From Myxococcales bacterium (GTDB taxonomy: Bacteria > Myxococcota > UBA727 > GCA-2721815): a stretch of 64,000 nt of DNA. Position 1 is the first letter of the stretch; every line of letters begins with the position of its first letter. A model generated the notes under the pieces. That model had not been told where the DNA came from and made no database searches. It saw only the letters and a list, made by a program, of their open reading frames with translations. A program made the translations under genes and the position numbers. The stretch lies in NCBI GenBank assembly GCA_002721815.1, contig PBLQ01000011.1, positions 1-64,000 on the forward strand. Direction: 5' to 3'. Of this stretch, positions 1 to 64,000 are shown in pieces.

Positions 1-312
1 GCGATCACGGCCAACGCGGGTGCTGACCAAACTGCTGCAAATGATCTCATTGGCGAATTGGATGCAGCCATTGCATACATCAGTGAGAACCGTTCTGAGC
101 TGGGTGCTTTCCAAAACCGCTTGGAATACACCATCAACAACTTGAAGCAAACCGCTGAAAACCTCACTGCTTCTGAATCTCGCATCAGAGACGTAGATGT
201 TGCCGCTGAAAGTGCCGAAATGGCGCGGGCAACCGTCTTGCAACAAGCTGCCGTAAGCGTTTTGGCTCAGGCGAATCAGCAGCCACAACTGGCTCTGAAA
301 TTACTCGGCTAG
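1..312 (+). CDS. Flagellin, C-terminal part (5' end outside window)
   Basis: The frame is open from base 1 to a TAG at 310-312, so this is the last 103 codons of a flagellin that begins left of the window. The visible part is the C-terminal D1/D0 helical region: it carries ESRIRDVDVA and ends in VLAQANQQPQLALKLLG, the classic flagellin tail that packs in the filament core and is bound by FliS. It is nearly identical to the end of the complete flagellin at 780-2027, so the two are tandem paralogues. An ATG-like start inside the fragment (near 58) is not a real start, because homology continues upstream of it. Confidence 0.95.
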   Translation, partial: AITANAGADQTAANDLIGELDAAIAYISENRSELGAFQNRLEYTINNLKQTAENLTASESRIRDVDVAAESAEMARATVLQQAAVSVLAQANQQPQLALKLLG

Positions 313-333
313 AACATAATCTAGTACGAAACC

Positions 334-366
334 AAAAAGAGGGCTCATGGAGCCCTCTTTTTTTTT
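334..366 (+). terminator. Intrinsic terminator after first flagellin
   Basis: A perfect 9-bp stem (338-346 with 350-358) closes a 3-nt loop and is followed by a run of nine T. It lies 22 bases after the flagellin stop, so the two flagellin genes are separate transcription units. Confidence 0.9.
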
Positions 367-544
367 GCTGAAATTATAATCGAGACGCGGTTTCTGAGTT
401 GACTGCCATCCCAATTGAAAGCACCCACGTTTGTTTTTCATGCCAAATACCGAAACATTTGATTTTGAAATCCATCCGCCAAAGTACATGAAACGGGGTT
501 CCATCAATATCGTTACCAAAAACCTGATCGCACCACCCTGTTTC

Positions 545-560
545 ACCCATATATATGGGT
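545..560. repeat. 16-bp perfect palindrome in flagellin intergenic region
   Basis: ACCCATATATATGGGT reads the same on both strands. A second CATATATATAGG-like copy follows at about 570-581, so the region looks like a pair of operator half-turn repeats. Whether it is a regulator site or part of an mRNA hairpin cannot be decided from sequence alone. Confidence 0.55.
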
Positions 561-779
561 CGCTCGTACATATATATAGGTGAATCATTTTAAGGGTTTA
601 GCCCGATCCGTTTTTTTGCTCCTCAAATACCTGAAAAATTTGTGACTTCTTTTTTTTTTTAAAAGTTTTTTTAACGAAAAAAAAATCGGTGACGAAAAAA
701 GCTTGTGACAGCAGAGAGCCCCACTCTCTTTGAACCATAAAAATAAGAAAGCACCAGGCTTCATACAGGAGAACCCACC

Positions 780-2027
780 ATGGTAATGTCAATTTTAAAT
801 AATATTTCTTCATTAAATGCACAACGCTCCCTCTATAACTCCGGTCGCGACCTACAAAATACAATGGGCCAACTCTCATCCGGCACCCGAATCGTACGTG
901 CCAGTGATGATGCCGCAGGCTTAGCAATTAGTGAGAAACTCCGTGCTGAAATCCGCGGCATCAACCAAGCGACACGGAACACTCAAGATGCAGTGAGTAT
1001 GATTCAAACGGCTGAAGGCGCGATGGAAGAGATTCACGCAATGCTTCAACGTATGCGAGAACTGGCAGTTCAAGCATCAAATGACACCCTGGAACTCAAT
1101 GATCGCGCTTTTATTAACGATGAGTTAGGTCAGTTAGCGGAGCAAATTAATGACATCGGTGACAGAACAGAATTCAACGGGAAAACCCTTTTGGCAGGGG
1201 CATTGTCGTCACAGTTGAGTACAGCTTCTGAAGTTGTGCCCGGCAGCATTATCCATACTTCCGATGGTACAGCAGTAACCAACGTTGACGTTTCCGGGGT
1301 TAACAACGCAGCAACAGCACCAATGACTTTAACTTTAACGGGCGATACCACTTCAAATACGCTGACTTTAACGGACGCTGTCAACGGGATTACGCAAAAT
1401 TTGTCAATCGCAGCCATCAATGCAAACAGCTCATCAACATTGGACTTTTCTGTCTTAGGGGTCAAAATCACGATCGCAAGTAATGTTGGCTCAACTTCGA
1501 CCGAAATTATTCAAGGATTTACGCAGGCGACCAATAATGAAATCGTTATTGCCGGTGCACAAACTGCTGGAACAGGAACCATGGAGTTCATGACAGGTCC
1601 GGACGAAGGGGATACCATGAATGTGTCATTCCGAAACGTCAAAATCGAAACGACCAACAATGGTGGAGCAACCGAAATGGCTGCACTCCATGCCAGATTA
1701 TCCGAATTCACCAACGCCATTAACGCCAATGCGGGTACCGACCAGCTAGCCGCCGAAAATTTGATTGGCGAACTCGATGACGCGATCGCGTATATCAGTG
1801 AACATCGTGCCGAACTGGGGGCGTTTCAGAACCGAATGGAATACACCATCAATAACCTCCAGCAGACTTCGAATAACCTGGTGGCCTCAGAAAGCCGAAT
1901 CAGAGACGTAGACGTCGCTCAAGCAAGTGCAGATTTAGCCAAATCCACCGTTCTACAGCAGGCTGCCGTAAGTGTTTTGGCCCAGGCCAACCAACAGCCG
2001 CAGTTAGCTTTGAAATTGCTTGGCTAA
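780..2027 (+). CDS. fliC: Flagellin
   Basis: Structural subunit of the flagellar filament, exported by the flagellar type III system and polymerised under the FliD cap. The 415 residues have the expected layout: N-terminal D0/D1 helices (about residues 1-145, with SLNAQRSL, GTRIVRASDDAAGLAISEKL and MLQRMRELAVQASNDT), a Ser/Thr/Ala-rich variable D2-like centre (about 146-290), and C-terminal D1/D0 helices ending QPQLALKLLG. The ATG at 780 is chosen because AGGAG sits eight bases before it; the in-frame ATG at 786 is too far away. The Thr/Ser-rich centre offers many sites for O-glycosylation, fitting the glycosyltransferases downstream. Paralogue of the truncated flagellin at the left edge. The gene symbol is generic; the copies cannot be numbered here. 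Confidence 0.97.
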   Translation: MVMSILNNISSLNAQRSLYNSGRDLQNTMGQLSSGTRIVRASDDAAGLAISEKLRAEIRGINQATRNTQDAVSMIQTAEGAMEEIHAMLQRMRELAVQASNDTLELNDRAFINDELGQLAEQINDIGDRTEFNGKTLLAGALSSQLSTASEVVPGSIIHTSDGTAVTNVDVSGVNNAATAPMTLTLTGDTTSNTLTLTDAVNGITQNLSIAAINANSSSTLDFSVLGVKITIASNVGSTSTEIIQGFTQATNNEIVIAGAQTAGTGTMEFMTGPDEGDTMNVSFRNVKIETTNNGGATEMAALHARLSEFTNAINANAGTDQLAAENLIGELDDAIAYISEHRAELGAFQNRMEYTINNLQQTSNNLVASESRIRDVDVAQASADLAKSTVLQQAAVSVLAQANQQPQLALKLLG

Positions 2028-2048
2028 TCAGGGACTTAGAAAGTTCTA

Positions 2049-2079
2049 AAAAGGGGGGCTCGCTGTCCCCCTTTTTTTT
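2049..2079 (+). terminator. Intrinsic terminator after second flagellin
   Basis: A G-run at 2053-2058 can pair with CCCCC at 2067-2071 around a 8-9 nt loop, flanked by A-run and T8 tails. It lies about 20 bases after the flagellin stop and just before the fliD promoter. Confidence 0.85.
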
Positions 2080-2080
2080 G

Positions 2081-2108
2081 TCAAGCTTTCGCAAGGGCAT
2101 GCCGATAA
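2081..2108 (+). promoter_or_regulatory. Sigma-28 (FliA)-type promoter for fliDS
   Basis: GCCGATAA at 2101-2108 is an exact copy of the enterobacterial sigma-28 -10 element. TCAAGCTT at 2081-2088 matches the -35 consensus TAAAGTTT at six of eight positions, with a 12-nt spacer (11 is typical). It starts two bases after the preceding terminator and 32 bases before the fliD ATG. Sigma-28 control of late flagellar genes including fliD is well known; its use here is inferred from the motif and position. Confidence 0.75.
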
Positions 2109-2139
2109 AATGGATGAAGATAGCTGAGGAAAGCATTTT

Positions 2140-3528
2140 ATGAGTACATCCAATCACTTAGACATCGTAAAATCCATGGGGGTTGGCTCTAGCTTCGATA
2201 CGCCCAAATTGATCTCCGGATTGGTCGAGGCAGAACGCTATAAAATTAATGCGGTAGAGACAGCGAAAGAGAATGTCGAAACAAAATTGTCCAGTCTCGG
2301 CACCATCATCACCAGTGTTCAAGGTTTAAAAACCGCATTCCAAGCTTATGAAAACATGGGTCCCATCACACTTACCTCTGCTTCAAACCCCACAGGGTTT
2401 TCAGTCAGTGCCAAAGAGGGCGCAGTAGAAACCAATTACGATATTCAAGTGAACGCATTGGCAAAAGTAGCAAAAGCGCAGTCACTGAATATTGCAGACA
2501 CCACCACCACGCCCGGAACCGGAACCCTGGATCTGGCAATCGCAGGACAAACCTACAGTATCAGCATCGCTGCTACCGATAACTACGCGGCGATCGTCAA
2601 TAAAGTTAATGCCTCCGGCGCCCCAATCACTGCCTCGCTGATTCAGAATGCAGGTGCTGGCGCCAACGAAAACTACATCACGCTCACCACGGCGGATACT
2701 GGCTACTCAACTTCGGGAACAGTCAGCGATGCCCTGAGCATTACCACCGACAGCCTCGGGATTTTTAATACGAGCGCCCGCGCGAACTACATCACGCAGG
2801 AAGCCACCAATGCACAAATAACTGTCGACGGAAATTTAACCTTTATCAGGAGCTCAAACACCATTACCGACGCCCTGCCCGGCCTGGATCTTAACTTACT
2901 CAGTACAACATCCAGCGCAGAAACGCTCAACCTGACGGTCGATACATCCATCACTCAAACAAATGTACAAACCATGATCGATTTCATCAATGATACGATC
3001 ACCCTCTTGTCAGCAGAAACAGACAACACTCCCGGAACAGACACGCAGAAAACATTTGCTGCAGACTCCACCCTTAGGCGTTTACAAAGGGACTTAGCCA
3101 ATATCGTTTCCAAACAAGTCAATCCCAGTGCTAGCATTCGAGGTTTAATGGACATGGGGATTTCGAGCGATTCAACCACAGGCTTGATCACCATTGATAG
3201 CACGAAGTTTGCAGCAGCCCTTAACAGCAACTCTAGAGAATTAAACGAAGTTTTCACAACGGCCACCAATGGTATCATCGACCACATGATCAGCTTCGAA
3301 AGCACCATGAATCACAGTCTCGACGGTATTCTAACCAATAAAAAAGGTGGTCTTGAAGACAAGGTGAAAAAGTATGAAGACAAGATCCTTGATCTTACAG
3401 ACTACATTGAAAACTATGAAGCAAGACTTCTGAGACAGTTTACTGCAATGGAAGAAAAAGTAAGCGCACAAAACGCAATGAAATCTTACATTGAAATGCA
3501 AATGGACCTATTGAAAAAGGATGATTAA
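2140..3528 (+). CDS. fliD: Flagellar hook-associated protein 2 (filament cap)
   Basis: FliD forms the cap at the filament tip and guides flagellin folding and insertion. The 462-residue protein has a FliD_N region near the start (about residues 12-115; GSSFDTPKLISGLVEAER, then a helical stretch before the variable part) and a FliD_C region (about 220-450) ending in a long coiled coil with LLRQFTAMEEKVSAQNAM, the hallmark motif. Length is typical of the family. The start has a GAGGAAA ribosome site about ten bases upstream and lies just after a sigma-28-like promoter. fliS begins on the base after its stop codon, so the pair is co-translated. Many Thr/Ser/Asn residues in the centre resemble the flagellin centre. 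Confidence 0.95.
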   Translation: MSTSNHLDIVKSMGVGSSFDTPKLISGLVEAERYKINAVETAKENVETKLSSLGTIITSVQGLKTAFQAYENMGPITLTSASNPTGFSVSAKEGAVETNYDIQVNALAKVAKAQSLNIADTTTTPGTGTLDLAIAGQTYSISIAATDNYAAIVNKVNASGAPITASLIQNAGAGANENYITLTTADTGYSTSGTVSDALSITTDSLGIFNTSARANYITQEATNAQITVDGNLTFIRSSNTITDALPGLDLNLLSTTSSAETLNLTVDTSITQTNVQTMIDFINDTITLLSAETDNTPGTDTQKTFAADSTLRRLQRDLANIVSKQVNPSASIRGLMDMGISSDSTTGLITIDSTKFAAALNSNSRELNEVFTTATNGIIDHMISFESTMNHSLDGILTNKKGGLEDKVKKYEDKILDLTDYIENYEARLLRQFTAMEEKVSAQNAMKSYIEMQMDLLKKDD

Positions 3529-3909
3529 ATGCGTGCAAACAATCTGTACAAACAACAATCGCTAAAAACAGCATCACAAGAGCAAATAATGATTCTGTTA
3601 TTTAAAAAAGCATTAGCTAATCTAAAGGTCCTTGAAAAAGGTGACTTAAAAGACACGCCAGACGAGCATTTTAAACTAGGGGAAAACACCATAGACATCG
3701 TCGTGGAATTACGTCAAACACTCAATCACGACGTAGCCCCAGAACTCTGCAAACAGTTGGAAGACTTATATAACTACATCATCTCTAGGCTCGCAGTCGG
3801 TCTCACCAACTACGAAGCGAAGCCTTTCAAAGAAAGCATCAACGTACTGGAGCCAATCGTTGAGGCATTTACAGCAGCGGTACAAAACGCAAACCAGCAA
3901 ACCAGCTAA
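3529..3909 (+). CDS. fliS: Flagellin export chaperone FliS
   Basis: FliS binds the disordered C-terminus of flagellin in the cytoplasm and prevents premature polymerisation. The 126 residues match the family in size and pattern: an N-terminal Y-x-x-x motif (NNLYKQQSLKTASQEQIMILLFKKAL), four helices, and the conserved LYNYIISRLAVGLTNYEA segment. It abuts fliD and its TAA shares a base with the ATG of the next gene, a glycosyltransferase. That overlap ties glycosylation to the flagellin chaperone at the level of translation. Confidence 0.93.
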   Translation: MRANNLYKQQSLKTASQEQIMILLFKKALANLKVLEKGDLKDTPDEHFKLGENTIDIVVELRQTLNHDVAPELCKQLEDLYNYIISRLAVGLTNYEAKPFKESINVLEPIVEAFTAAVQNANQQTS

Positions 3910-5855
3910 TGAAAAAAAGAATCCGACACATATCAACGACCCTTCCGCCAGATATTCGGTCAGCTGCCACAATGTTGGACCGAGACCATAATTCTGGGGA
4001 TAATGCGAAAGAGTTGTACCTCAGCTTATCAAAATCGATAAGCTCAACAACCAAACTTAAAAAAACACTAAAAAAAAGCCACTTCAAAGCCGTGGTGAAA
4101 AACTTTATTTACGGTGCCGCGCTTTATCTCGACAACAAAAAAGACGAGGCCCTGCCATTACTAATCGATTCCCAAAAAAGCGCCGAGAACTGGTTCATAA
4201 ATTACCTAGCGGGTCTATGCCTTATTGACTTCAACCGTATAGAGGATGCTAAGCCAATAATTGACAAGGGTATAAAGCTTAACGAAAACTCCGCGGACCT
4301 TTGGCATCTGGCGGGCGTTTATCATCAAACAAAACAAGATGAGAAAACAGCGTGTAATGCTTACAAGCGTTCCATTGAGATAGAACCAAACAGGTCTCAT
4401 ACGCTTACCAATCTCGCAACTGGACTTGAGAAACTAGGACAATTAACAGAAGCACTCGAACATTCTTCGCGCGCGTTAGAGTTGACTCCAAACGCGCTAC
4501 CCCTTCTGCACAATCACGCGCACATTTTAACCAGACTCGGCAAATTCAATGAAGCGACCATCCTTTTTGAGCATATTGCTAAACAAACAAACGCCTCGCC
4601 TATAAGTATCTCTTCATTTTTCTACAACCAACTTTTCAATGGAGAAAAACTAGATCTCAAGACCATTGAAAAGAACATTGTTTTTGGCAAAAGCTTTCTA
4701 AATCGGTACAACCCCATCGACCTTAAATCGACGCCTTTAAATGGTCGGCGATTACGGGTAGGCTACATTTCAGGTGATTTCAAACGTCATTCCTGTTCAT
4801 TTTTTATCGAACCGATTCTCAAACACCACACTTCCCAGATTGAAACCTTTTGTTTCTCATTGACGAATTTCGTTGACCAATTCACCCATCATCTTGCCCA
4901 ACTACCAGATCACTGGTTTGACATGAGCCAGCTTACTGATCAAAAAGTCACAGAATTCATTCGCAGTAAAGAACTGGACATATTAGTGGACCTCTCTGGC
5001 CACACGGCACACAACCGACTCAGCCCTCTTTGTGAGCGAGCTGCTCCGATCCAAATGAATTATCTCGGGTTCCCACGAAGCACCTGGCTGCCTACCATCG
5101 ATTATCGCTTGGTGGACTGGCACACCGACCCTGAAGGTTACGATAGCCACACAACCGAGTCGTTATTACGCTTGCCAGAATCTTTTCTTACGTACCAACC
5201 CCTTTTCGGCGCACCACCGATTGAAGAACCTCCATGCCTTCAAAATGAAGAAATCATCTTCGGTTCTTTTAACAATCCTCTTAAACTGAGTGATGAGACG
5301 CTACGACTATGGCAACTCATTCTACATGAGGTTCCAAACAGTAAACTCATGCTCAAAGGGATTCTGTTTCGTCACGAATTCTTAAGAAATCAAGTCATCG
5401 AACGTTTTGCGAAGCATAAAATATCAGCCGAGCAACTTCTTATTTTGCCACCGACTGAAGGCGATGCTGAGCATCTCTCTTCTTACAACAAAATGGATAT
5501 TGGGTTAGATCCGTTCCCTTACCATGGCACCACCACAACCTTCGAAGCTCTTCTGATGGGGACGCCAGTCATCTCCCTGTGTGGTGAAGAGCACATGAGC
5601 CGAGTGGGAAAAAGCATTCTCAGCAATATTGGCGCACAAGAGCTTATTGCCCAATCAGACGACGAATATATTGAAATTGCGAAATCATTGGCTAAGGATC
5701 GAAAGAGAGTTTTGTCCTATAAAAGTTCCTTGCGTGACAGGCTCTTGAAATCAACTTTGTGTAACCACCAAAGGTTCGTATCTTTCTTAGAACGTATTTA
5801 CTTTCACGTTCATGAGCACCACTGTAACACTTCACGTTCAAACATGAGTGCGTAA
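3909..5855 (+). CDS. TPR/GT41 O-GlcNAc-transferase-like protein, copy 1
   Basis: Predicted cytoplasmic glycosyltransferase of family GT41 (SPINDLY/OGT type), which moves a sugar such as GlcNAc from a UDP-sugar to Ser/Thr of proteins. The 648 residues have TPR repeats at about 60-240 (ADLWHLAGVYHQTKQDEK and following units) and a two-lobed catalytic region at about 275-630. Visible hallmarks: GYISGDFKRHS near 283 (region of the catalytic-lobe His in human OGT), LDILVDLSGHTAHNR, APIQMNYLGFP, and YHGTTTTFEALLMGTPV near 538. It overlaps fliS by one base and is followed 14 bases later by a paralogue. By context the substrate is probably flagellin, or FliD; that is inference. Sugar donor unknown. 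The gene looks more AT-rich than those right of 9900. Confidence 0.85.
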   Translation: MKKRIRHISTTLPPDIRSAATMLDRDHNSGDNAKELYLSLSKSISSTTKLKKTLKKSHFKAVVKNFIYGAALYLDNKKDEALPLLIDSQKSAENWFINYLAGLCLIDFNRIEDAKPIIDKGIKLNENSADLWHLAGVYHQTKQDEKTACNAYKRSIEIEPNRSHTLTNLATGLEKLGQLTEALEHSSRALELTPNALPLLHNHAHILTRLGKFNEATILFEHIAKQTNASPISISSFFYNQLFNGEKLDLKTIEKNIVFGKSFLNRYNPIDLKSTPLNGRRLRVGYISGDFKRHSCSFFIEPILKHHTSQIETFCFSLTNFVDQFTHHLAQLPDHWFDMSQLTDQKVTEFIRSKELDILVDLSGHTAHNRLSPLCERAAPIQMNYLGFPRSTWLPTIDYRLVDWHTDPEGYDSHTTESLLRLPESFLTYQPLFGAPPIEEPPCLQNEEIIFGSFNNPLKLSDETLRLWQLILHEVPNSKLMLKGILFRHEFLRNQVIERFAKHKISAEQLLILPPTEGDAEHLSSYNKMDIGLDPFPYHGTTTTFEALLMGTPVISLCGEEHMSRVGKSILSNIGAQELIAQSDDEYIEIAKSLAKDRKRVLSYKSSLRDRLLKSTLCNHQRFVSFLERIYFHVHEHHCNTSRSNMSA

Positions 5856-5869
5856 GAGGTCAACCCGGC

Positions 5870-7699
5870 ATGGCCATATCGTTTGAAATTTTATTCAATC
5901 AGGATTTCAGCAGCAATCATGACTTGGTGTTTTCTTCTAATGCGCCGCATCAAATCAAAGAGGCAAACAGAGCTTGGCAGGAAAAGAAATTCAGCAAAGT
6001 CTGTCTTAGTTTGCGTGCATTAAAAGATAATTTCGAAGATGACGCCTACTTTTGGCTAATTTACGGTCGCAGCCTTATTGAATTAAAAAACTACCATGAA
6101 GCATTAAATTGCCTCGAGAGAAGCATCGAACTCAATGCTGAAAAGGCAGACACACACCACTTTAAAGGCGTGGTCCATCAACATCTTTCCCAATACCAGG
6201 ACTCCAAAAAATGTTACCTTTCTGCACTGTCTTTACAGGCCGAACGGCCTCTTACCTTAAGTAATCTCAGTTGTATTGAAGAGGCCCTTGGAGATATTCA
6301 AGGTGGAATGGAATATGCGGAACGCGCGATCCACCTCAACACCACCGATACGGCCCTGATTCATAATTATGGAATCATGTTAGCAAAAAACGGCCAGGTA
6401 AAAGATGCGATCGGTTGGTTTAAAAAAAATACAGTAAAACAAAGACCTTTTCCTGAATCACTTAGCTCGCTTCTTTATCACCAACTTTTTCTTACAGAGA
6501 AGGAAGACGGCAAAGACGCTGCGGACAATACGCGGTTGGTGGCATCAACATTTTCAAAAAACACCTATCGTCAAACAAGTCGCCCTTCTAACACAAAGAA
6601 GATTAAAATCGGTTACATTTCGTCTGACTTCAGACGGCACTCCTGTGCTTTCTTTATCGAACCCATACTGAGGCATCATTCGGACGATTTCGAAGTCTAC
6701 CTTTTCCACAACAGCCCCGTTTCAGACGACTACACCAAACATTTACAAACTTTAGTCCCCCATTGGTTCGATATTTTCTATGAGACGGACAACGAACTTA
6801 CAGAGTTCATACGTAAGCAAGAATTAGACATTCTCATAGATCTCAATGGCCATACAGGTGGAAACCGTTTGGCCGTGATCGGACAACGTGTTGCGCCGGT
6901 TCAAATAAATTATCTTGGGTACCCACAAAAGACTTGGCTTCCGGAAATGGACTATCGCTTGGTGGATGAGCTTACTGATCCAACAGAAACGGAACGGCCA
7001 AATGGGGAAACTTTGTTACGAATGCCTTCAACGTTTCTTGCTTATGAGCCCTTAATTGGGAGCCCCACAATACAACCACCACCAGTGCATCAAAATGGCC
7101 ATATCACCTTTGGTTCTTTCAACAATCCGATGAAAATAGGTCCCGAAACGGTTTCTGTGTGGTCAGAACTCATGCGCGCTGTTCCACAGTCCATCATTAA
7201 ACTCAAATCGCACTGTCTACGCAGTGAAAACCAGCGCATAAGAATCACCCAGCTCTTTACGAACGAAAATATTGCTCCTGACCGGATTTGTTTTTTAAAC
7301 CCCGTTGATAATGATACCGAACACTTAGATGCCTATAATTCCATTGATATTGCTCTAGATACTTTTCCGTATAATGGCACCACCACTACTCTCGAAGCGT
7401 TATTAATGGGAACCCCCGTACTGACACTCCGCGGTACGAGTCACCGTTCCAGGGTCAGCTACAGCATTCTTGCGAATCTAGGATTAAATGAATTCGCCCC
7501 TGAAACAGTTGAGGACTTTGTTAGCCAAGGTATGCTGCTCTCCAAAAATCCTCAATATCTTGGAGCTTTGTCCGCCTCTTTGCGATTTTTGTTGTCCAAG
7601 TCGCCGCTCAACCAACATCAGGTTTTCATTGAAAACTATGAAAACCTTTTAAAACAAACATTAATCCCAATCCTTGAATTAGCGCAGAGTCACCAATGA
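5870..7699 (+). CDS. TPR/GT41 O-GlcNAc-transferase-like protein, copy 2
   Basis: Second GT41 protein, 609 residues, same architecture as its neighbour: TPR units at about 30-190 (YFWLIYGRSLIELKNYHEAL and following), then catalytic lobes with GYISSDFRRHS near 247, LDILIDLNGHTGGNR, APVQINYLGYP, YRLVDELTDP and YNGTTTTLEALLMGTPVL near 501. The pair arose by tandem duplication but has diverged throughout, most in the N-terminal TPR part, so they may recognise different sites or flagellins. A GAGG ribosome site precedes the ATG at 5870. The end overlaps the next gene by four bases (ATGA). Role in flagellin modification is inferred from location; no donor specificity can be read. Confidence 0.85.
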   Translation: MAISFEILFNQDFSSNHDLVFSSNAPHQIKEANRAWQEKKFSKVCLSLRALKDNFEDDAYFWLIYGRSLIELKNYHEALNCLERSIELNAEKADTHHFKGVVHQHLSQYQDSKKCYLSALSLQAERPLTLSNLSCIEEALGDIQGGMEYAERAIHLNTTDTALIHNYGIMLAKNGQVKDAIGWFKKNTVKQRPFPESLSSLLYHQLFLTEKEDGKDAADNTRLVASTFSKNTYRQTSRPSNTKKIKIGYISSDFRRHSCAFFIEPILRHHSDDFEVYLFHNSPVSDDYTKHLQTLVPHWFDIFYETDNELTEFIRKQELDILIDLNGHTGGNRLAVIGQRVAPVQINYLGYPQKTWLPEMDYRLVDELTDPTETERPNGETLLRMPSTFLAYEPLIGSPTIQPPPVHQNGHITFGSFNNPMKIGPETVSVWSELMRAVPQSIIKLKSHCLRSENQRIRITQLFTNENIAPDRICFLNPVDNDTEHLDAYNSIDIALDTFPYNGTTTTLEALLMGTPVLTLRGTSHRSRVSYSILANLGLNEFAPETVEDFVSQGMLLSKNPQYLGALSASLRFLLSKSPLNQHQVFIENYENLLKQTLIPILELAQSHQ

Positions 7700-9195
7700 A
7701 GAAGCCCGGAATATCTCTGTGTATGATCGTTCGCGACGAAGCGGCACATCTACCGAAATTTTTAGATTGCGCAGCAGGACTCTGGGACGAACTGTGCGTT
7801 GTAGATACGGGTTCGAATGACAACACCATTGAGATATTGCGCGAGCAAAATGCCGTTATCAAGCAAGTGGAATGGCAAAATGATTTTGCATTCCACCGCA
7901 ATCAAAGCCTCGACCTAGCGAAAATGCAATGGGTCGTTTTTCTAGACCCAGATGAGTTGGTCGGCCCAGATACAGTACAAGAAATAAGAAATTTAGCCAG
8001 TGACGATAACCTGCAGGCTGGCGCGGCCACGATTATTATCAGAGACCGTTGGCCAAACGGGACGGTCCGCGACAAAAGGCTTCTGCGTGTTTTTCGAAAC
8101 GAGCCCCAAGTAAGATTTAGAGTGCCTATTCACGAAGAGGTCACAAGCTCTGTAACCACCATGTTACAAGAAAAAAATCTAGGTTTAGCCCATCTACAAG
8201 GTATTGTGGAACATGTGGGCTACCTCCGTGAAACAGCGGTAGAGAAAGACAAGAAAAATCGTGATTGTGATATTTTACAAAAAGTCCTGCAAAAGGACCC
8301 TGAGGACCTTTACTCATGGTACAGACTACTTGATGTAGCACGCTACTGGAACGACAGTATTTTACTTAAAACGAATGCTAAAAAAGCATTAGAGGTGCTT
8401 CACCGCTCTCCCACAACTAATCTTCCCTCATTTATTGGAGATTTATTGGTCCTAATCGCCAATGCGCTTTTTAAAGACAATCCAAATGAGCAGTTACTTC
8501 TGTTAGAGCGTTGGAGACATCGAATTCCCCACCACCCAGCGCTTTGTGCGCAGCTGGGGATCGTCAATGAAGCGCTTGGTAATATTGAAAGCGCAAAAGC
8601 TTATTATCTGGAATGCTTGGACTCCGAGCAAGTCACTGGCGATGTTGCACTGGTTACGACCACCCCCACATTGGGTTTGGCTCGGTTATCTATGATGCAA
8701 AACCACATGGGTCTTGCTCTACAAAATGTAGAGGCCGCCCTCGCTTTCAACTACAAATCTATTGAAGCCATTTACGTAGGCATTGGTATTTGTGGCGCTG
8801 CAGCAGCAAATGAAGGTGTCGAAGATTTCTCGCGCGCATATAAAGAAAAATATGGTGAAACCAACGAACTGCATGCCGCCCTCGGTGAGTATTATTTCGG
8901 CAAAGGTGATTTTGCTAAAAGCGTGCCTCATTTTCAAATAAGTGCAGGTTCGCCAGCCGCTGGACGTCCGGCGCTCAAACTCTCTCAGGCGCTTTTCGCA
9001 TTGGGTAAATACAAGGATAGTAAAGCCGTTTTAAATCACATTCAGAATCATTATCCCGAGGCGAAACTTGCTTTATGGATAATCGAGCAAATCAAAGACA
9101 CCAAAGAAACTTTGCACCAAGAAGAGCTTAGCAACTATGTCAATGAGCTCCTTCAACCTTGGGTTTCAGCGCTTCCAAAAATAAGCGGATCGTAA
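7696..9195 (+). CDS. GT2-family glycosyltransferase with TPR-like C-terminus
   Basis: Predicted cytoplasmic glycosyltransferase, 499 residues. The N-terminal GT-A fold (about 1-230) starts ISLCMIVRDEAAHLPKFLDC, has the nucleotide-sugar-binding VVDTGSNDNT near 34-43 and a DxD-like FLDPDE near 81. This variant resembles the SunS/TPR-linked GT2 group. The rest (about 250-499) is helical with TPR-like repeats (ALGEYYFGKGDFAKSVPHF). Translation is coupled to the upstream GT41 gene by an ATGA overlap. A plausible role is extending or initiating the same glycan on flagellin. It is the last gene of the run; a bidirectional terminator lies 465 bases on. Confidence 0.8.
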   Translation: MKKPGISLCMIVRDEAAHLPKFLDCAAGLWDELCVVDTGSNDNTIEILREQNAVIKQVEWQNDFAFHRNQSLDLAKMQWVVFLDPDELVGPDTVQEIRNLASDDNLQAGAATIIIRDRWPNGTVRDKRLLRVFRNEPQVRFRVPIHEEVTSSVTTMLQEKNLGLAHLQGIVEHVGYLRETAVEKDKKNRDCDILQKVLQKDPEDLYSWYRLLDVARYWNDSILLKTNAKKALEVLHRSPTTNLPSFIGDLLVLIANALFKDNPNEQLLLLERWRHRIPHHPALCAQLGIVNEALGNIESAKAYYLECLDSEQVTGDVALVTTTPTLGLARLSMMQNHMGLALQNVEAALAFNYKSIEAIYVGIGICGAAAANEGVEDFSRAYKEKYGETNELHAALGEYYFGKGDFAKSVPHFQISAGSPAAGRPALKLSQALFALGKYKDSKAVLNHIQNHYPEAKLALWIIEQIKDTKETLHQEELSNYVNELLQPWVSALPKISGS

Positions 9196-9914
9196 ATTTT
9201 TAAGATTCCCTCGATGTGCAGAAACTCTTTTGCGCGCTATTTGCACCAACCACCAATGAAAATTTACGGATAGCGTATCGTTAATGGGGCGAACAAGCAG
9301 ACGAATCAACAATCGAAGAGTGAAAGGCTGGTATACTGGAAGAACTAACCTGGAAATCCGTATACTTTTGCGAGCACTGTCAATGATGCGCCCGGGCCCT
9401 GTGGGGTTACGTTCTCTTGGTTACTATTTTGTGGGCGATCGCAACTGAGAAAGCGCCTCAAGGTTTTATTTGCAGTACAATCCAAATGGTTCGTAGGTGC
9501 CACCTCATCTACAAGTCGTTGAATACGTTTGGAACTTCGTGCTTTACTCATGAATAAGAAAGAAAAAACATTCGACAATTTAGATGTACGGGACATGGGG
9601 CAATCCTGGGTTTTCAAGGGGGCACCATAAATGTCGTCACATCAGTAGCGCCCATTAAGGCAAAAGCAGCCTTTTTCGGGGCTGCTTTTGCTTAAAAATC
9701 AGTACGTTGTGTGGTTTCCGGTCTTCCAAAGGCTTGGGGCAGGCTTTGGAAACCTTTGGGGCGTTCTGCTTGCGCGAAGCTTGTTTGCGAAGAAATTGTT
9801 GCCGATGCATACCATATGGGTGCAAGCATCACTTCAGCCTCAAACAAGCCCGGTGCAAACAGACCTTGATGCGTAAAGATTCGTCACGACAGATTTGATT
9901 GTTAAGGCGAAGCG
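9196..9914. other. 719-base gene-poor gap between convergent operons
   Basis: No gene recognised. A minus-strand frame at 9345-9617 (90 codons) and plus frames near 9690-9900 have no recognisable domain, ribosome site or coding bias. Visible structure: GTATAC repeated around 9331 and 9360, the strong hairpin at 9660-9691, and an inverted repeat TCCAAAG...CTTTGGA at about 9725-9750. I looked for tmRNA, RNase P RNA, 6S and SRP RNA signatures and saw none. A small RNA ending at the 9660 terminator remains possible. Confidence 0.5.
9660..9692. terminator. Bidirectional terminator
   Basis: A perfect 12-bp stem (9660-9671 with 9680-9691) encloses an 8-nt loop. The core GCAGCC/GGCTGC has AAAA/TTTT arms, so it can stop transcription from the left (glycosyltransferase run) and from the right (pgeF operon). 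Confidence 0.75.
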
Positions 9915-10718
9915 CTAAATTATTGGTTCTGGTAGTTTCATCTGCTCTTGAACAGGCTCAGGCGCTTGACACAAAGCGATGACGCTCATTTGTCGTCCCG
10001 TGTTACCCTGCTCTTTCCGATGGGAGAAATAGGTTTCTATATCCGAATAGGTGCATCCTGGTATTTGTTCAACCTGAGCGATACCTAAATCATGTAAACG
10101 CTTTTGTATAAAAGCCCTCAAATCAAAGAGGCCTCTTTCTTCAGTTTGCTCAACGTAGAATTGTTCGGCGGGTAAGAGCTGGTTCGCTGCGTCCAACACT
10201 TCACGGCCCACCTGAAATTGCTCGGCGCCAATGCACGGGCCAATGGCAGCCACCATCTTTGAGGCAGGCACATTTAAGCGTGACGAAATGGCACTTACAC
10301 TTACGCCCATAATATCAGCCACTGCACCTCGCCAACCAGCGTGGACAGCGGCAACAAAACTGCCATCATGGTCCGTCATTAAAATGGGCGCACAATCTGC
10401 AGTCCGAACCGCAATACCAATATTTTCTTTCGTGGTAAAAACAGCGTCCGCCTGCACGTCGTCCATGGGCGTATCGTCGTTCACTTCAACGATTTCACAA
10501 CCGTGAACCTGCTGTGGTGCAATCAGAGCCTTGGGTGCCAATCCAATTTGAAAACGAATGCGGGCTAAATTTTCGTTGACCCGCGCTGGGGAGTCCATCA
10601 CCGTAAAACTGGTATTCAATCCCGACCAAGGCTGTGGCGATGTGCCACCCACACGACCGAAAAAGCCATGAGAAACACCCGCAATGGCAGACAAGCACGT
10701 GGCGCGTTGACCCAACAT
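9915..10718 (-). CDS. pgeF: Peptidoglycan editing factor / purine nucleoside phosphorylase family (YfiH, DUF152)
   Basis: Multicopper-oxidase-like laccase family protein. Members act as zinc-dependent purine nucleoside phosphorylase/adenosine deaminase, and E. coli PgeF removes wrong UDP-MurNAc-L-Ser intermediates. With the start at 10718 it has 267 residues. Hallmarks are SHGFFGRVGG near the N-terminus, AVHAGWRGAV near 121, IGPCIG near 160 and YFSHRKEQGNTGRQMSVI near 230, which supply the His/Cys/His metal ligands. The start is chosen because the TAATG junction with the upstream gene couples translation; a further-upstream in-frame ATG would overlap that gene by 49 bases. Family assignment is firm, the exact substrate is not. 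Confidence 0.9.
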   Translation of the reverse strand: MLGQRATCLSAIAGVSHGFFGRVGGTSPQPWSGLNTSFTVMDSPARVNENLARIRFQIGLAPKALIAPQQVHGCEIVEVNDDTPMDDVQADAVFTTKENIGIAVRTADCAPILMTDHDGSFVAAVHAGWRGAVADIMGVSVSAISSRLNVPASKMVAAIGPCIGAEQFQVGREVLDAANQLLPAEQFYVEQTEERGLFDLRAFIQKRLHDLGIAQVEQIPGCTYSDIETYFSHRKEQGNTGRQMSVIALCQAPEPVQEQMKLPEPII

Positions 10719-11344
10719 TAAAAGTCCATGCCCAAAAGCTGCCCATCCACGGGTAGAATACCGCAAGCATCTGTTTGAATCTGAATGTTTTTGGCAGTGA
10801 AACCTCTGGCACTGGCAATGGTCTCTAGCACCGCACGAAAGAGAATGAGTCGTTCAAAAAGAAAGTTAGCGCTGCCCGTTACACCATGAATCAAAAACGT
10901 GTGCCCCCCGGGTCGCCCATCTGGGGTGAGAGAACCCACAGAGAATTCCAAATCTTTCAAGACGTCGGCCAAAAAGTCTCCCAGGGACCAAATCAAATCC
11001 ATGGTCTCTAGAGGGTTCATCCCCACCGGCGGCAAATGGGTGGTTTCTCCCTGAGCATCATTCACCTCAAGCCCAAACAAAAGAGCCCAAGGGGCGTCGG
11101 TCGTGGGGGGTGACAGGCGCACCTGAGGCGCCACTTCTGTGCCTTGGGGCCATCCCAGCACCAATGGGCGCCCCAGTTGCGGAAAATCCACCGTAGGGCC
11201 TCTGGTGGCGTAAGATGTCGTTTTCTCGCCTTGCGGGCCCCACAAGGTTAAAGGGGCATCAGCGGGCCCCAGGGCGGATTTCAGCTGACCGCCGTCTGTG
11301 GGCAAGATCCATTGTATCCAAGATTTTTCCATACCAAACTCCAT
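10718..11344 (-). CDS. Uncharacterised protein upstream of pgeF
   Basis: I do not recognise this 208-residue protein. It has no signal peptide or membrane segment; the first half is rich in Gly/Pro and Trp, the second half (about 110-208) is an alpha/beta-like region with SLGDFLADVLKDLEFSV and GGHTFLIHGVTGSANFLFERL. The ATG at 11344 is preferred because AAAGGGGG lies six bases ahead of it; an ATG seven codons earlier has no such site. It overlaps pgeF by one base and so forms an operon with it. It diverges from the hydrolase at 11436. Confidence 0.65.
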   Translation of the reverse strand: MEFGMEKSWIQWILPTDGGQLKSALGPADAPLTLWGPQGEKTTSYATRGPTVDFPQLGRPLVLGWPQGTEVAPQVRLSPPTTDAPWALLFGLEVNDAQGETTHLPPVGMNPLETMDLIWSLGDFLADVLKDLEFSVGSLTPDGRPGGHTFLIHGVTGSANFLFERLILFRAVLETIASARGFTAKNIQIQTDACGILPVDGQLLGMDF

Positions 11345-11435
11345 GATCGGCCCCCTTTGTGCCATTCATTTAAAGGAAAAAAAAGGCATTCCTGTTTTCA
11401 CAGTGATAAGATAGGAGCCTTCCAGTGATTTGATT

Positions 11436-12410
11436 ATGTCTGATTCTGCCTCAAAACCATTGAACAAACCCCAACCCCTCAGTGAGATTCAGGGTGAGGC
11501 GGAACAATGGTTTATCACCGCAGATGGCACCAAATTGTTCTTTCACATTTCCAACCCACCCGATGCCAAGGGGCCCCCTTTTGTGCTCTGTGATGGCCTG
11601 GGGTGCGATGGTTACGTCTGGAAGTACCTCCGCCGTAACTTTGGGGCCAATCACCCCATGATTCACATCCATTATCGGGGGCACGGAAAAAGTGATGTGC
11701 CCACCGATTTGACCACGATCACCGTAGAAAAAACAGTATCGGACTTTCAGCAAATCCTCGGTGCCATTGGCTTAGAGGAAGCCATTTTCTGCGGGCATTC
11801 CATGGGCGTTCAAGTGGCCCTGGAGTACTTTCGCCACCGCCCCAAAAGCGTCAAAGGCCTTGTGCTGTTGTGTGGGTCCTACGAGTTTCCACTACACACA
11901 TGGCACGGGGGACACGACCCGTCCTTTCCCACCCCTTTTTCCAACCGTGTGATGAAAAAAGTATTTCCTCTCGTATCGGGGTCGATGATTCATTTCTCAC
12001 GTTTTCTCAACCCCATCTGGAAGAGAATGATGGCCACCGAGCTCAGCTTTCAAATTGGTGCACGCCTAGAACTCAACCCCCACCGGGTCAAAAAAGAGGA
12101 TTTCATGCCCTACCTCGAGCATTTGTCCCAAATGGACATGCGGGTTTTTGGACACATGGCGCGCAGTCTGGCTGAACACAGCGCTGCCGACATTTTGCCC
12201 AGTATCGAAATCCCCACCCTGGTGGTCGCAGGGGGCAAAGATACCTTCACCCCAGCTTGGCTTTCACAACAAATGCACTGGCGCATTCGGGGGAGCGAAT
12301 ACCTGTGCATCTCTGATGGCAGCCATACCACACCCATCGAGCACCCAGACATGCTGAACCTGCGTTTCGCCAAATTCCTAGAAAAGCACTATGAAGGCGG
12401 ATCTCTTTAG
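11436..12410 (+). CDS. Alpha/beta hydrolase
   Basis: Predicted cytosolic serine hydrolase of the alpha/beta-fold superfamily, about 324 residues. The nucleophile elbow GHSMG is near 120-124, the acid is likely the Asp in GGKDTFTP near 267, and the catalytic His is in DGSHTTPIEHPD near 296. The oxyanion region is VLCDGLGCDGYVWKY near 50. A cap insertion (about 150-235) with HFSRFLNPIWKRMMATE separates the core strands. Substrate unknown. Start: ATG at 11436; a TTG at 11430 is closer to the AGGAG at 11413-11417 and cannot be excluded. The end overlaps the convergent DUF4340 gene by four bases. Confidence 0.85.
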   Translation: MSDSASKPLNKPQPLSEIQGEAEQWFITADGTKLFFHISNPPDAKGPPFVLCDGLGCDGYVWKYLRRNFGANHPMIHIHYRGHGKSDVPTDLTTITVEKTVSDFQQILGAIGLEEAIFCGHSMGVQVALEYFRHRPKSVKGLVLLCGSYEFPLHTWHGGHDPSFPTPFSNRVMKKVFPLVSGSMIHFSRFLNPIWKRMMATELSFQIGARLELNPHRVKKEDFMPYLEHLSQMDMRVFGHMARSLAEHSAADILPSIEIPTLVVAGGKDTFTPAWLSQQMHWRIRGSEYLCISDGSHTTPIEHPDMLNLRFAKFLEKHYEGGSL

Positions 12411-13873
12411 AGATTTTGTTTGCGCATTTGCTCTTCGAGACTTTTACGCACGTCGGGCGGTAAGCTGTTAAAGCCTTGCGCCTGATTGAAGTTCATGGGC
12501 GGAGGAGCCACTTTCTTAAACAAATCGACCCCTCGCTCAAAACGAGTTTTCTGAAAAGAACGGACCAGATAGGTACCGCCATCAATGGGGCTTTTCACGT
12601 AAGTCTGTGCGTCTCCCTCGGTGAGGTCACGCCCAAAAATGAGGGCGGCTTGTTGACCGTCTGCCTGCTGAACCCTGACCTCCAAGGACGGTTTTTTAAA
12701 CCCAAAACCAACTTGGTTTTCAAGACCTACAAAAGATGCGGCCTTGGTATTTTTGAGGGAACTCAGCTGGCGCACCACTGTGGCAGGATCAAACTCGAAT
12801 GCGTCGGGCAACTTTTTGGGCGACGTGATCGCCCACGCCCCCGCGTTTTTCTCGACCACGGTTTTGTTTTGTCCGGAGATGATTTCCAATTTGGTAACCT
12901 GCTTATCGTCAAAAGCCACCAAGTCCATGGCGCGCAGCGCATCCAAGCCACCCTTAAATTTTTGCACACTGCTTTTAGTCAACAGATACACTTGTTCCTT
13001 GTCGGCCACCTTTACATACACCTGGTTCTTGTCGTTCTCGCTGCCGATGTGCAGCGTTAAAGACTTGCCCTCTTTCTTTTCAACAACCACTTGAGTGTGT
13101 GCACCACCAAAGCCCATTTCGTCGTCTTTCTTAGGCTCATCGACAAAAGCAACGGCGCGCAAGCTGGGCAAGGCGTCTACCAACCGCTTGGCCTCAGACA
13201 CACCAAACCGAAAGCCAGGTGCAGTTTTTACATCTTCAGCCAACTTGATTTGGCTTTGGGGCCCTTCCCCTTCGAGAACCAAAGCAAAACCTGCCTGTTC
13301 CACCGGTTTGAGTAACACGCGTGTGATTTCTTCTTTCTTCAGGTTCCAAAGACCACGCCCACGCCAATCAATGGTTTTTTTACTGACCAAAGACGCTAAT
13401 CGGGTACTCGCTGAAAAGACCTTGTCACTCCCAGATTCTCGCAAATAGTTACCGCCCTTCGCCGTGCGCTTGCCAATCACCAAGGACACCGCCTGACCTT
13501 TCTCGCTAGAAAGAATCACTTCCGTTCCTGTTTCGGCGGTCACTTCGTAATCGCCGTGTGCTTCCTTACGTTGGGACACCATAAAAGAGGAGCGTACTTT
13601 ACCCACCTCTTCTAAAACCTTCTCCACAGCCTGACCATCCGCAGGCACCTGCTTTGCACCGTCCGCCACAGCAATCTGCCATTGACCGTCTTTTTGGGAC
13701 AATCGGGCCGCGTTCTTTCCTTTGATTTCTACCTGACGTATGGCGCTTCCGTCAAAGTCCTTAAAGCTCAAGGTTTGTACCCCAACGCTTACCTGCTCTT
13801 CTTGAGTGGCAAAGAATACGCCTCCCAAGACCACCAATGCCCCCAGGGCGATCACTGCAGAACGGTTCATCAT
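12407..13873 (-). CDS. DUF4340-domain protein of a Gld-like ABC system
   Basis: Membrane-anchored extracytoplasmic protein, 488 residues, with one N-terminal hydrophobic segment (about 4-22, AVIALGALVVLGGVFFA). The rest consists of repeated DUF4340-type beta-rich units: VRQVEIKG-like strands, SLVIGKRTAKGGNYLRESG and LTLHIGSENDKNQVYVKVADKEQVYLL are typical (a strand, then ligand-like Gly, then Val-Tyr-Val). It ends in a Pro/Gln-rich tail. It is the last gene of a four-gene set with a GldG-like protein, an ABC-2 permease and an ATPase, the usual context for this family. Function of such sets outside Bacteroidota is unresolved. It starts 15 bases after the GldG-like stop codon. Confidence 0.8.
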   Translation of the reverse strand: MMNRSAVIALGALVVLGGVFFATQEEQVSVGVQTLSFKDFDGSAIRQVEIKGKNAARLSQKDGQWQIAVADGAKQVPADGQAVEKVLEEVGKVRSSFMVSQRKEAHGDYEVTAETGTEVILSSEKGQAVSLVIGKRTAKGGNYLRESGSDKVFSASTRLASLVSKKTIDWRGRGLWNLKKEEITRVLLKPVEQAGFALVLEGEGPQSQIKLAEDVKTAPGFRFGVSEAKRLVDALPSLRAVAFVDEPKKDDEMGFGGAHTQVVVEKKEGKSLTLHIGSENDKNQVYVKVADKEQVYLLTKSSVQKFKGGLDALRAMDLVAFDDKQVTKLEIISGQNKTVVEKNAGAWAITSPKKLPDAFEFDPATVVRQLSSLKNTKAASFVGLENQVGFGFKKPSLEVRVQQADGQQAALIFGRDLTEGDAQTYVKSPIDGGTYLVRSFQKTRFERGVDLFKKVAPPPMNFNQAQGFNSLPPDVRKSLEEQMRKQNL

Positions 13874-13888
13874 GTCTCCTTTAAAAGA

Positions 13889-15505
13889 TCAAACTTGAAT
13901 GGTGTGTCGACGTCGTTCTCTGGTACGCCACCGAATGACACCGTAAAGGCAAAACAAGAACGGAACGCCGAGCATGTTGCCATATTTCACGCCGTTACGG
14001 GTGGCATCACTCAAATCTTTTTCCAAAGGCGCCGCGGTCATGCCACGGGTCCGCATGGAAAGCAACGCTTCGTCGAGCATTAACCAGTCGATCAAATTCA
14101 GCACAAAAGCTTGTCCCAGGCGGCCGCCCACTTGGTCCCACATGAACGAAGAAGTTCCAACAACGACGATACGACCATCTTCTTTGCTCTCTGCCAATGC
14201 GCCCTCGGCTCCGCCAACGGCATTCGCGAAATGCGACTTAAACTTACCCTTGGCCACCACAGCTAAATCGTAGGGCCCGGTAAAACTCACCTGCTCTTGG
14301 TTCCAATCACGTGTGGGCATCAAATCGGTGGGATAAGTCTCGGTCCAGCTTTTGGCGGAGGATTTTGCCAAAGTGGTGAATTCCACTTGGTCGTTGCTCT
14401 CGTAGGACAATGGCGCGGCATAAGGGAAAACAAGGTTGCCCAAACCGTGGGTAATGGCGCTGTTGCCTTCCAGCTGAGCCACTCGGGGCATAAAGGGGTA
14501 TTGCACAGGGATGTTCACCACCATGAAACCTCGCCGCTGAGCAACGCTCAACTGAGCGCTTTCCACATCGGCCACCAACTCGTCCTTCAGCTCGACTCCA
14601 TAGGTTTTCAACATGGGCGCGAGACCATGAACAGCGTCTGTGATTTCAAAGGTCCTCATGTCCACATGCAAGCGATCGAGGAAGAAAGCCACCGAACCAC
14701 CGTTCATGATGAACTGGTCAATGGCCGCTTGACCTCCAGGTACAATCCCCTCTTTGGGGCCTACGACGAGTAAGGCGTCTACGTCATCATCGATCACAGG
14801 GTTTTCGGCCGTGAGTTCAACACTGCGCACATCGTAAATCTGGGACAAGACTGTTTGCAGTTGCTGAATTTTACTTTCTTCGTGGTCGTGAATCACACCC
14901 AACACTGGCGTTTTAGAGCGCGTCATTTTTCGGATGAGCGTGGTGATGTCGTATTCTAAGGTTGCAATGTTTTGGACCACTGGAATCACTTCAGAGGATT
15001 CTTGGTAGCGAATGGCAATGCCCATGTAGGCACGCTTGGTTTGCTGCTGGTCATCTTCAAGCACTCGGATTTCTACCGGTTGCACGCCTAAGGTTGCCAA
15101 CTCTTGCTCTACACTGGTGGCTTCACGAACGGGGCGCCCAAAGATATCCCGTTTCATTTCTTTCTTCTTCTCTTTGTCTTCGGCAGTTTCCTGTGAAGTG
15201 GGGTCTACGAATTCAAAGGCAACCTTACCTTTGGACGCAGCCCGATACTCCTGCAACAAATCGCGAACGTAGCGACTGTAGCTGGAATAGGGAGGCGGTA
15301 AATCAGAGGTAAAATACGCACTAATGGTCACCTGGTCTTCCAATGCCTCAGCTGTCTCCTGCGACGCCTCAGACAAAGTGAAGATTTGATTCTCAGTCAA
15401 ATCCACCCGGGTAAAAGTCCCCACGGAGATCAGATTTAAAAAGATCAGAGACCCTAAAACGGAAATCAATACAACGGATGCACTCTTTGAACTGTTTCTC
15501 ATCAT
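13889..15505 (-). CDS. GldG-like auxiliary component of ABC transporter
   Basis: 538-residue membrane protein of the family annotated as ABC-type transport system involved in gliding motility, auxiliary component. It has an N-terminal anchor (about 10-30, VVLISVLGSLIFLNLISVGTF), then DLTENQIFTLSEASQETAEAL, the typical start of the extracytoplasmic domain, and a C-terminal membrane segment (about 507-525). The middle contains a ThuA/GATase-like fold (DALLVVGPKEGIVPGGQAAIDQFIMNGGSVAFFLD). It lies 9 bases downstream of the permease gene. Gliding is not implied: homologues are widespread in non-gliders. Confidence 0.85.
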   Translation of the reverse strand: MMRNSSKSASVVLISVLGSLIFLNLISVGTFTRVDLTENQIFTLSEASQETAEALEDQVTISAYFTSDLPPPYSSYSRYVRDLLQEYRAASKGKVAFEFVDPTSQETAEDKEKKKEMKRDIFGRPVREATSVEQELATLGVQPVEIRVLEDDQQQTKRAYMGIAIRYQESSEVIPVVQNIATLEYDITTLIRKMTRSKTPVLGVIHDHEESKIQQLQTVLSQIYDVRSVELTAENPVIDDDVDALLVVGPKEGIVPGGQAAIDQFIMNGGSVAFFLDRLHVDMRTFEITDAVHGLAPMLKTYGVELKDELVADVESAQLSVAQRRGFMVVNIPVQYPFMPRVAQLEGNSAITHGLGNLVFPYAAPLSYESNDQVEFTTLAKSSAKSWTETYPTDLMPTRDWNQEQVSFTGPYDLAVVAKGKFKSHFANAVGGAEGALAESKEDGRIVVVGTSSFMWDQVGGRLGQAFVLNLIDWLMLDEALLSMRTRGMTAAPLEKDLSDATRNGVKYGNMLGVPFLFCLYGVIRWRTRERRRHTIQV

Positions 15506-15514
15506 GCACCTCCT

Positions 15515-16234
15515 TTATTGACGCGAGGAAGCCAAGGTTCGCGTGGTCAACAGCAAACCGGCCCCCGTTAATGAAAAGTAAAAAATAAGGTCACGGGTAT
15601 CTAAGACCCCGCGGGCGATGTTTCGAAAGTGGTAATCCACCGAAAGAAATTCAAACACCGAACCCATGGAGGCCGGCAAGAACACGGCTGTTCTATCGAT
15701 GATGTAAAAAGCGAAACAGAGCAATAAGCCAATAATAAACCCAACGATTTGGTTGCGGCTCAATGATGAGGCCCAAAGACCCAGAGCAATGAACGACGCT
15801 GCCATTAACAACAAGCCCAAATAACCGCCAACGGCTGGCCCCCAATCAAAACTGCTGTTATTCGCGGTTAAGTTGGCCACAGACAGGGCGTAAGGCAGGG
15901 TGAGCAACAGGCCAATGGCCACGATCACCAATGCTGCAAGGAACTTCCCAAAAACCACGTGAGAGTCTCTGATCGGCATGGTCAGCAGCAGCTCGATGGT
16001 GCCCGCTTTGCGTTCTTCCGCCAACAAGCGCATGGTCAATGCCGGTGCGAACACCACAAAAAGCAAAGGTGCCAAGTTGAAGAACTCTCTTAAGGAAGCC
16101 TGCCCCACCAGGAACAACGTGTTGAAATAAAAATATCCTGACAACAGCAGGAAAACGCCGAGGGTAATGTACGCCATGGGCGAGTTAAAAAACGAACGGA
16201 TTTCTCTTTTGGCAATCGCAGTTACTGCAGACAT
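15515..16234 (-). CDS. ABC-2 type permease (GldF-like)
   Basis: Integral membrane subunit, 239 residues with six hydrophobic helices, of an ABC-2 exporter. It starts with AIAKREIRSFFNSPMAYITLGVFLLLSGYFYF, typical of the GldF/NatB-type family, and includes LLAEERKAGTIELLLTMPI, the cytoplasmic coupling segment found in these permeases. It sits 13 bases after the ATPase gene and before the GldG-like gene. Substrate unknown. Confidence 0.9.
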   Translation of the reverse strand: MSAVTAIAKREIRSFFNSPMAYITLGVFLLLSGYFYFNTLFLVGQASLREFFNLAPLLFVVFAPALTMRLLAEERKAGTIELLLTMPIRDSHVVFGKFLAALVIVAIGLLLTLPYALSVANLTANNSSFDWGPAVGGYLGLLLMAASFIALGLWASSLSRNQIVGFIIGLLLCFAFYIIDRTAVFLPASMGSVFEFLSVDYHFRNIARGVLDTRDLIFYFSLTGAGLLLTTRTLASSRQ

Positions 16235-16247
16235 GCTCCATCTCCTG

Positions 16248-17216
16248 TTAATCGTTGGAGGTCAATTTACGGAAAGTATCTTCTAAGGAAACGTGGTGGC
16301 GACGCATTTCGAGCAGCACCATATTTTCTTTCACCACGGATTCAAAAACGGAGCGACGCGGGTCTTCACCACTGTAACGCACCTTGAATCCTAAAGCCCC
16401 TTCATCGGTGATTTCGTGGGCATTCACTTGGCTCACTTCAGGCAAACCGGTCAACATACGTTCGACCATATTGTGCTCTAGCGGTGTGCCATTTTTAGGT
16501 GCCACCACCACGTAGAGCGTTCCGCCCTCTTCATGGGTTAAGTTTTCCGGGCTGTCATCGGCCACCAACTTACCTTCATTAATGATCAGTACCCGTGATG
16601 CCGTGTTCTGAACCTCACTAAGAATGTGGGTACTCATAATGACGGTTTTCTCTTCACCGATTTCACGAATAAGGTTTCGAATCTCAACGATTTGGTTCGG
16701 GTCGAGGCCAGAGGTGGGCTCATCCAAAATCAACAGGTCTGGATCGTGCAAGATGGCCTGCGCCAAACCCACACGCTGACGATACCCTTTGGAAAGGTGG
16801 CCAATGTCTTTGCCAATCATATTGCCCAAGCCACAACGCTCCACCACTTCTTTGATGCGAACACTTTTTCGGTCGGTGGGAATTTTTCGAATTTCTGCGA
16901 TGAAATCCAAATACTCCTTCACCATCATCTCTTCGTACAAAGGATTACTCTCAGTGAGATAGCCAATGTTTTGTCGAGCGGCCACGGGGTCTGCTTGAAC
17001 GTCGATACCGGCCACTGCAGCGCTGCCTGATGTTTGCCCCGCATAACCCGTCAGGATTTTCATGGTGGTGGACTTCCCGGCGCCATTGGGGCCCAAGAAA
17101 CCAACCACCTGGCCTTTGGGCACTTGAAAGGTGAGTCCCTGCAGCGCAGTAAAACTGCCATAATTTTTCGTTAGGTCGCGTACCTCAATCATTGGTGCGC
17201 CAGATGTTGCGCTCAT
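16248..17216 (-). CDS. ABC transporter ATP-binding protein (GldA-like)
   Basis: Cytoplasmic ATPase that powers the adjacent permease, 322 residues. Walker A GPNGAGKST is at 42-50, the signature LSKGYRQRVGLAQA near 142, and Walker B LLILDEPTSGLD near 163, followed by the switch His in STHILSE. The C-terminal 90 residues form the extra domain common in GldA/CcmA-type ATPases. First gene of the operon, with a promoter 64-92 bases upstream and an AGGAGG-like GGAGG ribosome site next to the ATG. Confidence 0.95.
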   Translation of the reverse strand: MSATSGAPMIEVRDLTKNYGSFTALQGLTFQVPKGQVVGFLGPNGAGKSTTMKILTGYAGQTSGSAAVAGIDVQADPVAARQNIGYLTESNPLYEEMMVKEYLDFIAEIRKIPTDRKSVRIKEVVERCGLGNMIGKDIGHLSKGYRQRVGLAQAILHDPDLLILDEPTSGLDPNQIVEIRNLIREIGEEKTVIMSTHILSEVQNTASRVLIINEGKLVADDSPENLTHEEGGTLYVVVAPKNGTPLEHNMVERMLTGLPEVSQVNAHEITDEGALGFKVRYSGEDPRRSVFESVVKENMVLLEMRRHHVSLEDTFRKLTSND

Positions 17217-17279
17217 ATGATTACCTCCACTGTGAAGTCAAAACACCGCCTTCAGCCGTGACTGGCTGAAAGCCGCAAG

Positions 17280-17308
17280 TTTATAACCAAGATCCTGATG
17301 GGATTCAA
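17280..17308 (-). promoter_or_regulatory. Sigma-70-type promoter of the Gld-like ABC operon
   Basis: On the minus strand TTGAAT (17303-17308) and TATAAA (17280-17285) are separated by 17 bases. The transcript would start near 17273 and carry a small hairpin (stem TTCAGCC/GGCTGAA at 17251-17270) before the ATPase start. A second inverted repeat at 17312-17341 just upstream (CCTCAAAC/GTTTGAGG) lies at the end of the acyl-CoA dehydrogenase gene and may be its weak terminator; it has no T run. Confidence 0.6.
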
Positions 17309-17341
17309 CCACCTCAAACCGCTATAAGATGCCGTTTGAGG

Positions 17342-18484
17342 CTAGCCATTGAGTAATTCACGGCCGATGATGACCCGCTGAATTTGACTGGTGCCTTCGT
17401 AGATCTGCATGATTTTCGCATCTCGCATTAACTTTTCTACGGGGTACTCTTTGTTAAATCCATTGCCCCCAAATACCTGAACGGCATCTGTGGCCACTCG
17501 CATACAGGTATCAGCAGCAAAACGTTTGGCGTAAGCAGCATAGAGCGTGTTGCGTCGGCCTTGGTCAATTTCGTAGGCAGATTTCCATACCAACATGCGC
17601 GCAGCTTCAATGTCACTGGCCATATCAGCAATCATGAATGAAACACCTTGAAAATCCCCAATAGATCGTCCGAACGCATTTCGCTCTTTCGCATAGGCGA
17701 TGGCATGTTCCATGGCTGCACGACCCAAGCCCACGCAAGTGGCTGCCACCAATGGACGGGTGTAGTCGAATGCTTTCATGGCAATTAAAAAGCCCTTGCC
17801 TTCCTCTCCCAATCGGTTTTCTTCGGGGATTTCGACATCTTCAAAAGTAATGCCGCGCGTATCGGAAGCGCGTTGACCCATGTTGTTTTCTTTTTTGCCA
17901 ATGGTGACGCCGGGGGCATCTGCAGGAACGATAAACCCAGTCATCCCTCTGTGTCCGGCATCTGCATCGGTTTTGGCCAACACGAAAAACCAACTGGCAT
18001 GACCAGCGCCCGTGATCCACATTTTCTGGCCGTTCAAAATGTACTTATCGCCTTTCTTGACTGCGACGGTTTTTGCACCAGCCACGTCAGAGCCGGCTCC
18101 CGGCTCGGTCACAGCGTAAGAGCACATGAGTGGCGCTTCCATCATCGGTGCCAACCATTTTTGATGCTGTTCAGGCGTGCCAGCGACGACCACAGGCACC
18201 TGAGCTAAAGTGTTTGCGGTAATGGCCGTAGCGATACCGGTACATCCCCAACCAATTTCCTCTTCCATGATGGCCGTGTCTAAAACGGAAAGCTCCATGC
18301 CACCGCAAGATGCTGGGATTTTGGTGTTCATCAGTCCCAGTTCCCAAGCTTTTTCCAAAATGGCCAATGGCCACTCACCGCTTTCATCGTGCTGACCTGC
18401 CACGGGGCGAATCTCATTCGCAGCAAAATCGCGCGCTAGTTTTTGAAATTGTTGTTGTTCTTCCGAAAGTTCAAAGCCGATCAT
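17342..18484 (-). CDS. Acyl-CoA dehydrogenase
   Basis: FAD-dependent enzyme that makes the alpha,beta double bond in acyl-CoA, the first step of beta-oxidation. The 380 residues have the usual three domains: N-terminal helical, beta middle with [14 protein letters not shown] (about 130) and [17 protein letters not shown], and C-terminal helical. The catalytic base is Glu-363 in [11 protein letters not shown], the medium/short-chain position. Chain-length preference cannot be set by eye. It stands alone between the methyltransferase and the ABC operon; no ETF or thiolase gene is nearby. Confidence 0.95.
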
Positions 18485-18563
18485 TTCATCACCTTTTCTT
18501 GTCTGTTTAGGTTGAGCTTATTTACCAAATTACGTCGCTAAGCTCCACAATTGACTTCAGTTT

Positions 18564-19199
18564 TTAAACTTTTTCGTACAAAAAAACCTGGATCATATAG
18601 CCAGGCATTTGCACCCGATGAACCCTACGCAAAGCCCATTCCGGCTCCTCCATTTCGTGGGTCCAAACCCATAATTTCGCGCCCTTGGGGACAAATTGCA
18701 GCTGTTGTCTGATCTGAGCCCGGGTTTGTGGTGTCCAAGTGGTCCATGCAGCGATATAGAGGTTCCCCGTCGGGATAAGCAACTCTCGGCAATCACCACT
18801 TATCAACTCACAGGTTGATTCGGGTAACAGAGGCCTCAATCCAGAGGTGAGATCACTGTGTGCGTCTACGCCCACCACTTTGGCACATCCGTTGAGTAGC
18901 CCCGCCACTAAAAAGGCACCGTGCCCTGCCCCCAAATCCACCAAAATCGACGCGTCCGGTAATTTCGCCAGTTTTATAAGATCATGGGCCACCATGAGTG
19001 GCGTGCCTAATGTATTCAATTCGTCGCCTTCGAAACGACCTGTAAGTCGTAATCTTCGGGCCTCGAAATCAGATTTTTTGAAACGAAGGCTCCAAAGCAG
19101 CCACGGGCCGACCAAGGAAATGTGCTGAGGGCGCCGCATCAAGAATGCACATAAGCGTAAGAAATAAACCGTATGGAAAAATATAAAATGAAAAAACAC
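18564..19199 (-). CDS. Membrane-anchored class I SAM methyltransferase-like protein
   Basis: Predicted methyltransferase of about 210 residues. A hydrophobic N-terminal segment with several aromatic residues precedes a Rossmann domain with VDLGAGHGAFLVAGLLNG (SAM-binding motif I) and VVGVDAHS (acidic loop). The overall plan, a membrane anchor plus a short motif-I domain, resembles FAM173/ATPSCKMT-type lysine methyltransferases, but that is a weak guess. The start is uncertain: a TTG at 19226 falls in the terminator of the upstream operon, a GTG at 19199 keeps the anchor, and the first ATG at 19139 would remove it. No clear ribosome site precedes any of them. Confidence 0.65.
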   Translation of the reverse strand: MFFHFIFFHTVYFLRLCAFLMRRPQHISLVGPWLLWSLRFKKSDFEARRLRLTGRFEGDELNTLGTPLMVAHDLIKLAKLPDASILVDLGAGHGAFLVAGLLNGCAKVVGVDAHSDLTSGLRPLLPESTCELISGDCRELLIPTGNLYIAAWTTWTPQTRAQIRQQLQFVPKGAKLWVWTHEMEEPEWALRRVHRVQMPGYMIQVFLYEKV

Positions 19200-19205
19200 A
19201 ACTAA

Positions 19206-19239
19206 AACAAAAAATGCCCGCGGCAACCACGAGCATTTT
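19206..19239 (-). terminator. Intrinsic terminator of the ribosomal protein block
   Basis: On the minus strand an AAAATGC arm and a GC-rich stem of five pairs close a 3-nt loop and end in T6. It lies 27 bases after the rplQ stop and ends the long rpsL-rplQ run. Confidence 0.9.
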
Positions 19240-19265
19240 CAAGATCCGATTTTATGTGCCGAATG

Positions 19266-19652
19266 TTATTCGGAATCTTCTACTGCTGCGGCACCTTCGT
19301 TGCCCACCAATTCGATCATGGACAAAGGGGCGTTATCACCGCGACGGTTTCCTAGTTTAAAAATCCGAGTGTAGCCACCGGGGCGCTCAGCGTAGCGAGG
19401 ACCAATATCATCGAAGAGTTTCTTCAAAATGTCTTGGTCACGCACGTGGCGATAGGCCAAACGGCGTGCATGAAGGTCACCGCGTTTTGCCAAGGTAATC
19501 AGACGCTCAGCAAATGAACGAATGGTCTTGGCTTTGGCGTCAGTGGTTTCAATGCGCTCATGTCGAAACAATGACACGGCCATATTTCGCAACATGGCTT
19601 GTCGGTGCGCATTTGAGCGATTTAATTTTCGACCTTTTTTCAAGTGTCGCAT
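19266..19652 (-). CDS. rplQ: 50S ribosomal protein L17
   Basis: L17 sits at the peptide exit side of the large subunit. The 128 residues begin [24 protein letters not shown], the family signature, and contain [28 protein letters not shown]. The C-terminal acidic extension ([10 protein letters not shown]) is a mild oddity. It follows rpoA after 37 bases and is the last gene before a strong terminator. Confidence 0.98.
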
Positions 19653-19689
19653 GTTGTACTCCTAAAGTCGGTTAAACACCTATATTGGG

Positions 19690-20700
19690 CTATTCTTGGG
19701 CGCTTCGAATGTTGGGCAAACCGGCTTTGGGTGGCCAGTTGTCCAATTTCATACCCAAGGAAAGACCCATTTCGGCGAGAATTTCTTTAATTTCTTTCAA
19801 ACTCTTACGACCAAAGTTTTTGGTCTTGAGCATTTCTTGTTCGGTGCGTTGTACCAAATCACCAATATAGCGAATGTTCGCATTGTGCAGGCAGTTTGCG
19901 GAACGCACAGACAGTTCCAACTCATCAACAGAGCGCAAGAGGTTCTCGTTGATGGTTTCATCTTCGGTCTCGACTTCAGGCAACTCAGGCTCAATGTCTT
20001 CGTCAAAGTTGATAAAGATGGAAACTTGCTCTTTCATGATTTTCGCTGCGACACCGATGGCATCTTCTGGAGAAACAGAACCGTCACTCCAGACTTCCAA
20101 AGTCAATTTGTCGTAATCAGTCTGCTGTCCAACACGTGCGTGAGTCACATTGTAGTTGACCTTGCGAACAGGGCTAAACAAAGCGTCCATGGGGATGGTG
20201 CCCACGGGCTGCCCTTCCACACGGAATTGGTTTGCGGGGACATACCCTCTACCGCGCTTCACGGTAATCTCAGCTTTGAATGAACCACCTTCGGCGATTT
20301 CGCAAATGAACTGGTCACCATTCAGAACGTCCATTGTGCCATCGGTTTGCAAGTCGGAGGCATTCACGATGCAAGGGCCTTGCTTGTCAATGCGAATGGT
20401 TTTTTGCTCGCCTTCGTGGATTTTGAAGTCCACTTGTTTGAGGTTCAAAATAATGTCGGTTACATCCTCTTTGATGTCGGGCAAAGCTTGGAATTCGTGC
20501 TGTGCTCCTTCGATCTTAATGGAAGTTGCTGCTGCCCCCTGCAAAGAGGAGAGCAACACGCGTCGCAAAGAATTTCCCAGCGTCAAACCGTACCCACGCT
20601 CTAATGGCTCAGCCACGAATTTTCCGTAGGTGGGAGTCAGGGAGTCCCGGTTAACAACCAAGTTCTTAGGACGAATCAAATCGCGCCAGTTGCGGTACAT
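19690..20700 (-). CDS. rpoA: RNA polymerase alpha subunit
   Basis: Alpha subunit nucleates RNA polymerase assembly and contacts UP elements and activators. With the ATG at 20700 it has 336 residues: N-terminal dimerisation domain (about 1-230; [23 protein letters not shown]), linker with acidic stretch, and C-terminal domain (about 250-320; [48 protein letters not shown]). The start is set by [12 protein letters not shown], where homology begins, with AAAGGA ahead of it; an in-frame TTG 12 codons upstream is unlikely. rpsD, normally just upstream, is absent. Confidence 0.98.
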
Positions 20701-20776
20701 AAGGCTTTTGTCCTTTGCTCTTTCGAGCTGTGACAACCCTCAATAGGGGTCTGTTAATGAAAAAAAAGAAAAGAAA

Positions 20777-21160
20777 TCAGACGCGTCGCTTCTTGGGAGG
20801 ACGGCAGCCATTGTGAGGGATTGGGGTCACGTCACGAATCAACGTTACCTTCATTCCGCTATTGGCGACAGCCCGCAGAGCTGACTCACGACCAGACCCT
20901 GGACCTTTGATACGCACTTCAACGGAACGCATCCCTTGGTCTTGGGCTTTACGACAAGCATCTTCCGCTGCAATCTGAGCAGCAAAAGGAGTGCTCTTCT
21001 TGGAACCACGGAACTGTCGCGAACCACAGCTTGACCATGACACTGCATTCCCTTGTGGGTCAGTGATGGTGATCAGCGTGTTGTTGAACGATGAATAAAC
21101 ATGAACAATGCCCGAGGGGATGTTCTTTTTTGTCTTCTTTTTACCTTTGGGTGAAGCCAC
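20777..21160 (-). CDS. rpsK: 30S ribosomal protein S11
   Basis: S11 lies on the 30S platform near the E-site mRNA. The 127 residues have a basic N-terminal tail and the conserved [18 protein letters not shown] and [38 protein letters not shown]. It lies 45 bases after rpsM and is followed, after 76 bases, directly by rpoA rather than rpsD. Confidence 0.98.
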
Positions 21161-21205
21161 AATGCTCTCCTAAAAAAAAATCGTTACGACCGTTTGGCCA
21201 AAATC

Positions 21206-21571
21206 TTATTTACGTCGCCCGGCGCCTTTTTTAGGGCCTTTTCGGGTGCGCGCGTTGGTGCTGGTTCTTTGACCGCGTACCGGCAAACCTTTACGATGAC
21301 GCAAACCGCGGTAACAACCGAGGTCCATCAAACGCTTGATATTCATCGACACTTCACGACGCAAATCACCCTCAACCTTGTAAGAGGATTCGAGAACGTC
21401 ACGAATACGTGCGACTTCGTCTTCAGTTAATTCTTCGGTGCGCTTGTTAACGTCCACTTTCGCACTATTCAGTACCTGTGCGGCCAAGTGGTCTCCAAGC
21501 CCAAAAATATAAGTTAAAGCTGTTCCCAGCTTTTTGTTTCTAGGTAAATCTACCCCAGCAATACGTGCCAC
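21206..21571 (-). CDS. rpsM: 30S ribosomal protein S13
   Basis: S13 contacts the P-site tRNA and the 30S-50S bridge. The GTG at 21571 gives 121 residues starting with [26 protein letters not shown], exactly where the family begins; GGAGG lies five bases upstream. An upstream in-frame ATG adds 11 unrelated codons. The C-terminal [21 protein letters not shown] is typical. The 13 bases GGAGGATATTGTG at its start recur exactly at rpmJ. Confidence 0.97.
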
Positions 21572-21680
21572 AATATCCTCCGACTGCGTGACTCGGAGGC
21601 GCATAAGAAGAAGGCGGTTTTTCTTAACCAGCGCTCCACCGAACTTTTGTCCGATCTCTTAACGCCCACCATAAATTAAT

Positions 21681-21794
21681 TTAGCCTTGACGTTGTTTGT
21701 GTCTTGGGTTCTCACAGATAACCCGCACAACTCCTTTACGACGAATGACCTTACATTTGTCGCAAATCGCCTTGACTGAAGCTCTAACTTTCAC
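21681..21794 (-). CDS. rpmJ: 50S ribosomal protein L36
   Basis: Short gene of 37 codons read directly from the minus strand: GTG start at 21794, TAA at 21681-21683. The product begins [21 protein letters not shown] and ends in [17 protein letters not shown], the later Cys and His form the zinc site, so this is the zinc-binding (C+) form. GGAGG sits five bases before the GTG. It lies between adk and rpsM where infA-rpmJ is usual, but no infA precedes it (only 76 bases to adk). Confidence 0.97.
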
Positions 21795-21870
21795 AATATC
21801 CTCCAAAAACACTCTGCACTTAACAAGACAAAATCACTTAGGCAATACCCTTTAAAGCCCTAAATTTCAG

Positions 21871-22515
21871 CTAGTTAAGCACCTCTTTAATCCTATCAAA
21901 AACTGCTGTGGGGGATCCCACCCCATCGATGCGAGAAAGCAAGCCCATCTGCTCGTATTTGGCCTTCACAGGGGCCGTTTGGTCATCAAAAGTCCTGAGT
22001 CGCTGTTCGATGGCCTCGGGCTTGTCATCGGCTCTCTGATACAAAGCATCCGTCTGGCATGTCAGACAGACTTTTGGTGCACCCTCTTCAAAATCTCGTT
22101 CGTGCATCACTGCGCCACATGCTTTACAGCTGTAGCGACCACACAAACGTTCCATCAGCAGAGAGTTAGGCACTTCAATGCTCACCACACGATCGAGGCC
22201 TTCACCTTTGCCTTTGAGCATTTGGTCTAAAGACTCAAGCTGGGGCAATGTGCGTGGGAAACCATCAAGGATAAAACCTGATTTGCAGTCATCTTGACTG
22301 GTTCGGTCTTCAATCAATCCAACCACCACTTCGTCTGGTACGAGGTTGCCCGCATTCATGTATTCCGCAGCTTTTAGGCCCAAGGCAGTTCCATCTGCTT
22401 GGGCTTGCCGTAGCAGGTCGCCGGTGCTGATTTGTAGTGCGCCGAGCTCTGCTTCGATTTTCTTTGCTTGCGTGCCCTTCCCTGCACCGGGAGGCCCGAA
22501 TAATACCAAACGCAT
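21871..22515 (-). CDS. adk: Adenylate kinase
   Basis: Interconverts ATP + AMP and 2 ADP. The 214 residues start MRLVLFGPPGAGKGTQA (P-loop 7-15) and include the AMP site GFILDGFPRTLPQLESLD. The LID carries CKAC and CLTC pairs, so it is the zinc-binding LID form usual in Gram-positives and many deltaproteobacteria-grade species. It starts ten bases after secY stops, the classic spc operon order. map, often next, is missing. Confidence 0.97.
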   Translation of the reverse strand: MRLVLFGPPGAGKGTQAKKIEAELGALQISTGDLLRQAQADGTALGLKAAEYMNAGNLVPDEVVVGLIEDRTSQDDCKSGFILDGFPRTLPQLESLDQMLKGKGEGLDRVVSIEVPNSLLMERLCGRYSCKACGAVMHERDFEEGAPKVCLTCQTDALYQRADDKPEAIEQRLRTFDDQTAPVKAKYEQMGLLSRIDGVGSPTAVFDRIKEVLN

Positions 22516-22524
22516 CTTTTGCCT

Positions 22525-23916
22525 CTATGCCGGAGTGGCAGCCTCGTTGTTACTGGAAGACCCACCGCCAGTGCCTTGACGTGCACGAATGCGTCGTTTT
22601 TTAGGCCCAGTGAATCCGTCGTAGTGACGCGCAATCAAGTGGCCCTCAATCTGGTTCGCCGTATCAAGCGCCACACCGACCACGATGAGAAGACCGGTTC
22701 CACCGAAATAGAATGGAACTTGGTTTGAAACCAACTTTTGAATAATCACCGGGCAAACACAAACCAAAGCCAAGTACAATGCACCACCAAAAGTAATGCG
22801 ACTCAACACATAATCAATGTATTCCGCAGTGGCTCGGCCGGGTCTTACCCCAGGAATAAACCCACCAAATTTCTTCATGTTATCTGCCACGTCCACGGGG
22901 TTGAACTGAACCGCAGTGTAAAAGTAGGCAAAGAAGATAATCATGGCAGCGAAAAGTGTTTCGTATTGCCAACCACCCGGCTGTAGTGCTGTTTGAAAGC
23001 GTTGTAACCACTCCGCTTCAAACATCGATGCGATGGTCGCTGGAAACATCAGAATAGACGAAGCAAAAATGGGTGGAATAACACCAGCGGTATTCACTTT
23101 GAGCGGCAGGTGCGTGGACTGCCCACCGTACTGCTTATTACCCACCACTCGTTTGGCGTATTGCACCGGCAATCGACGTTGCGCACGCTCGACAAAAACA
23201 ATAGCAAAAACCACGCCCACCATGACCAAGACCAGGATAAACATTTCGAATGGTTTGTAGGTGCCTTCTTTCAAGCCCATAATGGTGCTGTAGACGGCTT
23301 CGGGCAATCTGGCCACAATACCCGCAAAAATGATCAGAGAGATTCCGTTGCCCACGCCGCGTTCGGTGATTTGTTCTCCCAGCCACATGAGAAAAGATGT
23401 TCCAGCGGTCAAGGTAAGAATTGTAATTAAGACAAACCCCATTCCGCTCCAGGCGGCTGACCAATCGGCATTGACGACAGAATGACCATTGTGATTAATG
23501 CCCTTGAGGTAGGAAGCAATCATCCCACCCTGAATCACGGAAATTAAAATCGTTCCATAACGGGTATACTGCGTGATTTTCCGGTTTCCTTGATCGCCCT
23601 CTTTTTTCAGGCGCTCCAATGCTGGCACCGCCACCGTCATCAACTGCATGATAATGGAAGAGGTAATGTAAGGCATAATCCCTAAAGCAAAAACACTGAG
23701 CTGCTCGAGTGCGCCGCCACCAAAAAAGTTAAACAAATTGAGGAAACCACCGCCCTGGGATTGTGCAGCGTCTAAATATTCTTTCATCACGCCCCGGTCC
23801 ACACCTGGCGTAGTGACAAAAATACCAATTCGGTAAACGGCCAAAAGCGAAAGCGTAAAAATAATACGCTTACGCAGCTCTGGAATACGGAAGATGTTTA
23901 AAATGCCACCTGTCAC
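22525..23916 (-). CDS. secY: Protein translocase subunit SecY
   Basis: Central channel of the Sec translocon in the inner membrane, ten transmembrane helices, 463 residues with the GTG at 23916. The start is chosen because AAGGGG lies six bases ahead; a TTG two codons earlier touches that site. Visible hallmarks: [47 protein letters not shown] near 60-90 (plug and TM2) and the C-terminal [30 protein letters not shown]. The cytoplasmic tail is rich in Gly/Ser/Asn. Confidence 0.97.
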
Positions 23917-23961
23917 GTCCAACCCCTTGTTAGAATCTCGAAATCAGAAACACCAAAAGTC

Positions 23962-24432
23962 TTACTTAATGATTTCTACGGTACCACCTGCTTTTTCAAC
24001 CTTATCTTTGGCTGAAGCCGAGATGGCGTGGACTTTGAGATTCAAAGCGATTTCGATATCACCTTGGCCCAAAATCTTGATTTGATGGCCAGTCCGATTC
24101 AACAGACCAGCGGCGGTCAATGCTGCGACATCAATCTCAGCACCGGCTTCGAACCTTGTGGCCAAAGTTCCTACGTTGATGGCGGTGACTTTCTTCCTGA
24201 AAAGATGATTGGAGAAACCACGCTTCGGCTGACGCTTGGCCAAAGGCATTTGCCCACCTTCAAAACCGGGACGAATGTGTCCGCTTTTTCGGGCTTTCTG
24301 ACCTTTGTGACCGCGACCGGAAGTTTTACCTGTTCCGCTAGCTTCTCCACGACCAACCCGCTTGATGCGTTTACGGGCCTTTCGCGGGGCTTCTAAATTA
24401 TGCAAACCTTGATATTCGTTGTTTTCACTCAT
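23962..24432 (-). CDS. rplO: 50S ribosomal protein L15
   Basis: Late-assembly protein of the large subunit, 156 residues. The Gly/Lys-rich N-terminal arm (RVGRGEASGTGKTSGRGHKGQKARKSG) and FEGGQMPLAKRQPKRGF are diagnostic. The ATG at 24432 has AAGGAG six bases ahead and starts MSENNEYQGLHNLEAP; an ATG eight codons upstream overlaps that ribosome site. Confidence 0.97.
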   Translation of the reverse strand: MSENNEYQGLHNLEAPRKARKRIKRVGRGEASGTGKTSGRGHKGQKARKSGHIRPGFEGGQMPLAKRQPKRGFSNHLFRKKVTAINVGTLATRFEAGAEIDVAALTAAGLLNRTGHQIKILGQGDIEIALNLKVHAISASAKDKVEKAGGTVEIIK

Positions 24433-24492
24433 TTGAGTCTCCTTCCGCCACTTCAAGTGACTTGGAGTTCAATGGCCGCCATAGCCATTGCC

Positions 24493-24711
24493 CTATTTTT
24501 GATGTTTTCGTCCAAAAAGTTCCGCTTCACCTGCTTCGACTCTCACTTCGAGCAAGTGCTGAACGGAAGTCACCATACCGCGAATGGCGGGGGTGTCCCG
24601 AAGAACGACTGTATGGTTAATCCGGCGCAATCCGAGTCCCTTAACGGTTTCTCGTTGGCGCTTACTTTGGCCGATAGTACTTCTTTTTAACGTCACGCGA
24701 ATCTTTGTCAT
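24493..24711 (-). CDS. rpmD: 50S ribosomal protein L30
   Basis: Small protein of 72 residues with the L30 pattern: [44 protein letters not shown]. It lies between rpsE and rplO as in most spc operons. L30 is missing in some lineages, so its presence is mildly informative. Confidence 0.96.
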
Positions 24712-24729
24712 GACTTTCGTCCTTTATCG

Positions 24730-25230
24730 TTAAACGTCTTGGTTCACTGAAACGCCGCGCCGAGCAGCGTGCTCTTCAGCGGAACGCAAAGATTTTAACC
24801 CAGCAAACGTAGCGCGAACCACGTTATTGGGGTTTTTGCTTCCCAATGACTTTGACAGAATATTGTGTACCCCAGCAGCTTCCAGCACGGCACGAACAGT
24901 ACCACCAGCGATAACGCCGGTACCGTCGGATGCAGGACGCAAAAGGACACTACCTGAACCAGCCCGGCCCACCACGCGGTGAGGAACAGTGGTTCCCTTC
25001 AAAGGCACGGTGATAAGGCTCTTCTTTGCCTTCTCGGTACCCTTTCGGATAGCCTCGGGCACTTCGTTTGCTTTGCCCAAGCCATAACCCACGCGACCGT
25101 TGCCATCACCCACCACAACCAAAGCGCTGAAGGAGAATCGACGTCCACCCTTAACCACTTTAGCCACGCGATTGATGTGCACCACGCGTTCTTCTAATTC
25201 GTTCAATTCTTCTTGGCCTAACTGAGCCAT
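24730..25230 (-). CDS. rpsE: 30S ribosomal protein S5
   Basis: S5 shapes the mRNA entry channel and affects decoding accuracy. The 166 residues contain the double-stranded-RNA-binding-like fold with [30 protein letters not shown] and the C-terminal [39 protein letters not shown]. Position between rplR and rpmD is canonical. Confidence 0.98.
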
Positions 25231-25246
25231 AGCGACACCTCTTTAT

Positions 25247-25630
25247 CTAGAAAGACAGTCCACCTTCGCGTGCGCCGTCTGCAACAGCTTGTACGCGACC
25301 GTGATAACGAAAACCGTTTCGATCAAAAACCACGCTGCCAATGCCATTTTCTTTGCAGCGTTGGGCAACCAATTCGCCCACTTTTTTGGCCATATCTTTT
25401 TTGGCCATTTTTTCTCCCGACAGTTGCTTTTCCATGGAGCTCGCTGCCGCCAAAGTCTTGCCACTGGCATCATCGATAACCTGAGCGTAAATATGACGTG
25501 CTGAGCGAAAGATTGACAAACGCGGCTGTTCGGCAGAGCCAGTGAGGCGCTTACGAATGGAGATCTTACGTTTCAATCTCGCTGCCAGTTTAGGATTTCT
25601 TTTCCAAGTGTTCTTGAGCTCTCGATACAT
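25247..25630 (-). CDS. rplR: 50S ribosomal protein L18
   Basis: 5S rRNA-binding protein. The 127 residues show [38 protein letters not shown] and end [12 protein letters not shown], the conserved tail. An N-terminal segment ([22 protein letters not shown]) precedes the fold and is slightly longer than in E. coli. Confidence 0.98.
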
Positions 25631-25661
25631 GATCGCTCTCCTTTAAATTCTAAAATTTCGT

Positions 25662-26204
25662 TTATTTACCAGCCGACTTGCCTTCTTTGCGTCGGATGTA
25701 TTCACCTTCGTATTTGATACCTTTACCTCGATACGGTTCTGGCGGACGGTAAGAGCGAATTTTCGCTGCCGTTTCTCCAACGAGTTGCTTATCGATTGAG
25801 GTAATCGTCAATTTGGTTTTACTTTTGTCCACTTCGACGGTGACACCGGCAGGTGGGTCATATTCAATGGGATGCGAAAAACCCAAGGACAATTTGATGC
25901 CCTTACCTTTGGCTTCAGCTCTATAGCCGACCCCGTTGATTTCGAGCACTTTGGTGTAGCCTTGCGATACACCGTGCACCATGTTGGCGATTAAAGTACG
26001 AGTTAAGCCATGAAGGCTACGTGCTTGACGACTCTCGTCTGGACGCTCAACAACAACTTTATTGTCGTCCATGGATACTTTCATCATTCCGTGGGCGTCC
26101 ATTGACAGTTTTCCTTTTGGGCCTTCAACATTGATGGTTTGCCCATTCACTGTTGCTTTCACGCCGCTGGGGAGTTCAACTGGCTGTTTTCCAATGCGAG
26201 ACAT
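25662..26204 (-). CDS. rplF: 50S ribosomal protein L6
   Basis: L6 sits near the factor-binding site by the sarcin-ricin loop. The 180 residues begin MSRIGKQPVELPSGV and contain the two repeated L6 folds, ending with the conserved KIRSYRPPEPYRGKGIKYEGEYIRRKEGKSAGK. Confidence 0.98.
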   Translation of the reverse strand: MSRIGKQPVELPSGVKATVNGQTINVEGPKGKLSMDAHGMMKVSMDDNKVVVERPDESRQARSLHGLTRTLIANMVHGVSQGYTKVLEINGVGYRAEAKGKGIKLSLGFSHPIEYDPPAGVTVEVDKSKTKLTITSIDKQLVGETAAKIRSYRPPEPYRGKGIKYEGEYIRRKEGKSAGK

Positions 26205-26233
26205 AATTTGCTCCTAAAACCTGTAGTTTGGGT

Positions 26234-26629
26234 TTACCAAACCTTACAAATAACTTCGCCGCCAACATTGTTACTGCGGGCCGCTTGATCCGTCATAACG
26301 CCTTTAGAGGTGGAAATGACTGCGCACCCCATTCCGGCACGCACTTGAGGCAACTCACCGACATTTCGGTAAATGCGTAACCCTGGACGGGAAACGCGTT
26401 CGATACCTTCGATCACCGGTAGCTCATCTTGGTCGTACTTAAGTTCCACAAACAAACTTGGTCGGCCGTCTTGGGTACGGATTTGGAAGTCGTGAATATA
26501 GCCTTGCTCTTTAAGAATACCCGCGATGGCCTCTTTCATACCCGATGAAGGACAGGAAATGGCTTTATGCCCGGCGTGCAAACCGTTGCGGATGCGAGTC
26601 AAAAAATCTGAAATAGGATCTGACATCAT
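26234..26629 (-). CDS. rpsH: 30S ribosomal protein S8
   Basis: S8 binds helix 21 of 16S rRNA and in E. coli represses the spc operon. The ATG at 26629 gives 131 residues starting MMSDPISDFLTRIRNGL, with GAGG eight bases ahead; longer upstream reading overlaps rplE and lacks homology. The C-terminus GMGCAVISTSKGVMTDQAARSNNVGGEVICKVW is typical. rpsN, usual between rplE and rpsH, is absent. Confidence 0.97.
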   Translation of the reverse strand: MMSDPISDFLTRIRNGLHAGHKAISCPSSGMKEAIAGILKEQGYIHDFQIRTQDGRPSLFVELKYDQDELPVIEGIERVSRPGLRIYRNVGELPQVRAGMGCAVISTSKGVMTDQAARSNNVGGEVICKVW

Positions 26630-26642
26630 GATGACAACCTCT

Positions 26643-27194
26643 TTAGTTGCGGAACGGCATACCCAGCTTTTTAAGCAGGACCCGTCCCTCCTCATCGGTT
26701 TTCGCTGAGGTGACAATGGAAATATTTAAACCCCGAATTTTGTCCACTTTGTCGTAGTCAATTTCAGGAAAGATAATCTGTTCTTTGATGCCCAAGGAGA
26801 AGTTGCCTTTACCATCAAACTTCTTTGGAACACCACGAAAGTCGCGAACACGTGGAAGCGCCACGTTCACCAAACGCTCCATGAATTCCCACATACGCTG
26901 GCGACGCAGCGTCACCATCACTCCAATAGGCATTCCTTCACGCAACTTAAATGTCGCGATGGACTTCTTGGCTTTGGTCACCACTGGTTTTTGCCCCGTG
27001 ATTCGGGTGATATCGTCCACTGCGAACTCGATGGCTTTGGGGTTCTGGATGGCCTCGCCCAAGCCCATGTTCACCACGATTTTCTCAACTCGTGGAATCT
27101 GCATGACGTTACCGTAAGCAAATTCCTCTTTCATGGAACCTGCCACTTCATCGTGGTAGTATTTTGCCAATGTTGGCACGTTTGTTTCTGACAT
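26643..27194 (-). CDS. rplE: 50S ribosomal protein L5
   Basis: 5S rRNA-binding protein contacting the P-site tRNA. The 183 residues include [48 protein letters not shown] and [20 protein letters not shown]. It ends only 13 bases before the S8 start, leaving no space for rpsN. Confidence 0.98.
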
Positions 27195-27265
27195 TTTCTG
27201 CTCCTGCTGCTTTGGCTTTTGAGGTCTCGCTCTGAACGTTACTCAAAAGCACAGCTTTGCTTAGT

Positions 27266-27595
27266 TTAAACTGGGTCTGGCTTGAGGTCTTTTCCTCGTG
27301 CCACACGAATTTTGTTGCCATTCTCGTCGAACATCGCACCGGTTCGCACTGGACGGTCCAGAGACTCCGAGAACAACATAACGTTCGATGCCGCGATGGT
27401 ACCCAAATCTTCAATGATTCCACCTTCAGGGTGCTTGGGGTCACTTTGAGGTTTCACGTGTCGCTTGATGGTGCGTACACCTTCAACGCGAAGACGTTTG
27501 CCGCCATCAACTACTTCTAATACCTGACCGGTCTTGCCTTTCCAGCGCTTGTCGCCAGAGATCACTTTAACCATGTCGCCTTTTTTGATTGCCAT
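27266..27595 (-). CDS. rplX: 50S ribosomal protein L24
   Basis: Assembly initiator of the large subunit. The 109 residues start with a KOW motif (KKGDMVKVISGDKRWKGKTGQVLEV) and continue with GVRTIKRHVKPQ...HPEGGIIEDLGTIAASNVMLF. Position after rplN is canonical. Confidence 0.98.
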   Translation of the reverse strand: MAIKKGDMVKVISGDKRWKGKTGQVLEVVDGGKRLRVEGVRTIKRHVKPQSDPKHPEGGIIEDLGTIAASNVMLFSESLDRPVRTGAMFDENGNKIRVARGKDLKPDPV

Positions 27596-27618
27596 AATAC
27601 TATCCCTCGCCTGCCTCG

Positions 27619-27987
27619 TTAGAGGACCTCCGGTGCCAAGGACACGATTTTCATAAAGCTTTTTGCGCGCAATTCGCGAGCTACGGGCCCGAAGATACGT
27701 GTTCCTACCGGTTCTTTGTCTTTATTCACCAGCACTGCGCCATTGTTATCGAAACGGATATAGGAACCGTCAGGTCGACCAATTTCCTTGGCTGTTCTTA
27801 CAACCACCGCTTTCACGACTGTGCCTTTTTTAATTTTTGAGTTGGGTGCTGCTTCTTTGACACTACACACGACGATATCACCAACTGATGCATATCGACG
27901 ATGGGAACCACCCAGAACTTTGATGCACATCAATTTCCGAGCGCCACTGTTGTCTGCCACTTCGAGCATGGATTGATTCTGAATCAT
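27619..27987 (-). CDS. rplN: 50S ribosomal protein L14
   Basis: Highly conserved intersubunit-bridge protein of 122 residues. It starts [27 protein letters not shown] and ends [12 protein letters not shown], both diagnostic. Lies between rpsQ and rplX as expected. Confidence 0.98.
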
Positions 27988-28023
27988 TTCTAAGCTCCTG
28001 GTCGTTAAAAAACGACGAAATTA

Positions 28024-28284
28024 TTAGCCTTGGGCCTTTTCGGAGATTTGTTGCAGTCTCCATCTTTTGGTTCGAGAATAAGGGCTGGCTTCAACGATAA
28101 TTACCGTATCTCCCATACCGGCAGCATTTGCCTCATCGTGTGCATGATACTTCGCACGACGCTTAATAAACTTATTGTAACGGGGGTGACGCACAGTACG
28201 GGTGATTTCGACCGTAATGGTCTTATCGGCCTTGTTGCTCACCACAACCCCTTGGAGTGTTCTTCCGTATCCACGTTCGCTCAT
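28024..28284 (-). CDS. rpsQ: 30S ribosomal protein S17
   Basis: OB-fold primary 16S rRNA-binding protein, 86 residues. Contains TLQGVVVSNKADKTITVEITRTVRHPRYNKFIKRRAKYHAHDE and ASPYSRTKRWRL, typical of S17. Confidence 0.97.
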   Translation of the reverse strand: MSERGYGRTLQGVVVSNKADKTITVEITRTVRHPRYNKFIKRRAKYHAHDEANAAGMGDTVIIVEASPYSRTKRWRLQQISEKAQG

Positions 28285-28313
28285 TTTATACCTCTTTAAA
28301 AACTCGTACGGGC

Positions 28314-28502
28314 CTAAGCGGATTTCCGCTTTTCGCTGATAACAGTCAGCAATCGTGCCAGACTCTTTTTATTCTTTTTCAGTGCAGAGGTGTCGAGAAG
28401 CTGGCGTGTGCCATGCTGAAAGCGAAGCGTGACCCGCTCTTTTCGCAATTTTTTCTCTTCCTCGAGTAGTTCTTCTAATGTTTGTTCACGATAATCAGTC
28501 AT
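28314..28502 (-). CDS. rpmC: 50S ribosomal protein L29
   Basis: Small helical protein at the peptide exit tunnel, 62 residues. EQTLEELLEEEKKLRKERVTLRFQHGTRQL followed by KNKKSLARLLTVISEK fits the L29 pattern. Position between rplP and rpsQ is canonical. Confidence 0.96.
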   Translation of the reverse strand: MTDYREQTLEELLEEEKKLRKERVTLRFQHGTRQLLDTSALKKNKKSLARLLTVISEKRKSA

Positions 28503-28529
28503 GACACTATCCTCTTAATGGCCTTAGGC

Positions 28530-28946
28530 TTAAATTTCCTCGCTGCGGGCTAAAAACTTCGTTGCAAAAGGCAGCTTGGCGGCAGCCAGTTCCATGGCAC
28601 GACGAGCAATGCCTTCGTCAACGCCGTTCATTTCATATAAAATTCTGCCTGGTTTAATCTGGGCGACCCAAGCATCCGTGGAACCTTTACCTTTACCCAT
28701 TCGAACCTCAGCAGGCTTCTTGGTAATTGGCTTGTCGGGAAATACACGAATCCAGATCTTGCCACCACGTTTAACGTGGCGAGTCATGGCGATACGCGCA
28801 GCCTCGATTTGCCGAGAAGTCATGCGACCTCGACCGGTTGCCATTAATGCAAAGTCGCCGAATGCGAAATCGTTCCCTACCCGGGACAGACCTCTGTTGC
28901 GGCCTTTTTGTATTTTGCGATGTTTAACACGTTTTGGTGACAGCAT
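28530..28946 (-). CDS. rplP: 50S ribosomal protein L16
   Basis: L16 helps shape the A site. The 138 residues start [19 protein letters not shown] and contain [26 protein letters not shown] and [23 protein letters not shown], all diagnostic. Confidence 0.98.
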
Positions 28947-28977
28947 TTGTCAGCTCCTCAAACAACAATAAATGTGG

Positions 28978-29628
28978 TTACGCCCGTGGGGCTTGGGTTT
29001 TCCCAGAAAGGATTTCACCTTTAAACAACCACACCTTACAACCAATAATTCCGTAAGTGGTCAGTGCTTCAGCAAAGCCATAATCAATATCAGCACGAAG
29101 GGTGTGCAAAGGCACCCGTCCTTCTCGGTACCATTCGCGACGGGACATTTCTGCCCCACCAAGACGGCCAGAACAAGCGACACGAACACCTTTCACACCA
29201 GCTTTTTGAGCTGACTGAATGGCTTTCTTCATAGCGCGACGAAAAGCCACGCGTCGTTCGAGTTGCTGAGCGATACTCTCCGCCACCAACTGAGCGTCTG
29301 TTTCGGGCTTTCGTACTTCGTGAATATTCAAAAAGACTTCGCCCTCAGCGAGCTTTTGCAGTTCGCCTTTAAGTTGGTCGATACCGGCGCCTTTTTTGCC
29401 GATAACAATACCCGGACGAGCGGTGTAGATGTTGACCTTACATTTGTCTGCAGCTCGTTCAATATCGATACGACTGATGCCGGCGCTCTTCAGCTTTCGA
29501 CGAACGTACTCACGGAGTTTCATGTCTTCTAAAAGCCAGTTGGCATAACCTGCTTCACGAAACCATTTAGAGTCCCAGCTGCGAATGTATCCGAGACGAA
29601 ATCCTGTTGGATGAACTTTTTGGCCCAT
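28978..29628 (-). CDS. rpsC: 30S ribosomal protein S3
   Basis: S3 lines the mRNA entry channel and has helicase activity with S4 and S5. The 216 residues begin [23 protein letters not shown], carry a KH domain ([21 protein letters not shown]) and the S3_C domain ([38 protein letters not shown]). Confidence 0.98.
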
Positions 29629-29663
29629 GGGGCACCCTCACTTCAATCAAAGGTTAATAAAAT

Positions 29664-30050
29664 CTATTCCGCTTCAACCAATTCCACAGTGACGTGGCTG
29701 GTTTGTTTCTTAAGAGGCGTTGCGCGACCGTGAGCACGGGGCATCCAACGCTTCATGACCGGGCCCTTGTCCACGAGAACGCGAGCGACGATCAGCTTAT
29801 CTAAATCCATATTTCGGCTTTCAGCATTGGCCACTGCCGAATCAATGAGCTTGCGCAACGGCAAGGCTGCTTTACGCTGCTGAAAGGAAAGAGTGGTCAC
29901 CGCAGCTTCTACGGTTTTCCCTCTAATCAAATCGGCCATAACGCGTGCCTTACGGGAGCTCATTCGATACCCTCGAAGAACAGCGCGGGCACCACCAGCA
30001 GCTCTGGCTTCTTTGCGGGCTAACGCTTTGTTTTTTTCACGACTTGCCAT
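29664..30050 (-). CDS. rplV: 50S ribosomal protein L22
   Basis: Exit-tunnel protein, 128 residues. The ATG at 30050 is favoured because AAGGAG lies eight bases ahead; an in-frame TTG two codons earlier is too close. RGYRMSSRKARVMADLIRGKTVEAAVTTLSF and the tunnel loop RVLVDKGPVMKRWMPRAHGRATPLKKQTSHVTVEL are diagnostic. Confidence 0.97.
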   Translation of the reverse strand: MASREKNKALARKEARAAGGARAVLRGYRMSSRKARVMADLIRGKTVEAAVTTLSFQQRKAALPLRKLIDSAVANAESRNMDLDKLIVARVLVDKGPVMKRWMPRAHGRATPLKKQTSHVTVELVEAE

Positions 30051-30080
30051 TTTCAAATCTCCTTAAGCGGTCCCTAGGAC

Positions 30081-30356
30081 CTAGCGCTTGGCTTTCTTGT
30101 CTGCGGGGTGACCTGGGAAATGACGCGTAGGCGCGAATTCACCAAGTTTGTGACCTACCATGTTTTCTGTCACGAACACCGGAATGAACTTACGACCATT
30201 GTGCACAGCCAGGGTGTGCCCGACAAAGTCAGGCAAAATGGTGGAACGTCGAGACCAGGTTTTAATCACGCGACGGTCGCCTGCTTCGTTTTGATTGTTC
30301 ACCTTATTCCAGAGGTGCTGATCGACAAATGGTCCTTTTTTAATAGAACGTGGCAT
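30081..30356 (-). CDS. rpsS: 30S ribosomal protein S19
   Basis: Head-domain protein that pairs with S13, 91 residues. Starts [15 protein letters not shown] and contains [48 protein letters not shown], all family hallmarks. Confidence 0.98.
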
Positions 30357-30377
30357 TTCTTTATCTCCTGAGCGCCG

Positions 30378-31205
30378 TTATTTCTTCTTGCGGCGGCGAA
30401 CAATGAATTTGTCCGTACGTTTGTTCTTACGGGTTCGATGGCCTTTAGTGGGTTGTCCCCAAGGCGATACTGGATGACGCCCACCGGAGGTACGGCCTTC
30501 GCCACCACCATGTGGATGGTCCACTGGGTTCATGGACACACCGCGTTGATGTGGGCGGCGTCCGAGCCATCGGGTACGACCGGCTTTGCCGATTTTGACC
30601 AGCTCATGCCCAGTGTTGCCGACTTGACCAATCGTTGCACAACAGTCCACCAAAACCAGGCGTGATTCGCCGGATGGGAGTCTTACTTGCGCGTAACGGC
30701 CTTCACGGGCCATCAGCTGCGCGGACACACCAGCAGCGCGGACCAACTGGCCGCCCTTTCCGGGTCTCAACTCGATATTGTGGATTTGTGTACCAACAGG
30801 GATTTTTGACAAAGGCATGTGATTGCCAGGTCGAATATCTGCTTCGGGACCATTGACTACGGTATTGCCCACTTCGAGGCCAACCGGCGCCAAAATATAA
30901 GCCTTTTCACCATCATGGTAATGCAAAAGCGCAATTCGAGCGGAACGGTTCGGATCGTATTCTAAAGCCACGACTTTAGCCGGGACGCCGAACTTCAATC
31001 GTTTGAAATCCACATCTCGCAGACGTCGCTTATGACCACCACCTCGGAATCGCACCGTGATTCGTCCGGTGTTACCGCGTCCGCTGGTTCTTTTTTTGCC
31101 TTTGGTAAGTTTTTTTTCCGGTTTCTTATTGGTGAGGTTTGAAAAGTCCGGAGCACTCATACCTCGCCGACCCGCACTGGTCGGTTTATACGTTTTTGTC
31201 GCCAT
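30378..31205 (-). CDS. rplB: 50S ribosomal protein L2
   Basis: Peptidyl-transferase-centre protein, 275 residues. [41 protein letters not shown] and [26 protein letters not shown] (with the conserved His) are diagnostic. 133 bases separate it from rplW, longer than other gaps in the block and containing only a small CCCC/GGGG hairpin. Confidence 0.98.
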
Positions 31206-31338
31206 TTATCTCTCCTCGGGCCATAGATTCTTTCTCTCAAATAGAGGAAGCTTTTCGGCCCCAGATCATCTTGTTAGCGCATCCTTAGCGTTAGAAAATG
31301 AACCTGTCATCCCCCCTTTGGGGAATATTTAAAACTTT

Positions 31339-31665
31339 TTAACTCTCAGCTTCCTCTGGGGGAGCTCCATCGAAGGTTGCCACGCCAAAAATGTCCAAAT
31401 CGACATCTTCAGGGAAGGTTACAACCGCTTTTTTCCAATTTCGGCGTTTGCCCGTTTGCTTGCCTACCCGTTTGATTTTCCCACGGAAAATCATGGTTCG
31501 GACGTCAGATACCTTGACTTCAAACAAGCTCTCGATGGCCGATTTGATTTCGTGTTTGTTAGCATCCTTGTGCACTTCAAAAACCACCTTATTGGCAGCT
31601 TCTTTTAGAGAAATAGCCTTCTCAGTGAGCAAGGGACGCTTCAAAACTTGATCGATAGATCGCAT
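31339..31665 (-). CDS. rplW: 50S ribosomal protein L23
   Basis: Exit-site docking protein for trigger factor and SRP, 108 residues. DQVLKRPLLTEKAISLKEAANKVVFEVHKDANKHEIKSAIESLFEVKVSDVRTM is typical. The C-terminal acidic tail (DGAPPEEAES) extends beyond the E. coli protein. Confidence 0.97.
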   Translation of the reverse strand: MRSIDQVLKRPLLTEKAISLKEAANKVVFEVHKDANKHEIKSAIESLFEVKVSDVRTMIFRGKIKRVGKQTGKRRNWKKAVVTFPEDVDLDIFGVATFDGAPPEEAES

Positions 31666-31677
31666 GATTACACCTAT

Positions 31678-32307
31678 TTACGCTTCTTGACCGGTGAGTC
31701 GGCTTTCAATCGCTTTTGCGGCCGATTCGGTCATAATGAGGTTTCTGTGATTCAAAATGTCATAGACATTCAACCCACCAACGTTGAGGTAACGACTTTT
31801 CGGCAAGTTACGTGACCCCAGCTGCAGATTTTGGTTCGCTGCGTCCACAATCAAAGCATTAGGAGTACCCAAAGTTTCTAAAACCTTTTGTACGCCACTG
31901 GTCTTGTGGTCGGCCAGGTCGAAATCTTTCACAATTTTCAACGAGCCTTCGTGGTTACGAACGCTTAACGCCACTGCGAGTGCAGCTCTACGCTTTGCCT
32001 TTGGCAAGGTGTAGTCGTAGCTGCGAGGCTTTGGTGCGAAGGCCACGCCACCACCACGCATGTGGGGGTTTTTGTTGTCGCCTTGTCGCGCTCGCCCGGT
32101 GCCTTTTTGCTTAAACGGCTTTTTGGTCGTTCCGTGGACTTCACCCTTGGTTAGCGCGCTTTGTGTACCGGCGCGCTTCTTGGCGCGTTGCCAATGAACA
32201 ACTTCGCTAAGCAAGTACTTACGTCGAGGAGCGTTAAACACTTCTTCTGAAAGTTCGACAGTGTCGACCTTTTCATTCTTCAAATTAAAAACATCAATTT
32301 TGGCCAT
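31678..32307 (-). CDS. rplD: 50S ribosomal protein L4
   Basis: L4 forms part of the exit tunnel and in E. coli regulates the S10 operon. The 209 residues have the tunnel loop with TTKKPFKQKGTGRARQGDNKNPHMRGGGVAFAPKPRSYDY. It starts 31 bases after rpsJ ends, in the place where rplC normally stands. Confidence 0.97.
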   Translation of the reverse strand: MAKIDVFNLKNEKVDTVELSEEVFNAPRRKYLLSEVVHWQRAKKRAGTQSALTKGEVHGTTKKPFKQKGTGRARQGDNKNPHMRGGGVAFAPKPRSYDYTLPKAKRRAALAVALSVRNHEGSLKIVKDFDLADHKTSGVQKVLETLGTPNALIVDAANQNLQLGSRNLPKSRYLNVGGLNVYDILNHRNLIMTESAAKAIESRLTGQEA

Positions 32308-32337
32308 GGTATTCTCCAGACCAGCACAAGGTGCTGG

Positions 32338-32646
32338 TTAACTCTTCAGCTCAACATCAACACCAGCGGACAAATCAAGCTTCATCAACGCGTCCAGTGT
32401 TTGTTGGGTGGGTTCCAGAATATCCAAGAGTCGCTTGTGTGTACGAACCTCGAACTGCTCCCGGGATTTTTTATCCACAAAGGGGCTTTTCAAGACCGTG
32501 TACTTGGTAATCTTGGTTGGCAAAGGAATAGGGCCTGCAACGCGAGCACCTGTTCTCCTGGCCGTTTCAACGATTTCGGTAGCAGAAGCGTCGAGCAACT
32601 TGTAGTCATAAGCTTTTAGACGGATTCTGATTTTGTTGGTTGCCAT
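32338..32646 (-). CDS. rpsJ: 30S ribosomal protein S10
   Basis: S10 (also NusE, a transcription antitermination partner), 102 residues. [39 protein letters not shown] and the C-terminal [35 protein letters not shown] are diagnostic. It is linked to tuf upstream by about 105 bases. Confidence 0.98.
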
Positions 32647-32751
32647 ATTTTACCTCTCAACCGCATGTGCAGTCCGGCTCATGCAGTTATCCGGTTTAAA
32701 GTATGACCCGACTGCATCATTTGGACACAGCCAGATCGAAGTTCATCTCAA

Positions 32752-33942
32752 TTATTCAACAATTTCTGAAACAACGCCCGCGCCAACGGTACGGCCACCT
32801 TCGCGAATCGCGAAACGAAGCTCTTTATCCATGGCGATGGGGGTAATCAGCTCCACAGAAATGGAGATATTGTCACCAGGCATCACCATTTCGGTGCCTT
32901 CTGGCAAGGTGATGGAACCCGTTACATCAGTGGTACGGAAGTAGAATTGAGGCCGATAGTTCGCCATGAAAGGCGTGTGGCGACCACCCTCTTCTTTCGT
33001 CAAAATGTAAACACCAGCTTTGAACTTCAAGTGGGGGGTGATGGTGCCTGGCTGAGCCAATACTTGGCCGCGCTGCACATCTTCCTTTTTAACACCACGA
33101 AGCAAAGCACCAATGTTGTCACCGGCGCGACCTTCGTCGAGCAACTTACGGAACATTTCAACGCCAGTACAAGTGGTCTTGGTGGTCTCTTTAATGCCGA
33201 CGATTTCAATCTCTTCGCCAACTTTAACGATTCCGCTCTCAACACGACCCGTCACAACGGTACCACGGCCGGAGATGGAGAACACGTCTTCAACTGGCAT
33301 CAAGAATGGCTTGTCCACGTCGCGCTCTGGCGTTGGGATGTAAGCGTCTACTTCTTCCATCAACTTGATGACTGAGGGCACGCCAATGTCGCTGCCGTCG
33401 CCTTCCAACGCTTTCAAAGCTGAACCTTGAACGATGGGGGTGTCATCTCCAGGGAACTCATAGCTTTCCAAGAGTTCGCGGATTTCCATTTCCACCAGCT
33501 CGAGAATCTCTTCATCGTCAACTTGGTCTACTTTGTTCATGTAAACAACAATGTAAGGAACGCCTACCTGACGCGCCAACAAAATGTGCTCACGGGTTTG
33601 TGGCATCGGGCCGTCAGCTGCGGACACAACCAAAATCGCGCCGTCCATCTGAGCAGCACCGGTGATCATGTTTTTCACATAATCAGCGTGGCCAGGGCAA
33701 TCTACGTGCGCGTAGTGGCGGTTGTCGGTTTCGTATTCCAAGTGAGCGGTGGAAATCGTGATCCCACGCTCGCGCTCTTCTGGAGCCTTGTCGATTTCGT
33801 CGTAATTCATCACTTCAGCGTTGCCGGCTTCGGCCATCACTTTGGTGATCGCGGCTGAAAGAGTGGTCTTGCCATGGTCAACGTGACCAATCGTACCAAT
33901 GTTTACGTGCGGTTTATTTCTTTCAAATTTTTCCTTGCCCAT
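32752..33942 (-). CDS. tuf: Elongation factor Tu
   Basis: GTPase that delivers aminoacyl-tRNA, 396 residues. G1 GHVDHGKTT at 18-26, DCPGHADY near 80, NKVD near 135 and SALK near 173 are all present, followed by domains 2 and 3 ending [14 protein letters not shown]. Only one copy lies in the window; a second elsewhere cannot be excluded. Confidence 0.99.
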
Positions 33943-33969
33943 TTTTTTTCTCCTTCAAAGATTCGCTGT

Positions 33970-36066
33970 TTATTGGCCGGTGGCCTTAGCAATAATTTCG
34001 TCTGCAATATTGTTCGGTACGGCTTCGTAGTGACTAAACTCCATGGTGTAAGTTGCGCGGCCCTGAGTTTTGGAACGCAAATCGTTGGAGTAGCCAAACA
34101 TTTCAGCCAAAGGCACGTCTGCGCCAACGACTTTCATCCCAGCGCGGTCGGTCATACCCGTGACGCGTCCACGACGGCTGTTCAAATCGCCAATCACGTC
34201 GCCCATCCAGTCTTCAGGTGTGATGACTTCTGCTTTCATCATCGGCTCGAGAATATTTGGATTGGCTTTCTTGGAACCTTGTTTGAACGCCATTGACGCT
34301 GCGATTTTAAATGCAACCTCACTCGAGTCAACGTCGTGAAAAGAACCATCGTAAAGAGTGGCTTTCATGTCTACTACTGGGTATCCTGCACGGATACCAG
34401 AGGTCATGGCTTCTTCGATACCTTTTTGAACTGGATTAATAAATTCACGTGGCACAGCACCACCAACGATTTTATTAATGAATTCAAAACCCGCCCCAGC
34501 TTCGTTGGGCTCGAGTTTCAACCAAACGTGGCCGTACTGACCGCGACCACCCGTTTGTTTGACGTATTTGCCTTCTTGTTCCACAGGAACGGTGATGGTT
34601 TCGCGGTATGCAACCTGTGGCTTACCAACGTTGGCTTCAACGTTGAACTCACGCTTCAGGCGGTCAACGATAATCTCCAAGTGCAATTCGCCCATACCCG
34701 CGATGGTTGTCTGACCTGTTTCCTCGTCGGTACTCAAACGCAGTGATGGATCTTCACCTGAGAGTTTGCCCAGACCAACAGCCATTTTCTCTTGGTCGGC
34801 TTTGGTTTTGGGTTCGATAGCTAAGGTAATCACAGCTGGGGGGATATCCATGGATTCCAATACGATCGGAGAGTCCAAATCGCAGAGGGTATCACCCGTG
34901 ATGGAGTCCAGACCAATGGCCGCGGCGATATCACCGGAGCGTACTTCTTCGAGGTCTTCTCGCTTGTCTGCGAACATCCGTACGATACGTCCGATACGAA
35001 CTTTTTTGCCGGTCCTCATGTTGCGGATGGAGGTACCTTTTTTCATGGTACCGGAATAAACCCGCAAGAAGGTCAAAGCGCCGTACTTATCATTAATAAT
35101 CTTAAACGCCAAAGCAGAAAGCGGTGCGTCGTCTTGCGCAGGTCTTTCTTCTTTAGTCTCCCCGTCTTCGAGGGTACCTTCGATTGGTGGGATATCCACT
35201 GGTGAAGGCAAAAAGTCGATCACGGAGTCGAGCAGGTATTGAACACCTTTGTTTTTAAACGCGGTACCGCACAGGGTCGGGACCACTTTGCTGGAAATAC
35301 AGCCCGAACGCAAAGCACGAATGATATCTTCTTCTGTGATGTCCCCACCCTCGAGGTATTTTTCAGCGAATTCATCATCACAATCAGCGCAGTTTTCCAG
35401 AAGTTTTTCACGCCATTCCTCTGCTTTTCCTTGGAGGTCCGCAGGGATGTCAGTGATTTCGTATTTCGCGCCTAAGGAATCATCATCCCAAAGGAAAGCC
35501 TTCATGCGCATCAAACAAATCAAACCTTTAAAATCTGCTTCAGCACCAATGGGCAATGTGAGCACTGCGGGCACGGCTTGAAGTCGCTCAACGATCATGT
35601 CGACACAACGGTAAAAGTCAGCACCAGTACGGTCGAGCTTATTAACGAAACACATACGAGGTACGCCGTAACGGTCTGCCTGTCGCCACACAGTTTCAGA
35701 TTGAGGCTCTACACCAGCAACACCATCAAATACGGTTACTGCACCATCGAGGACACGCATGGAACGTTCTACTTCAATGGTAAAGTCAACGTGCCCGGGT
35801 GTATCAATGATGTTAATTTGATGAAAAGGTGCTTTTGCATCTTCACGATATTTCCACTTGGCGGAAACCGCTGCGGAAGTAATGGTAATCCCACGCTCTC
35901 GCTCTTGGGCCATGTAATCGGTAACCGCAGCACCGTCATGGACCTCACCGATTTTGTGACTCATCCCTGTATAATACAGAATGCGTTCGGTTGTGGTGGT
36001 TTTTCCAGCATCGATGTGAGCTACGATGCCAATATTTCTCACTCTTTCTAATGGTTCACGTGACAT
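33970..36066 (-). CDS. fusA: Elongation factor G
   Basis: Translocase GTPase, 698 residues, full length. [15 protein letters not shown] near 16-30 (G1), [23 protein letters not shown] near 87, [10 protein letters not shown] near 141, domain IV with [15 protein letters not shown], and the C-terminal [25 protein letters not shown] are all present. It stands between rpsG and tuf as in the classic str operon. Confidence 0.99.
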
Positions 36067-36125
36067 TTTTTCTACCTAAAACTCCCTGATGTGGAGCGAT
36101 ATAAGAAGTTATGTTTTAAAAATTT

Positions 36126-36596
36126 CTACCAGCGATAATGAGCAAACGCCTTGTTCGCTTCTGCCATGCGATGGGTGTCGTCTTTTTTCTTCACCGCACC
36201 ACCTCGGTTTTCGAAGGCCTCTCGAATTTCGGCAGCCAAGCGGTCCTGCATGGTACGCTCGTTGCGACCACGAGCAAAATCACGCAGCCAGCGCATGGCC
36301 AGAGCGGTACGACGCTCTCCACGAATCTCGACTGGAACTTGATAGTTGGCGCCACCGACACGACGGGATTTCACCTCAACTGCGGGCTTGCAGTTATCCA
36401 AGGCTTTTTTGAAAACCTTTAAGGGGTCTTCACCGGTCTTGTCTTGAACTTTTTCCAAAGCCCCGTACACGATGGACTCGGCAACAGTTTTCTTGCCTGC
36501 CAACATCACCACGTTGGTGAATTTGGCCAACAGCCGGTCGTTATACAACGGGTCTGGGTTAATCTTTCGTTTAGGTACTTCTCTACGTCTTGGCAT
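36126..36596 (-). CDS. rpsG: 30S ribosomal protein S7
   Basis: 16S 3'-domain assembly initiator and, in E. coli, translational repressor of the str operon. The 156 residues begin [20 protein letters not shown] and contain [26 protein letters not shown] and [21 protein letters not shown]. Confidence 0.98.
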
Positions 36597-36647
36597 GACT
36601 TAAACCTTTCCTGCAAACTCAAAGCCGCCCATCAAAGGGCGAAAAGA

Positions 36648-37019
36648 CTATTTGGGGCGCTTGGTTCCGTACTTGGAACGGGACTGTCGTCGGTCATTGA
36701 CACCAACACAATCCAGAGTACCGCGCACAACGGTGTATCGAACACCGGGCAAATCTTTAACACGACCGCCACGAATCAAGACCACGGAGTGCTCTTGAAG
36801 ATTATGGCCTTCACCGGGGATGTAAGTGGTTACTTCGAGTCCGTTGGTCAAACGAACACGGGCCACTTTACGGAGTGCCGAGTTGGGCTTTTTGGGTGTG
36901 GTAGTGTAAACACGGGTGCATACGCCGCGCTTTTGGGGACACGCCTGCAGATGCGGGGCATCGCTGCGATTCTTGATTTTCTTTCGACCCTTGCGAACAA
37001 GTTGATTGATCGTAGGCAT
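36648..37019 (-). CDS. rpsL: 30S ribosomal protein S12
   Basis: Decoding-centre protein, 123 residues. [44 protein letters not shown] (Lys of the PKKPNS loop is the usual streptomycin-resistance site) and [15 protein letters not shown] are diagnostic. The usual sensitive Lys residues appear unchanged. First gene of the block, preceded by a structured leader and a strong promoter. Confidence 0.98.
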
Positions 37020-37037
37020 TTAAAACCTCTTATTTTT

Positions 37038-37095
37038 CAAATGGTTGAATCCAAATCCGCCATTAAACCCTTGATTCAAGCCCTCGAACCATTTG
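37038..37095 (-). promoter_or_regulatory. Bulged inverted repeat in rpsL leader
   Basis: On the minus strand CAAATGG plus TTGAATC pairs with GATTCAA plus CCATTTG, a 14-bp stem with a nine-base bulge on the 5' side, ending 18 bases before the rpsL ATG. It could be a ribosomal-protein binding site or an antiterminator partner; no known ribosomal leader consensus was matched. Confidence 0.5.
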
Positions 37096-37104
37096 ATTTG
37101 CCAT

Positions 37105-37141
37105 AAAAAAAAACCATCCAACTTTAAAACGCAGGACGGCC
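37105..37141 (-). terminator. Attenuator-like hairpin in rpsL leader
   Basis: On the minus strand CCGTCC (37134-37139) pairs with GGATGG (37114-37119), one G-T pair, 14-nt loop, extendable by two wobbles. It is followed at once by T9 (37105-37113). It lies about 130 bases after the predicted transcription start and 85 bases before rpsL, inside the leader, so it would stop transcription before the operon unless read through. Confidence 0.5.
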
Positions 37142-37274
37142 CTATTACGTAAAATCAAAACGTCAAAAGAGCCTGGATCGCCGACTCTGTCGACGACCGT
37201 GGCTGAAAGTGCATCCGCACTGTCGGCCACATCCAAGAATTTTTCTGCAGACGCAGATCATCAAAGACGAGCGG

Positions 37275-37302
37275 AGTATAGGGGCTGGGATGGGGCTGTC
37301 AA
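37275..37302 (-). promoter_or_regulatory. Strong sigma-70-type promoter of the rpsL-rplQ block
   Basis: TTGACA (revcomp of 37297-37302) and TATACT (revcomp of 37275-37280) are separated by 16 bases. -35 is perfect and -10 matches five of six. Predicted start near 37268, giving a leader of about 250 nt. Confidence 0.85.
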
Positions 37303-37378
37303 CGGGCCTTGAAGCGACTTTTAGCTGAATTTTTTGGTTTTTTACTTCAAGCGCCGAACTTGCTAGGCTGGGCAGGCC

Positions 37379-38668
37379 ATGTCGGATTTTTTACCTGAAA
37401 AAGTAGGTCCTTACGATGTTTTGGGCCCATTAGCGACCGGAGGAATGGCCGAGGTCTATCTGGCGCGCACCACTGGCCCGGGCGGTTTTGAAAAGCAGGT
37501 GGTCCTGAAACGAATCGCCAAAAAACTGCTTGGAGAAGAAAAAGCCAGGGTGATGTTTTGTGACGAAGCGCGCCTCCAGGCATTGCTAAACCACCAAAAT
37601 ATCGTCCAAATTTATGATTTTGGGGTTCAAGAAGGCGATTTCTTCATCGTAATGGAATATGTGCCAGGGTGTTCTTTGCGTTGGCTCATTGATCGTACCA
37701 GGCAAAATGAAGCGTTTTTACCCCTGGGTTTGTCCCTTCGAATCGCTGCCGATATTTTATCGGGCCTGGACCATGCCCACAACCTTCACGATTTGCGTGG
37801 GCAGCCGGTGGACATGATCCACCGAGATATCTCCCCCGTGAACATTTTGCTCTCAAAAAGTGGGATCGCCAAACTTATCGATTTCGGCGTGGCCAAGAGC
37901 GAACTCCAACGTCAATTGACCCAAGCCGGGGTTCTTAAAGGCAAGTTCCCTTATATGGCTCCTGAACAAATGGCCGGAGGGGTTTTCGACCACCGTGTGG
38001 ATCTGTTCTCGGTGGGCGTTTGTTTATGGGAAATGCTGACCGGTCGTCGACTTTTCAGGTTTAAAAATAACAACCAAGTGGTCCGAGCCATCCTCATGGG
38101 CAACTATCCACCGCCCAGCGCTTACCGATCTGATTTGCCTGCTTCCATCGATCGCCTGCTGCATCGCGCCCTTACCTTAGAGCCAGATAACCGATTTCAG
38201 ACGGCGTCGGTGTTCCAAATGGAATGTGAGTCTCTCATGCATCGGTTGGGACTCAGTGCCAACAGTGCGACCTTTTCTAATTATTTAAACACCGTGCTCA
38301 ATGATCCGGATTCAAATAATTGGCCGAAAAGCCTCCGCGCCCAAGCAGCTCGACACGACAATGATGAGCAAACCGACCCTGAGCTCTTTCCGGTTTCAAC
38401 CCTTATTTCTATGGACAGTTCGGGTGATCACTTTGTTTCGAGTGACTCCGCCCCATCCTTCTCCTCGGAAGAGACAACGGCGGACCCCATCGCCACGGTC
38501 AAATACGTTTGGGTGGCGAAAATCCTATCGATGGCGGTCCTTGCCCCAGTGGCACTCTTTGCTGCACCCATTCGACTTGTTTTGATGCTGTTTCCTCGTT
38601 GGCAAGAACAAGAAACCTATGAGCTCCCCCGACTCAAAAAGAAGACCTGGACGTCGGGAGATTATTAA
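37379..38668 (+). CDS. Serine/threonine protein kinase with C-terminal membrane segment
   Basis: Hanks-type kinase of myxobacterial style, 429 residues. The glycine loop LATGGMAEVYLA is near 18-29, the ATP Lys is K44 in VVLKRI, the catalytic loop HRDISPVN near 147-154 (RD kinase), DFGVAK near 168 and APEQMAGG near 196. Beyond about 300 the chain is acidic and low in complexity (DSSGDHFVSSDSAPSFSSEE) up to a hydrophobic stretch near 379-402 (ILSMAVLAPVALFAAPIRLVLMLF) that likely anchors it to the inner membrane. It diverges from rpsL and its end overlaps the next (minus) gene by four bases. Substrates unknown. Confidence 0.93.
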   Translation: MSDFLPEKVGPYDVLGPLATGGMAEVYLARTTGPGGFEKQVVLKRIAKKLLGEEKARVMFCDEARLQALLNHQNIVQIYDFGVQEGDFFIVMEYVPGCSLRWLIDRTRQNEAFLPLGLSLRIAADILSGLDHAHNLHDLRGQPVDMIHRDISPVNILLSKSGIAKLIDFGVAKSELQRQLTQAGVLKGKFPYMAPEQMAGGVFDHRVDLFSVGVCLWEMLTGRRLFRFKNNNQVVRAILMGNYPPPSAYRSDLPASIDRLLHRALTLEPDNRFQTASVFQMECESLMHRLGLSANSATFSNYLNTVLNDPDSNNWPKSLRAQAARHDNDEQTDPELFPVSTLISMDSSGDHFVSSDSAPSFSSEETTADPIATVKYVWVAKILSMAVLAPVALFAAPIRLVLMLFPRWQEQETYELPRLKKKTWTSGDY

Positions 38669-39507
38669 AAGCGCCACCTTAGACCACTGCCAAAGACATA
38701 ACCGTCTTCAGGCCAAAAGCGCCAAGAGAAGAACACATCCACGTCGAAAGACTCTGTTCGGCCGTAGGTCATGGCGATGGCTGTGGCAGCTGATTCTTTG
38801 CTGCTGCGATCGATTTGATGCAACCAATACGCTTGGCCGGGCTGGGTAAACCCCACGTACACTTCTCTCACCGGAGTATCCAGCGTTTGGGCGTAACCAG
38901 TGGCCCACAAAAGCCCAATGCGCGGCTGAAAATCGTAACGTAATTCTACTTCACCAGCGACTGCACGCTCATCGTCATCGTCCAATTCTGTGAGACGTTC
39001 CCTAAAATGTATGGCAGTCAAAAGACCCACGCGACCCATGAACACTTTGCCCCACCCTAAGGTACTTTGAAGATGCCAGCGCCACCCCACCTGAGACTCC
39101 TCGGGGTCTTCATCCAGCCGAAAACCCACATCCCAGTGCTCTAAGCCACCAGCCAACCACAAAGTCCCGAAGGCTCCCTTTAAGCGTCCCAGTTGGCCTC
39201 GAAGCATGAGCGAAGAGGGAAAAGGCATCAGGGCTGTTCGCAGCTCCAGGCCAGGATAGAGCCCAACGCGAATATCGTTCACAAAGCGCGTAGGACCCGT
39301 GCCCACCAAACCGTACCGAACTGCCACTTCCCATTGACCAGGGTCTAAAATGAGCGGTTGGGCAGTAATGGGAAGACTCTGCCCCAATTTTTTACTCGGT
39401 GCTTCTTCAGGGGCGGCAACTGCGGCTGGGGACATAAAAAGGCTGCACATCAAGAGCGCAACGACTCCATTTGCTCGGTTGTGGGTGGCATGATGTCTCA
39501 CAATCAA
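38665..39507 (-). CDS. Predicted outer-membrane beta-barrel-like protein
   Basis: Uncharacterised 280-residue protein. After a signal peptide (GVVALLMCSLFMSPAAVAAPEE, cleavage after AVA) the mature chain alternates hydrophobic and polar residues in beta-strand-like stretches with many aromatic residues (VAVRYGLVG, IGLLWATGYAQTL, VFFSWRFW) and ends in Phe (GSGLRWRF), as in outer-membrane barrels. Start is uncertain: a TTG at 39507 has GGAG about eight bases ahead, GTG at 39501 is the alternative. No ATG precedes the signal peptide. No function recognised. Confidence 0.7.
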   Translation of the reverse strand: MIVRHHATHNRANGVVALLMCSLFMSPAAVAAPEEAPSKKLGQSLPITAQPLILDPGQWEVAVRYGLVGTGPTRFVNDIRVGLYPGLELRTALMPFPSSLMLRGQLGRLKGAFGTLWLAGGLEHWDVGFRLDEDPEESQVGWRWHLQSTLGWGKVFMGRVGLLTAIHFRERLTELDDDDERAVAGEVELRYDFQPRIGLLWATGYAQTLDTPVREVYVGFTQPGQAYWLHQIDRSSKESAATAIAMTYGRTESFDVDVFFSWRFWPEDGYVFGSGLRWRF

Positions 39508-39638
39508 ATCGCTTTCTCCAGTTGGAAACCGCTGTTTTCAAAGCAGATATACCATTTACAGCCCTTTGGGCAAATCCTCATTTATTCAGCGCCTATGCCC
39601 CCTTTATCCGCCCGGCATGAACCTGGTTATGTGCCGCA

Positions 39639-40967
39639 TCAGTCAAAAAAGGCATGTAACCACCACTGATCCATCTCAGAGTCATACTCACACAAAACCT
39701 GTCGGTGATCTTGCAACCAAACCCGATAATATTGCTCACACGGCGCAAAAAGCAGATGGGGGTGACTTTGAAACAGCCCCAGTGGCTCAAAATCCCAACA
39801 TGATTCAACCGGTAAGAGGCGACGGTGACGCAGCCACCTCATGGGCCAATGAAACCCGGGAAGTCTTTCAAGCATTTGCTTGCGCTGCTGACTGTTCATG
39901 TCTGGCTCGCTAATTTCGAACGATTCCCGAGGTGCGCGACTGTACGTTGGACCGAAAAAGCCAATTTGACCAGCCCCAAATTGCTGCTGCATTTCTTCTA
40001 ACCACAGGGGGATTTTCAAAGTGGTTCTCTCATCACCCAAAAAATCTTTCTGGTGCCTAAGCAATGGAACGGTCCGCTCTGCCCTCAAAGTCATCTTTTG
40101 GATTTCACTTTTTATCGGCACCTCGCCGCAGGCGTTTCCAACCATGCGATATAAAACGTCAGCAGCGCCCACGGGTACGTTAAAATAAAAATTACGCGAC
40201 CACCAACGGTGACGATCGTTTAAACAAGCCGACACATCCTCTGGAGGCAACAGACGAACCCACGCCTCCAGTTGTAAATGCACCAATGACTTTTGTGCAT
40301 CATTCAAACGCTGACACAATTGTTCGACCATGGGGCGTAAAACGAACAAAATGGCTGTTTCCTGGGTCAAGGGTGGGTCGAAATGCTTGGACACTTCAAT
40401 TTTTGAGGGTTGAGATAAATAGCGCCAGGCCGACGTCGGTTCAGGAAAATGATGACACCAAACAGGCAATCGCTTCAGGCAATCTTTACGTTTTTTATTG
40501 GAATTAATTGATTGAACATCACCCCATGTTTGGAGCCCTAAATCGCGTAAGAATTGCAGGTCTTTTTCGTCATCCATCAAAAAAGCCAATGGTAATGTCT
40601 GATACTGCGCCATCATGCGCTCGGCGGACCACCAAGCCACATAGGTCTGCCCCCAATCTTTGGGTGCTCGTTGACGTGCTGCCATGACGAGGTGCGCACG
40701 CGCCATACAGTGCTCTTTGTGTGTGCCACCGATTAAAGCCACAAAAGCGATATGGGGACGCAAAACAGATAATGTGCGCTGTAGCATGGTGGTGGGCGAA
40801 GCCCGAAAACCTTGAAAATTGAGATAAATGCCTGCTGGTGGGTTTAATTCAACCAAAGGTGTCACCTCTAAAAGGCGACGCCCCAAAGCAGTCAAATCCG
40901 TCGACGGGGTATTCTGACTTTCATCTGTTAATAATTCTATCTGTAATGCTGCCACATAAGGTTTCAC
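39639..40967 (-). CDS. imuB: ImuB-like Y-family polymerase relative
   Basis: Probable catalytically inactive Y-family polymerase relative that scaffolds SOS mutagenic synthesis with ImuA and DnaE2. The 442 residues follow the ImuB plan: LGRRLLEVTPLVELNPPAGIYLNF (strand corresponding to the palm), LPLAFL...LRDLGLQTWGDVQSI (helix-hairpin-helix-like thumb), FDPPLTQETAILFVLRPMVEQLCQRL, and a C-terminal WDF...YYRVWLQDHRQVLCEY...WWLHAFFD matching the ImuB tail. A KIPLWL segment near 317-322 resembles the beta-clamp-binding QLPLW motif of mycobacterial ImuB. The acidic catalytic residues of active polymerases are not evident. It starts 11 bases after imuA stops. Sequence is divergent, so the call rests on pattern plus context. 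Confidence 0.75.
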   Translation of the reverse strand: MKPYVAALQIELLTDESQNTPSTDLTALGRRLLEVTPLVELNPPAGIYLNFQGFRASPTTMLQRTLSVLRPHIAFVALIGGTHKEHCMARAHLVMAARQRAPKDWGQTYVAWWSAERMMAQYQTLPLAFLMDDEKDLQFLRDLGLQTWGDVQSINSNKKRKDCLKRLPVWCHHFPEPTSAWRYLSQPSKIEVSKHFDPPLTQETAILFVLRPMVEQLCQRLNDAQKSLVHLQLEAWVRLLPPEDVSACLNDRHRWWSRNFYFNVPVGAADVLYRMVGNACGEVPIKSEIQKMTLRAERTVPLLRHQKDFLGDERTTLKIPLWLEEMQQQFGAGQIGFFGPTYSRAPRESFEISEPDMNSQQRKQMLERLPGFHWPMRWLRHRRLLPVESCWDFEPLGLFQSHPHLLFAPCEQYYRVWLQDHRQVLCEYDSEMDQWWLHAFFD

Positions 40968-40978
40968 GCCCCTCTCCT

Positions 40979-41707
40979 TCAGGATGTCTCATGAGAGAGA
41001 AGAAACATGTTTTGCTCTGATTCAAAATGCCATGTGGCAGGATGCCGCAATTCACCATTCCAAGGCGCCCCACCGCGTGCGTGCTTCAGTAATTGCACAT
41101 CGATGTTATTGGCTTGAGGCGTCACACGCATTCTCACTTGCGAACTTAAGGGTTTGTGACGATGTGCTTTCATACTGGTCTGCAACCAAACCATCGTATG
41201 GCTTTCACGTGCAGCCAACATGAGTCGCCGTGAATGTGTCACCCATGAACCCAATCGCGACTCCGCGGATAAATCGATGAAAACAGCCGCAAATAAACCG
41301 CTGCGCACGGCTTGTAAGGCCATTATTGATGTATCCTTCTTTTCGGGGCGGCCCATAATAAGCGTGTCATTATCAAACCCAAGCATGGCCAGTGCGTGCC
41401 CATTAAAACACTGACCCGGCGGTTCAATGCCCATGAGCCAATGTTGCTTTTGGTAGGTGTGATCTTGAATTTGCTTTTGTGCCATCATGGCCGTCAGAGC
41501 CAATGATGTCCCACCACTCCCCGGCACCGCCTGAATTTCATACACCAAACCCAGATGGGAAACCGCCTGACGCAAGTGTATGGGCCATGAAAGCCACCAC
41601 GGAGGGCCCGTTTCGACCTGCGCACACGGTGCAGCACGAGCGACATATAAAGCCAACTTTTCTTGAGTCCAGCCCAGTCGACTCATCAATTCGGGGATCG
41701 CAGCCAT
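40979..41707 (-). CDS. imuA: ImuA-like RecA-fold protein
   Basis: Predicted partner of ImuB in SOS mutagenesis, 242 residues with RecA-like core. VYEIQAVPGSGGTSLALTAMM is the P-loop region but the usual GKT is GGTSLA, so ATP binding may be lost, as is common in this family. Central and C-terminal strands (LFAAVFIDLSAESRLGSWVTHSRRLMLAARES) fit the fold. GGAG lies five bases before the ATG. The LexA-like promoter lies 18-46 bases upstream. No dnaE2 follows the pair in this window, unlike the classic cassette. Confidence 0.75.
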   Translation of the reverse strand: MAAIPELMSRLGWTQEKLALYVARAAPCAQVETGPPWWLSWPIHLRQAVSHLGLVYEIQAVPGSGGTSLALTAMMAQKQIQDHTYQKQHWLMGIEPPGQCFNGHALAMLGFDNDTLIMGRPEKKDTSIMALQAVRSGLFAAVFIDLSAESRLGSWVTHSRRLMLAARESHTMVWLQTSMKAHRHKPLSSQVRMRVTPQANNIDVQLLKHARGGAPWNGELRHPATWHFESEQNMFLLSHETS

Positions 41708-41724
41708 AAAAACTCCACCCCAGC

Positions 41725-41753
41725 AGTATACTGAACAGATTTTCAGTCATCAA
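41725..41753 (-). promoter_or_regulatory. SOS-type promoter with LexA-like operator for imuAB
   Basis: On the minus strand TTGATG (41748-41753) and TATACT (41725-41730) are separated by 17 bases. The spacer holds CTGAAAATCTGTTCAG (41731-41746), an inverted repeat CTGAA-N6-TTCAG. From memory, the Myxococcus xanthus LexA box is CTRHAMRYBYGTTCAGS, which this matches at 16 of 17 positions. LexA bound there would block polymerase. The function of imuAB fits SOS control exactly. Confidence 0.75.
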
Positions 41754-41771
41754 GTGCTTTGGTGCGTTTTC

Positions 41772-42773
41772 TTATCCCTCTGAGGCAGCGGCCAAAGCCT
41801 CTCGGGCATTGTTGATGATGCCGTTTTCAGGGTCCATTCCGTGGGCCAAATCCATGTATTCTTTGGCTTTATCAAAATCATCCAGCGCCAAATAACAAAC
41901 GCCCACATTACAAACCAGGCCGGCATCACGCGGCTTGAGTTTATAAGCAGCCACGGAATGCAGCAGAGCTTCGCCATGGGCCTCTTTCAACATGTAAATC
42001 TGAGCCAGTTCCCGATGGGCATCAAAATGAGAATTTTGAGACTCGAGCGCCTCTAAAAACGCCTTTTCTGCAGCATCCATCTCACCCAATCGTCGGCAAA
42101 GTACGCCACGCATCCAACAGAAAAAGCCCTGCTCATCGGCATCCTCTGGAACGAGACCGTCGAGGGCTTCGATGGCCCCTTGACAGGCATCGGCGGACGC
42201 CTCTTTGTCCTCGACTACTTTTCTCACGTCGTGAATATTTTGCGACCGTTGCACGAGCGGTTGCAATTCCTCGATATTGTTCTCCAGCTCTTCTTTGGAT
42301 TGCGCCTGCTCATCATCCCCATCCAGCAGCTCTAGGGCCCGTTCAAAAGCTTCCACCGCACCCACGAATTGACTGAGCCGCCAACGAATATGACCCGCAG
42401 CACGCCACACCGCCACACGGTCTTCCCCCAATCCAATGGCCTCATCGAGATTGTCCATGGTGAGGTGCAAATGAGCCAACCGGCGTTTCGAGTCCCAAGA
42501 TCCAAAATTTGCGTTGTACTCATCCATGAGGCTCAGTCCCATATTGGAGCGCGCCAAAACATGGGCAGGACACCACTTCAGAGCGTCCTGATACAAGGCC
42601 ACCGCCTGCGATAAGTCGCCATTTTCGGCCTGCACCACACCGTCATGCACCAAGTCGTCGGCTTTTTGCTGACACCATTTGGGGAGAAAAAAACGGAACA
42701 GGGCTCGCACGAGATGAAACCTCCTAGACCAGATCATTGACTCCATGCCAAATTTTCGAAAGTCTTCACCCAT
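41772..42773 (-). CDS. TPR-repeat protein
   Basis: 333 residues, mostly tetratricopeptide repeats, likely cytoplasmic scaffold. Repeats are visible at about 40-80 (DGVVQAENGDLSQAVALYQDALKWCP), 130-160 (WRLSQFVGAVEAFERALEL) and 245-320 (FFCWMRGVLCRRLGEMDAAEKAFLEALE and two more). The segment between is acidic with a possible coiled coil. Start: ATG at 42773 with a GGGTGAAG-like site ahead; the frame extends another 19 codons upstream into the divergent aldo/keto reductase gene. A basic-aromatic N-terminus (RRFHLVRALFRFFLPKW) could be a membrane-associating helix. Partner unknown. Confidence 0.75.
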   Translation of the reverse strand: MGEDFRKFGMESMIWSRRFHLVRALFRFFLPKWCQQKADDLVHDGVVQAENGDLSQAVALYQDALKWCPAHVLARSNMGLSLMDEYNANFGSWDSKRRLAHLHLTMDNLDEAIGLGEDRVAVWRAAGHIRWRLSQFVGAVEAFERALELLDGDDEQAQSKEELENNIEELQPLVQRSQNIHDVRKVVEDKEASADACQGAIEALDGLVPEDADEQGFFCWMRGVLCRRLGEMDAAEKAFLEALESQNSHFDAHRELAQIYMLKEAHGEALLHSVAAYKLKPRDAGLVCNVGVCYLALDDFDKAKEYMDLAHGMDPENGIINNAREALAAASEG

Positions 42774-42800
42774 GATTATCTTCACCCAAAGGAGGCCTTG

Positions 42801-43769
42801 ATGTCCAACGAAACCATGACCTACAAGCATTTAGGCAAATGTGGGACCCAGGTCAGTGCTTTTGGGCTCGGCGGATGGACCACCTATGGTGGCAGCATCA
42901 AAGATGAACAGGTAATTCGAGAGATCATCCACCACGCGTTTGACGCGGGTATCAATTATTTTGATATCGCAGATGTATATGCACGCGGCGCATCGGAAGA
43001 AGCCATGGGTAAAGTCCTTCAAGACATGCCAAGGCATGAACTGGTCTTGGCCACCAAAGTTTTTTGGCCCATGAGCGATGACATCAATGACCGCGGTTTA
43101 TCCCGCAAACACATCATGGAATCCATCGACAAAAGCCTTCAACGCATGGGCACCGACTATGTGGACCTCTATTTTTGCCACCGCTTTGACGAGAACACCC
43201 CATTAGAAGAAACCGCTCGTGCCATGGATGACCTCGTCCGCCAAGGCAAAGTGCTGTACTGGGGCACCAGTGAGTGGACAGGCGAACAACTTCAACAAGT
43301 GGCCGAAATTTGTAACACGCGTCACCTCTACCGTCCTCAGGTGGAGCAACCGCAATACTCCTTGCTGGCACGAAAAAAGCTGGAACAGGATGTCAGGCCC
43401 ACCACCGAAGAACTTGGTATGGGGCTTGTGGTCTGGAGTCCCCTGGCGTCCGGTGTGCTCACGGGCAAATACGATGACGGTATCCCCGACGGCTCCAGAC
43501 TCGATCACATCGAATGGCTGCGCGAAGGTCTACTCACCGAGAATAAAATGAACCGCATCAAAAAACTGGGCAGCCTAGCCACCGCTTGGGGGGTCAGTCG
43601 CGCCCAGTTGGCCTTGGCTTGGCTTAACCATCAATCTGGCGTTTCCAGCGTCATCCTGGGTGCCACCCGAAAAGAACAATTGGTTGAAAACCTAGGCGCG
43701 CTCACGATTCAATTGACCTCAGAACAAATGGAAACATTAAACACCTTGTTTGCCATCAAAGAAGATTAG
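42801..43769 (+). CDS. Aldo/keto reductase (potassium-channel beta-subunit type)
   Basis: NADPH-dependent oxidoreductase, 322 residues, TIM barrel. The tetrad is visible: Asp and Tyr in YFDIADVYARG near 52-60, Lys in LATKVFW and His in DLYFCHRFDENTPLEE. The cofactor region is SSVILGATRKEQLVENL near the end. Pattern and length match the Kv-beta/YghZ branch. The ATG at 42801 is preferred: AAAGGAGG lies five bases ahead, and a TTG just upstream touches it. Physiological substrate unknown. Confidence 0.92.
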   Translation: MSNETMTYKHLGKCGTQVSAFGLGGWTTYGGSIKDEQVIREIIHHAFDAGINYFDIADVYARGASEEAMGKVLQDMPRHELVLATKVFWPMSDDINDRGLSRKHIMESIDKSLQRMGTDYVDLYFCHRFDENTPLEETARAMDDLVRQGKVLYWGTSEWTGEQLQQVAEICNTRHLYRPQVEQPQYSLLARKKLEQDVRPTTEELGMGLVVWSPLASGVLTGKYDDGIPDGSRLDHIEWLREGLLTENKMNRIKKLGSLATAWGVSRAQLALAWLNHQSGVSSVILGATRKEQLVENLGALTIQLTSEQMETLNTLFAIKED

Positions 43770-43774
43770 CTCAT

Positions 43775-44617
43775 TTGACATCTCCAGCCCCCACCAGCTT
43801 ATCCCCTTTAACGCCCTCCTTTGTCCTTAAAACAGGTGCGGTACTTCTACTTGGACTCTGGGTGGGCAAAGAACTGCTCGCCATTAACGAGATTGTGGGC
43901 CAGCTGCTGTTAACCCTCACGATCGCTTTTCAGCTTTATGTGCCGTACGTTCTTTACCAGCGCGCAGGGCTAGATCCAGAACAGGAAGGATTGCATGTCC
44001 ACGGTCTGATTCTGGGCCCCATCGCCTCTTTACGCCGCATCGTCGTCAATGGTCGTCGACGCAAGAAGCTATGGGCAATGCTATTCATTAAACCCATTCG
44101 ACAATGGCTTGCTTCCCACGGACGTCATGCACAATTTCGCCCCACACCTTTTTTACGAGATTTCAAACGGGCCTTGTTTTTCATGGGCATCACCTTCCCC
44201 CCTTTTGCGGTGGGACATCATTATTTTCAACTGTACATGGCCAAACAAGAAATGGTGTTCGAACTCCAGATGCCACCTGACTTCCTCGCCTTCATTGTTT
44301 TTCAAATTCTTTTGGTCGCACTGCCCGAAGAACTTTTTTACCGCGGCTTCATGCTCGGCGCGCTCCTGCGATGGTGGCCCAATGAACGAACAATCTGTGG
44401 CATTCCCGTCGGAAAAGCGGTGTTGGTCAGCTCCATTTATTTTGCGCTCGCGCACTTTGTGGGCGAATACAATATCCTAAGACTCGGCCCCTTTTTTCCC
44501 GCATTCCTCTTTGCCTATTTGCGCATGCGAGGCGCTTCTATCTTCGGAGCCATCACCTTTCACGCGTGCTCCAACATTTTCAGCCAAATCCTTTTTGTGG
44601 GCTATCATGCGCAATGA
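43775..44617 (+). CDS. CPBP-family glutamic intramembrane protease
   Basis: Multi-spanning membrane protein of the CAAX/Abi (Rce1-like) family, about 280 residues with six to seven helices. The catalytic signature is complete: EExxxR in LPEELFYRGF near 184-190, FxxxH in IYFALAHF near 220, and HxxxN in FHACSNIF near 261-265. Members remove C-terminal peptides or process sorting tags; in Myxococcota relatives act as myxosortases, but no MYXO-CTERM protein is seen nearby. The start is a TTG at 43775; no ATG precedes the first helix. It follows the aldo/keto reductase by five bases. Confidence 0.85.
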   Translation: MTSPAPTSLSPLTPSFVLKTGAVLLLGLWVGKELLAINEIVGQLLLTLTIAFQLYVPYVLYQRAGLDPEQEGLHVHGLILGPIASLRRIVVNGRRRKKLWAMLFIKPIRQWLASHGRHAQFRPTPFLRDFKRALFFMGITFPPFAVGHHYFQLYMAKQEMVFELQMPPDFLAFIVFQILLVALPEELFYRGFMLGALLRWWPNERTICGIPVGKAVLVSSIYFALAHFVGEYNILRLGPFFPAFLFAYLRMRGASIFGAITFHACSNIFSQILFVGYHAQ

Positions 44618-44736
44618 GTCCTAAGGCTTTGTAAATTATAGTTTTTCCAGTTTTTCATTCTTTGTTTTACTGCACGTGCCCCCTTGTCCTGCAGCGAAAA
44701 GGCGCTATGTTCGCCTTTCGTAACCAGGAGCAACCC

Positions 44737-45552
44737 ATGAGTCGCATCACCATTCCAGAAATAATGGCCTTTAAAAATGACGGGCAAAAGATTGCCATGC
44801 TCACCTGCTATGATGCCACTTTTGCCCAACTCCTGGACCAAGCTGAAGTGCCCATGCTCTTGGTGGGTGACTCTTTGGGCATGGTCTACAAAGGTGAAGA
44901 AAACACATTATCAGTGACCGTTGATGAAGTGGCCTACCACACCAAAGCAGTGGCCCGTGGCTCGCAAAAAGCACACATTGTGGCGGACATGCCGTTCATG
45001 AGTTACCACGGCTCCGAAAAAGATGCGGTGATCAACGCAGGTAAACTCCTACAAGCAGGCGCCCAAAGCGTTAAATTAGAAGGTGGCAAAGCCATTGTTC
45101 CCATGATTAAAAAAATGGTCGATGCCGGGATTCCGGTCATGGGACATATTGGTTTGATGCCTCAAAAAGTCCACATGATGGGTGGTTTCAAAGTTCAAGG
45201 AAAAGACAAAGCGGGACAAGAACAAATCCTTGAGGATGCTCAAGCCCTGGTGAGTGCCGGTGTTTTCGGCATGGTTCTCGAGGGCATTCCCAGTGACGTG
45301 GCGCAAGAAGTGACTCAAAGTGTTCCCGTGCCCACCATTGGTATTGGTGCTGGTTCTGCTTGTGATGGGCAGGTTTTGGTTATTTATGATTTGTTGGGCT
45401 TCAATCAAAACTTCAGACCCAAATTCGTCAAAACCTATTTTGAGGGTGGTAATGCCATTCAAGAAGCCTGTCAAAATTACGTAAATGATGTGGTGTCGGG
45501 GACATTCCCCTCTGAAAAATACAGTTTTAAAAACAGCAACAGAAAATCCTGA
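44737..45552 (+). CDS. panB: 3-methyl-2-oxobutanoate hydroxymethyltransferase
   Basis: First committed step of pantothenate synthesis: 5,10-methylene-THF plus 3-methyl-2-oxobutanoate gives ketopantoate. The 271 residues begin MSRITIPEIMAFKNDGQKIAMLTCYD. Metal and substrate residues lie in LLVGDSLGMV, MPFMSYHG, SVKLEGGK and GHIGLMPQ; GIGAGSACDGQVLVIYDLLGF follows. The ATG at 44737 has AGGAG six bases ahead. A hairpin (CGAAAAGGCG/CGCCTTTCG at 44694-44720) precedes it. panC and panD are not nearby. Confidence 0.97.
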   Translation: MSRITIPEIMAFKNDGQKIAMLTCYDATFAQLLDQAEVPMLLVGDSLGMVYKGEENTLSVTVDEVAYHTKAVARGSQKAHIVADMPFMSYHGSEKDAVINAGKLLQAGAQSVKLEGGKAIVPMIKKMVDAGIPVMGHIGLMPQKVHMMGGFKVQGKDKAGQEQILEDAQALVSAGVFGMVLEGIPSDVAQEVTQSVPVPTIGIGAGSACDGQVLVIYDLLGFNQNFRPKFVKTYFEGGNAIQEACQNYVNDVVSGTFPSEKYSFKNSNRKS

Positions 45553-45558
45553 TCGACC

Positions 45559-46044
45559 ATGGGTAAGGGCAAAAAACAAAAAGCACCTCTTCCTGAGGGT
45601 ATTGTACCCATCGCTGATAACCGCCGCGCCCGCCATGATTACGAAATCATCGAAACCTTCGAAGCCGGTATTGTATTGGTAGGCACCGAGGTCAAAAGCC
45701 TTAGAGACAAACAGGTTAATTTCGCCGATAGCTATGCCCTGTTGAAGGATGGGGAAGTTTTTATCCTCGGCCTCAACATCACCAAATTTAAATATGGCAC
45801 CCACGCCAATCATGAGCCCGACCGCACACGCAAATTACTGTTGCACGATAAAGAAATCCGAAAGCTTTTCAGAGCCACCAAGGAAAAAGGGTATACCCTC
45901 GTTCCCTTAAAAATGTATTTCAAAAAAGGGTGGGCCAAAGTGTTATTGGGCGTGGCCAAGGGTCGAACCAAGGTGGATAAGCGTCATGAACTCAAAAAGA
46001 AAGACGCCAATCGGGAAATGGCACGCGCCATGAAAAAACATTAA
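45559..46044 (+). CDS. smpB: SsrA-binding protein SmpB
   Basis: Brings tmRNA to stalled ribosomes. The 161 residues include NRRARHDYEIIETFEAGIVLVGTEVKSLRDKQVNFADSYALLKDGEVFILG and, near the C-terminus, the basic tail KKKDANREMARAMKKH that enters the mRNA channel. Six bases follow panB. No tmRNA gene (ssrA) is seen near. Confidence 0.97.
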   Translation: MGKGKKQKAPLPEGIVPIADNRRARHDYEIIETFEAGIVLVGTEVKSLRDKQVNFADSYALLKDGEVFILGLNITKFKYGTHANHEPDRTRKLLLHDKEIRKLFRATKEKGYTLVPLKMYFKKGWAKVLLGVAKGRTKVDKRHELKKKDANREMARAMKKH

Positions 46045-46054
46045 ATGGTTGAGT

Positions 46055-47122
46055 TTAGCGCCGAGTTTGCCAGACAAAAGGCAAAATCCAGCCACTTCCA
46101 CCGTTCTCAATCCCCAAAGCCGCAGCATCTTCATTGGCGATTTGAATGACATTGGGGTCATTATCAGTGAATCGAAAAGCCGCATAGCCTGAAACAAACC
46201 CCTCGCCCGTGGCTGACTCTTCTCTGGCCACCAGCCCCTCAGCAGATTCGCCGGACACTTCGTGAATGCGCCCCTTATCCACCACTGAAAATTGCACAGA
46301 GCGACTCTCATTCACGGGCCAAATCCCATCGGTTTGAGCTTCGAAGTGAGGGCCACCATCAAAGGGGTCTACCCGGTTCACATAGTGAAAACCGATTTTC
46401 TCCAGCATTTTCTGTACACCCTTGGTGTTTTTACCTACCTGGCCAATTACTTCTTGGGCGCTTTCGGCGAATAGGCTGGCGTGTATGGGACCCGCCGGGA
46501 AAAGCCCTTTAATAAACTCTTTATTATCTTTGGAAATTTTATCGGCCTCTTGATAGGAAAGCCCCGTGAAGCGCCGACCGCAGGCTTCCCACAGCTTCGA
46601 GTGGCCATGATCGGTCAAAGGCGGCAGTAACTCGGCCAGCAGGCGCTCCCTAAAAAATTCCCGATGCATCGCAATAAATAAAAACCTGATATAACTCAGC
46701 TGCTTACCAAGCTTGCCGGGCCGGCCACGGTAATTGGGATCCAAAACCAGTCCGCCGATCTCCGTGGGGCCATCATAAGAAAATCCGATTTGTAAGACTT
46801 TGTGCTTAAACAGTTTGTCGATAGTTTCGGAGTACCGTTCCACTTGGCGAACATCAAAAAAGATATGCGGTGCATCTCTGTGGCCATGCTGGGCAATCAC
46901 CATGCTGGTGCCCACCAACTGCTGGGTCTGGGGATCCTCCATCACAAAAACATACTCTCGATCCCCAGGGGATTCGATTTTACCGGAAAAGGAATCAGCG
47001 GATACTTCAAGCAGATTTTTTAAAATGCCTTCGTCATTGGGTAAATTGACGGTATTAAAGACCGAAGCCAAATGCTTCAAGCCCTTCAAATCATTTGTGG
47101 TGGCTTGCCGAATGAGAAACAT
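46055..47122 (-). CDS. Arginine/ornithine N-succinyltransferase-like acyltransferase (AstA family)
   Basis: Acyl-CoA-dependent N-acyltransferase of the AstA/AruG family, 355 residues. IRQATTNDLKGLKHLASVFNTVNLPND, IGGLVLDPNYRGRPGKLGKQLSYIRFLFIAMHREFF (CoA-binding fold) and GIWPVNESRSVQF are recognisable. AstA works in arginine catabolism to succinylarginine, but none of astB-E is near, so the acceptor may differ. It ends 10 bases from the convergent smpB and starts by the divergent MarR gene. Confidence 0.8.
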   Translation of the reverse strand: MFLIRQATTNDLKGLKHLASVFNTVNLPNDEGILKNLLEVSADSFSGKIESPGDREYVFVMEDPQTQQLVGTSMVIAQHGHRDAPHIFFDVRQVERYSETIDKLFKHKVLQIGFSYDGPTEIGGLVLDPNYRGRPGKLGKQLSYIRFLFIAMHREFFRERLLAELLPPLTDHGHSKLWEACGRRFTGLSYQEADKISKDNKEFIKGLFPAGPIHASLFAESAQEVIGQVGKNTKGVQKMLEKIGFHYVNRVDPFDGGPHFEAQTDGIWPVNESRSVQFSVVDKGRIHEVSGESAEGLVAREESATGEGFVSGYAAFRFTDNDPNVIQIANEDAAALGIENGGSGWILPFVWQTRR

Positions 47123-47200
47123 AAAATCCTCTTTGAAACCCGATGATTGTCCCCCATAAAACTTTTACGTCAAGTGACTTTCGTTCCCAACCTTTTGATA

Positions 47201-47228
47201 TTGACACTCCAGTTTAAAGGGTTAGAAA
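47201..47228 (+). promoter_or_regulatory. Probable promoter of the MarR-family gene
   Basis: TTGACA at 47201-47206 is a perfect -35; a 16-base spacer leads to TAGAAA, which matches TATAAT at four positions. It supports the late start at 47264. Confidence 0.5.
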
Positions 47229-47263
47229 AGCCACCTCAGAACAGTCCGTTTGGGGGACCCATT

Positions 47264-47749
47264 TTGCAACGCAAGCCGCTCACAATCGATCCAGCATGGC
47301 CCGCTTTAGATGGCGAAGCGTTCGTTAGAGCGGAACAAATCCTCGCATTGCTGCAACGCCGATTGATCCAACCGCTGAGCAGTGGCGGTCCCCGCAGTGA
47401 GCCCACCCTGACCCAATACCATGTCCTCTCGTTTTTGGCGACGAGAGGCAATGCAACGGTTTCCGAGCTCACCCACGTGTTGGGTTTTGCGCAAAGCACG
47501 ACTTCCGCGCTGGTCGATCGATTGGCCAAAATGGGTTGGGTGGAAAAGCGTCGTGACAGTCACGATCAGCGCATCACCAGAGTGCTGCCCCTCCCCAAAG
47601 GACTTCGCGTGGTTCAACGTTACCGAAAAAATGCAGAACGCAGCCTCATCCAACTCATGGAAATGGCCGGGCCCACCGCAGTGCGAGACCTCTTTGATGC
47701 ACTGAGTAACGCGTCATTGGCCTGTTCGATCCTCGATAAAGAAGAATAA
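47264..47749 (+). CDS. MarR-family transcription regulator
   Basis: DNA-binding regulator of about 161 residues with a winged helix: TLTQYHVLSFLATRGNATVSELTHVLGFAQSTTSALVDRLAKMGWVEKRRDSHDQRI is the family core, including the recognition helix and DxRxxR-like wing (DSHDQRITRVLPL). Start: TTG at 47264 with GGGGGA seven bases ahead; reading further upstream to 47147 would cross a promoter-like TTGACA and lacks homology. Target and ligand unknown; the divergent AstA-like gene is the obvious candidate. Confidence 0.8.
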   Translation: MQRKPLTIDPAWPALDGEAFVRAEQILALLQRRLIQPLSSGGPRSEPTLTQYHVLSFLATRGNATVSELTHVLGFAQSTTSALVDRLAKMGWVEKRRDSHDQRITRVLPLPKGLRVVQRYRKNAERSLIQLMEMAGPTAVRDLFDALSNASLACSILDKEE

Positions 47750-47751
47750 TT

Positions 47752-48780
47752 TTAGGCGATGCAAATGGCATCCGTGTTCTCCACAAATCCGGCTTCAGTC
47801 ATCAGCTGCCTTACAACGGGTCGTCGCCCCCGCACCCCCACCGCACCAATGGCAAACCCATAAGGATGACCTTTTTTCCAGCTCGCCAATTCGCTTTGCG
47901 CCAAAATGGGGACGCCATGGCGCTGCTTCCCAATCCGAACTGGTGACACATCAAAAAAGGCACTCACCAAAGCACCATGCCCCATCAATAATTTGGCAAT
48001 TCGCCCGCCGTATCGGCCACTGCCCAACACGCAAACGGGCTTTTCATTCAACCGAAATTTCTCGAACAAGCCCCGCGCCTTCACCGTTGCAAATGCGTCG
48101 TGGCTAAAATGAGAGGACTGCGTGCTCAATGAAGCCTCGTGTCGTCGCCAATAATGTCCTATTTGGGACCTTTTCTTGAAGAGATGGCCGGCCACATTCA
48201 AACGGACAAAAAGGTCATAATCTTCAGGGAATGGACCTTCTTGGTACCCACCCACATCGTCCAAAGACTTGTTACGAAAGGTTGCAGCGGGGTTACAGAT
48301 GGTTTGCTCTATCCAAATTTCTAAGTCGTGTTGCTCAGGCGATAGAATCTGATTTTGCCAATCCATGTAAATGGTCATGCCCTCCTGAACCTCTGAGGAA
48401 GGAAAAAGTTCCACTTGGGAACTCACCACACTGACTTCAGGGTGGGACTTGAGCATCTTTAAATCTTCGCCCAAACGCTCTTCGTGCATGCGATCGTCCG
48501 CATCCATTCTTGCCAAATAGGGCGTAGCGCACGCGCGTCGGCTTTGTTCCAAAACCGTTACGAACGATGACTCACGCGGAAAATCGAAGATTTGAATACG
48601 CGGATCTTGAGCGGCGAATCGAGACAGAATCGCTTGGGTCCCATCCAAACTTCCATGATTGGCGACGATGAGTTCCCAGTCCCGAAATGAAGAAGCCCGA
48701 ACGCTTTCCAAGGCCTCCACCAGGTGGTTGGCCCCGTCACGTACGGGCATCAGAACGCTCAGTTGGGGGTGGGAGTTCAC
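47752..48780 (-). CDS. GT2 glycosyltransferase fused to a Rossmann-like domain
   Basis: 342 residues. The N-terminal 235 are a GT-A family 2 glycosyltransferase: LSVLMPVRDGANHLVEALESV, LIVANHGSLDGTQAIL, the DxD-like YLARMDADDRM near 93 and EDYDLFVRLNVAG. The C-terminal 95 look like a nucleotide-binding or PglD-like domain, PVCVLGSGRYGGRIAKLLMGHGALVSAFFD, then GVPILAQSEL. Such fusions are uncommon. It is translated with the Cys-rich lipoprotein upstream (ATGA overlap). Sugar and acceptor unknown. Confidence 0.85.
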   Translation of the reverse strand: MNSHPQLSVLMPVRDGANHLVEALESVRASSFRDWELIVANHGSLDGTQAILSRFAAQDPRIQIFDFPRESSFVTVLEQSRRACATPYLARMDADDRMHEERLGEDLKMLKSHPEVSVVSSQVELFPSSEVQEGMTIYMDWQNQILSPEQHDLEIWIEQTICNPAATFRNKSLDDVGGYQEGPFPEDYDLFVRLNVAGHLFKKRSQIGHYWRRHEASLSTQSSHFSHDAFATVKARGLFEKFRLNEKPVCVLGSGRYGGRIAKLLMGHGALVSAFFDVSPVRIGKQRHGVPILAQSELASWKKGHPYGFAIGAVGVRGRRPVVRQLMTEAGFVENTDAICIA

Positions 48781-49865
48781 TCGGGTACAGATTGGGTACA
48801 GTCATCAAGCGTGGCTTCGCCGCATGGCTTAGAGCAACACCCGTTCGCGGTAACATCTCCGCCGGCGAAACAACAAAAAGAACCCAAAGGACAGGCGCTG
48901 GTTCCGCCATTGGAATCGCGATAGCTGGCACAAACGCAGGCACCTAAATCACCACTGGCTGTCGCGCCGACACACTCGTTCGCAATATTTTGTGGGTTGT
49001 TAAAAGTTCCTCCTTCGGCATAACAATCATCGTTTCCGCTGCAGGCGCAAGCACCACTGACGCACGCATTGTCGCCACAAGAGTTACCGCATATCCCACA
49101 GTTGTCGCTGTCGCTCAGCAAATCAAAGCAACCATCGCCGCAGCAATCGGGCGCGGCACCATTTGGGTTGCACGCCTCGCCGTTGTTGGCGCAGGCACAG
49201 GTGTTCTCGAAAGAACAGTTGTTGGCCACCGAATGCTGGTTGCCCAGTTCATCGATCACCGTTTCAAGACAGTTGTTGTTGTTACCGTCACAGGTACACG
49301 CTCCCGAACCCGTTTCGTCGGATGGCAAACAAAGCGGTCCACCGGTCCATACGTTACAAGCGGAACCCACAGACCCGCAGTTATCTGCGCTTTGGACAAT
49401 ACAACGCCCGCCTTCTTCACTGCTCTCCATGATGCACAGGCCAAAAAGCCCCGAAGCTTCGTCCATGCCACACTGCTCCGGACCACTTTGGGTACAACCG
49501 CAGCTGCCCTCTCGGATGTTATCTACGGTCACCAAATCGCCACCCTTTTGGCAGGCCCCGCCAGCCAAGTCTTCGTCGTTGAGCGCGTAGGTGCTGCAAT
49601 CAATGCCGGGAAAACCACCCAGATCTACTGCACAGCCACAGTAGCGGTCGGCTTCTTCGACGCCCCGGCAGGTGCCTTCACAGCAAAATGCGTCATCGCC
49701 ACAATCTCCATTGCCCAGACATTCCACGCACTGGCCACGGCCCGTTGAGCATTTTTGGGAAGCCGGACATTCGCTGTCTTCGGTACATACCCCAACGTTG
49801 CCCTCACAGGCTGAAAGGATGAAGAGGGTCGTAAGAGTCAGAAAAAGTTGGGAAAATAGGCGCAT
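48777..49865 (-). CDS. Cys-rich secreted lipoprotein
   Basis: 362 residues. Signal peptide MRLFSQLFLTLTTLFILSAC with lipobox LSAC, so lipid-anchored (outer face likely). The mature part has about 50 Cys, mostly as CxxC, CC and CxCx repeats: CTEDSECPASQKCSTGRGQC, CVECLGNGDCGDDAFCCEGTC, DNCGICGNSCGDNACVSGACAC. These dickkopf/EGF-like disulphide-rich units are common in Myxococcota surface proteins; the binding target is unknown. No MYXO-CTERM anchor is present. The gene overlaps the downstream glycosyltransferase by four bases. Confidence 0.85.
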   Translation of the reverse strand: MRLFSQLFLTLTTLFILSACEGNVGVCTEDSECPASQKCSTGRGQCVECLGNGDCGDDAFCCEGTCRGVEEADRYCGCAVDLGGFPGIDCSTYALNDEDLAGGACQKGGDLVTVDNIREGSCGCTQSGPEQCGMDEASGLFGLCIMESSEEGGRCIVQSADNCGSVGSACNVWTGGPLCLPSDETGSGACTCDGNNNNCLETVIDELGNQHSVANNCSFENTCACANNGEACNPNGAAPDCCGDGCFDLLSDSDNCGICGNSCGDNACVSGACACSGNDDCYAEGGTFNNPQNIANECVGATASGDLGACVCASYRDSNGGTSACPLGSFCCFAGGDVTANGCCSKPCGEATLDDCTQSVPE

Positions 49866-50016
49866 GGGGCTTCCTCGCTTTGAATTGGCTGTAATTTCGG
49901 GAGATTGTACATTTTTTCAGGCAAGATGCCAGTTCTAAGACCTTAATTCTGCCCCTTTGGTGGATTATTGAATCCTGGGTGGTCAAATGGCTGACATTTT
50001 GTTAATCCACTTCCAA

Positions 50017-50032
50017 CGGGATATATATCCCG
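50017..50032. repeat. 16-bp perfect palindrome upstream of tatA
   Basis: CGGGATATATATCCCG reads the same on both strands, 21 bases before the tatA start. It shares an ATATATAT core with the palindrome at 545-560, with reversed flanks. May be an operator or a leader hairpin. Confidence 0.5.
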
Positions 50033-50053
50033 AAGCTTTTAAAGGGAGCCATT

Positions 50054-50257
50054 ATGTTTGGTTTGGGTCTTGGTGAGTTAGCTCTGATTTTCGGTATTCT
50101 GCTGCTGCTGTTTGGCGGGCGAAAACTGCCAGAAATTGCCGGTGGAATTGGAGGGGCCATTAAAACCTTCCGAAACTCCCTCAAAGACACGGGCTCAGAA
50201 GAAACCGCCACCAAAACCCTGCCTGGTGAAAAAGCAGAAGACAACGCCCAGACTTAA
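50054..50257 (+). CDS. tatA: Twin-arginine translocase subunit TatA
   Basis: Pore-forming subunit of the Tat exporter of folded proteins. The 67 residues have the standard layout: periplasmic MFGLGLGE, a transmembrane helix (about 7-24, ELALIFGILLLLFGGRKLPEI with the FGxxKLPE hinge), an amphipathic helix (IGGAIKTFRNSLKD) and a charged tail. tatC/tatB are not near. AAAGGGAG precedes the ATG at 50054. Confidence 0.95.
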   Translation: MFGLGLGELALIFGILLLLFGGRKLPEIAGGIGGAIKTFRNSLKDTGSEETATKTLPGEKAEDNAQT

Positions 50258-51834
50258 GCCAAGTTCCAAGTGGAGCCGGCAGGCGTGTCCCGCACTTCAA
50301 CCTTCATTTCTGTGAGTTGCTGGCGTAAGGCGTCGGAGCGATCGAAATCTTTGGCTTGTCGCGCCAAAAAGCGCTCTTGCACCAATGCTTCAATGGCCGC
50401 AGCATCAAGTCCCAACACCCGACAACGCAAATCACGCTGACGTTGCAGGTAGGTGGCAGCATCGGCCTCACCCACACCCAAAATACAAGTCATTTTCTCG
50501 ATGGTGCCTTGCCATTCCGTGAGTAGACGTGCCCGGTCTGCTGCCTTAAGCTTGCGACCAATAATTTCTTTTTCTCGAGCCGACACCAAGGCGTTGGCCA
50601 CTTTGAGCATTTCATAGAATGAGGCCAATGCTCTCGGTGTGGAAAAGTCATCGTCCATGGCCGTTTCAAAATCTATGAGTGGAACGAATTTTTTATCATC
50701 AGTGGAAAATATTGTTTCTAGGTCGTCCCCATCTCTGGGCTCGAATTCTTTGACGTATTCAGCCACCTTTTCAAGGGTCTCATACAAGTACTGCACCCGT
50801 CGCTCGGCTTCTTCCAAATGCCTCGGGCCAAAAGCCAAAGGTGCGCGGTAATGGGTGGTTAATAAAAACCAGCGCAGCGCTTCAGGTGAAAACCTTTCGA
50901 GGACTTCACGAATCGAAAAGAAGTTATCCAAAGACTTGGACATTTTCTGGACACGCACCACATTGCCATCTTCGTCGACGATTTCTTCTACGTGCTCGTC
51001 GCCGCCCTCTTCGGTTGCTTCAACATTCACGAAACCGTTATGCATCCAGTAGTTAACATACTTCTCCCCGCCATGGGCACACTCACTCTGCGCGATTTCA
51101 TTGGTGTGATGAGGAAAAATCAGGTCTTTACCACCACCGTGGATGTCAAAGGTTTTGCCCAAGTGTTTTTTGGACATGACGGAGCATTCGATGTGCCAAC
51201 CGGGTCGGCCTTGCCCAAAGGGACTCCCCCAAGAAATTTCACCCGGTTTTGCCGCTTTCCATAAGGCGAAATCTAACGGATCTTCTTTGCGATCGTCCAC
51301 GTCCACGCGGGCCCCACTGCGCATGTCCTCGAGGTTACGCCCAGACAGGTCGGTATAGGTCGGGAACTTGCGAACGCGGAAATACACATCGTCACCTGCC
51401 CCCTCAACGCCAGTGTCTGCGGGTACACGGTAAGCAAACTCTTTCTCCACCAACACATTCACGAAGTTCGCAATATCATCAATAACCTCTGAAACCCGAG
51501 GTTCTTCGTCGGCCTTCTGTACACCCAATGCGTCCATGTCCTCATGAAACGCATCGACAAACCGACTGGCCAAAGCGATGGGGTCTTCCCCTGTTTCGTT
51601 GGCGCGTCTAATGATTTTATCGTCGACGTCGGTAAAGTTACGAACGAAAGTAAGTTCATAGTTGGCCCGCAACCATCTTTGCACCACGTCGAAAGCCACG
51701 TAACATCGGGCATGACCCACGTGACAATAATCATAGACCGTCACACCGCAGACGTACATGCTTACCTTGCCCGGCTCTATGGGTTGAAAAGGTTCCTTTT
51801 TCTTCGTTAGCGTATTGAAAACTTGTAAACTCAT
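50254..51834 (-). CDS. cysS: Cysteinyl-tRNA synthetase
   Basis: Class I synthetase, 526 residues. MYVCGVTVYDYCHVGHARCYVAFDVV carries zinc Cys and the HIGH motif (CHVGH); FPHHTNEIAQSE gives the other zinc ligands; KMSKSLDNFFSIREVLE is the KMSKS motif, with Asp where Gly is usual. Between HNGFVNV and KMSKS there is an acidic insertion of about 20 residues (EGGDEHVEEIVDEDGNVV) absent from E. coli CysS. Overlaps convergent tatA by four bases and abuts the preceding membrane protein gene. Confidence 0.97.
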   Translation of the reverse strand: MSLQVFNTLTKKKEPFQPIEPGKVSMYVCGVTVYDYCHVGHARCYVAFDVVQRWLRANYELTFVRNFTDVDDKIIRRANETGEDPIALASRFVDAFHEDMDALGVQKADEEPRVSEVIDDIANFVNVLVEKEFAYRVPADTGVEGAGDDVYFRVRKFPTYTDLSGRNLEDMRSGARVDVDDRKEDPLDFALWKAAKPGEISWGSPFGQGRPGWHIECSVMSKKHLGKTFDIHGGGKDLIFPHHTNEIAQSECAHGGEKYVNYWMHNGFVNVEATEEGGDEHVEEIVDEDGNVVRVQKMSKSLDNFFSIREVLERFSPEALRWFLLTTHYRAPLAFGPRHLEEAERRVQYLYETLEKVAEYVKEFEPRDGDDLETIFSTDDKKFVPLIDFETAMDDDFSTPRALASFYEMLKVANALVSAREKEIIGRKLKAADRARLLTEWQGTIEKMTCILGVGEADAATYLQRQRDLRCRVLGLDAAAIEALVQERFLARQAKDFDRSDALRQQLTEMKVEVRDTPAGSTWNLA

Positions 51835-52515
51835 TTATTCCTCGGCAACCATCTCTTCGTGCGATGTATGACGCCTTTGCGCTGTACGCAGCAAAGATAG
51901 AATACTAAACATAATTAAGACCAAACAAAAGGCGACACCAATGGGGTAACGCCACATCTCCCCCGGCCTCTCGTCGACGATTAAAACCTTTGCGTTGGGT
52001 GGAAACTTCATTTTGAGACGTTCCTTGAAGTAATAATAGGCAGGGGCCAACTCTGAGTCGGGGCCAAAGTCTTGCAAACGCCCTTGCACATCTATCTGGG
52101 TGAACATTTGGTAGCGATCCAAAAAGGTATCCTGATCAAACTCCACAAAAATCGAAGCCCCTAATAATCGTCGCACCTGTACCGGGCCCATACGAAGAGA
52201 GCCTGGCCTCAGACCACTCACCGTGGCGGCCTTATTGCTCAAAATACCTTGCAGTCGAACGTAGGCATTGGGTTCCTTGGGCAAACGCTCCATCACCCCC
52301 ACCGCGTCCCCCAAATCAATGGGTTCTTTGTTCGAAAAATGAAATGCCAATTCATCCTGCCAGGGCCAAGCCAGCCAAGCCAGTGCAGCGATCACCATAA
52401 GGGTCACCAGCAGCCGCTGACGTGATATGCCTGTCTTGGGTGCCAACTTTGCCTCATAAGCGCTGATGTGCTCATCGAGTTGCTCATCAGTGAGTTGGGT
52501 CTCAGATGAAGACAT
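51835..52515 (-). CDS. Uncharacterised bitopic membrane protein
   Basis: 226 residues, two hydrophobic helices: about 34-52 (LLVTLMVIAALAWLAWPW) and 188-209 (IGVAFCLVLIMFSILSLL). Between them is an extracytoplasmic domain of about 130 residues with VRLQGILSNKAATVSGLRPGSLRMGPVQVRRLLG, OB-fold-like in pattern. The acidic N-terminus and basic-acidic C-tail face the cytoplasm. It ends one base before cysS begins, so the two are co-transcribed. No family recognised. Confidence 0.75.
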   Translation of the reverse strand: MSSSETQLTDEQLDEHISAYEAKLAPKTGISRQRLLVTLMVIAALAWLAWPWQDELAFHFSNKEPIDLGDAVGVMERLPKEPNAYVRLQGILSNKAATVSGLRPGSLRMGPVQVRRLLGASIFVEFDQDTFLDRYQMFTQIDVQGRLQDFGPDSELAPAYYYFKERLKMKFPPNAKVLIVDERPGEMWRYPIGVAFCLVLIMFSILSLLRTAQRRHTSHEEMVAEE

Positions 52516-52532
52516 GTTGCTTCTCCCAATTT

Positions 52533-52558
52533 AAAAAGATCCGCCAACGCAGATCTTT
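52533..52558 (-). terminator. Intrinsic terminator after carD
   Basis: On the minus strand AAAGATC pairs with GATCTTT around a 10-nt GC-rich loop, followed by more T. It separates carD from the downstream membrane protein and cysS. Confidence 0.8.
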
Positions 52559-52576
52559 AGGGCATTTGAGGTTTAT

Positions 52577-53065
52577 CTAAACCTTAAAAATGGATTTGAA
52601 CTTCTTTTCCACTTCTTCTTCGGTGATGCCTTTGGCAATACTGATTTCGGTGATCAACAAGCCGTGGGCCGTGTCCAGAAGCTTTCTTTCACCAAAAGAG
52701 AGCTCTTTTTCTCCCTTGATCAGGTATAAATCGCGAAGCACCTTGGCCACCTCAATGACCGAGCCGGTTTTGATCTTTTCCATGTATTCGCGATAACGCC
52801 GGTTCCAAGTGGTTGATTCGACGATTTTTTCTCGTTTTTTCAGCACTTTGAAGACTTCATTGGCCTCATTCTCAGTGATGATGGGACGGACGCCCACCAA
52901 ATTGATGTTGGATGTGGGAATCATCACCGTGGTGTCATTCTCTAACACCTTCAAAATATAAAAGTTTTGACGCTGACCGCCGATGTCTTTTTCTTCGATT
53001 CCAACCACTTCAGCCACGCCATGAGCTGGGTAAACGGCCTTATCTCCGACTTTAAAAGTGTGCAT
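52577..53065 (-). CDS. CarD/CdnL-family transcription regulator
   Basis: RNA-polymerase-binding regulator that stabilises the open complex at rRNA and other promoters. The 162 residues have the RNAP-interacting domain at about 1-60 (FKVGDKAVYPAHGVAEVVGIEEKDIGG), then helices with KLLDTAHGLLITEISIAKGITEEEVEKK. The length and single-domain form match CdnL rather than Myxococcus CarD, which has an extra DNA-binding tail. It diverges from the TolC-like gene. Confidence 0.93.
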   Translation of the reverse strand: MHTFKVGDKAVYPAHGVAEVVGIEEKDIGGQRQNFYILKVLENDTTVMIPTSNINLVGVRPIITENEANEVFKVLKKREKIVESTTWNRRYREYMEKIKTGSVIEVAKVLRDLYLIKGEKELSFGERKLLDTAHGLLITEISIAKGITEEEVEKKFKSIFKV

Positions 53066-53193
53066 AACCTACCTTTTCCTACCTATAAGCCTACAAAATC
53101 GCATTTTTACCATAAAAATCCCGTTGATGCGAGACCCATTTGCCGCCATAGTCTCTCCGAAAACAAAAAAGTTCCTCTTTTGAGCCTAATTCC

Positions 53194-54750
53194 ATGCACC
53201 CATCCTTCCTCAATCTCCGCTCTCCTCTGAAAACGCCCCTGCTGTTTGGGATTTGCGCCCTGTTGGGACTGGGTTCACAGTTGGCCTTAGGCCAAAATCA
53301 AGTCAACAAACCCATCATTTTGGCGCCCAGCGACACGAGTGAAGAAATCAGCCTCCAAAAGGCCATTGAGCTGGCTCTCAAACGAAACTGGGCAGGCCAA
53401 ATTGCCGATGCGGAACTCACCGAGCAGGAAACGGTGGTCCCAAGAGCTTGGTCCGCGTTTTTGCCCCAAATTCAAGCCTCGGCCAATTACACCAAAAACT
53501 ATCCAGAACAGACCGTCACCTTTCAAAACAAAGAGCAGTTGGAAGCCTCGGCCACCCTTTACGAGTCCATTGGCGATTTGATGTTCACAGCCGCGGAGCT
53601 GGAAAGTGACGCCGAAGCCAGGGCCGAAGGGGAAGAAAGTGCCCAAGAGCTCGTCGATTATGCAGCATCATTAAGGGAAACAGCCTTAGAACCGGTCGTG
53701 GTGCAACCCTCCCAGTTCTGGAGTGCACAGGTGAATGCGGTGATGCCCATTTTTGATGCCAGAGCTTTTCCCTTGTTAAAAAATGCGTACGCCTCCTCTC
53801 AAGTGGCGCGCTTAATGGTCGAAGACAGCAAAAACCAAATCCTGTTTAGCGTGGTAGTGGCATACTGGAATGCTGTCCTGGCCAAAGAACAAAAAGAGCT
53901 GGCACACGAAAATGCCCGCCGTAATGAATCACTTTGGGAAATGGCCAAACGCAGAGTCGACCTGGGCGTGGCGCCGCAACTGGAGGCCGAACGTGCTTAT
54001 CTGCAAGTCCTTGCGGCGAAAAACAACCTCACCAAAGCCAACTTCGATTATGACAGTGGCATTGGAACCCTGGGCTTTCTGCTCGGCGCCCCAAAAGCAT
54101 TTGCGATAGCCAAACCCCAACCAGCCCCCAGCGTGAATGAGGACGTGAACGGATATCTCGAACGGGCACAGACAGAACGCGTTCAGTTACAAATTCAAGA
54201 GCAAAGCATTGTCATGGCAAAAAGGGAAAAACAGGCGGCCACTTATGCTTTCTTGCCCCGGTTTCAAGCCATCGCTCGAGGGAACTACACGGACAACACC
54301 CGCGGTTTCACCACCGAGCCCTATAGCGCTAGCGTCATTCTACAGGCGACCGTCCCAATCTTTGAAGGTGGGGTTCGATTCGCGGATCTAAAAGCCAAAC
54401 GCGCCAGAGTCGTGGCGGCCACCATTCAAAAGCAGCAACTCAAAGCCGAAATCGATGGTGAGATTCGAACGGGTCACTTAGCGCTGCAACGAGACAAAGA
54501 AGCGCTCAAAATTCAAAACAAAGCTGCAGAGGTGGCTCAAAAAGCATTCGAACAAGCCCAAACACTCTATGAGCTGGGCAAGATTTCTCAAATGGACCTC
54601 ATCGGTGCCACCGAAGATTTGCAAGAAGCCCAGCTCGCTGAAAAACTGAGTCGGATTCGGCTGGAAGTCTCTCACTATAATTTCTTCCTCGCCACGGGAA
54701 TGCTCAAAGAAGTTTTGCAAGAAATGAGTATTTTACCCACGAAACCTTAG
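53194..54750 (+). CDS. TolC-family outer membrane efflux protein
   Basis: Trimeric outer-membrane exit duct for efflux pumps or type I secretion, 518 residues. A signal peptide ends near residue 34 (LLGLGSQLALGQ). Two outer-membrane-efflux repeats follow: the first includes ISLQKAIELALKRNWAGQIADAELTEQETVVPRAWSAFLPQIQASANYT; the second, LKAEIDGEIRTGHLALQRDKEALKIQNKAAEVAQKAFEQAQTLYELGKISQMDLIGATEDLQEAQL. An unusually acidic segment (ESDAEARAEGEESAQELVDYAAS, about 130-160) sits in the first repeat. No partner membrane fusion or pump gene is adjacent. Confidence 0.93.
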   Translation: MHPSFLNLRSPLKTPLLFGICALLGLGSQLALGQNQVNKPIILAPSDTSEEISLQKAIELALKRNWAGQIADAELTEQETVVPRAWSAFLPQIQASANYTKNYPEQTVTFQNKEQLEASATLYESIGDLMFTAAELESDAEARAEGEESAQELVDYAASLRETALEPVVVQPSQFWSAQVNAVMPIFDARAFPLLKNAYASSQVARLMVEDSKNQILFSVVVAYWNAVLAKEQKELAHENARRNESLWEMAKRRVDLGVAPQLEAERAYLQVLAAKNNLTKANFDYDSGIGTLGFLLGAPKAFAIAKPQPAPSVNEDVNGYLERAQTERVQLQIQEQSIVMAKREKQAATYAFLPRFQAIARGNYTDNTRGFTTEPYSASVILQATVPIFEGGVRFADLKAKRARVVAATIQKQQLKAEIDGEIRTGHLALQRDKEALKIQNKAAEVAQKAFEQAQTLYELGKISQMDLIGATEDLQEAQLAEKLSRIRLEVSHYNFFLATGMLKEVLQEMSILPTKP

Positions 54751-55223
54751 GGTAAATCCAAGAGCCACTGCTCGTCCCCCTCCGCTTCAGACAATGGGGC
54801 TGATTGCAGGGTAATTTGAGTGACACCTGAAGCGATCATGCATGTTGCAATGGGACCTTTTCCCGAGATATGGGTCAGAGAATTATTTTTTGCCTTGCCA
54901 ATGAAGATGAGCTGTGACGGTTTAACAAAAGTGGGGTCTCGTATCCCTTGCTCCTCGACACACCTATCGAACATTCGTGGTATTTCCTCGCGTAAAGCCG
55001 GCGATACGTCCGACAGGACAATATTTCTGGAGACTGTTTGTGTAGACGTTGGTTTTTCGTTCGGTATCTTTGGAAACGTCGTTTTTATTTTAGGGGGAGC
55101 CGGTTCATCATCTCCATACGTATCCAAAAATGCACACGTTCCCAACACCACCCCCAGCCCCACATAAAGAAAAGCCCCAATCACCAACACCCTGAGTGCA
55201 CCGAACCAAAATTTATTTTTCAT
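54747..55223 (-). CDS. Uncharacterised membrane-anchored protein
   Basis: 158 residues. N-terminal helix (about 6-26, ALRVLVIGAFLYVGLGVVLGTCAF), then a Pro-rich linker (DEPAPPKIKTTFPKIPNEKP) and a folded periplasmic domain (SPALREEIPRMFDRCVEEQGI...LIFIGKAKNNSLTHISGKGPIATCMIASG) with two Cys that may bond. Start set at the ATG 55223, 13 bases after the MshEN-GAF gene ends; an in-frame start 14 codons earlier overlaps it. No family recognised. The end overlaps the convergent TolC-like gene by four bases. Confidence 0.65.
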   Translation of the reverse strand: MKNKFWFGALRVLVIGAFLYVGLGVVLGTCAFLDTYGDDEPAPPKIKTTFPKIPNEKPTSTQTVSRNIVLSDVSPALREEIPRMFDRCVEEQGIRDPTFVKPSQLIFIGKAKNNSLTHISGKGPIATCMIASGVTQITLQSAPLSEAEGDEQWLLDLP

Positions 55224-55236
55224 TTGCCGCGACAAC

Positions 55237-56190
55237 TTAAACCGCCGATGACTGCACCACTTCAAGCGTCACAGCGTTCCTTTGTATCTTCTTTAACCGC
55301 TGCTGTAGAATCTCTACCAGAAGACGGCATTGGTCTTGAATATGAGAAACCTTCTCAGAAGGCACTGCTTTTGAACCATTGTCGACATACAGTGCACCCA
55401 CTACTTTTTGATGTAGTCGTATCGGCAAAACATAGGCCGTCGGTGCCGTGTTTTCAAAAAACATTTTTACAGGGTCGTCCTTGGGCAATGCGCCCCAAAA
55501 AGGCTTCCCCTCTTGCAAAACCGCAGACCAAATATCAGTGGTTCGAATGTCGAACACAAGTCCGCGAAAATCTTGCGCCATTGCATCCCCTTCATTCATG
55601 GACCATCCTCGTAACACGCCTCGTTGCCAGGAAAGAAACGCCGCACGTTGACAACCCTTCTTCGCTTCCTCGAGCACCGCTTGAATGTCATTCGGTTTTC
55701 CTGAAAGGCCTTCTTGTTCCGTTTTGCCTTTCAACCACTGACGTGCTGAACCACCAAGGGGCAAACCGAATAGCGCATGAAGTCCGTAATCCAAATGCAG
55801 GGAAGTGGTCACCTTGGGATAAACAAACACGCCTAAATCCAGAGACAATTGGTCCAGCAGTTCCACCGAAGGCTCCTCATCCACAGCCACCGCACAACGC
55901 TTGTTCTCGAACAAAACGGGCAACAAGCGATTCTCTATCGCGACTTTTTGGGGAAACCTGTCTTTCATGTCAGGTTCTATTTTCTGAATGTCACTCAAAT
56001 TCACCTTGGGCATGCGAAATTTATCCGCCAATAAATCGAGCAAAGGCAACTCTGGAATTTTACCCTTGAGTAACAAATAGCGAGCCAAATCTTTATTTTC
56101 TTGGCGTTGGAAATCTTGCCAAACGGTCTCAGCATCGCAGGCAGACAAATAACCTTCGTCTATCGCTTTTTGTATCAGCGACGGAAACAT
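55237..56190 (-). CDS. MshEN-like and GAF domain protein
   Basis: 317 residues, cytoplasmic. About 1-125 resemble the MshEN/GspE N-terminal domain: two tandem segments with the L-x6-G-x-[IL] pattern (LIQKAIDEGYL and LARYLLLKGKI), then LADKFRMPKVNLSDI and the PVLFENKRCAVAVDEEP strand. About 150-310 look like a GAF domain (TAYVLPIRLHQKVVGALYVDNGS). The Arg that starts each c-di-GMP motif in MshE is replaced, so nucleotide binding is doubtful. No ATPase domain follows, so it is not a secretion ATPase. It sits five bases after the RDD gene. Role is likely regulatory. Confidence 0.65.
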   Translation of the reverse strand: MFPSLIQKAIDEGYLSACDAETVWQDFQRQENKDLARYLLLKGKIPELPLLDLLADKFRMPKVNLSDIQKIEPDMKDRFPQKVAIENRLLPVLFENKRCAVAVDEEPSVELLDQLSLDLGVFVYPKVTTSLHLDYGLHALFGLPLGGSARQWLKGKTEQEGLSGKPNDIQAVLEEAKKGCQRAAFLSWQRGVLRGWSMNEGDAMAQDFRGLVFDIRTTDIWSAVLQEGKPFWGALPKDDPVKMFFENTAPTAYVLPIRLHQKVVGALYVDNGSKAVPSEKVSHIQDQCRLLVEILQQRLKKIQRNAVTLEVVQSSAV

Positions 56191-56195
56191 GAATG

Positions 56196-57617
56196 CTACG
56201 CCCCTTCAAGATTGGGGATCACCGGAACGGTCCTGGCAAAGAAATGGCCGGGCCCACGAAACCGGGGGTTGAGCCAAAGCGCAAAGAAGGGGCCACTCAT
56301 CAGACAAAGCAACCCCACCCCGCTGCATAAGGCCAACAAACCGGTCTGCGTTGGGTCGGGTTTAATGGCTTCTTCGTTCGTCAACACGAATATCTTGAAC
56401 AGATTGCCCCCGACGGTGGCTCCGGTCCAATAGATGCTGGCAAAGGTCAGTAAGACGTGGAAAATAAATGCAGAGCCCCAAAAGGCAAACACCACACTCC
56501 ATGGGACAGCAGCCATTAAACTTTCGCCATCACCAGCCATAAGGGTGTCATTGCCGGCCGCGGAGATAATGGTGACGGGCGCCACACACATCAGCACCAA
56601 AAGCGTGTCCACCAAACCCGCCGCCATCACCTGCCAACTGTGAGGCTCGCGCCACACTGCAGGTTCACCACTGGATTCGGGCGCAATGAAAGGTACCGCC
56701 TGACCCGAGTCATCATAAAAGGTTTGGCTGGGTTTTTGGGTGGTCGAGGCCTCGTTGATGGTTTGTGCCAAAGAGCGGGACCTGCCCCCCTCATTGGGCT
56801 CATGCACAACCCTAGATATGATGGGGCCATCATCTTCAGTGGCGGTGCCATCAAAAGTTAGGGCCGGCGCGCTCGAGACCTCTGGCGCTTCATCAACCTC
56901 TTCAACCTCAGCGACCTCTTCAGGGGGTGCGAAAGAGAGTGGCTGTAATGCATCGGGAGGCAGCTCTAGTTCCTCGCTCTCAGCCGCCGCAATGGATTCT
57001 TCCAGTTCTAACTGGGTGTCCACAGCTTCTTGAATGGCACGCAAATCAATTTCGGGATCAGTCTCGACCGTTTCTTCTTTAAAGAAGGCATCGTGGAGTT
57101 CCTGCATGGCAGGATCCGGATGTGGGGTGGGATTTGCCTTTTGGGCTTCGAAATCGGATTCCTCTTCGATGTCGTGAACGGCCCCCTCTTCTACCTCGAC
57201 AAATGCTTGTGCATCTTCTTGCTCCACGACGGCGTCTTTAGGCTCCGGCATTTGTTCTTCAGCGATGAGGTATTCCACCGGGGGCAATGGGATATCTGAG
57301 TGCATGCTTTCAATGACTGGATCGGTGAACTCTTCCTGCGAGTCGAAATCGTCGGCAAAAGCATTGGCTTGGCCAGGCAGATTAGAAATGTGCTCTTGCG
57401 CTCGCTTGACCATGTTGAGTTCTGGAGAATCACCATCTTTACCTCGCAGTCGACGCGCAACCCCCTCTGGCATGGGCGGCAATACCCCCAGTTGGGAGGT
57501 TTTCCACTTTTCGTGAGGCAACAACAAACCACATCCACAGGCCGGACACCCTTGGCTTTTGTCCTCGGTTTCAAAGCCGCATCGAACACAGTTAAATGTG
57601 GATTTTGATTCTTCCAT
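56196..57617 (-). CDS. Zinc-ribbon protein with RDD membrane domain
   Basis: 473 residues in three parts. An N-terminal zinc ribbon (CVRCGFETEDKSQGCPACGCG, two CxxC pairs near 10-30). A long acidic, disordered linker (about 90-310) rich in Glu/Asp and Ala/Pro. A C-terminal RDD domain (about 330-460) with three to four helices, beginning WQVMAAGLVDTLLVLMCVAPVTIISA; the first Arg of RDD is replaced by Ala/Gly. RDD proteins are often transporters or cargo-linked; zinc-ribbon plus acidic linker is typical of myxobacterial FHA/RDD-like architectures. Upstream of the MshEN-GAF gene in the same operon. Confidence 0.7.
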   Translation of the reverse strand: MEESKSTFNCVRCGFETEDKSQGCPACGCGLLLPHEKWKTSQLGVLPPMPEGVARRLRGKDGDSPELNMVKRAQEHISNLPGQANAFADDFDSQEEFTDPVIESMHSDIPLPPVEYLIAEEQMPEPKDAVVEQEDAQAFVEVEEGAVHDIEEESDFEAQKANPTPHPDPAMQELHDAFFKEETVETDPEIDLRAIQEAVDTQLELEESIAAAESEELELPPDALQPLSFAPPEEVAEVEEVDEAPEVSSAPALTFDGTATEDDGPIISRVVHEPNEGGRSRSLAQTINEASTTQKPSQTFYDDSGQAVPFIAPESSGEPAVWREPHSWQVMAAGLVDTLLVLMCVAPVTIISAAGNDTLMAGDGESLMAAVPWSVVFAFWGSAFIFHVLLTFASIYWTGATVGGNLFKIFVLTNEEAIKPDPTQTGLLALCSGVGLLCLMSGPFFALWLNPRFRGPGHFFARTVPVIPNLEGA

Positions 57618-57655
57618 AGCTAGAGACAGTGTCCTTTCACCCGACTAGGTCTACC

Positions 57656-58414
57656 TTAGAGTCGCCCACGATGCCATTGCAAGGCGCACAAAAAGGGAAA
57701 TGCGGCGGTTTCGGTTCGTAAAACATGGGGCGAAAGACGAACCCCTGTCGCACCCAACCCTTCAAAAAAGCCGATTTCCTGCGGGGTCAAGCCGCCCTCT
57801 GGCCCCACCACCAAACCAAATTCAGCAGTGTCAGAGGTCTTAATGCTTTGAAAACATTGGCTAATCCACTTTTCAGCCTCAAGGTCACCCACAAACAGCG
57901 TCTTTTGGGGCCCCACCAAATGCCCTTCTAATTCAGAAACCGTGTAGGGGCCATGAATGACCGGGGCAAACCGGCGACCAGACTGTCGGGCTGCGTCTAA
58001 GGCGATCTTTTCAAGCCGAGCACGCTTTTTTGCGAATTGGGCAGCATTCGTTTTGATTTCCGATCGCTCTGCCTGCCACAAAATCAATTCGGTCAGACCC
58101 ATCTCTGTTGCTTTTTGGACCAATGGCTCGAGCTTCGCCGGGCGTATCATCGCCTGAACCAAAAGCATCGGCGCATTTTGGAGCGGGGCCGCTTCGACGC
58201 GGGCATCCTGCAGACCCCATCCATCGGAACCCTCAAACAACTTCCCCACCACCAAACGGCCACTGCCATCCAGGAGTTCCACCGCTTCCCCAGCAGGAAG
58301 ACGAAGGACTTTCAAGAAACGGTGCATGGCGTCTTGCGGCAAACGCCCGACTTGACCCGATTGGAAATCGTCCATGTCTTCGCTGTTAATCACCGCACGA
58401 TGTTTTGGTTTCAC
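57656..58414 (-). CDS. rsmE: 16S rRNA (uracil-1498-N3)-methyltransferase
   Basis: SPOUT (knotted) methyltransferase that methylates U1498 of 16S rRNA. The 252 residues have a PUA-like N-terminal part (HRFLKVLRLPAGEAVELLDGSGRLVVGK) and the trefoil knot with VVGPEGGLTPQEIGFFEGLGATGVRLSPHVLRTETA. The GTG at 58414 is preferred: AGGG lies seven bases ahead and it follows the end of the upstream gene; an ATG 28 codons further would overlap that gene. Confidence 0.92.
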   Translation of the reverse strand: MKPKHRAVINSEDMDDFQSGQVGRLPQDAMHRFLKVLRLPAGEAVELLDGSGRLVVGKLFEGSDGWGLQDARVEAAPLQNAPMLLVQAMIRPAKLEPLVQKATEMGLTELILWQAERSEIKTNAAQFAKKRARLEKIALDAARQSGRRFAPVIHGPYTVSELEGHLVGPQKTLFVGDLEAEKWISQCFQSIKTSDTAEFGLVVGPEGGLTPQEIGFFEGLGATGVRLSPHVLRTETAAFPFLCALQWHRGRL

Positions 58415-58433
58415 ACAAGGGCCCTGAGTATCT

Positions 58434-58895
58434 TTAGCGGGAGTTCGACCGTTTGGATTCGTCCGAGCGACGTAACCGACGAGAAATTTCACGCGCAATA
58501 TTCATCACAAGAAGCGTATAGCACTTCATGTCCGTCACATACATCTCTCGAAGTAAAGTATAGGGCCAAACCCAGATTTCAGTATCCTGGGTGGCTTTCA
58601 CGGTGGCGGAGCGTGGCATCATGTCTACGAAGCTCATTTCGCCAAAAAAATCACCCGCTTTGAGCATGGCTAATTTTCGGGTGTACTCAGGTCTGATTTT
58701 GAGGGCCTGTAACTCACCACTCTTGATCACGAACAGCTCTCGACTGGGATCTCCCTCTTCGTAGAGGAGTTCGCCCTCTTTGAGCACGCGAAAGGAAGCG
58801 GTTTCAGTGAACCGCTTGAGTCCCAACTCGGGAACCCCACCAAAAAGGGGCAGCTCGGATAGAATTTCTGGGCTTGGCTGAGTCATGGCATGCAT
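58434..58895 (-). CDS. Cyclic nucleotide-binding domain protein
   Basis: 153 residues, a single cNMP-binding beta-roll (about 10-125): LPLFGGVPELGLKRFTETASFRVLKEGELLYEEGDPSRELFVIKSGELQAL, then the phosphate-binding cassette AGDFFGEMSFVDMMPRSATVKA. The FGE...RSA pattern with Arg is compatible with cAMP/cGMP binding. There is no HTH domain, so it is not a CRP-type regulator; it may act through a partner. First gene of a minus-strand run leading to rsmE, the RDD and MshEN-GAF genes. It starts divergently from kdsB. Confidence 0.85.
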   Translation of the reverse strand: MHAMTQPSPEILSELPLFGGVPELGLKRFTETASFRVLKEGELLYEEGDPSRELFVIKSGELQALKIRPEYTRKLAMLKAGDFFGEMSFVDMMPRSATVKATQDTEIWVWPYTLLREMYVTDMKCYTLLVMNIAREISRRLRRSDESKRSNSR

Positions 58896-59015
58896 TTAGC
58901 TAAGGGTCACCATAACTGTTTATCGCCTAACCCGAAAGACTCAACCCCTATCTGGAAAAGCCGCAGACGGCGGGTTCTTGACACAAAGCCTTGGAAGTGA
59001 GAGCGAATTTATCCC

Positions 59016-59810
59016 GTGGAAGCGCTCGCCTTAATCATACCGGCCCGGATGGGAGCCACACGGTTACCGCACAAGCCATTAGCGGAAATCGGAGACCTGC
59101 CTTTAGTGGTTCGTACGGCCCAGTTAGGGCTGAAATTCCTCAATTCCTTACCTCAAAATAAGTACAAAACTGTGCTGGCGGTGGCCACGGATCATCAGGA
59201 TATTTTTGACGTTTGCCAACAACACGGGATCACCGCCGTGATGACAGATCCCGATTTGCCCTCCGGGAGCGACCGGGTCCTTGCCGCAGCGGATATATTG
59301 CAACAAGACCAAGGTTTTGAGGCTGATCTTCTGTTGAATTTGCAGGGAGATGAACCCTTTTTGCCCTTGGACTGTCTCAACGCGATTTTGGCGCTGGTGG
59401 CACAACAACCCCAAGGTGACCTTTACACCGCAGCCACCCAGTACGATGCCGCGAAGCACACAAGCCTTTTTGAGGACCCCAATGCCGTCAAAGTCGTCTG
59501 TGACCAGCGGCAAGCTGCCCTTTATTTTTCCCGCTCGCCCATTCCTCACCCGAGAGATGGGCAAACTGCTTTCACATTTTTGAAGCACCTGGGCGTCTAT
59601 TTGTGGCGAAAAGATGCGCTTCGGCAATTTGTAGCCAACCCGCCGACCCCATTAGAGCAAATTGAAAAACTTGAGCAGTTACGAGCCATTCATTTCGGCC
59701 TGAAAATTATGGTGGCCCAGGGGAACTGGCACAGCATCGACATCAATACCCGAAGTGATTTGCAACAGGCTGAAAATCACTTAAATCGAATTCAGGACCA
59801 CCAGGAGTAA
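59016..59810 (+). CDS. kdsB: 3-deoxy-manno-octulosonate cytidylyltransferase (CMP-Kdo synthetase)
   Basis: Activates Kdo with CTP for lipid A core synthesis. The 264 residues have ALIIPARMGATRLPHKPLAEIGDLPLVVRTAQ at the start (CTP-binding loop with Arg and Lys), the metal-site LNLQGDEPFLP near 108, VKVVCDQRQAALYFSRSPIPHPRD, and LEQIEKLEQLRAIHFGLKI. Start is the GTG at 59016; no strong ribosome site is seen. A CTP user, it is followed five bases later by CTP synthase. Confidence 0.95.
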   Translation: MEALALIIPARMGATRLPHKPLAEIGDLPLVVRTAQLGLKFLNSLPQNKYKTVLAVATDHQDIFDVCQQHGITAVMTDPDLPSGSDRVLAAADILQQDQGFEADLLLNLQGDEPFLPLDCLNAILALVAQQPQGDLYTAATQYDAAKHTSLFEDPNAVKVVCDQRQAALYFSRSPIPHPRDGQTAFTFLKHLGVYLWRKDALRQFVANPPTPLEQIEKLEQLRAIHFGLKIMVAQGNWHSIDINTRSDLQQAENHLNRIQDHQE

Positions 59811-59815
59811 GAACC

Positions 59816-61435
59816 ATGGGCGTTAGAAATACAAAATATATTTTCGTGACAGGGGGCGTGATCAGCTCCTTGGGAAAAGGCATTGCCGCGGCCTCAATCG
59901 GCGCCCTCATGGAAAACCGGGGCATCAAACTGAGCATCATGAAGCTCGACCCCTATCTCAATGTCGACCCGGGGACCATGAGTCCGTTTCAACACGGTGA
60001 AGTCTTTGTCACTGATGATGGCGCAGAAACCGACTTAGATTTGGGTCATTATGAACGGTACACACACGTGACGCTCGGCAAACACAACAGTAAAACCGCC
60101 GGCCAAATTTACCAGTGTGTTCTAGAAAAAGAACGACGGGGAGACTATCTGGGAAAGACTGTACAGGTCATCCCACACGTCACCAATGAGATCAAAGCCT
60201 CCATTCGAAAGGTGGCAGAAAAACATGATTTGATCATCTGCGAAGTGGGCGGAACCGTGGGCGATATTGAGTCCCTGCCCTTCTTGGAAGCGATTCGACA
60301 AATGCGACTGGAAGAGGGCCCCAGCAATGTCCTATCCATCCACGTTTCCTACGTTCCCTATATTGCCGCGGCAGGTGAGGTGAAAACCAAACCTACCCAA
60401 CACTCGGTCAAAGAACTTCGCGGAATCGGGATCCAACCCGAAGTCTTACTTTTGAGATCCGATCACGCCATTGATGACGAAGTTAAGAAGAAAATATCCT
60501 TATTCTGTAATGTACCCACCGAAGCCGTCATCAATTGCATTGACGTACCAACCACCTATGAAGTTCCCCTTGCGCTCTGGAAAGAAGGTTTGGATGACAT
60601 CATTTCAGAACGACTGAACATTTGGAGCCGTGGTGCCCAGCTCACACAATGGGAAAAAATTGTTGCGGGTTTCAAAGACTGTGAACAAAAAATCGAAATC
60701 GGCATCGTGGGCAAATACGTTGACTTGGTGGAGAGCTACAAAAGCATCAACGAAGCATTAATCCACGCAGGTATTGAGCACAGAAAACGTGTCAAATTGG
60801 TTCACGTAGATTCTGAAGCTCTCGAGGAGAAAGGGCCAGAAGAGCTTTTGGCCCCCTTGGATGCGGTGCTGGTTCCAGGTGGTTTTGGTGAACGTGGAAC
60901 TGAAGGAAAAATCGCTGCCGTTACCTACGCGCGAAACAACAACATCCCCTACTTCGGTATTTGTTTGGGGCTCCAAATTGCTGTCATTGAATTCGCACGA
61001 AACGCAGCCAATATTACCAATGCAACCTCGGAAGAGTTTGACCCTCAGAGCGATGCACAGGTCATCCATATTATGGAACACCAAAAATCGGTAACCCACA
61101 AAGGTGGGTCTATGCGCCTGGGTGGGTACCCATGCACCATCGTTCGTGACACATTGGCTCATCAGGTCTACGGGCATACCGAAATCAGGGAGCGACATCG
61201 TCACCGGTTCGAAGTCAACAATTCTTTTCGTGAACCGCTCCAAGAGGCCGGCATGGTTTTTTCCGGTTTATCTCCAGATGGTGAACTGGTAGAAATTATC
61301 GAAATTCCGCAACACCCTTTCTTTTTGGCCTGTCAATTTCACCCCGAATTTTTATCGCGCCCCTGGGAGGCGCACCCCATATTCTCCGCTTTTCTAAAAG
61401 CAGCCATCGAACGTAACCAAGGCAAGCATGAATAA
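59816..61435 (+). CDS. pyrG: CTP synthase
   Basis: Makes CTP from UTP, ATP and glutamine. The 539 residues have the synthetase domain (TKYIFVTGGVISSLGKGIAAASIGALMENRG, with P-loop near 15-25; MKLDPYLNVDPGTMSPFQHGEVFVTDDGAETDLDLGHYER) and a glutaminase domain with the nucleophile Cys in YFGICLGLQIAVIEF near 382 and the His-Glu pair in QFHPEFLSRP near 507. GGAG precedes the ATG at 59816. Its end overlaps the next gene by eight bases. Confidence 0.98.
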   Translation: MGVRNTKYIFVTGGVISSLGKGIAAASIGALMENRGIKLSIMKLDPYLNVDPGTMSPFQHGEVFVTDDGAETDLDLGHYERYTHVTLGKHNSKTAGQIYQCVLEKERRGDYLGKTVQVIPHVTNEIKASIRKVAEKHDLIICEVGGTVGDIESLPFLEAIRQMRLEEGPSNVLSIHVSYVPYIAAAGEVKTKPTQHSVKELRGIGIQPEVLLLRSDHAIDDEVKKKISLFCNVPTEAVINCIDVPTTYEVPLALWKEGLDDIISERLNIWSRGAQLTQWEKIVAGFKDCEQKIEIGIVGKYVDLVESYKSINEALIHAGIEHRKRVKLVHVDSEALEEKGPEELLAPLDAVLVPGGFGERGTEGKIAAVTYARNNNIPYFGICLGLQIAVIEFARNAANITNATSEEFDPQSDAQVIHIMEHQKSVTHKGGSMRLGGYPCTIVRDTLAHQVYGHTEIRERHRHRFEVNNSFREPLQEAGMVFSGLSPDGELVEIIEIPQHPFFLACQFHPEFLSRPWEAHPIFSAFLKAAIERNQGKHE

Positions 61436-62339
61436 AGGTCGAAGCGCTTCAATTTTTTGCAACATCTTTCTGATGCTGTCGTCGGTAGCTATCTCAAGCA
61501 ACACGGCATTCGCGCAGAGCGAACTCCAACACCAAAACAAGCCCCAGCTCAAGCTGTCCCCTGCCGTGTCCACACTTGCCATCAATGGCATGGGCACGGG
61601 CCTATTGGTGGCCTCAGCTTTTCAAAACAATCGCACCGGACTGCTTTACCATCCCGATGGTAGCTCTTCGAATATTCACGGCACCACACAGTGGCCCGTA
61701 CTGCTCGGCGGTCTCACGGGTGGTGCAATCGGCTTGGGGCTTGGTGTTGTCGGTGCATCTTTGTCTCCGCCGGTGACACAAGGCGCCCAGATGGCCCAGG
61801 CTTTTGCGCACCTTGCCATCCCGCTCGGTACGGCCGGAACCATGATTGTTCTGCAACCCAATCAAACCGTAACCGGGTTACTGGCACTTTCGGGGACGGT
61901 GGCCACTGTGCCCATTTCATACCTTCTATCCAAACAGAACATTCAAACTTCCCAACTACACGCCGGAAATTTGATGGCAGTGAATTGGGCGCTGACGGCG
62001 GGAAGTCTGGGCGCCATGCTCGCCCCTCAGGGCGCTTTGGTGGGGCTGCCATCCCTGGCTGACCGGCCCATCGATATGACCATCGGTGCCATGGTTCTGG
62101 CTGGGACCACGGGAATGGTGGTTGGGCCCCTTTCCCAAGTCTATCTGCCAGAAAAATGGCAGAAAAAAATGACTCAAATGTTTTGGGGTGGGATGTTAGG
62201 CTCGGCCACCGGCTGGGCCGTAGGTTTAGCCAGCCGTTCGTTATGGGGTGAAAATGACTTTGCCGGGGCAGCCTCGGTGGGATTGGTCGGACAACTGACC
62301 GGCTTGTTGGCCGGCAGCTTTGTGGAGCGAGAAGAATGA
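61428..62339 (+). CDS. Uncharacterised exported Gly/Ala/Leu-rich protein
   Basis: 303 residues between pyrG and kdsA. A signal peptide (about 1-29, SIFCNIFLMLSSVAISSNTAFAQ) precedes a mature chain made of hydrophobic, Gly-rich repeats (LLGGLTGGAIGLGLGVVGASL, LAGTTGMVVGPLS, GWAVGLASRSL) separated by short loops. Could be a helical membrane protein, or beta-rich outer-membrane protein; I cannot decide. It overlaps pyrG by eight bases and kdsA by four (ATGA), so it is firmly part of the Kdo operon. No family recognised. Confidence 0.75.
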   Translation: MNKGRSASIFCNIFLMLSSVAISSNTAFAQSELQHQNKPQLKLSPAVSTLAINGMGTGLLVASAFQNNRTGLLYHPDGSSSNIHGTTQWPVLLGGLTGGAIGLGLGVVGASLSPPVTQGAQMAQAFAHLAIPLGTAGTMIVLQPNQTVTGLLALSGTVATVPISYLLSKQNIQTSQLHAGNLMAVNWALTAGSLGAMLAPQGALVGLPSLADRPIDMTIGAMVLAGTTGMVVGPLSQVYLPEKWQKKMTQMFWGGMLGSATGWAVGLASRSLWGENDFAGAASVGLVGQLTGLLAGSFVEREE

Positions 62340-63163
62340 CAAAAAATCAATGTAAAATGGGAGATGTCACCATTGGCCAAGGGCAACCTCTGGCCTTCAT
62401 TTGCGGTCCCTGCGTGGCTGAAGATGAAAATATGGCTCAGGACTATGCCGCTCGACTTAAAGCGCTCTCCGAAAAGCACCAAATTCCCATGGTTTTTAAG
62501 GCCAGTTTTGACAAGGCGAACCGGACCTCTATCACCAGCTACAGGGGACCCGGTGCTCAGAAGGGCCTCCCCTTTCTCAAAGAAGCAGCAGAGACCAATG
62601 GGCTGCCACTGTTGGTGGATGTACACCAGCCCGAACAGGCTGCATTGGCCGCCGAATTCGCAGATGTGCTCCAGATTCCAGCCTTCTTGTGCCGACAAAC
62701 AGACCTTTTGGTGGCGTGCGCCGAAACTGGCAAACCTGTGAACGTGAAAAAGGGCCAATTCTTGGCACCTCAAGACATGGCCCACGTGGTGAAAAAACTT
62801 GAAGCCAGCGGTGCGGGCAACATTAGCGTCACCGAACGCGGAACCGCCTTCGGTTACCACAACTTGGTTGTAGACATGCGATCCCTCATGATTATGGGTG
62901 ATTTGGGGGTCCCGGTGGTGTTTGATGCGACCCATTCCGTCCAACTGCCTGGGGCTGGGGATGGCAAAAGTGGGGGCCAGCGTGAATTTGTGATGCCTCT
63001 GGCTCGGGCGGCTGTGGCCGTTGGCTGTGACGCCATTTATGCTGAAGTCCACCACAATCCGGAAATTGCTAAAAGCGATGGTCCCAACGCCCTTACCTTC
63101 GAAATGTTAGACGATCTGATGGGCGCCCTTTTACGCATTCGAAATGCGGCCGAAAATCCATAA
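62336..63163 (+). CDS. kdsA: 3-deoxy-8-phosphooctulonate synthase (Kdo-8-P synthase)
   Basis: Condenses arabinose-5-phosphate with PEP to make Kdo-8-phosphate. The 275 residues show FICGPCVAEDENMAQDYAARL, VFKASFDKANRTSITSYRGPG, LVDVHQPEQAALAAEFADVLQIPAFLCRQTDLL and YAEVHHNPEIAKSDGPNAL. Cys-26 in GPC stands where metal-dependent (class II) enzymes have Cys and metal-free ones Asn, so this is probably metal-dependent. It starts in the ATGA overlap with the unknown protein. Confidence 0.96.
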   Translation: MTKNQCKMGDVTIGQGQPLAFICGPCVAEDENMAQDYAARLKALSEKHQIPMVFKASFDKANRTSITSYRGPGAQKGLPFLKEAAETNGLPLLVDVHQPEQAALAAEFADVLQIPAFLCRQTDLLVACAETGKPVNVKKGQFLAPQDMAHVVKKLEASGAGNISVTERGTAFGYHNLVVDMRSLMIMGDLGVPVVFDATHSVQLPGAGDGKSGGQREFVMPLARAAVAVGCDAIYAEVHHNPEIAKSDGPNALTFEMLDDLMGALLRIRNAAENP

Positions 63164-63262
63164 TTTTTGAGCCAAAACCCTTGAGAGCCGTTGCAATGAA
63201 GCCCAGAACGGTGTTGAATATGGGCTTTAGCTGAAATGCAATAAGATCAAGGGGATGAAACC

Positions 63263-64000
63263 ATGCCGGGCCTTTTGCGACCCTTCCATTTAATAGCTCT
63301 CACAGGGGTTCTGCTCTGCACCACATTCACGGTTGGCTGCGTGACCGATGATGCCCCCAAGCGCACACGCGTGGCCCCATCTCCCATGTTCAACCAACCC
63401 AGGGATTACAAGCCTGCCCAGTTGGGCCCGGTGGACCCGGTGGCCATCTCATTCGCCCTGGCAGAAGCGGAAGATGCCATCGCACGTGGCGTACAAAAAA
63501 ACCTGCAGGCTCAAAAACAAACAGATATGGCCACCTCCAGCAAATCATTGTTTGCTTTCTACTGGGCCGAAGCTGACGAATACGAACGATGGAAATATTT
63601 TAACAAGTTTAAGAACGACCACCGCGCGCAAATCTTTGGTCCTCTTGGCATCTGCTTGATTTACACCGAGTGGCGTGTGACCGAACACGCCGAGAAGCCT
63701 TGTGCCCAGGTTCGAAAAAAGTTTGGTGACTTATCAGTCATGGAAGTCGCCCAAGGTCGCTACTGGGAAGGTAAAGGCAACACCGTTGAAGCCCTCAAGC
63801 ACTACAACAACGCTGTGGAAATTAACAGTGAGGACGTGTCTGCCCACCTGGCCATCGGCAACTTGAAGGCAGCCAACGGCGATGGCTCTAGTGCGCTTAA
63901 AGCATGGGACCGCTCCATTCGAGCCTGGCCAAAATGTTTTAGATGTTATCGGGCCAAAGCCCAATTTGTGGAGGCCAAATTCGGACTGTCAGACGCATTG
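63263..64000 (+). CDS. TPR-containing lipoprotein, truncated by window end
   Basis: Open frame from ATG 63263 (AAGGGG eight bases ahead) to the last base, 246 codons seen, no stop. The start MPGLLRPFHLIALTGVLLCTT ends in a lipobox VGC (Cys-26), so it is a lipoprotein. From about residue 170 TPR repeats are visible (VAQGRYWEGKGNTVEALKHYNNAVEINSEDVSAHLAIGNLKAANGDGSSALKAWDRSIRAWPKCFRCYRAKAQF). Function unknown; such lipoproteins often assemble surface or motility complexes in this lineage. It follows kdsA by 99 bases. Confidence 0.85.
   Translation, partial: MPGLLRPFHLIALTGVLLCTTFTVGCVTDDAPKRTRVAPSPMFNQPRDYKPAQLGPVDPVAISFALAEAEDAIARGVQKNLQAQKQTDMATSSKSLFAFYWAEADEYERWKYFNKFKNDHRAQIFGPLGICLIYTEWRVTEHAEKPCAQVRKKFGDLSVMEVAQGRYWEGKGNTVEALKHYNNAVEINSEDVSAHLAIGNLKAANGDGSSALKAWDRSIRAWPKCFRCYRAKAQFVEAKFGLSDAL

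Follow-up and report, generated by a model that had tools for sequence, protein, structure and literature searches.

Several described systems resemble parts of the locus analysed here. Listeria GmaR is a flagellin O-GlcNAc transferase as well as a MogR antirepressor, and has an N-terminal GT2 domain with helical/TPR repeats behind it (PMC9638930). Caulobacter FlmG is a soluble TPR + GT-B enzyme that is dedicated to flagellins and is sufficient for their modification with pseudaminic acid (PMC7591256). Plant SPINDLY (SPY) is a nucleocytoplasmic protein O-fucosyltransferase with a TPR + GT41 layout, in which K689, A731 and Y744 are the donor-selecting residues (PMC10027727). In the Burkholderia glumae pBGF3 island (L085), genes are found in the order flagellin-fliD-fliT-TPR/GT41, with vioA and further sugar genes behind them. 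Maf glycosyltransferases also modify flagellin in the cytoplasm, but belong to a different family from the transferases described below.

The window, a 64,000-nucleotide stretch from a Myxococcales bacterium, opens with a flagellar cluster in which all features lie on the forward strand. As had been claimed earlier, there are two flagellins at the locus. One of them is cut by the contig end. Only the C-terminal part of flagellin 1 is present (1..312, Pfam Flagellin_C 96 bits), as the gene runs off the contig start; its N-terminus is most likely at the end of contig C47, where positions 3-380 encode flagellin residues 1-126 with 74% identity to flagellin 2. It is followed by a terminator-like hairpin of 13 pairs and a T run (334..362), found in a consensus scan in which the region total of such sites was not above chance. 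Flagellin 2 (780..2027, 415 aa) is complete (Flagellin_N 151 bits, Flagellin_C 88 bits) and is a candidate acceptor, with 25% Ser+Thr in residues 141-330. The filament cap gene fliD (2140..3528, 462 aa, Pfam FliD_N/FliD_C), the product of which contains 23% Ser+Thr and may be a further acceptor, precedes fliS for the flagellin export chaperone (3529..3909, Pfam FliS 71 bits). FliS, FliD and flagellin all score above the Pfam cut-off. A third, divergent flagellin is encoded on contig C2. For a 756-aa protein upstream of flagellin 1, assignment as a class I adenylate cyclase was rejected, as no Pfam match supports it.

Three transferase genes sit 3' of flagellin, fliD and fliS, and ORF coordinates bear out the junctions described in the earlier note. 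GT41a (3909..5855, 648 aa) overlaps the end of fliS by one base (TAATG), GT41b (5870..7699, 609 aa) follows after 14 bases, and the GT2-TPR gene (7696..9195, 499 aa) overlaps GT41b by four (ATGA). GT41a and GT41b carry TPRs and Glyco_transf_41 (PF13844; 161 and 157 bits, cut-off 25), and are the sole GT41 genes in the genome. The third product matches PF00535 (43 bits) with weak TPRs. There are no sugar-synthesis genes inside the cluster, and sigma54 and sigma28 promoter patterns occur at chance level only.

The best solved relative of the GT2-TPR protein is the Listeria GmaR GT domain (22ao, E 1.8e-22, PDB search), followed by SunS (7msn, E 6e-13). Like GmaR, it has an N-terminal GT2 domain with a DxD-type motif, and then TPRs; the DTGS, DF..RN, DxDE and H.GY motifs are kept, and its DPDE aligns with GmaR DADE. 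A structure model built without alignment was poor (pLDDT 40). At 499 aa the protein is shorter than GmaR (637), and the PDB sequence search, which leaves room for remote similarity, found no match to the GmaR C-terminal part; an antirepressor role is thus not supported. In each of the 12 relatives that were fetched and gave a long match, the gene is in a flagellar cluster, directly 3' of fliS in ten and beside fliA in two, and relatives retain it without any GT41 match. The GT2-TPR gene is therefore a conserved core, the kept flagellar glycosyltransferase of the phylum and not an accessory extender, and its product most likely puts a sugar, by analogy with GmaR probably GlcNAc, directly on flagellin Ser/Thr.

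GT41a and GT41b resemble SPINDLY more closely than O-GlcNAc transferase. In the PDB sequence search they score 299 and 277 bits against SPY, versus 211 and 211 against TtOGT, and 211 and 164 against human OGT. A fold search with a model of GT41a, part of the comparison with human OGT that had been proposed, returned all eight SPY chains on top (E 2.6e-33 for 8dti, with GDP-fucose), OGT following at 5.5e-25; only the ranking was used, because the model is moderate (pLDDT 69) and TM-scores are about 0.48, with domain orientation uncertain. FastTree places the two proteins with SPY (0.88), but a better model also allows a clade of both with human OGT (AU p 0.29). They are sister proteins (support 100/99), and their genes form a tandem duplication that lies exactly where fliS and GT2-TPR would otherwise meet. 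Unlike SPINDLY, they are bacterial, have about five TPRs instead of eleven, lie in a flagellin operon and are predicted enzymes only. A scan of genome contigs with the GT41 pair gave two Microcystis loci only. Cyanobacteriota, weighed at first as the host phylum, was rejected; photosystem genes are lacking in most relatives, with a single one carrying two strong Photo_RC matches.

The donor site also points to SPINDLY. At SPY K665/K689/A731/Y744, GT41a has K459/K483/S525/Y538 and GT41b has K422/K446/A488/Y501. GT41b thus carries all three SPY 689/731/744 residues exactly (K/A/Y) and GT41a two of the three, with Ser for Ala at 731 (K/S/Y), and neither has the human OGT signature L/R/C (Leu866/Arg904/Cys917). 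The pair also retains SPY S496 and T747, residues in contact with substrate or fucose. These residues suggest fucose, not GlcNAc, as the donor sugar.

The GDP-fucose pathway is present in the genome (gmd 533 bits, cut-off 415; fcl 506 bits, cut-off 500). GT41 is rare in the phylum (8 of 195 genomes). Both fcl and gmd were found in 3/3 of the genomes with K-type (SPINDLY-type) GT41, vs 0/5 of those with another GT41 (Fisher p 0.018). This is a small test, two of the five genomes belong to one genus, and the fcl of relative G079 scores only 287 bits, under the curated cut-off. In four Azospirillum plasmids, K/A/Y GT41s adjoin GDP-L-fucose synthase. GT41s beside vioA (dTDP-sugar) are G/Q/Y, including that of the B. 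glumae island, for which this points to another donor than in GT41a and GT41b, and those beside CDP-glucose genes are V/C/V. Two more K/A/Y Azospirillum loci have no fcl within 5 kb. The Azospirillum neighbour loci are related to each other and are not flagellar.

Many relatives likewise have a glycosyltransferase gene behind fliC-fliD-fliS, so this is not a chance neighbourhood. A GT41 gene lies 3' of fliC-fliD-fliS in relative G079, and 3' of the second flagellin of a fliC-fliD-fliS-fliC cluster in G003; together with the GT2-TPR gene in its 12 flagellar clusters, these loci support the earlier proposal of a flagellar O-glycosylation module. The accompanying expectation, that relatives would keep these genes at flagellar loci, holds for the GT2-TPR gene and for those two GT41s. 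Around the GT41s of G016, G027 and G043, no flagellin, FliD or FliS match is present within the 10-17 kb fetched.

On balance, we therefore lean, if not strongly, towards a cytoplasmic system in which flagellin is O-glycosylated both by a GmaR-like enzyme of ancestral origin and by an added pair of predicted SPINDLY-type O-fucosyltransferases. The module would serve flagellin, and possibly FliD too, being encoded 3' of its substrates and their chaperone. The GmaR-like GT2-TPR protein would be the ancestral part, most likely transferring a sugar, probably GlcNAc, directly to flagellin Ser/Thr. A TPR-GT41 gene would have come between fliS and the GT2-TPR gene in the host lineage and then duplicated; we infer insertion here rather than loss elsewhere. 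GT41a and GT41b are predicted to use GDP-L-fucose, and their TPR arms may hold the flagellar protein, with the sugar added before the flagellar secretion system exports that protein. Gene content, gene order, homology, active-site residues, presence of the GDP-fucose pathway and comparative neighbourhoods are observed, and from these we infer activity, donor and acceptor, the allotment of one transferase to each flagellin or each site, and the order of action.

Unlikely, but the first alternative to be weighed, is that the GT41 pair acts as FlmG does, the TPR arm binding flagellin and a nonulosonic (pseudaminic/legionaminic-like) acid being added from a CMP-sugar. FlmG has an equal layout, and the genome has PseC (446 bits, cut-off 424), PseG (302 bits, cut-off 154), two NeuB-family synthases and PseF-like cytidylyltransferases, but no flagellar Maf, the sole PF01973 match being a distant 291-aa protein far away on contig C64. 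However, the active-site residues of the pair match the GDP-fucose enzyme. FlmG is a single enzyme with a pseudaminic acid donor, and is likened to the pair by its described layout. The NeuB-type gene has a better score against sialic synthase than against PseI, with neither over cut-off.

The reading of the earlier note, in which GT41a and GT41b each serve one flagellin as O-GlcNAc transferases and the GT2 protein extends the glycan, appears improbable. The GT41 family does include OGT, there are two paralogues and two flagellins, and divergence is faster in the TPR arms (31% identity) than in the catalytic parts (46%). GlcNAc as the GT41 donor is nevertheless not supported, given SPINDLY as best structural relative and the three SPINDLY-type donor residues. 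Clashes of Lys at 689 and Tyr at 744 with uridine and the N-acetyl group of GlcNAc have been reported (PMC10027727; PMC9715652). Extension of a GT41 sugar, in turn, cannot be the general role of the GT2-TPR protein, because relatives without a GT41 match keep it, and GmaR, which it resembles, acts on flagellin itself.

A stepwise glycan, begun by one GT41 with a fucose on flagellin and continued with a second sugar by the other GT41 or by the GT2 protein, seems just as improbable. Fringe adds GlcNAc to O-fucose in a parallel manner, and the three adjoining transferases have overlapping reading frames. However, known solved relatives of the GT41 and GT2 types act directly on protein Ser/Thr/Asn/Cys, and most relatives have GT2-TPR without GT41. 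A further reading, in which the main targets of the GT41 enzymes are other cytoplasmic proteins and the shared operon serves expression only, would agree with the GT41s of G016, G027 and G043 and with the many intracellular proteins modified by Arabidopsis SPY. It is very improbable, given the one-base fliS overlap and the separate cases of GT41 at flagellar genes in G079 and G003.

To return to SPINDLY-type fucosylation beside a GmaR-type transferase, the earlier view that no well-described system has this make-up holds in part: no description of the three-gene GT41-GT41-GT2-TPR combination was found in the literature, but close kin exist in FlmG, GmaR and the B. glumae island, the last with one GT41 and no GmaR-like gene. 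A literature search on flagellin O-fucosylation gave nothing directly relevant. It is conceivable, at somewhat short of even chances, that this is the first flagellin O-fucosylation system, in which SPINDLY-type enzymes of bacteria are reserved for flagellar proteins, with SPY positions 689/731/744 predicting the GT41 donor across bacteria. Only a minority of bacterial GT41 enzymes have a known donor, and O-GlcNAc transferase is the default annotation of several. The operon offers flagellin as a concrete substrate, GDP-fucose as the predicted donor and, as an easy read-out, filament mass or a fucose lectin, and could make bacterial SPINDLY-like protein function directly testable. Additionally, GmaR-type transferases are indicated as a standard flagellar gene across a diderm phylum, far from Listeria.

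The flagellar cluster in the window contains flagellin 2 (positions 780-2027), followed by fliD (2140-3528) and fliS (3529-3909). These are followed by genes for two TPR/GT41 proteins, GT41a (3909-5855) and GT41b (5870-7699), and the cluster closes with a gene for a GmaR-like GT2 glycosyltransferase that carries TPRs (GT2-TPR, 7696-9195). GT41a is overlapped by fliS by one base, a 14-base gap precedes GT41b, and GT41b overlaps the GT2-TPR gene by four bases, so that the gene positions and junctions in the earlier note are all confirmed. Downstream of the GT2-TPR gene there is a switch in strand and gene content, with a pgeF-like gene on the minus strand. Further along, positions 12407-16234 of the minus strand hold genes of a GldG-like ABC system, the products of which (a 239-aa permease-like protein, a 538-aa protein and a 488-aa DUF4340-like protein) are named from sequence only.

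The window takes up the first 64 kb of its contig, which is 320 kb long, and flagellin 1 is truncated at the contig start. Its missing end is most likely contig C47 of the same genome, which carries flgK, flgL, a gene for a 756-aa protein and a flagellin N-terminus. The 756-aa protein gene (L033:987-3257, minus strand) lies between flgL and flagellin 1, and its product has no family match in Pfam or NCBIfam. Distant homologues occupy the same place in three other fetched regions (L072, L103 and L109), and it is thus a conserved, undescribed flagellar-cluster gene. A third flagellin of 493 aa is encoded distant from fliD and fliS (L034:6362-7843, contig C2:86361-87842), and its hypervariable insert resembles a von Willebrand A domain (FTFDTSGSM; VWA_2 E 0.009, under the cut-off of that profile).

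The top solved-structure match of the GT2-TPR protein is the glycosyltransferase domain of Listeria GmaR (E 1.8e-22), which adds GlcNAc to flagellin (PMC9638930), followed by the peptide S-glycosyltransferase SunS. The match to TIGR04195, at 65 bits, is under the cut-off of that profile. Motifs near the nucleotide-sugar site (VDTGS, DF..RN, DxDE and HxGY) are retained. Matches to GT2-TPR are found in 40 of 195 genomes of the host's phylum, and fourteen of these neighbourhoods were fetched. Where the match is long (at least 415 residues aligned, twelve regions), the gene always sits amid flagellar genes, immediately 3' of fliC-fliD-fliS in ten regions (L103-L110, L113 and L115) and adjoining fliA in two (L102 and L112). 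No flagellar markers are seen in the regions of L111, where the gene is partial at a contig edge, or L114, where the match is shorter and weaker. Given the likeness to GmaR, the flagellar position in 12/12 long-match regions and the kept motifs, GT2-TPR appears to belong to the usual flagellar gene set of the phylum, generally in a place right behind fliS. Judging from sequence and position, its product is itself most likely a flagellin transferase. The role given to it in the earlier note, extension of a glycan primed by the GT41 pair, is not supported by these relationships.

The same note had taken GlcNAc as the GT41 donor. However, the nearest solved relative of both GT41a and GT41b is Arabidopsis SPINDLY (SPY), a protein O-fucosyltransferase, and not the O-GlcNAc transferase OGT. 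A fold search from the GT41a model likewise ranks SPY chains first. The deep tree is compatible with the pair being on either the SPY side or the OGT side. In published structures, donor choice has been attributed to three positions, with K689/A731/Y744 for GDP-fucose use in SPY and L866/R904/C917 for UDP-GlcNAc use in OGT (PMC10027727; PMC9715652). At these positions GT41a has K/S/Y and GT41b K/A/Y, as against L/R/C in OGT, and SPY S496 and T747 are also retained in the pair. GlcNAc is therefore not supported as the donor.

It was then asked whether, among further bacterial GT41s, the signature at SPY 689/731/744 tracks the neighbouring sugar genes. K689 by itself is also found in proteins that lack Y744 or have no fcl in the vicinity, and so only the residue combination was used. 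In four Azospirillum plasmids, K/A/Y GT41s either come immediately after the GDP-L-fucose synthase gene or lie about 1 kb away from it, while a Burkholderia GT41 adjoining vioA has G/Q/Y and a Desulfolutivibrio GT41 adjoining CDP-glucose genes has V/C/V. Within the phylum, fcl and gmd are both present in 3/3 genomes with a K-and-Y-type GT41 (G000, G043 and G079; adjacent to each other in the latter two) and both are absent from 5/5 genomes with other GT41s (Fisher p 0.018), a contrast of small numbers that was designed after the signature was seen and in which two of the latter five genomes are congeners. The main rival explanation is that the GT41 pair uses a nonulosonic acid, in the manner of FlmG, since the host genome has PseC, PseG, NeuB-family and cytidylyltransferase genes. 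Overall, the evidence favours GDP-fucose as the predicted donor of the GT41 pair, along with a predicted direct transfer to flagellin by GT2-TPR.

In the Azospirillum plasmids (L073, L076, L078 and L081), the SPINDLY-type GT41 adjoins type I secretion genes as well as GDP-L-fucose synthase, making these loci candidates for protein O-fucosylation outside flagella in bacteria. In the Desulfolutivibrio plasmid (L116:5383-9391), the GT41 gene is followed by the CDP-glucose pathway genes rfbF and rfbG, which, with its V/C/V active site, suggests a CDP-sugar donor.

GT41 is rare in the phylum, being found in only 8/195 genomes, and the whole host genome has no GT41 gene besides GT41a and GT41b. The pair occupies the exact fliS/GT2-TPR junction, which relatives keep closed. 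The two are sisters with strong tree support (100/99), and share 46% identity in the catalytic part and 31% in the TPR part. Thus, acquisition followed by duplication in this lineage is the simplest history, the direction of change being inferred. Flagellar-linked GT41s are also found in G079 (fliC-fliD-fliS-GT41) and G003 (fliC-fliD-fliS-fliC-GT41) and, beyond the phylum, in Burkholderia glumae and Cupriavidus, but the remaining GT41s of the phylum have no flagellar linkage in the fetched regions. The flagellar linkage first proposed for the cluster therefore holds, from its fliC-fliD-fliS context, the GT2-TPR relatives and the GT41s of G079 and G003, although it does not extend to every GT41 of the phylum. 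Parts of this system are of known kinds (GmaR, an FlmG-like layout and SPY), and their combination appears to be new.
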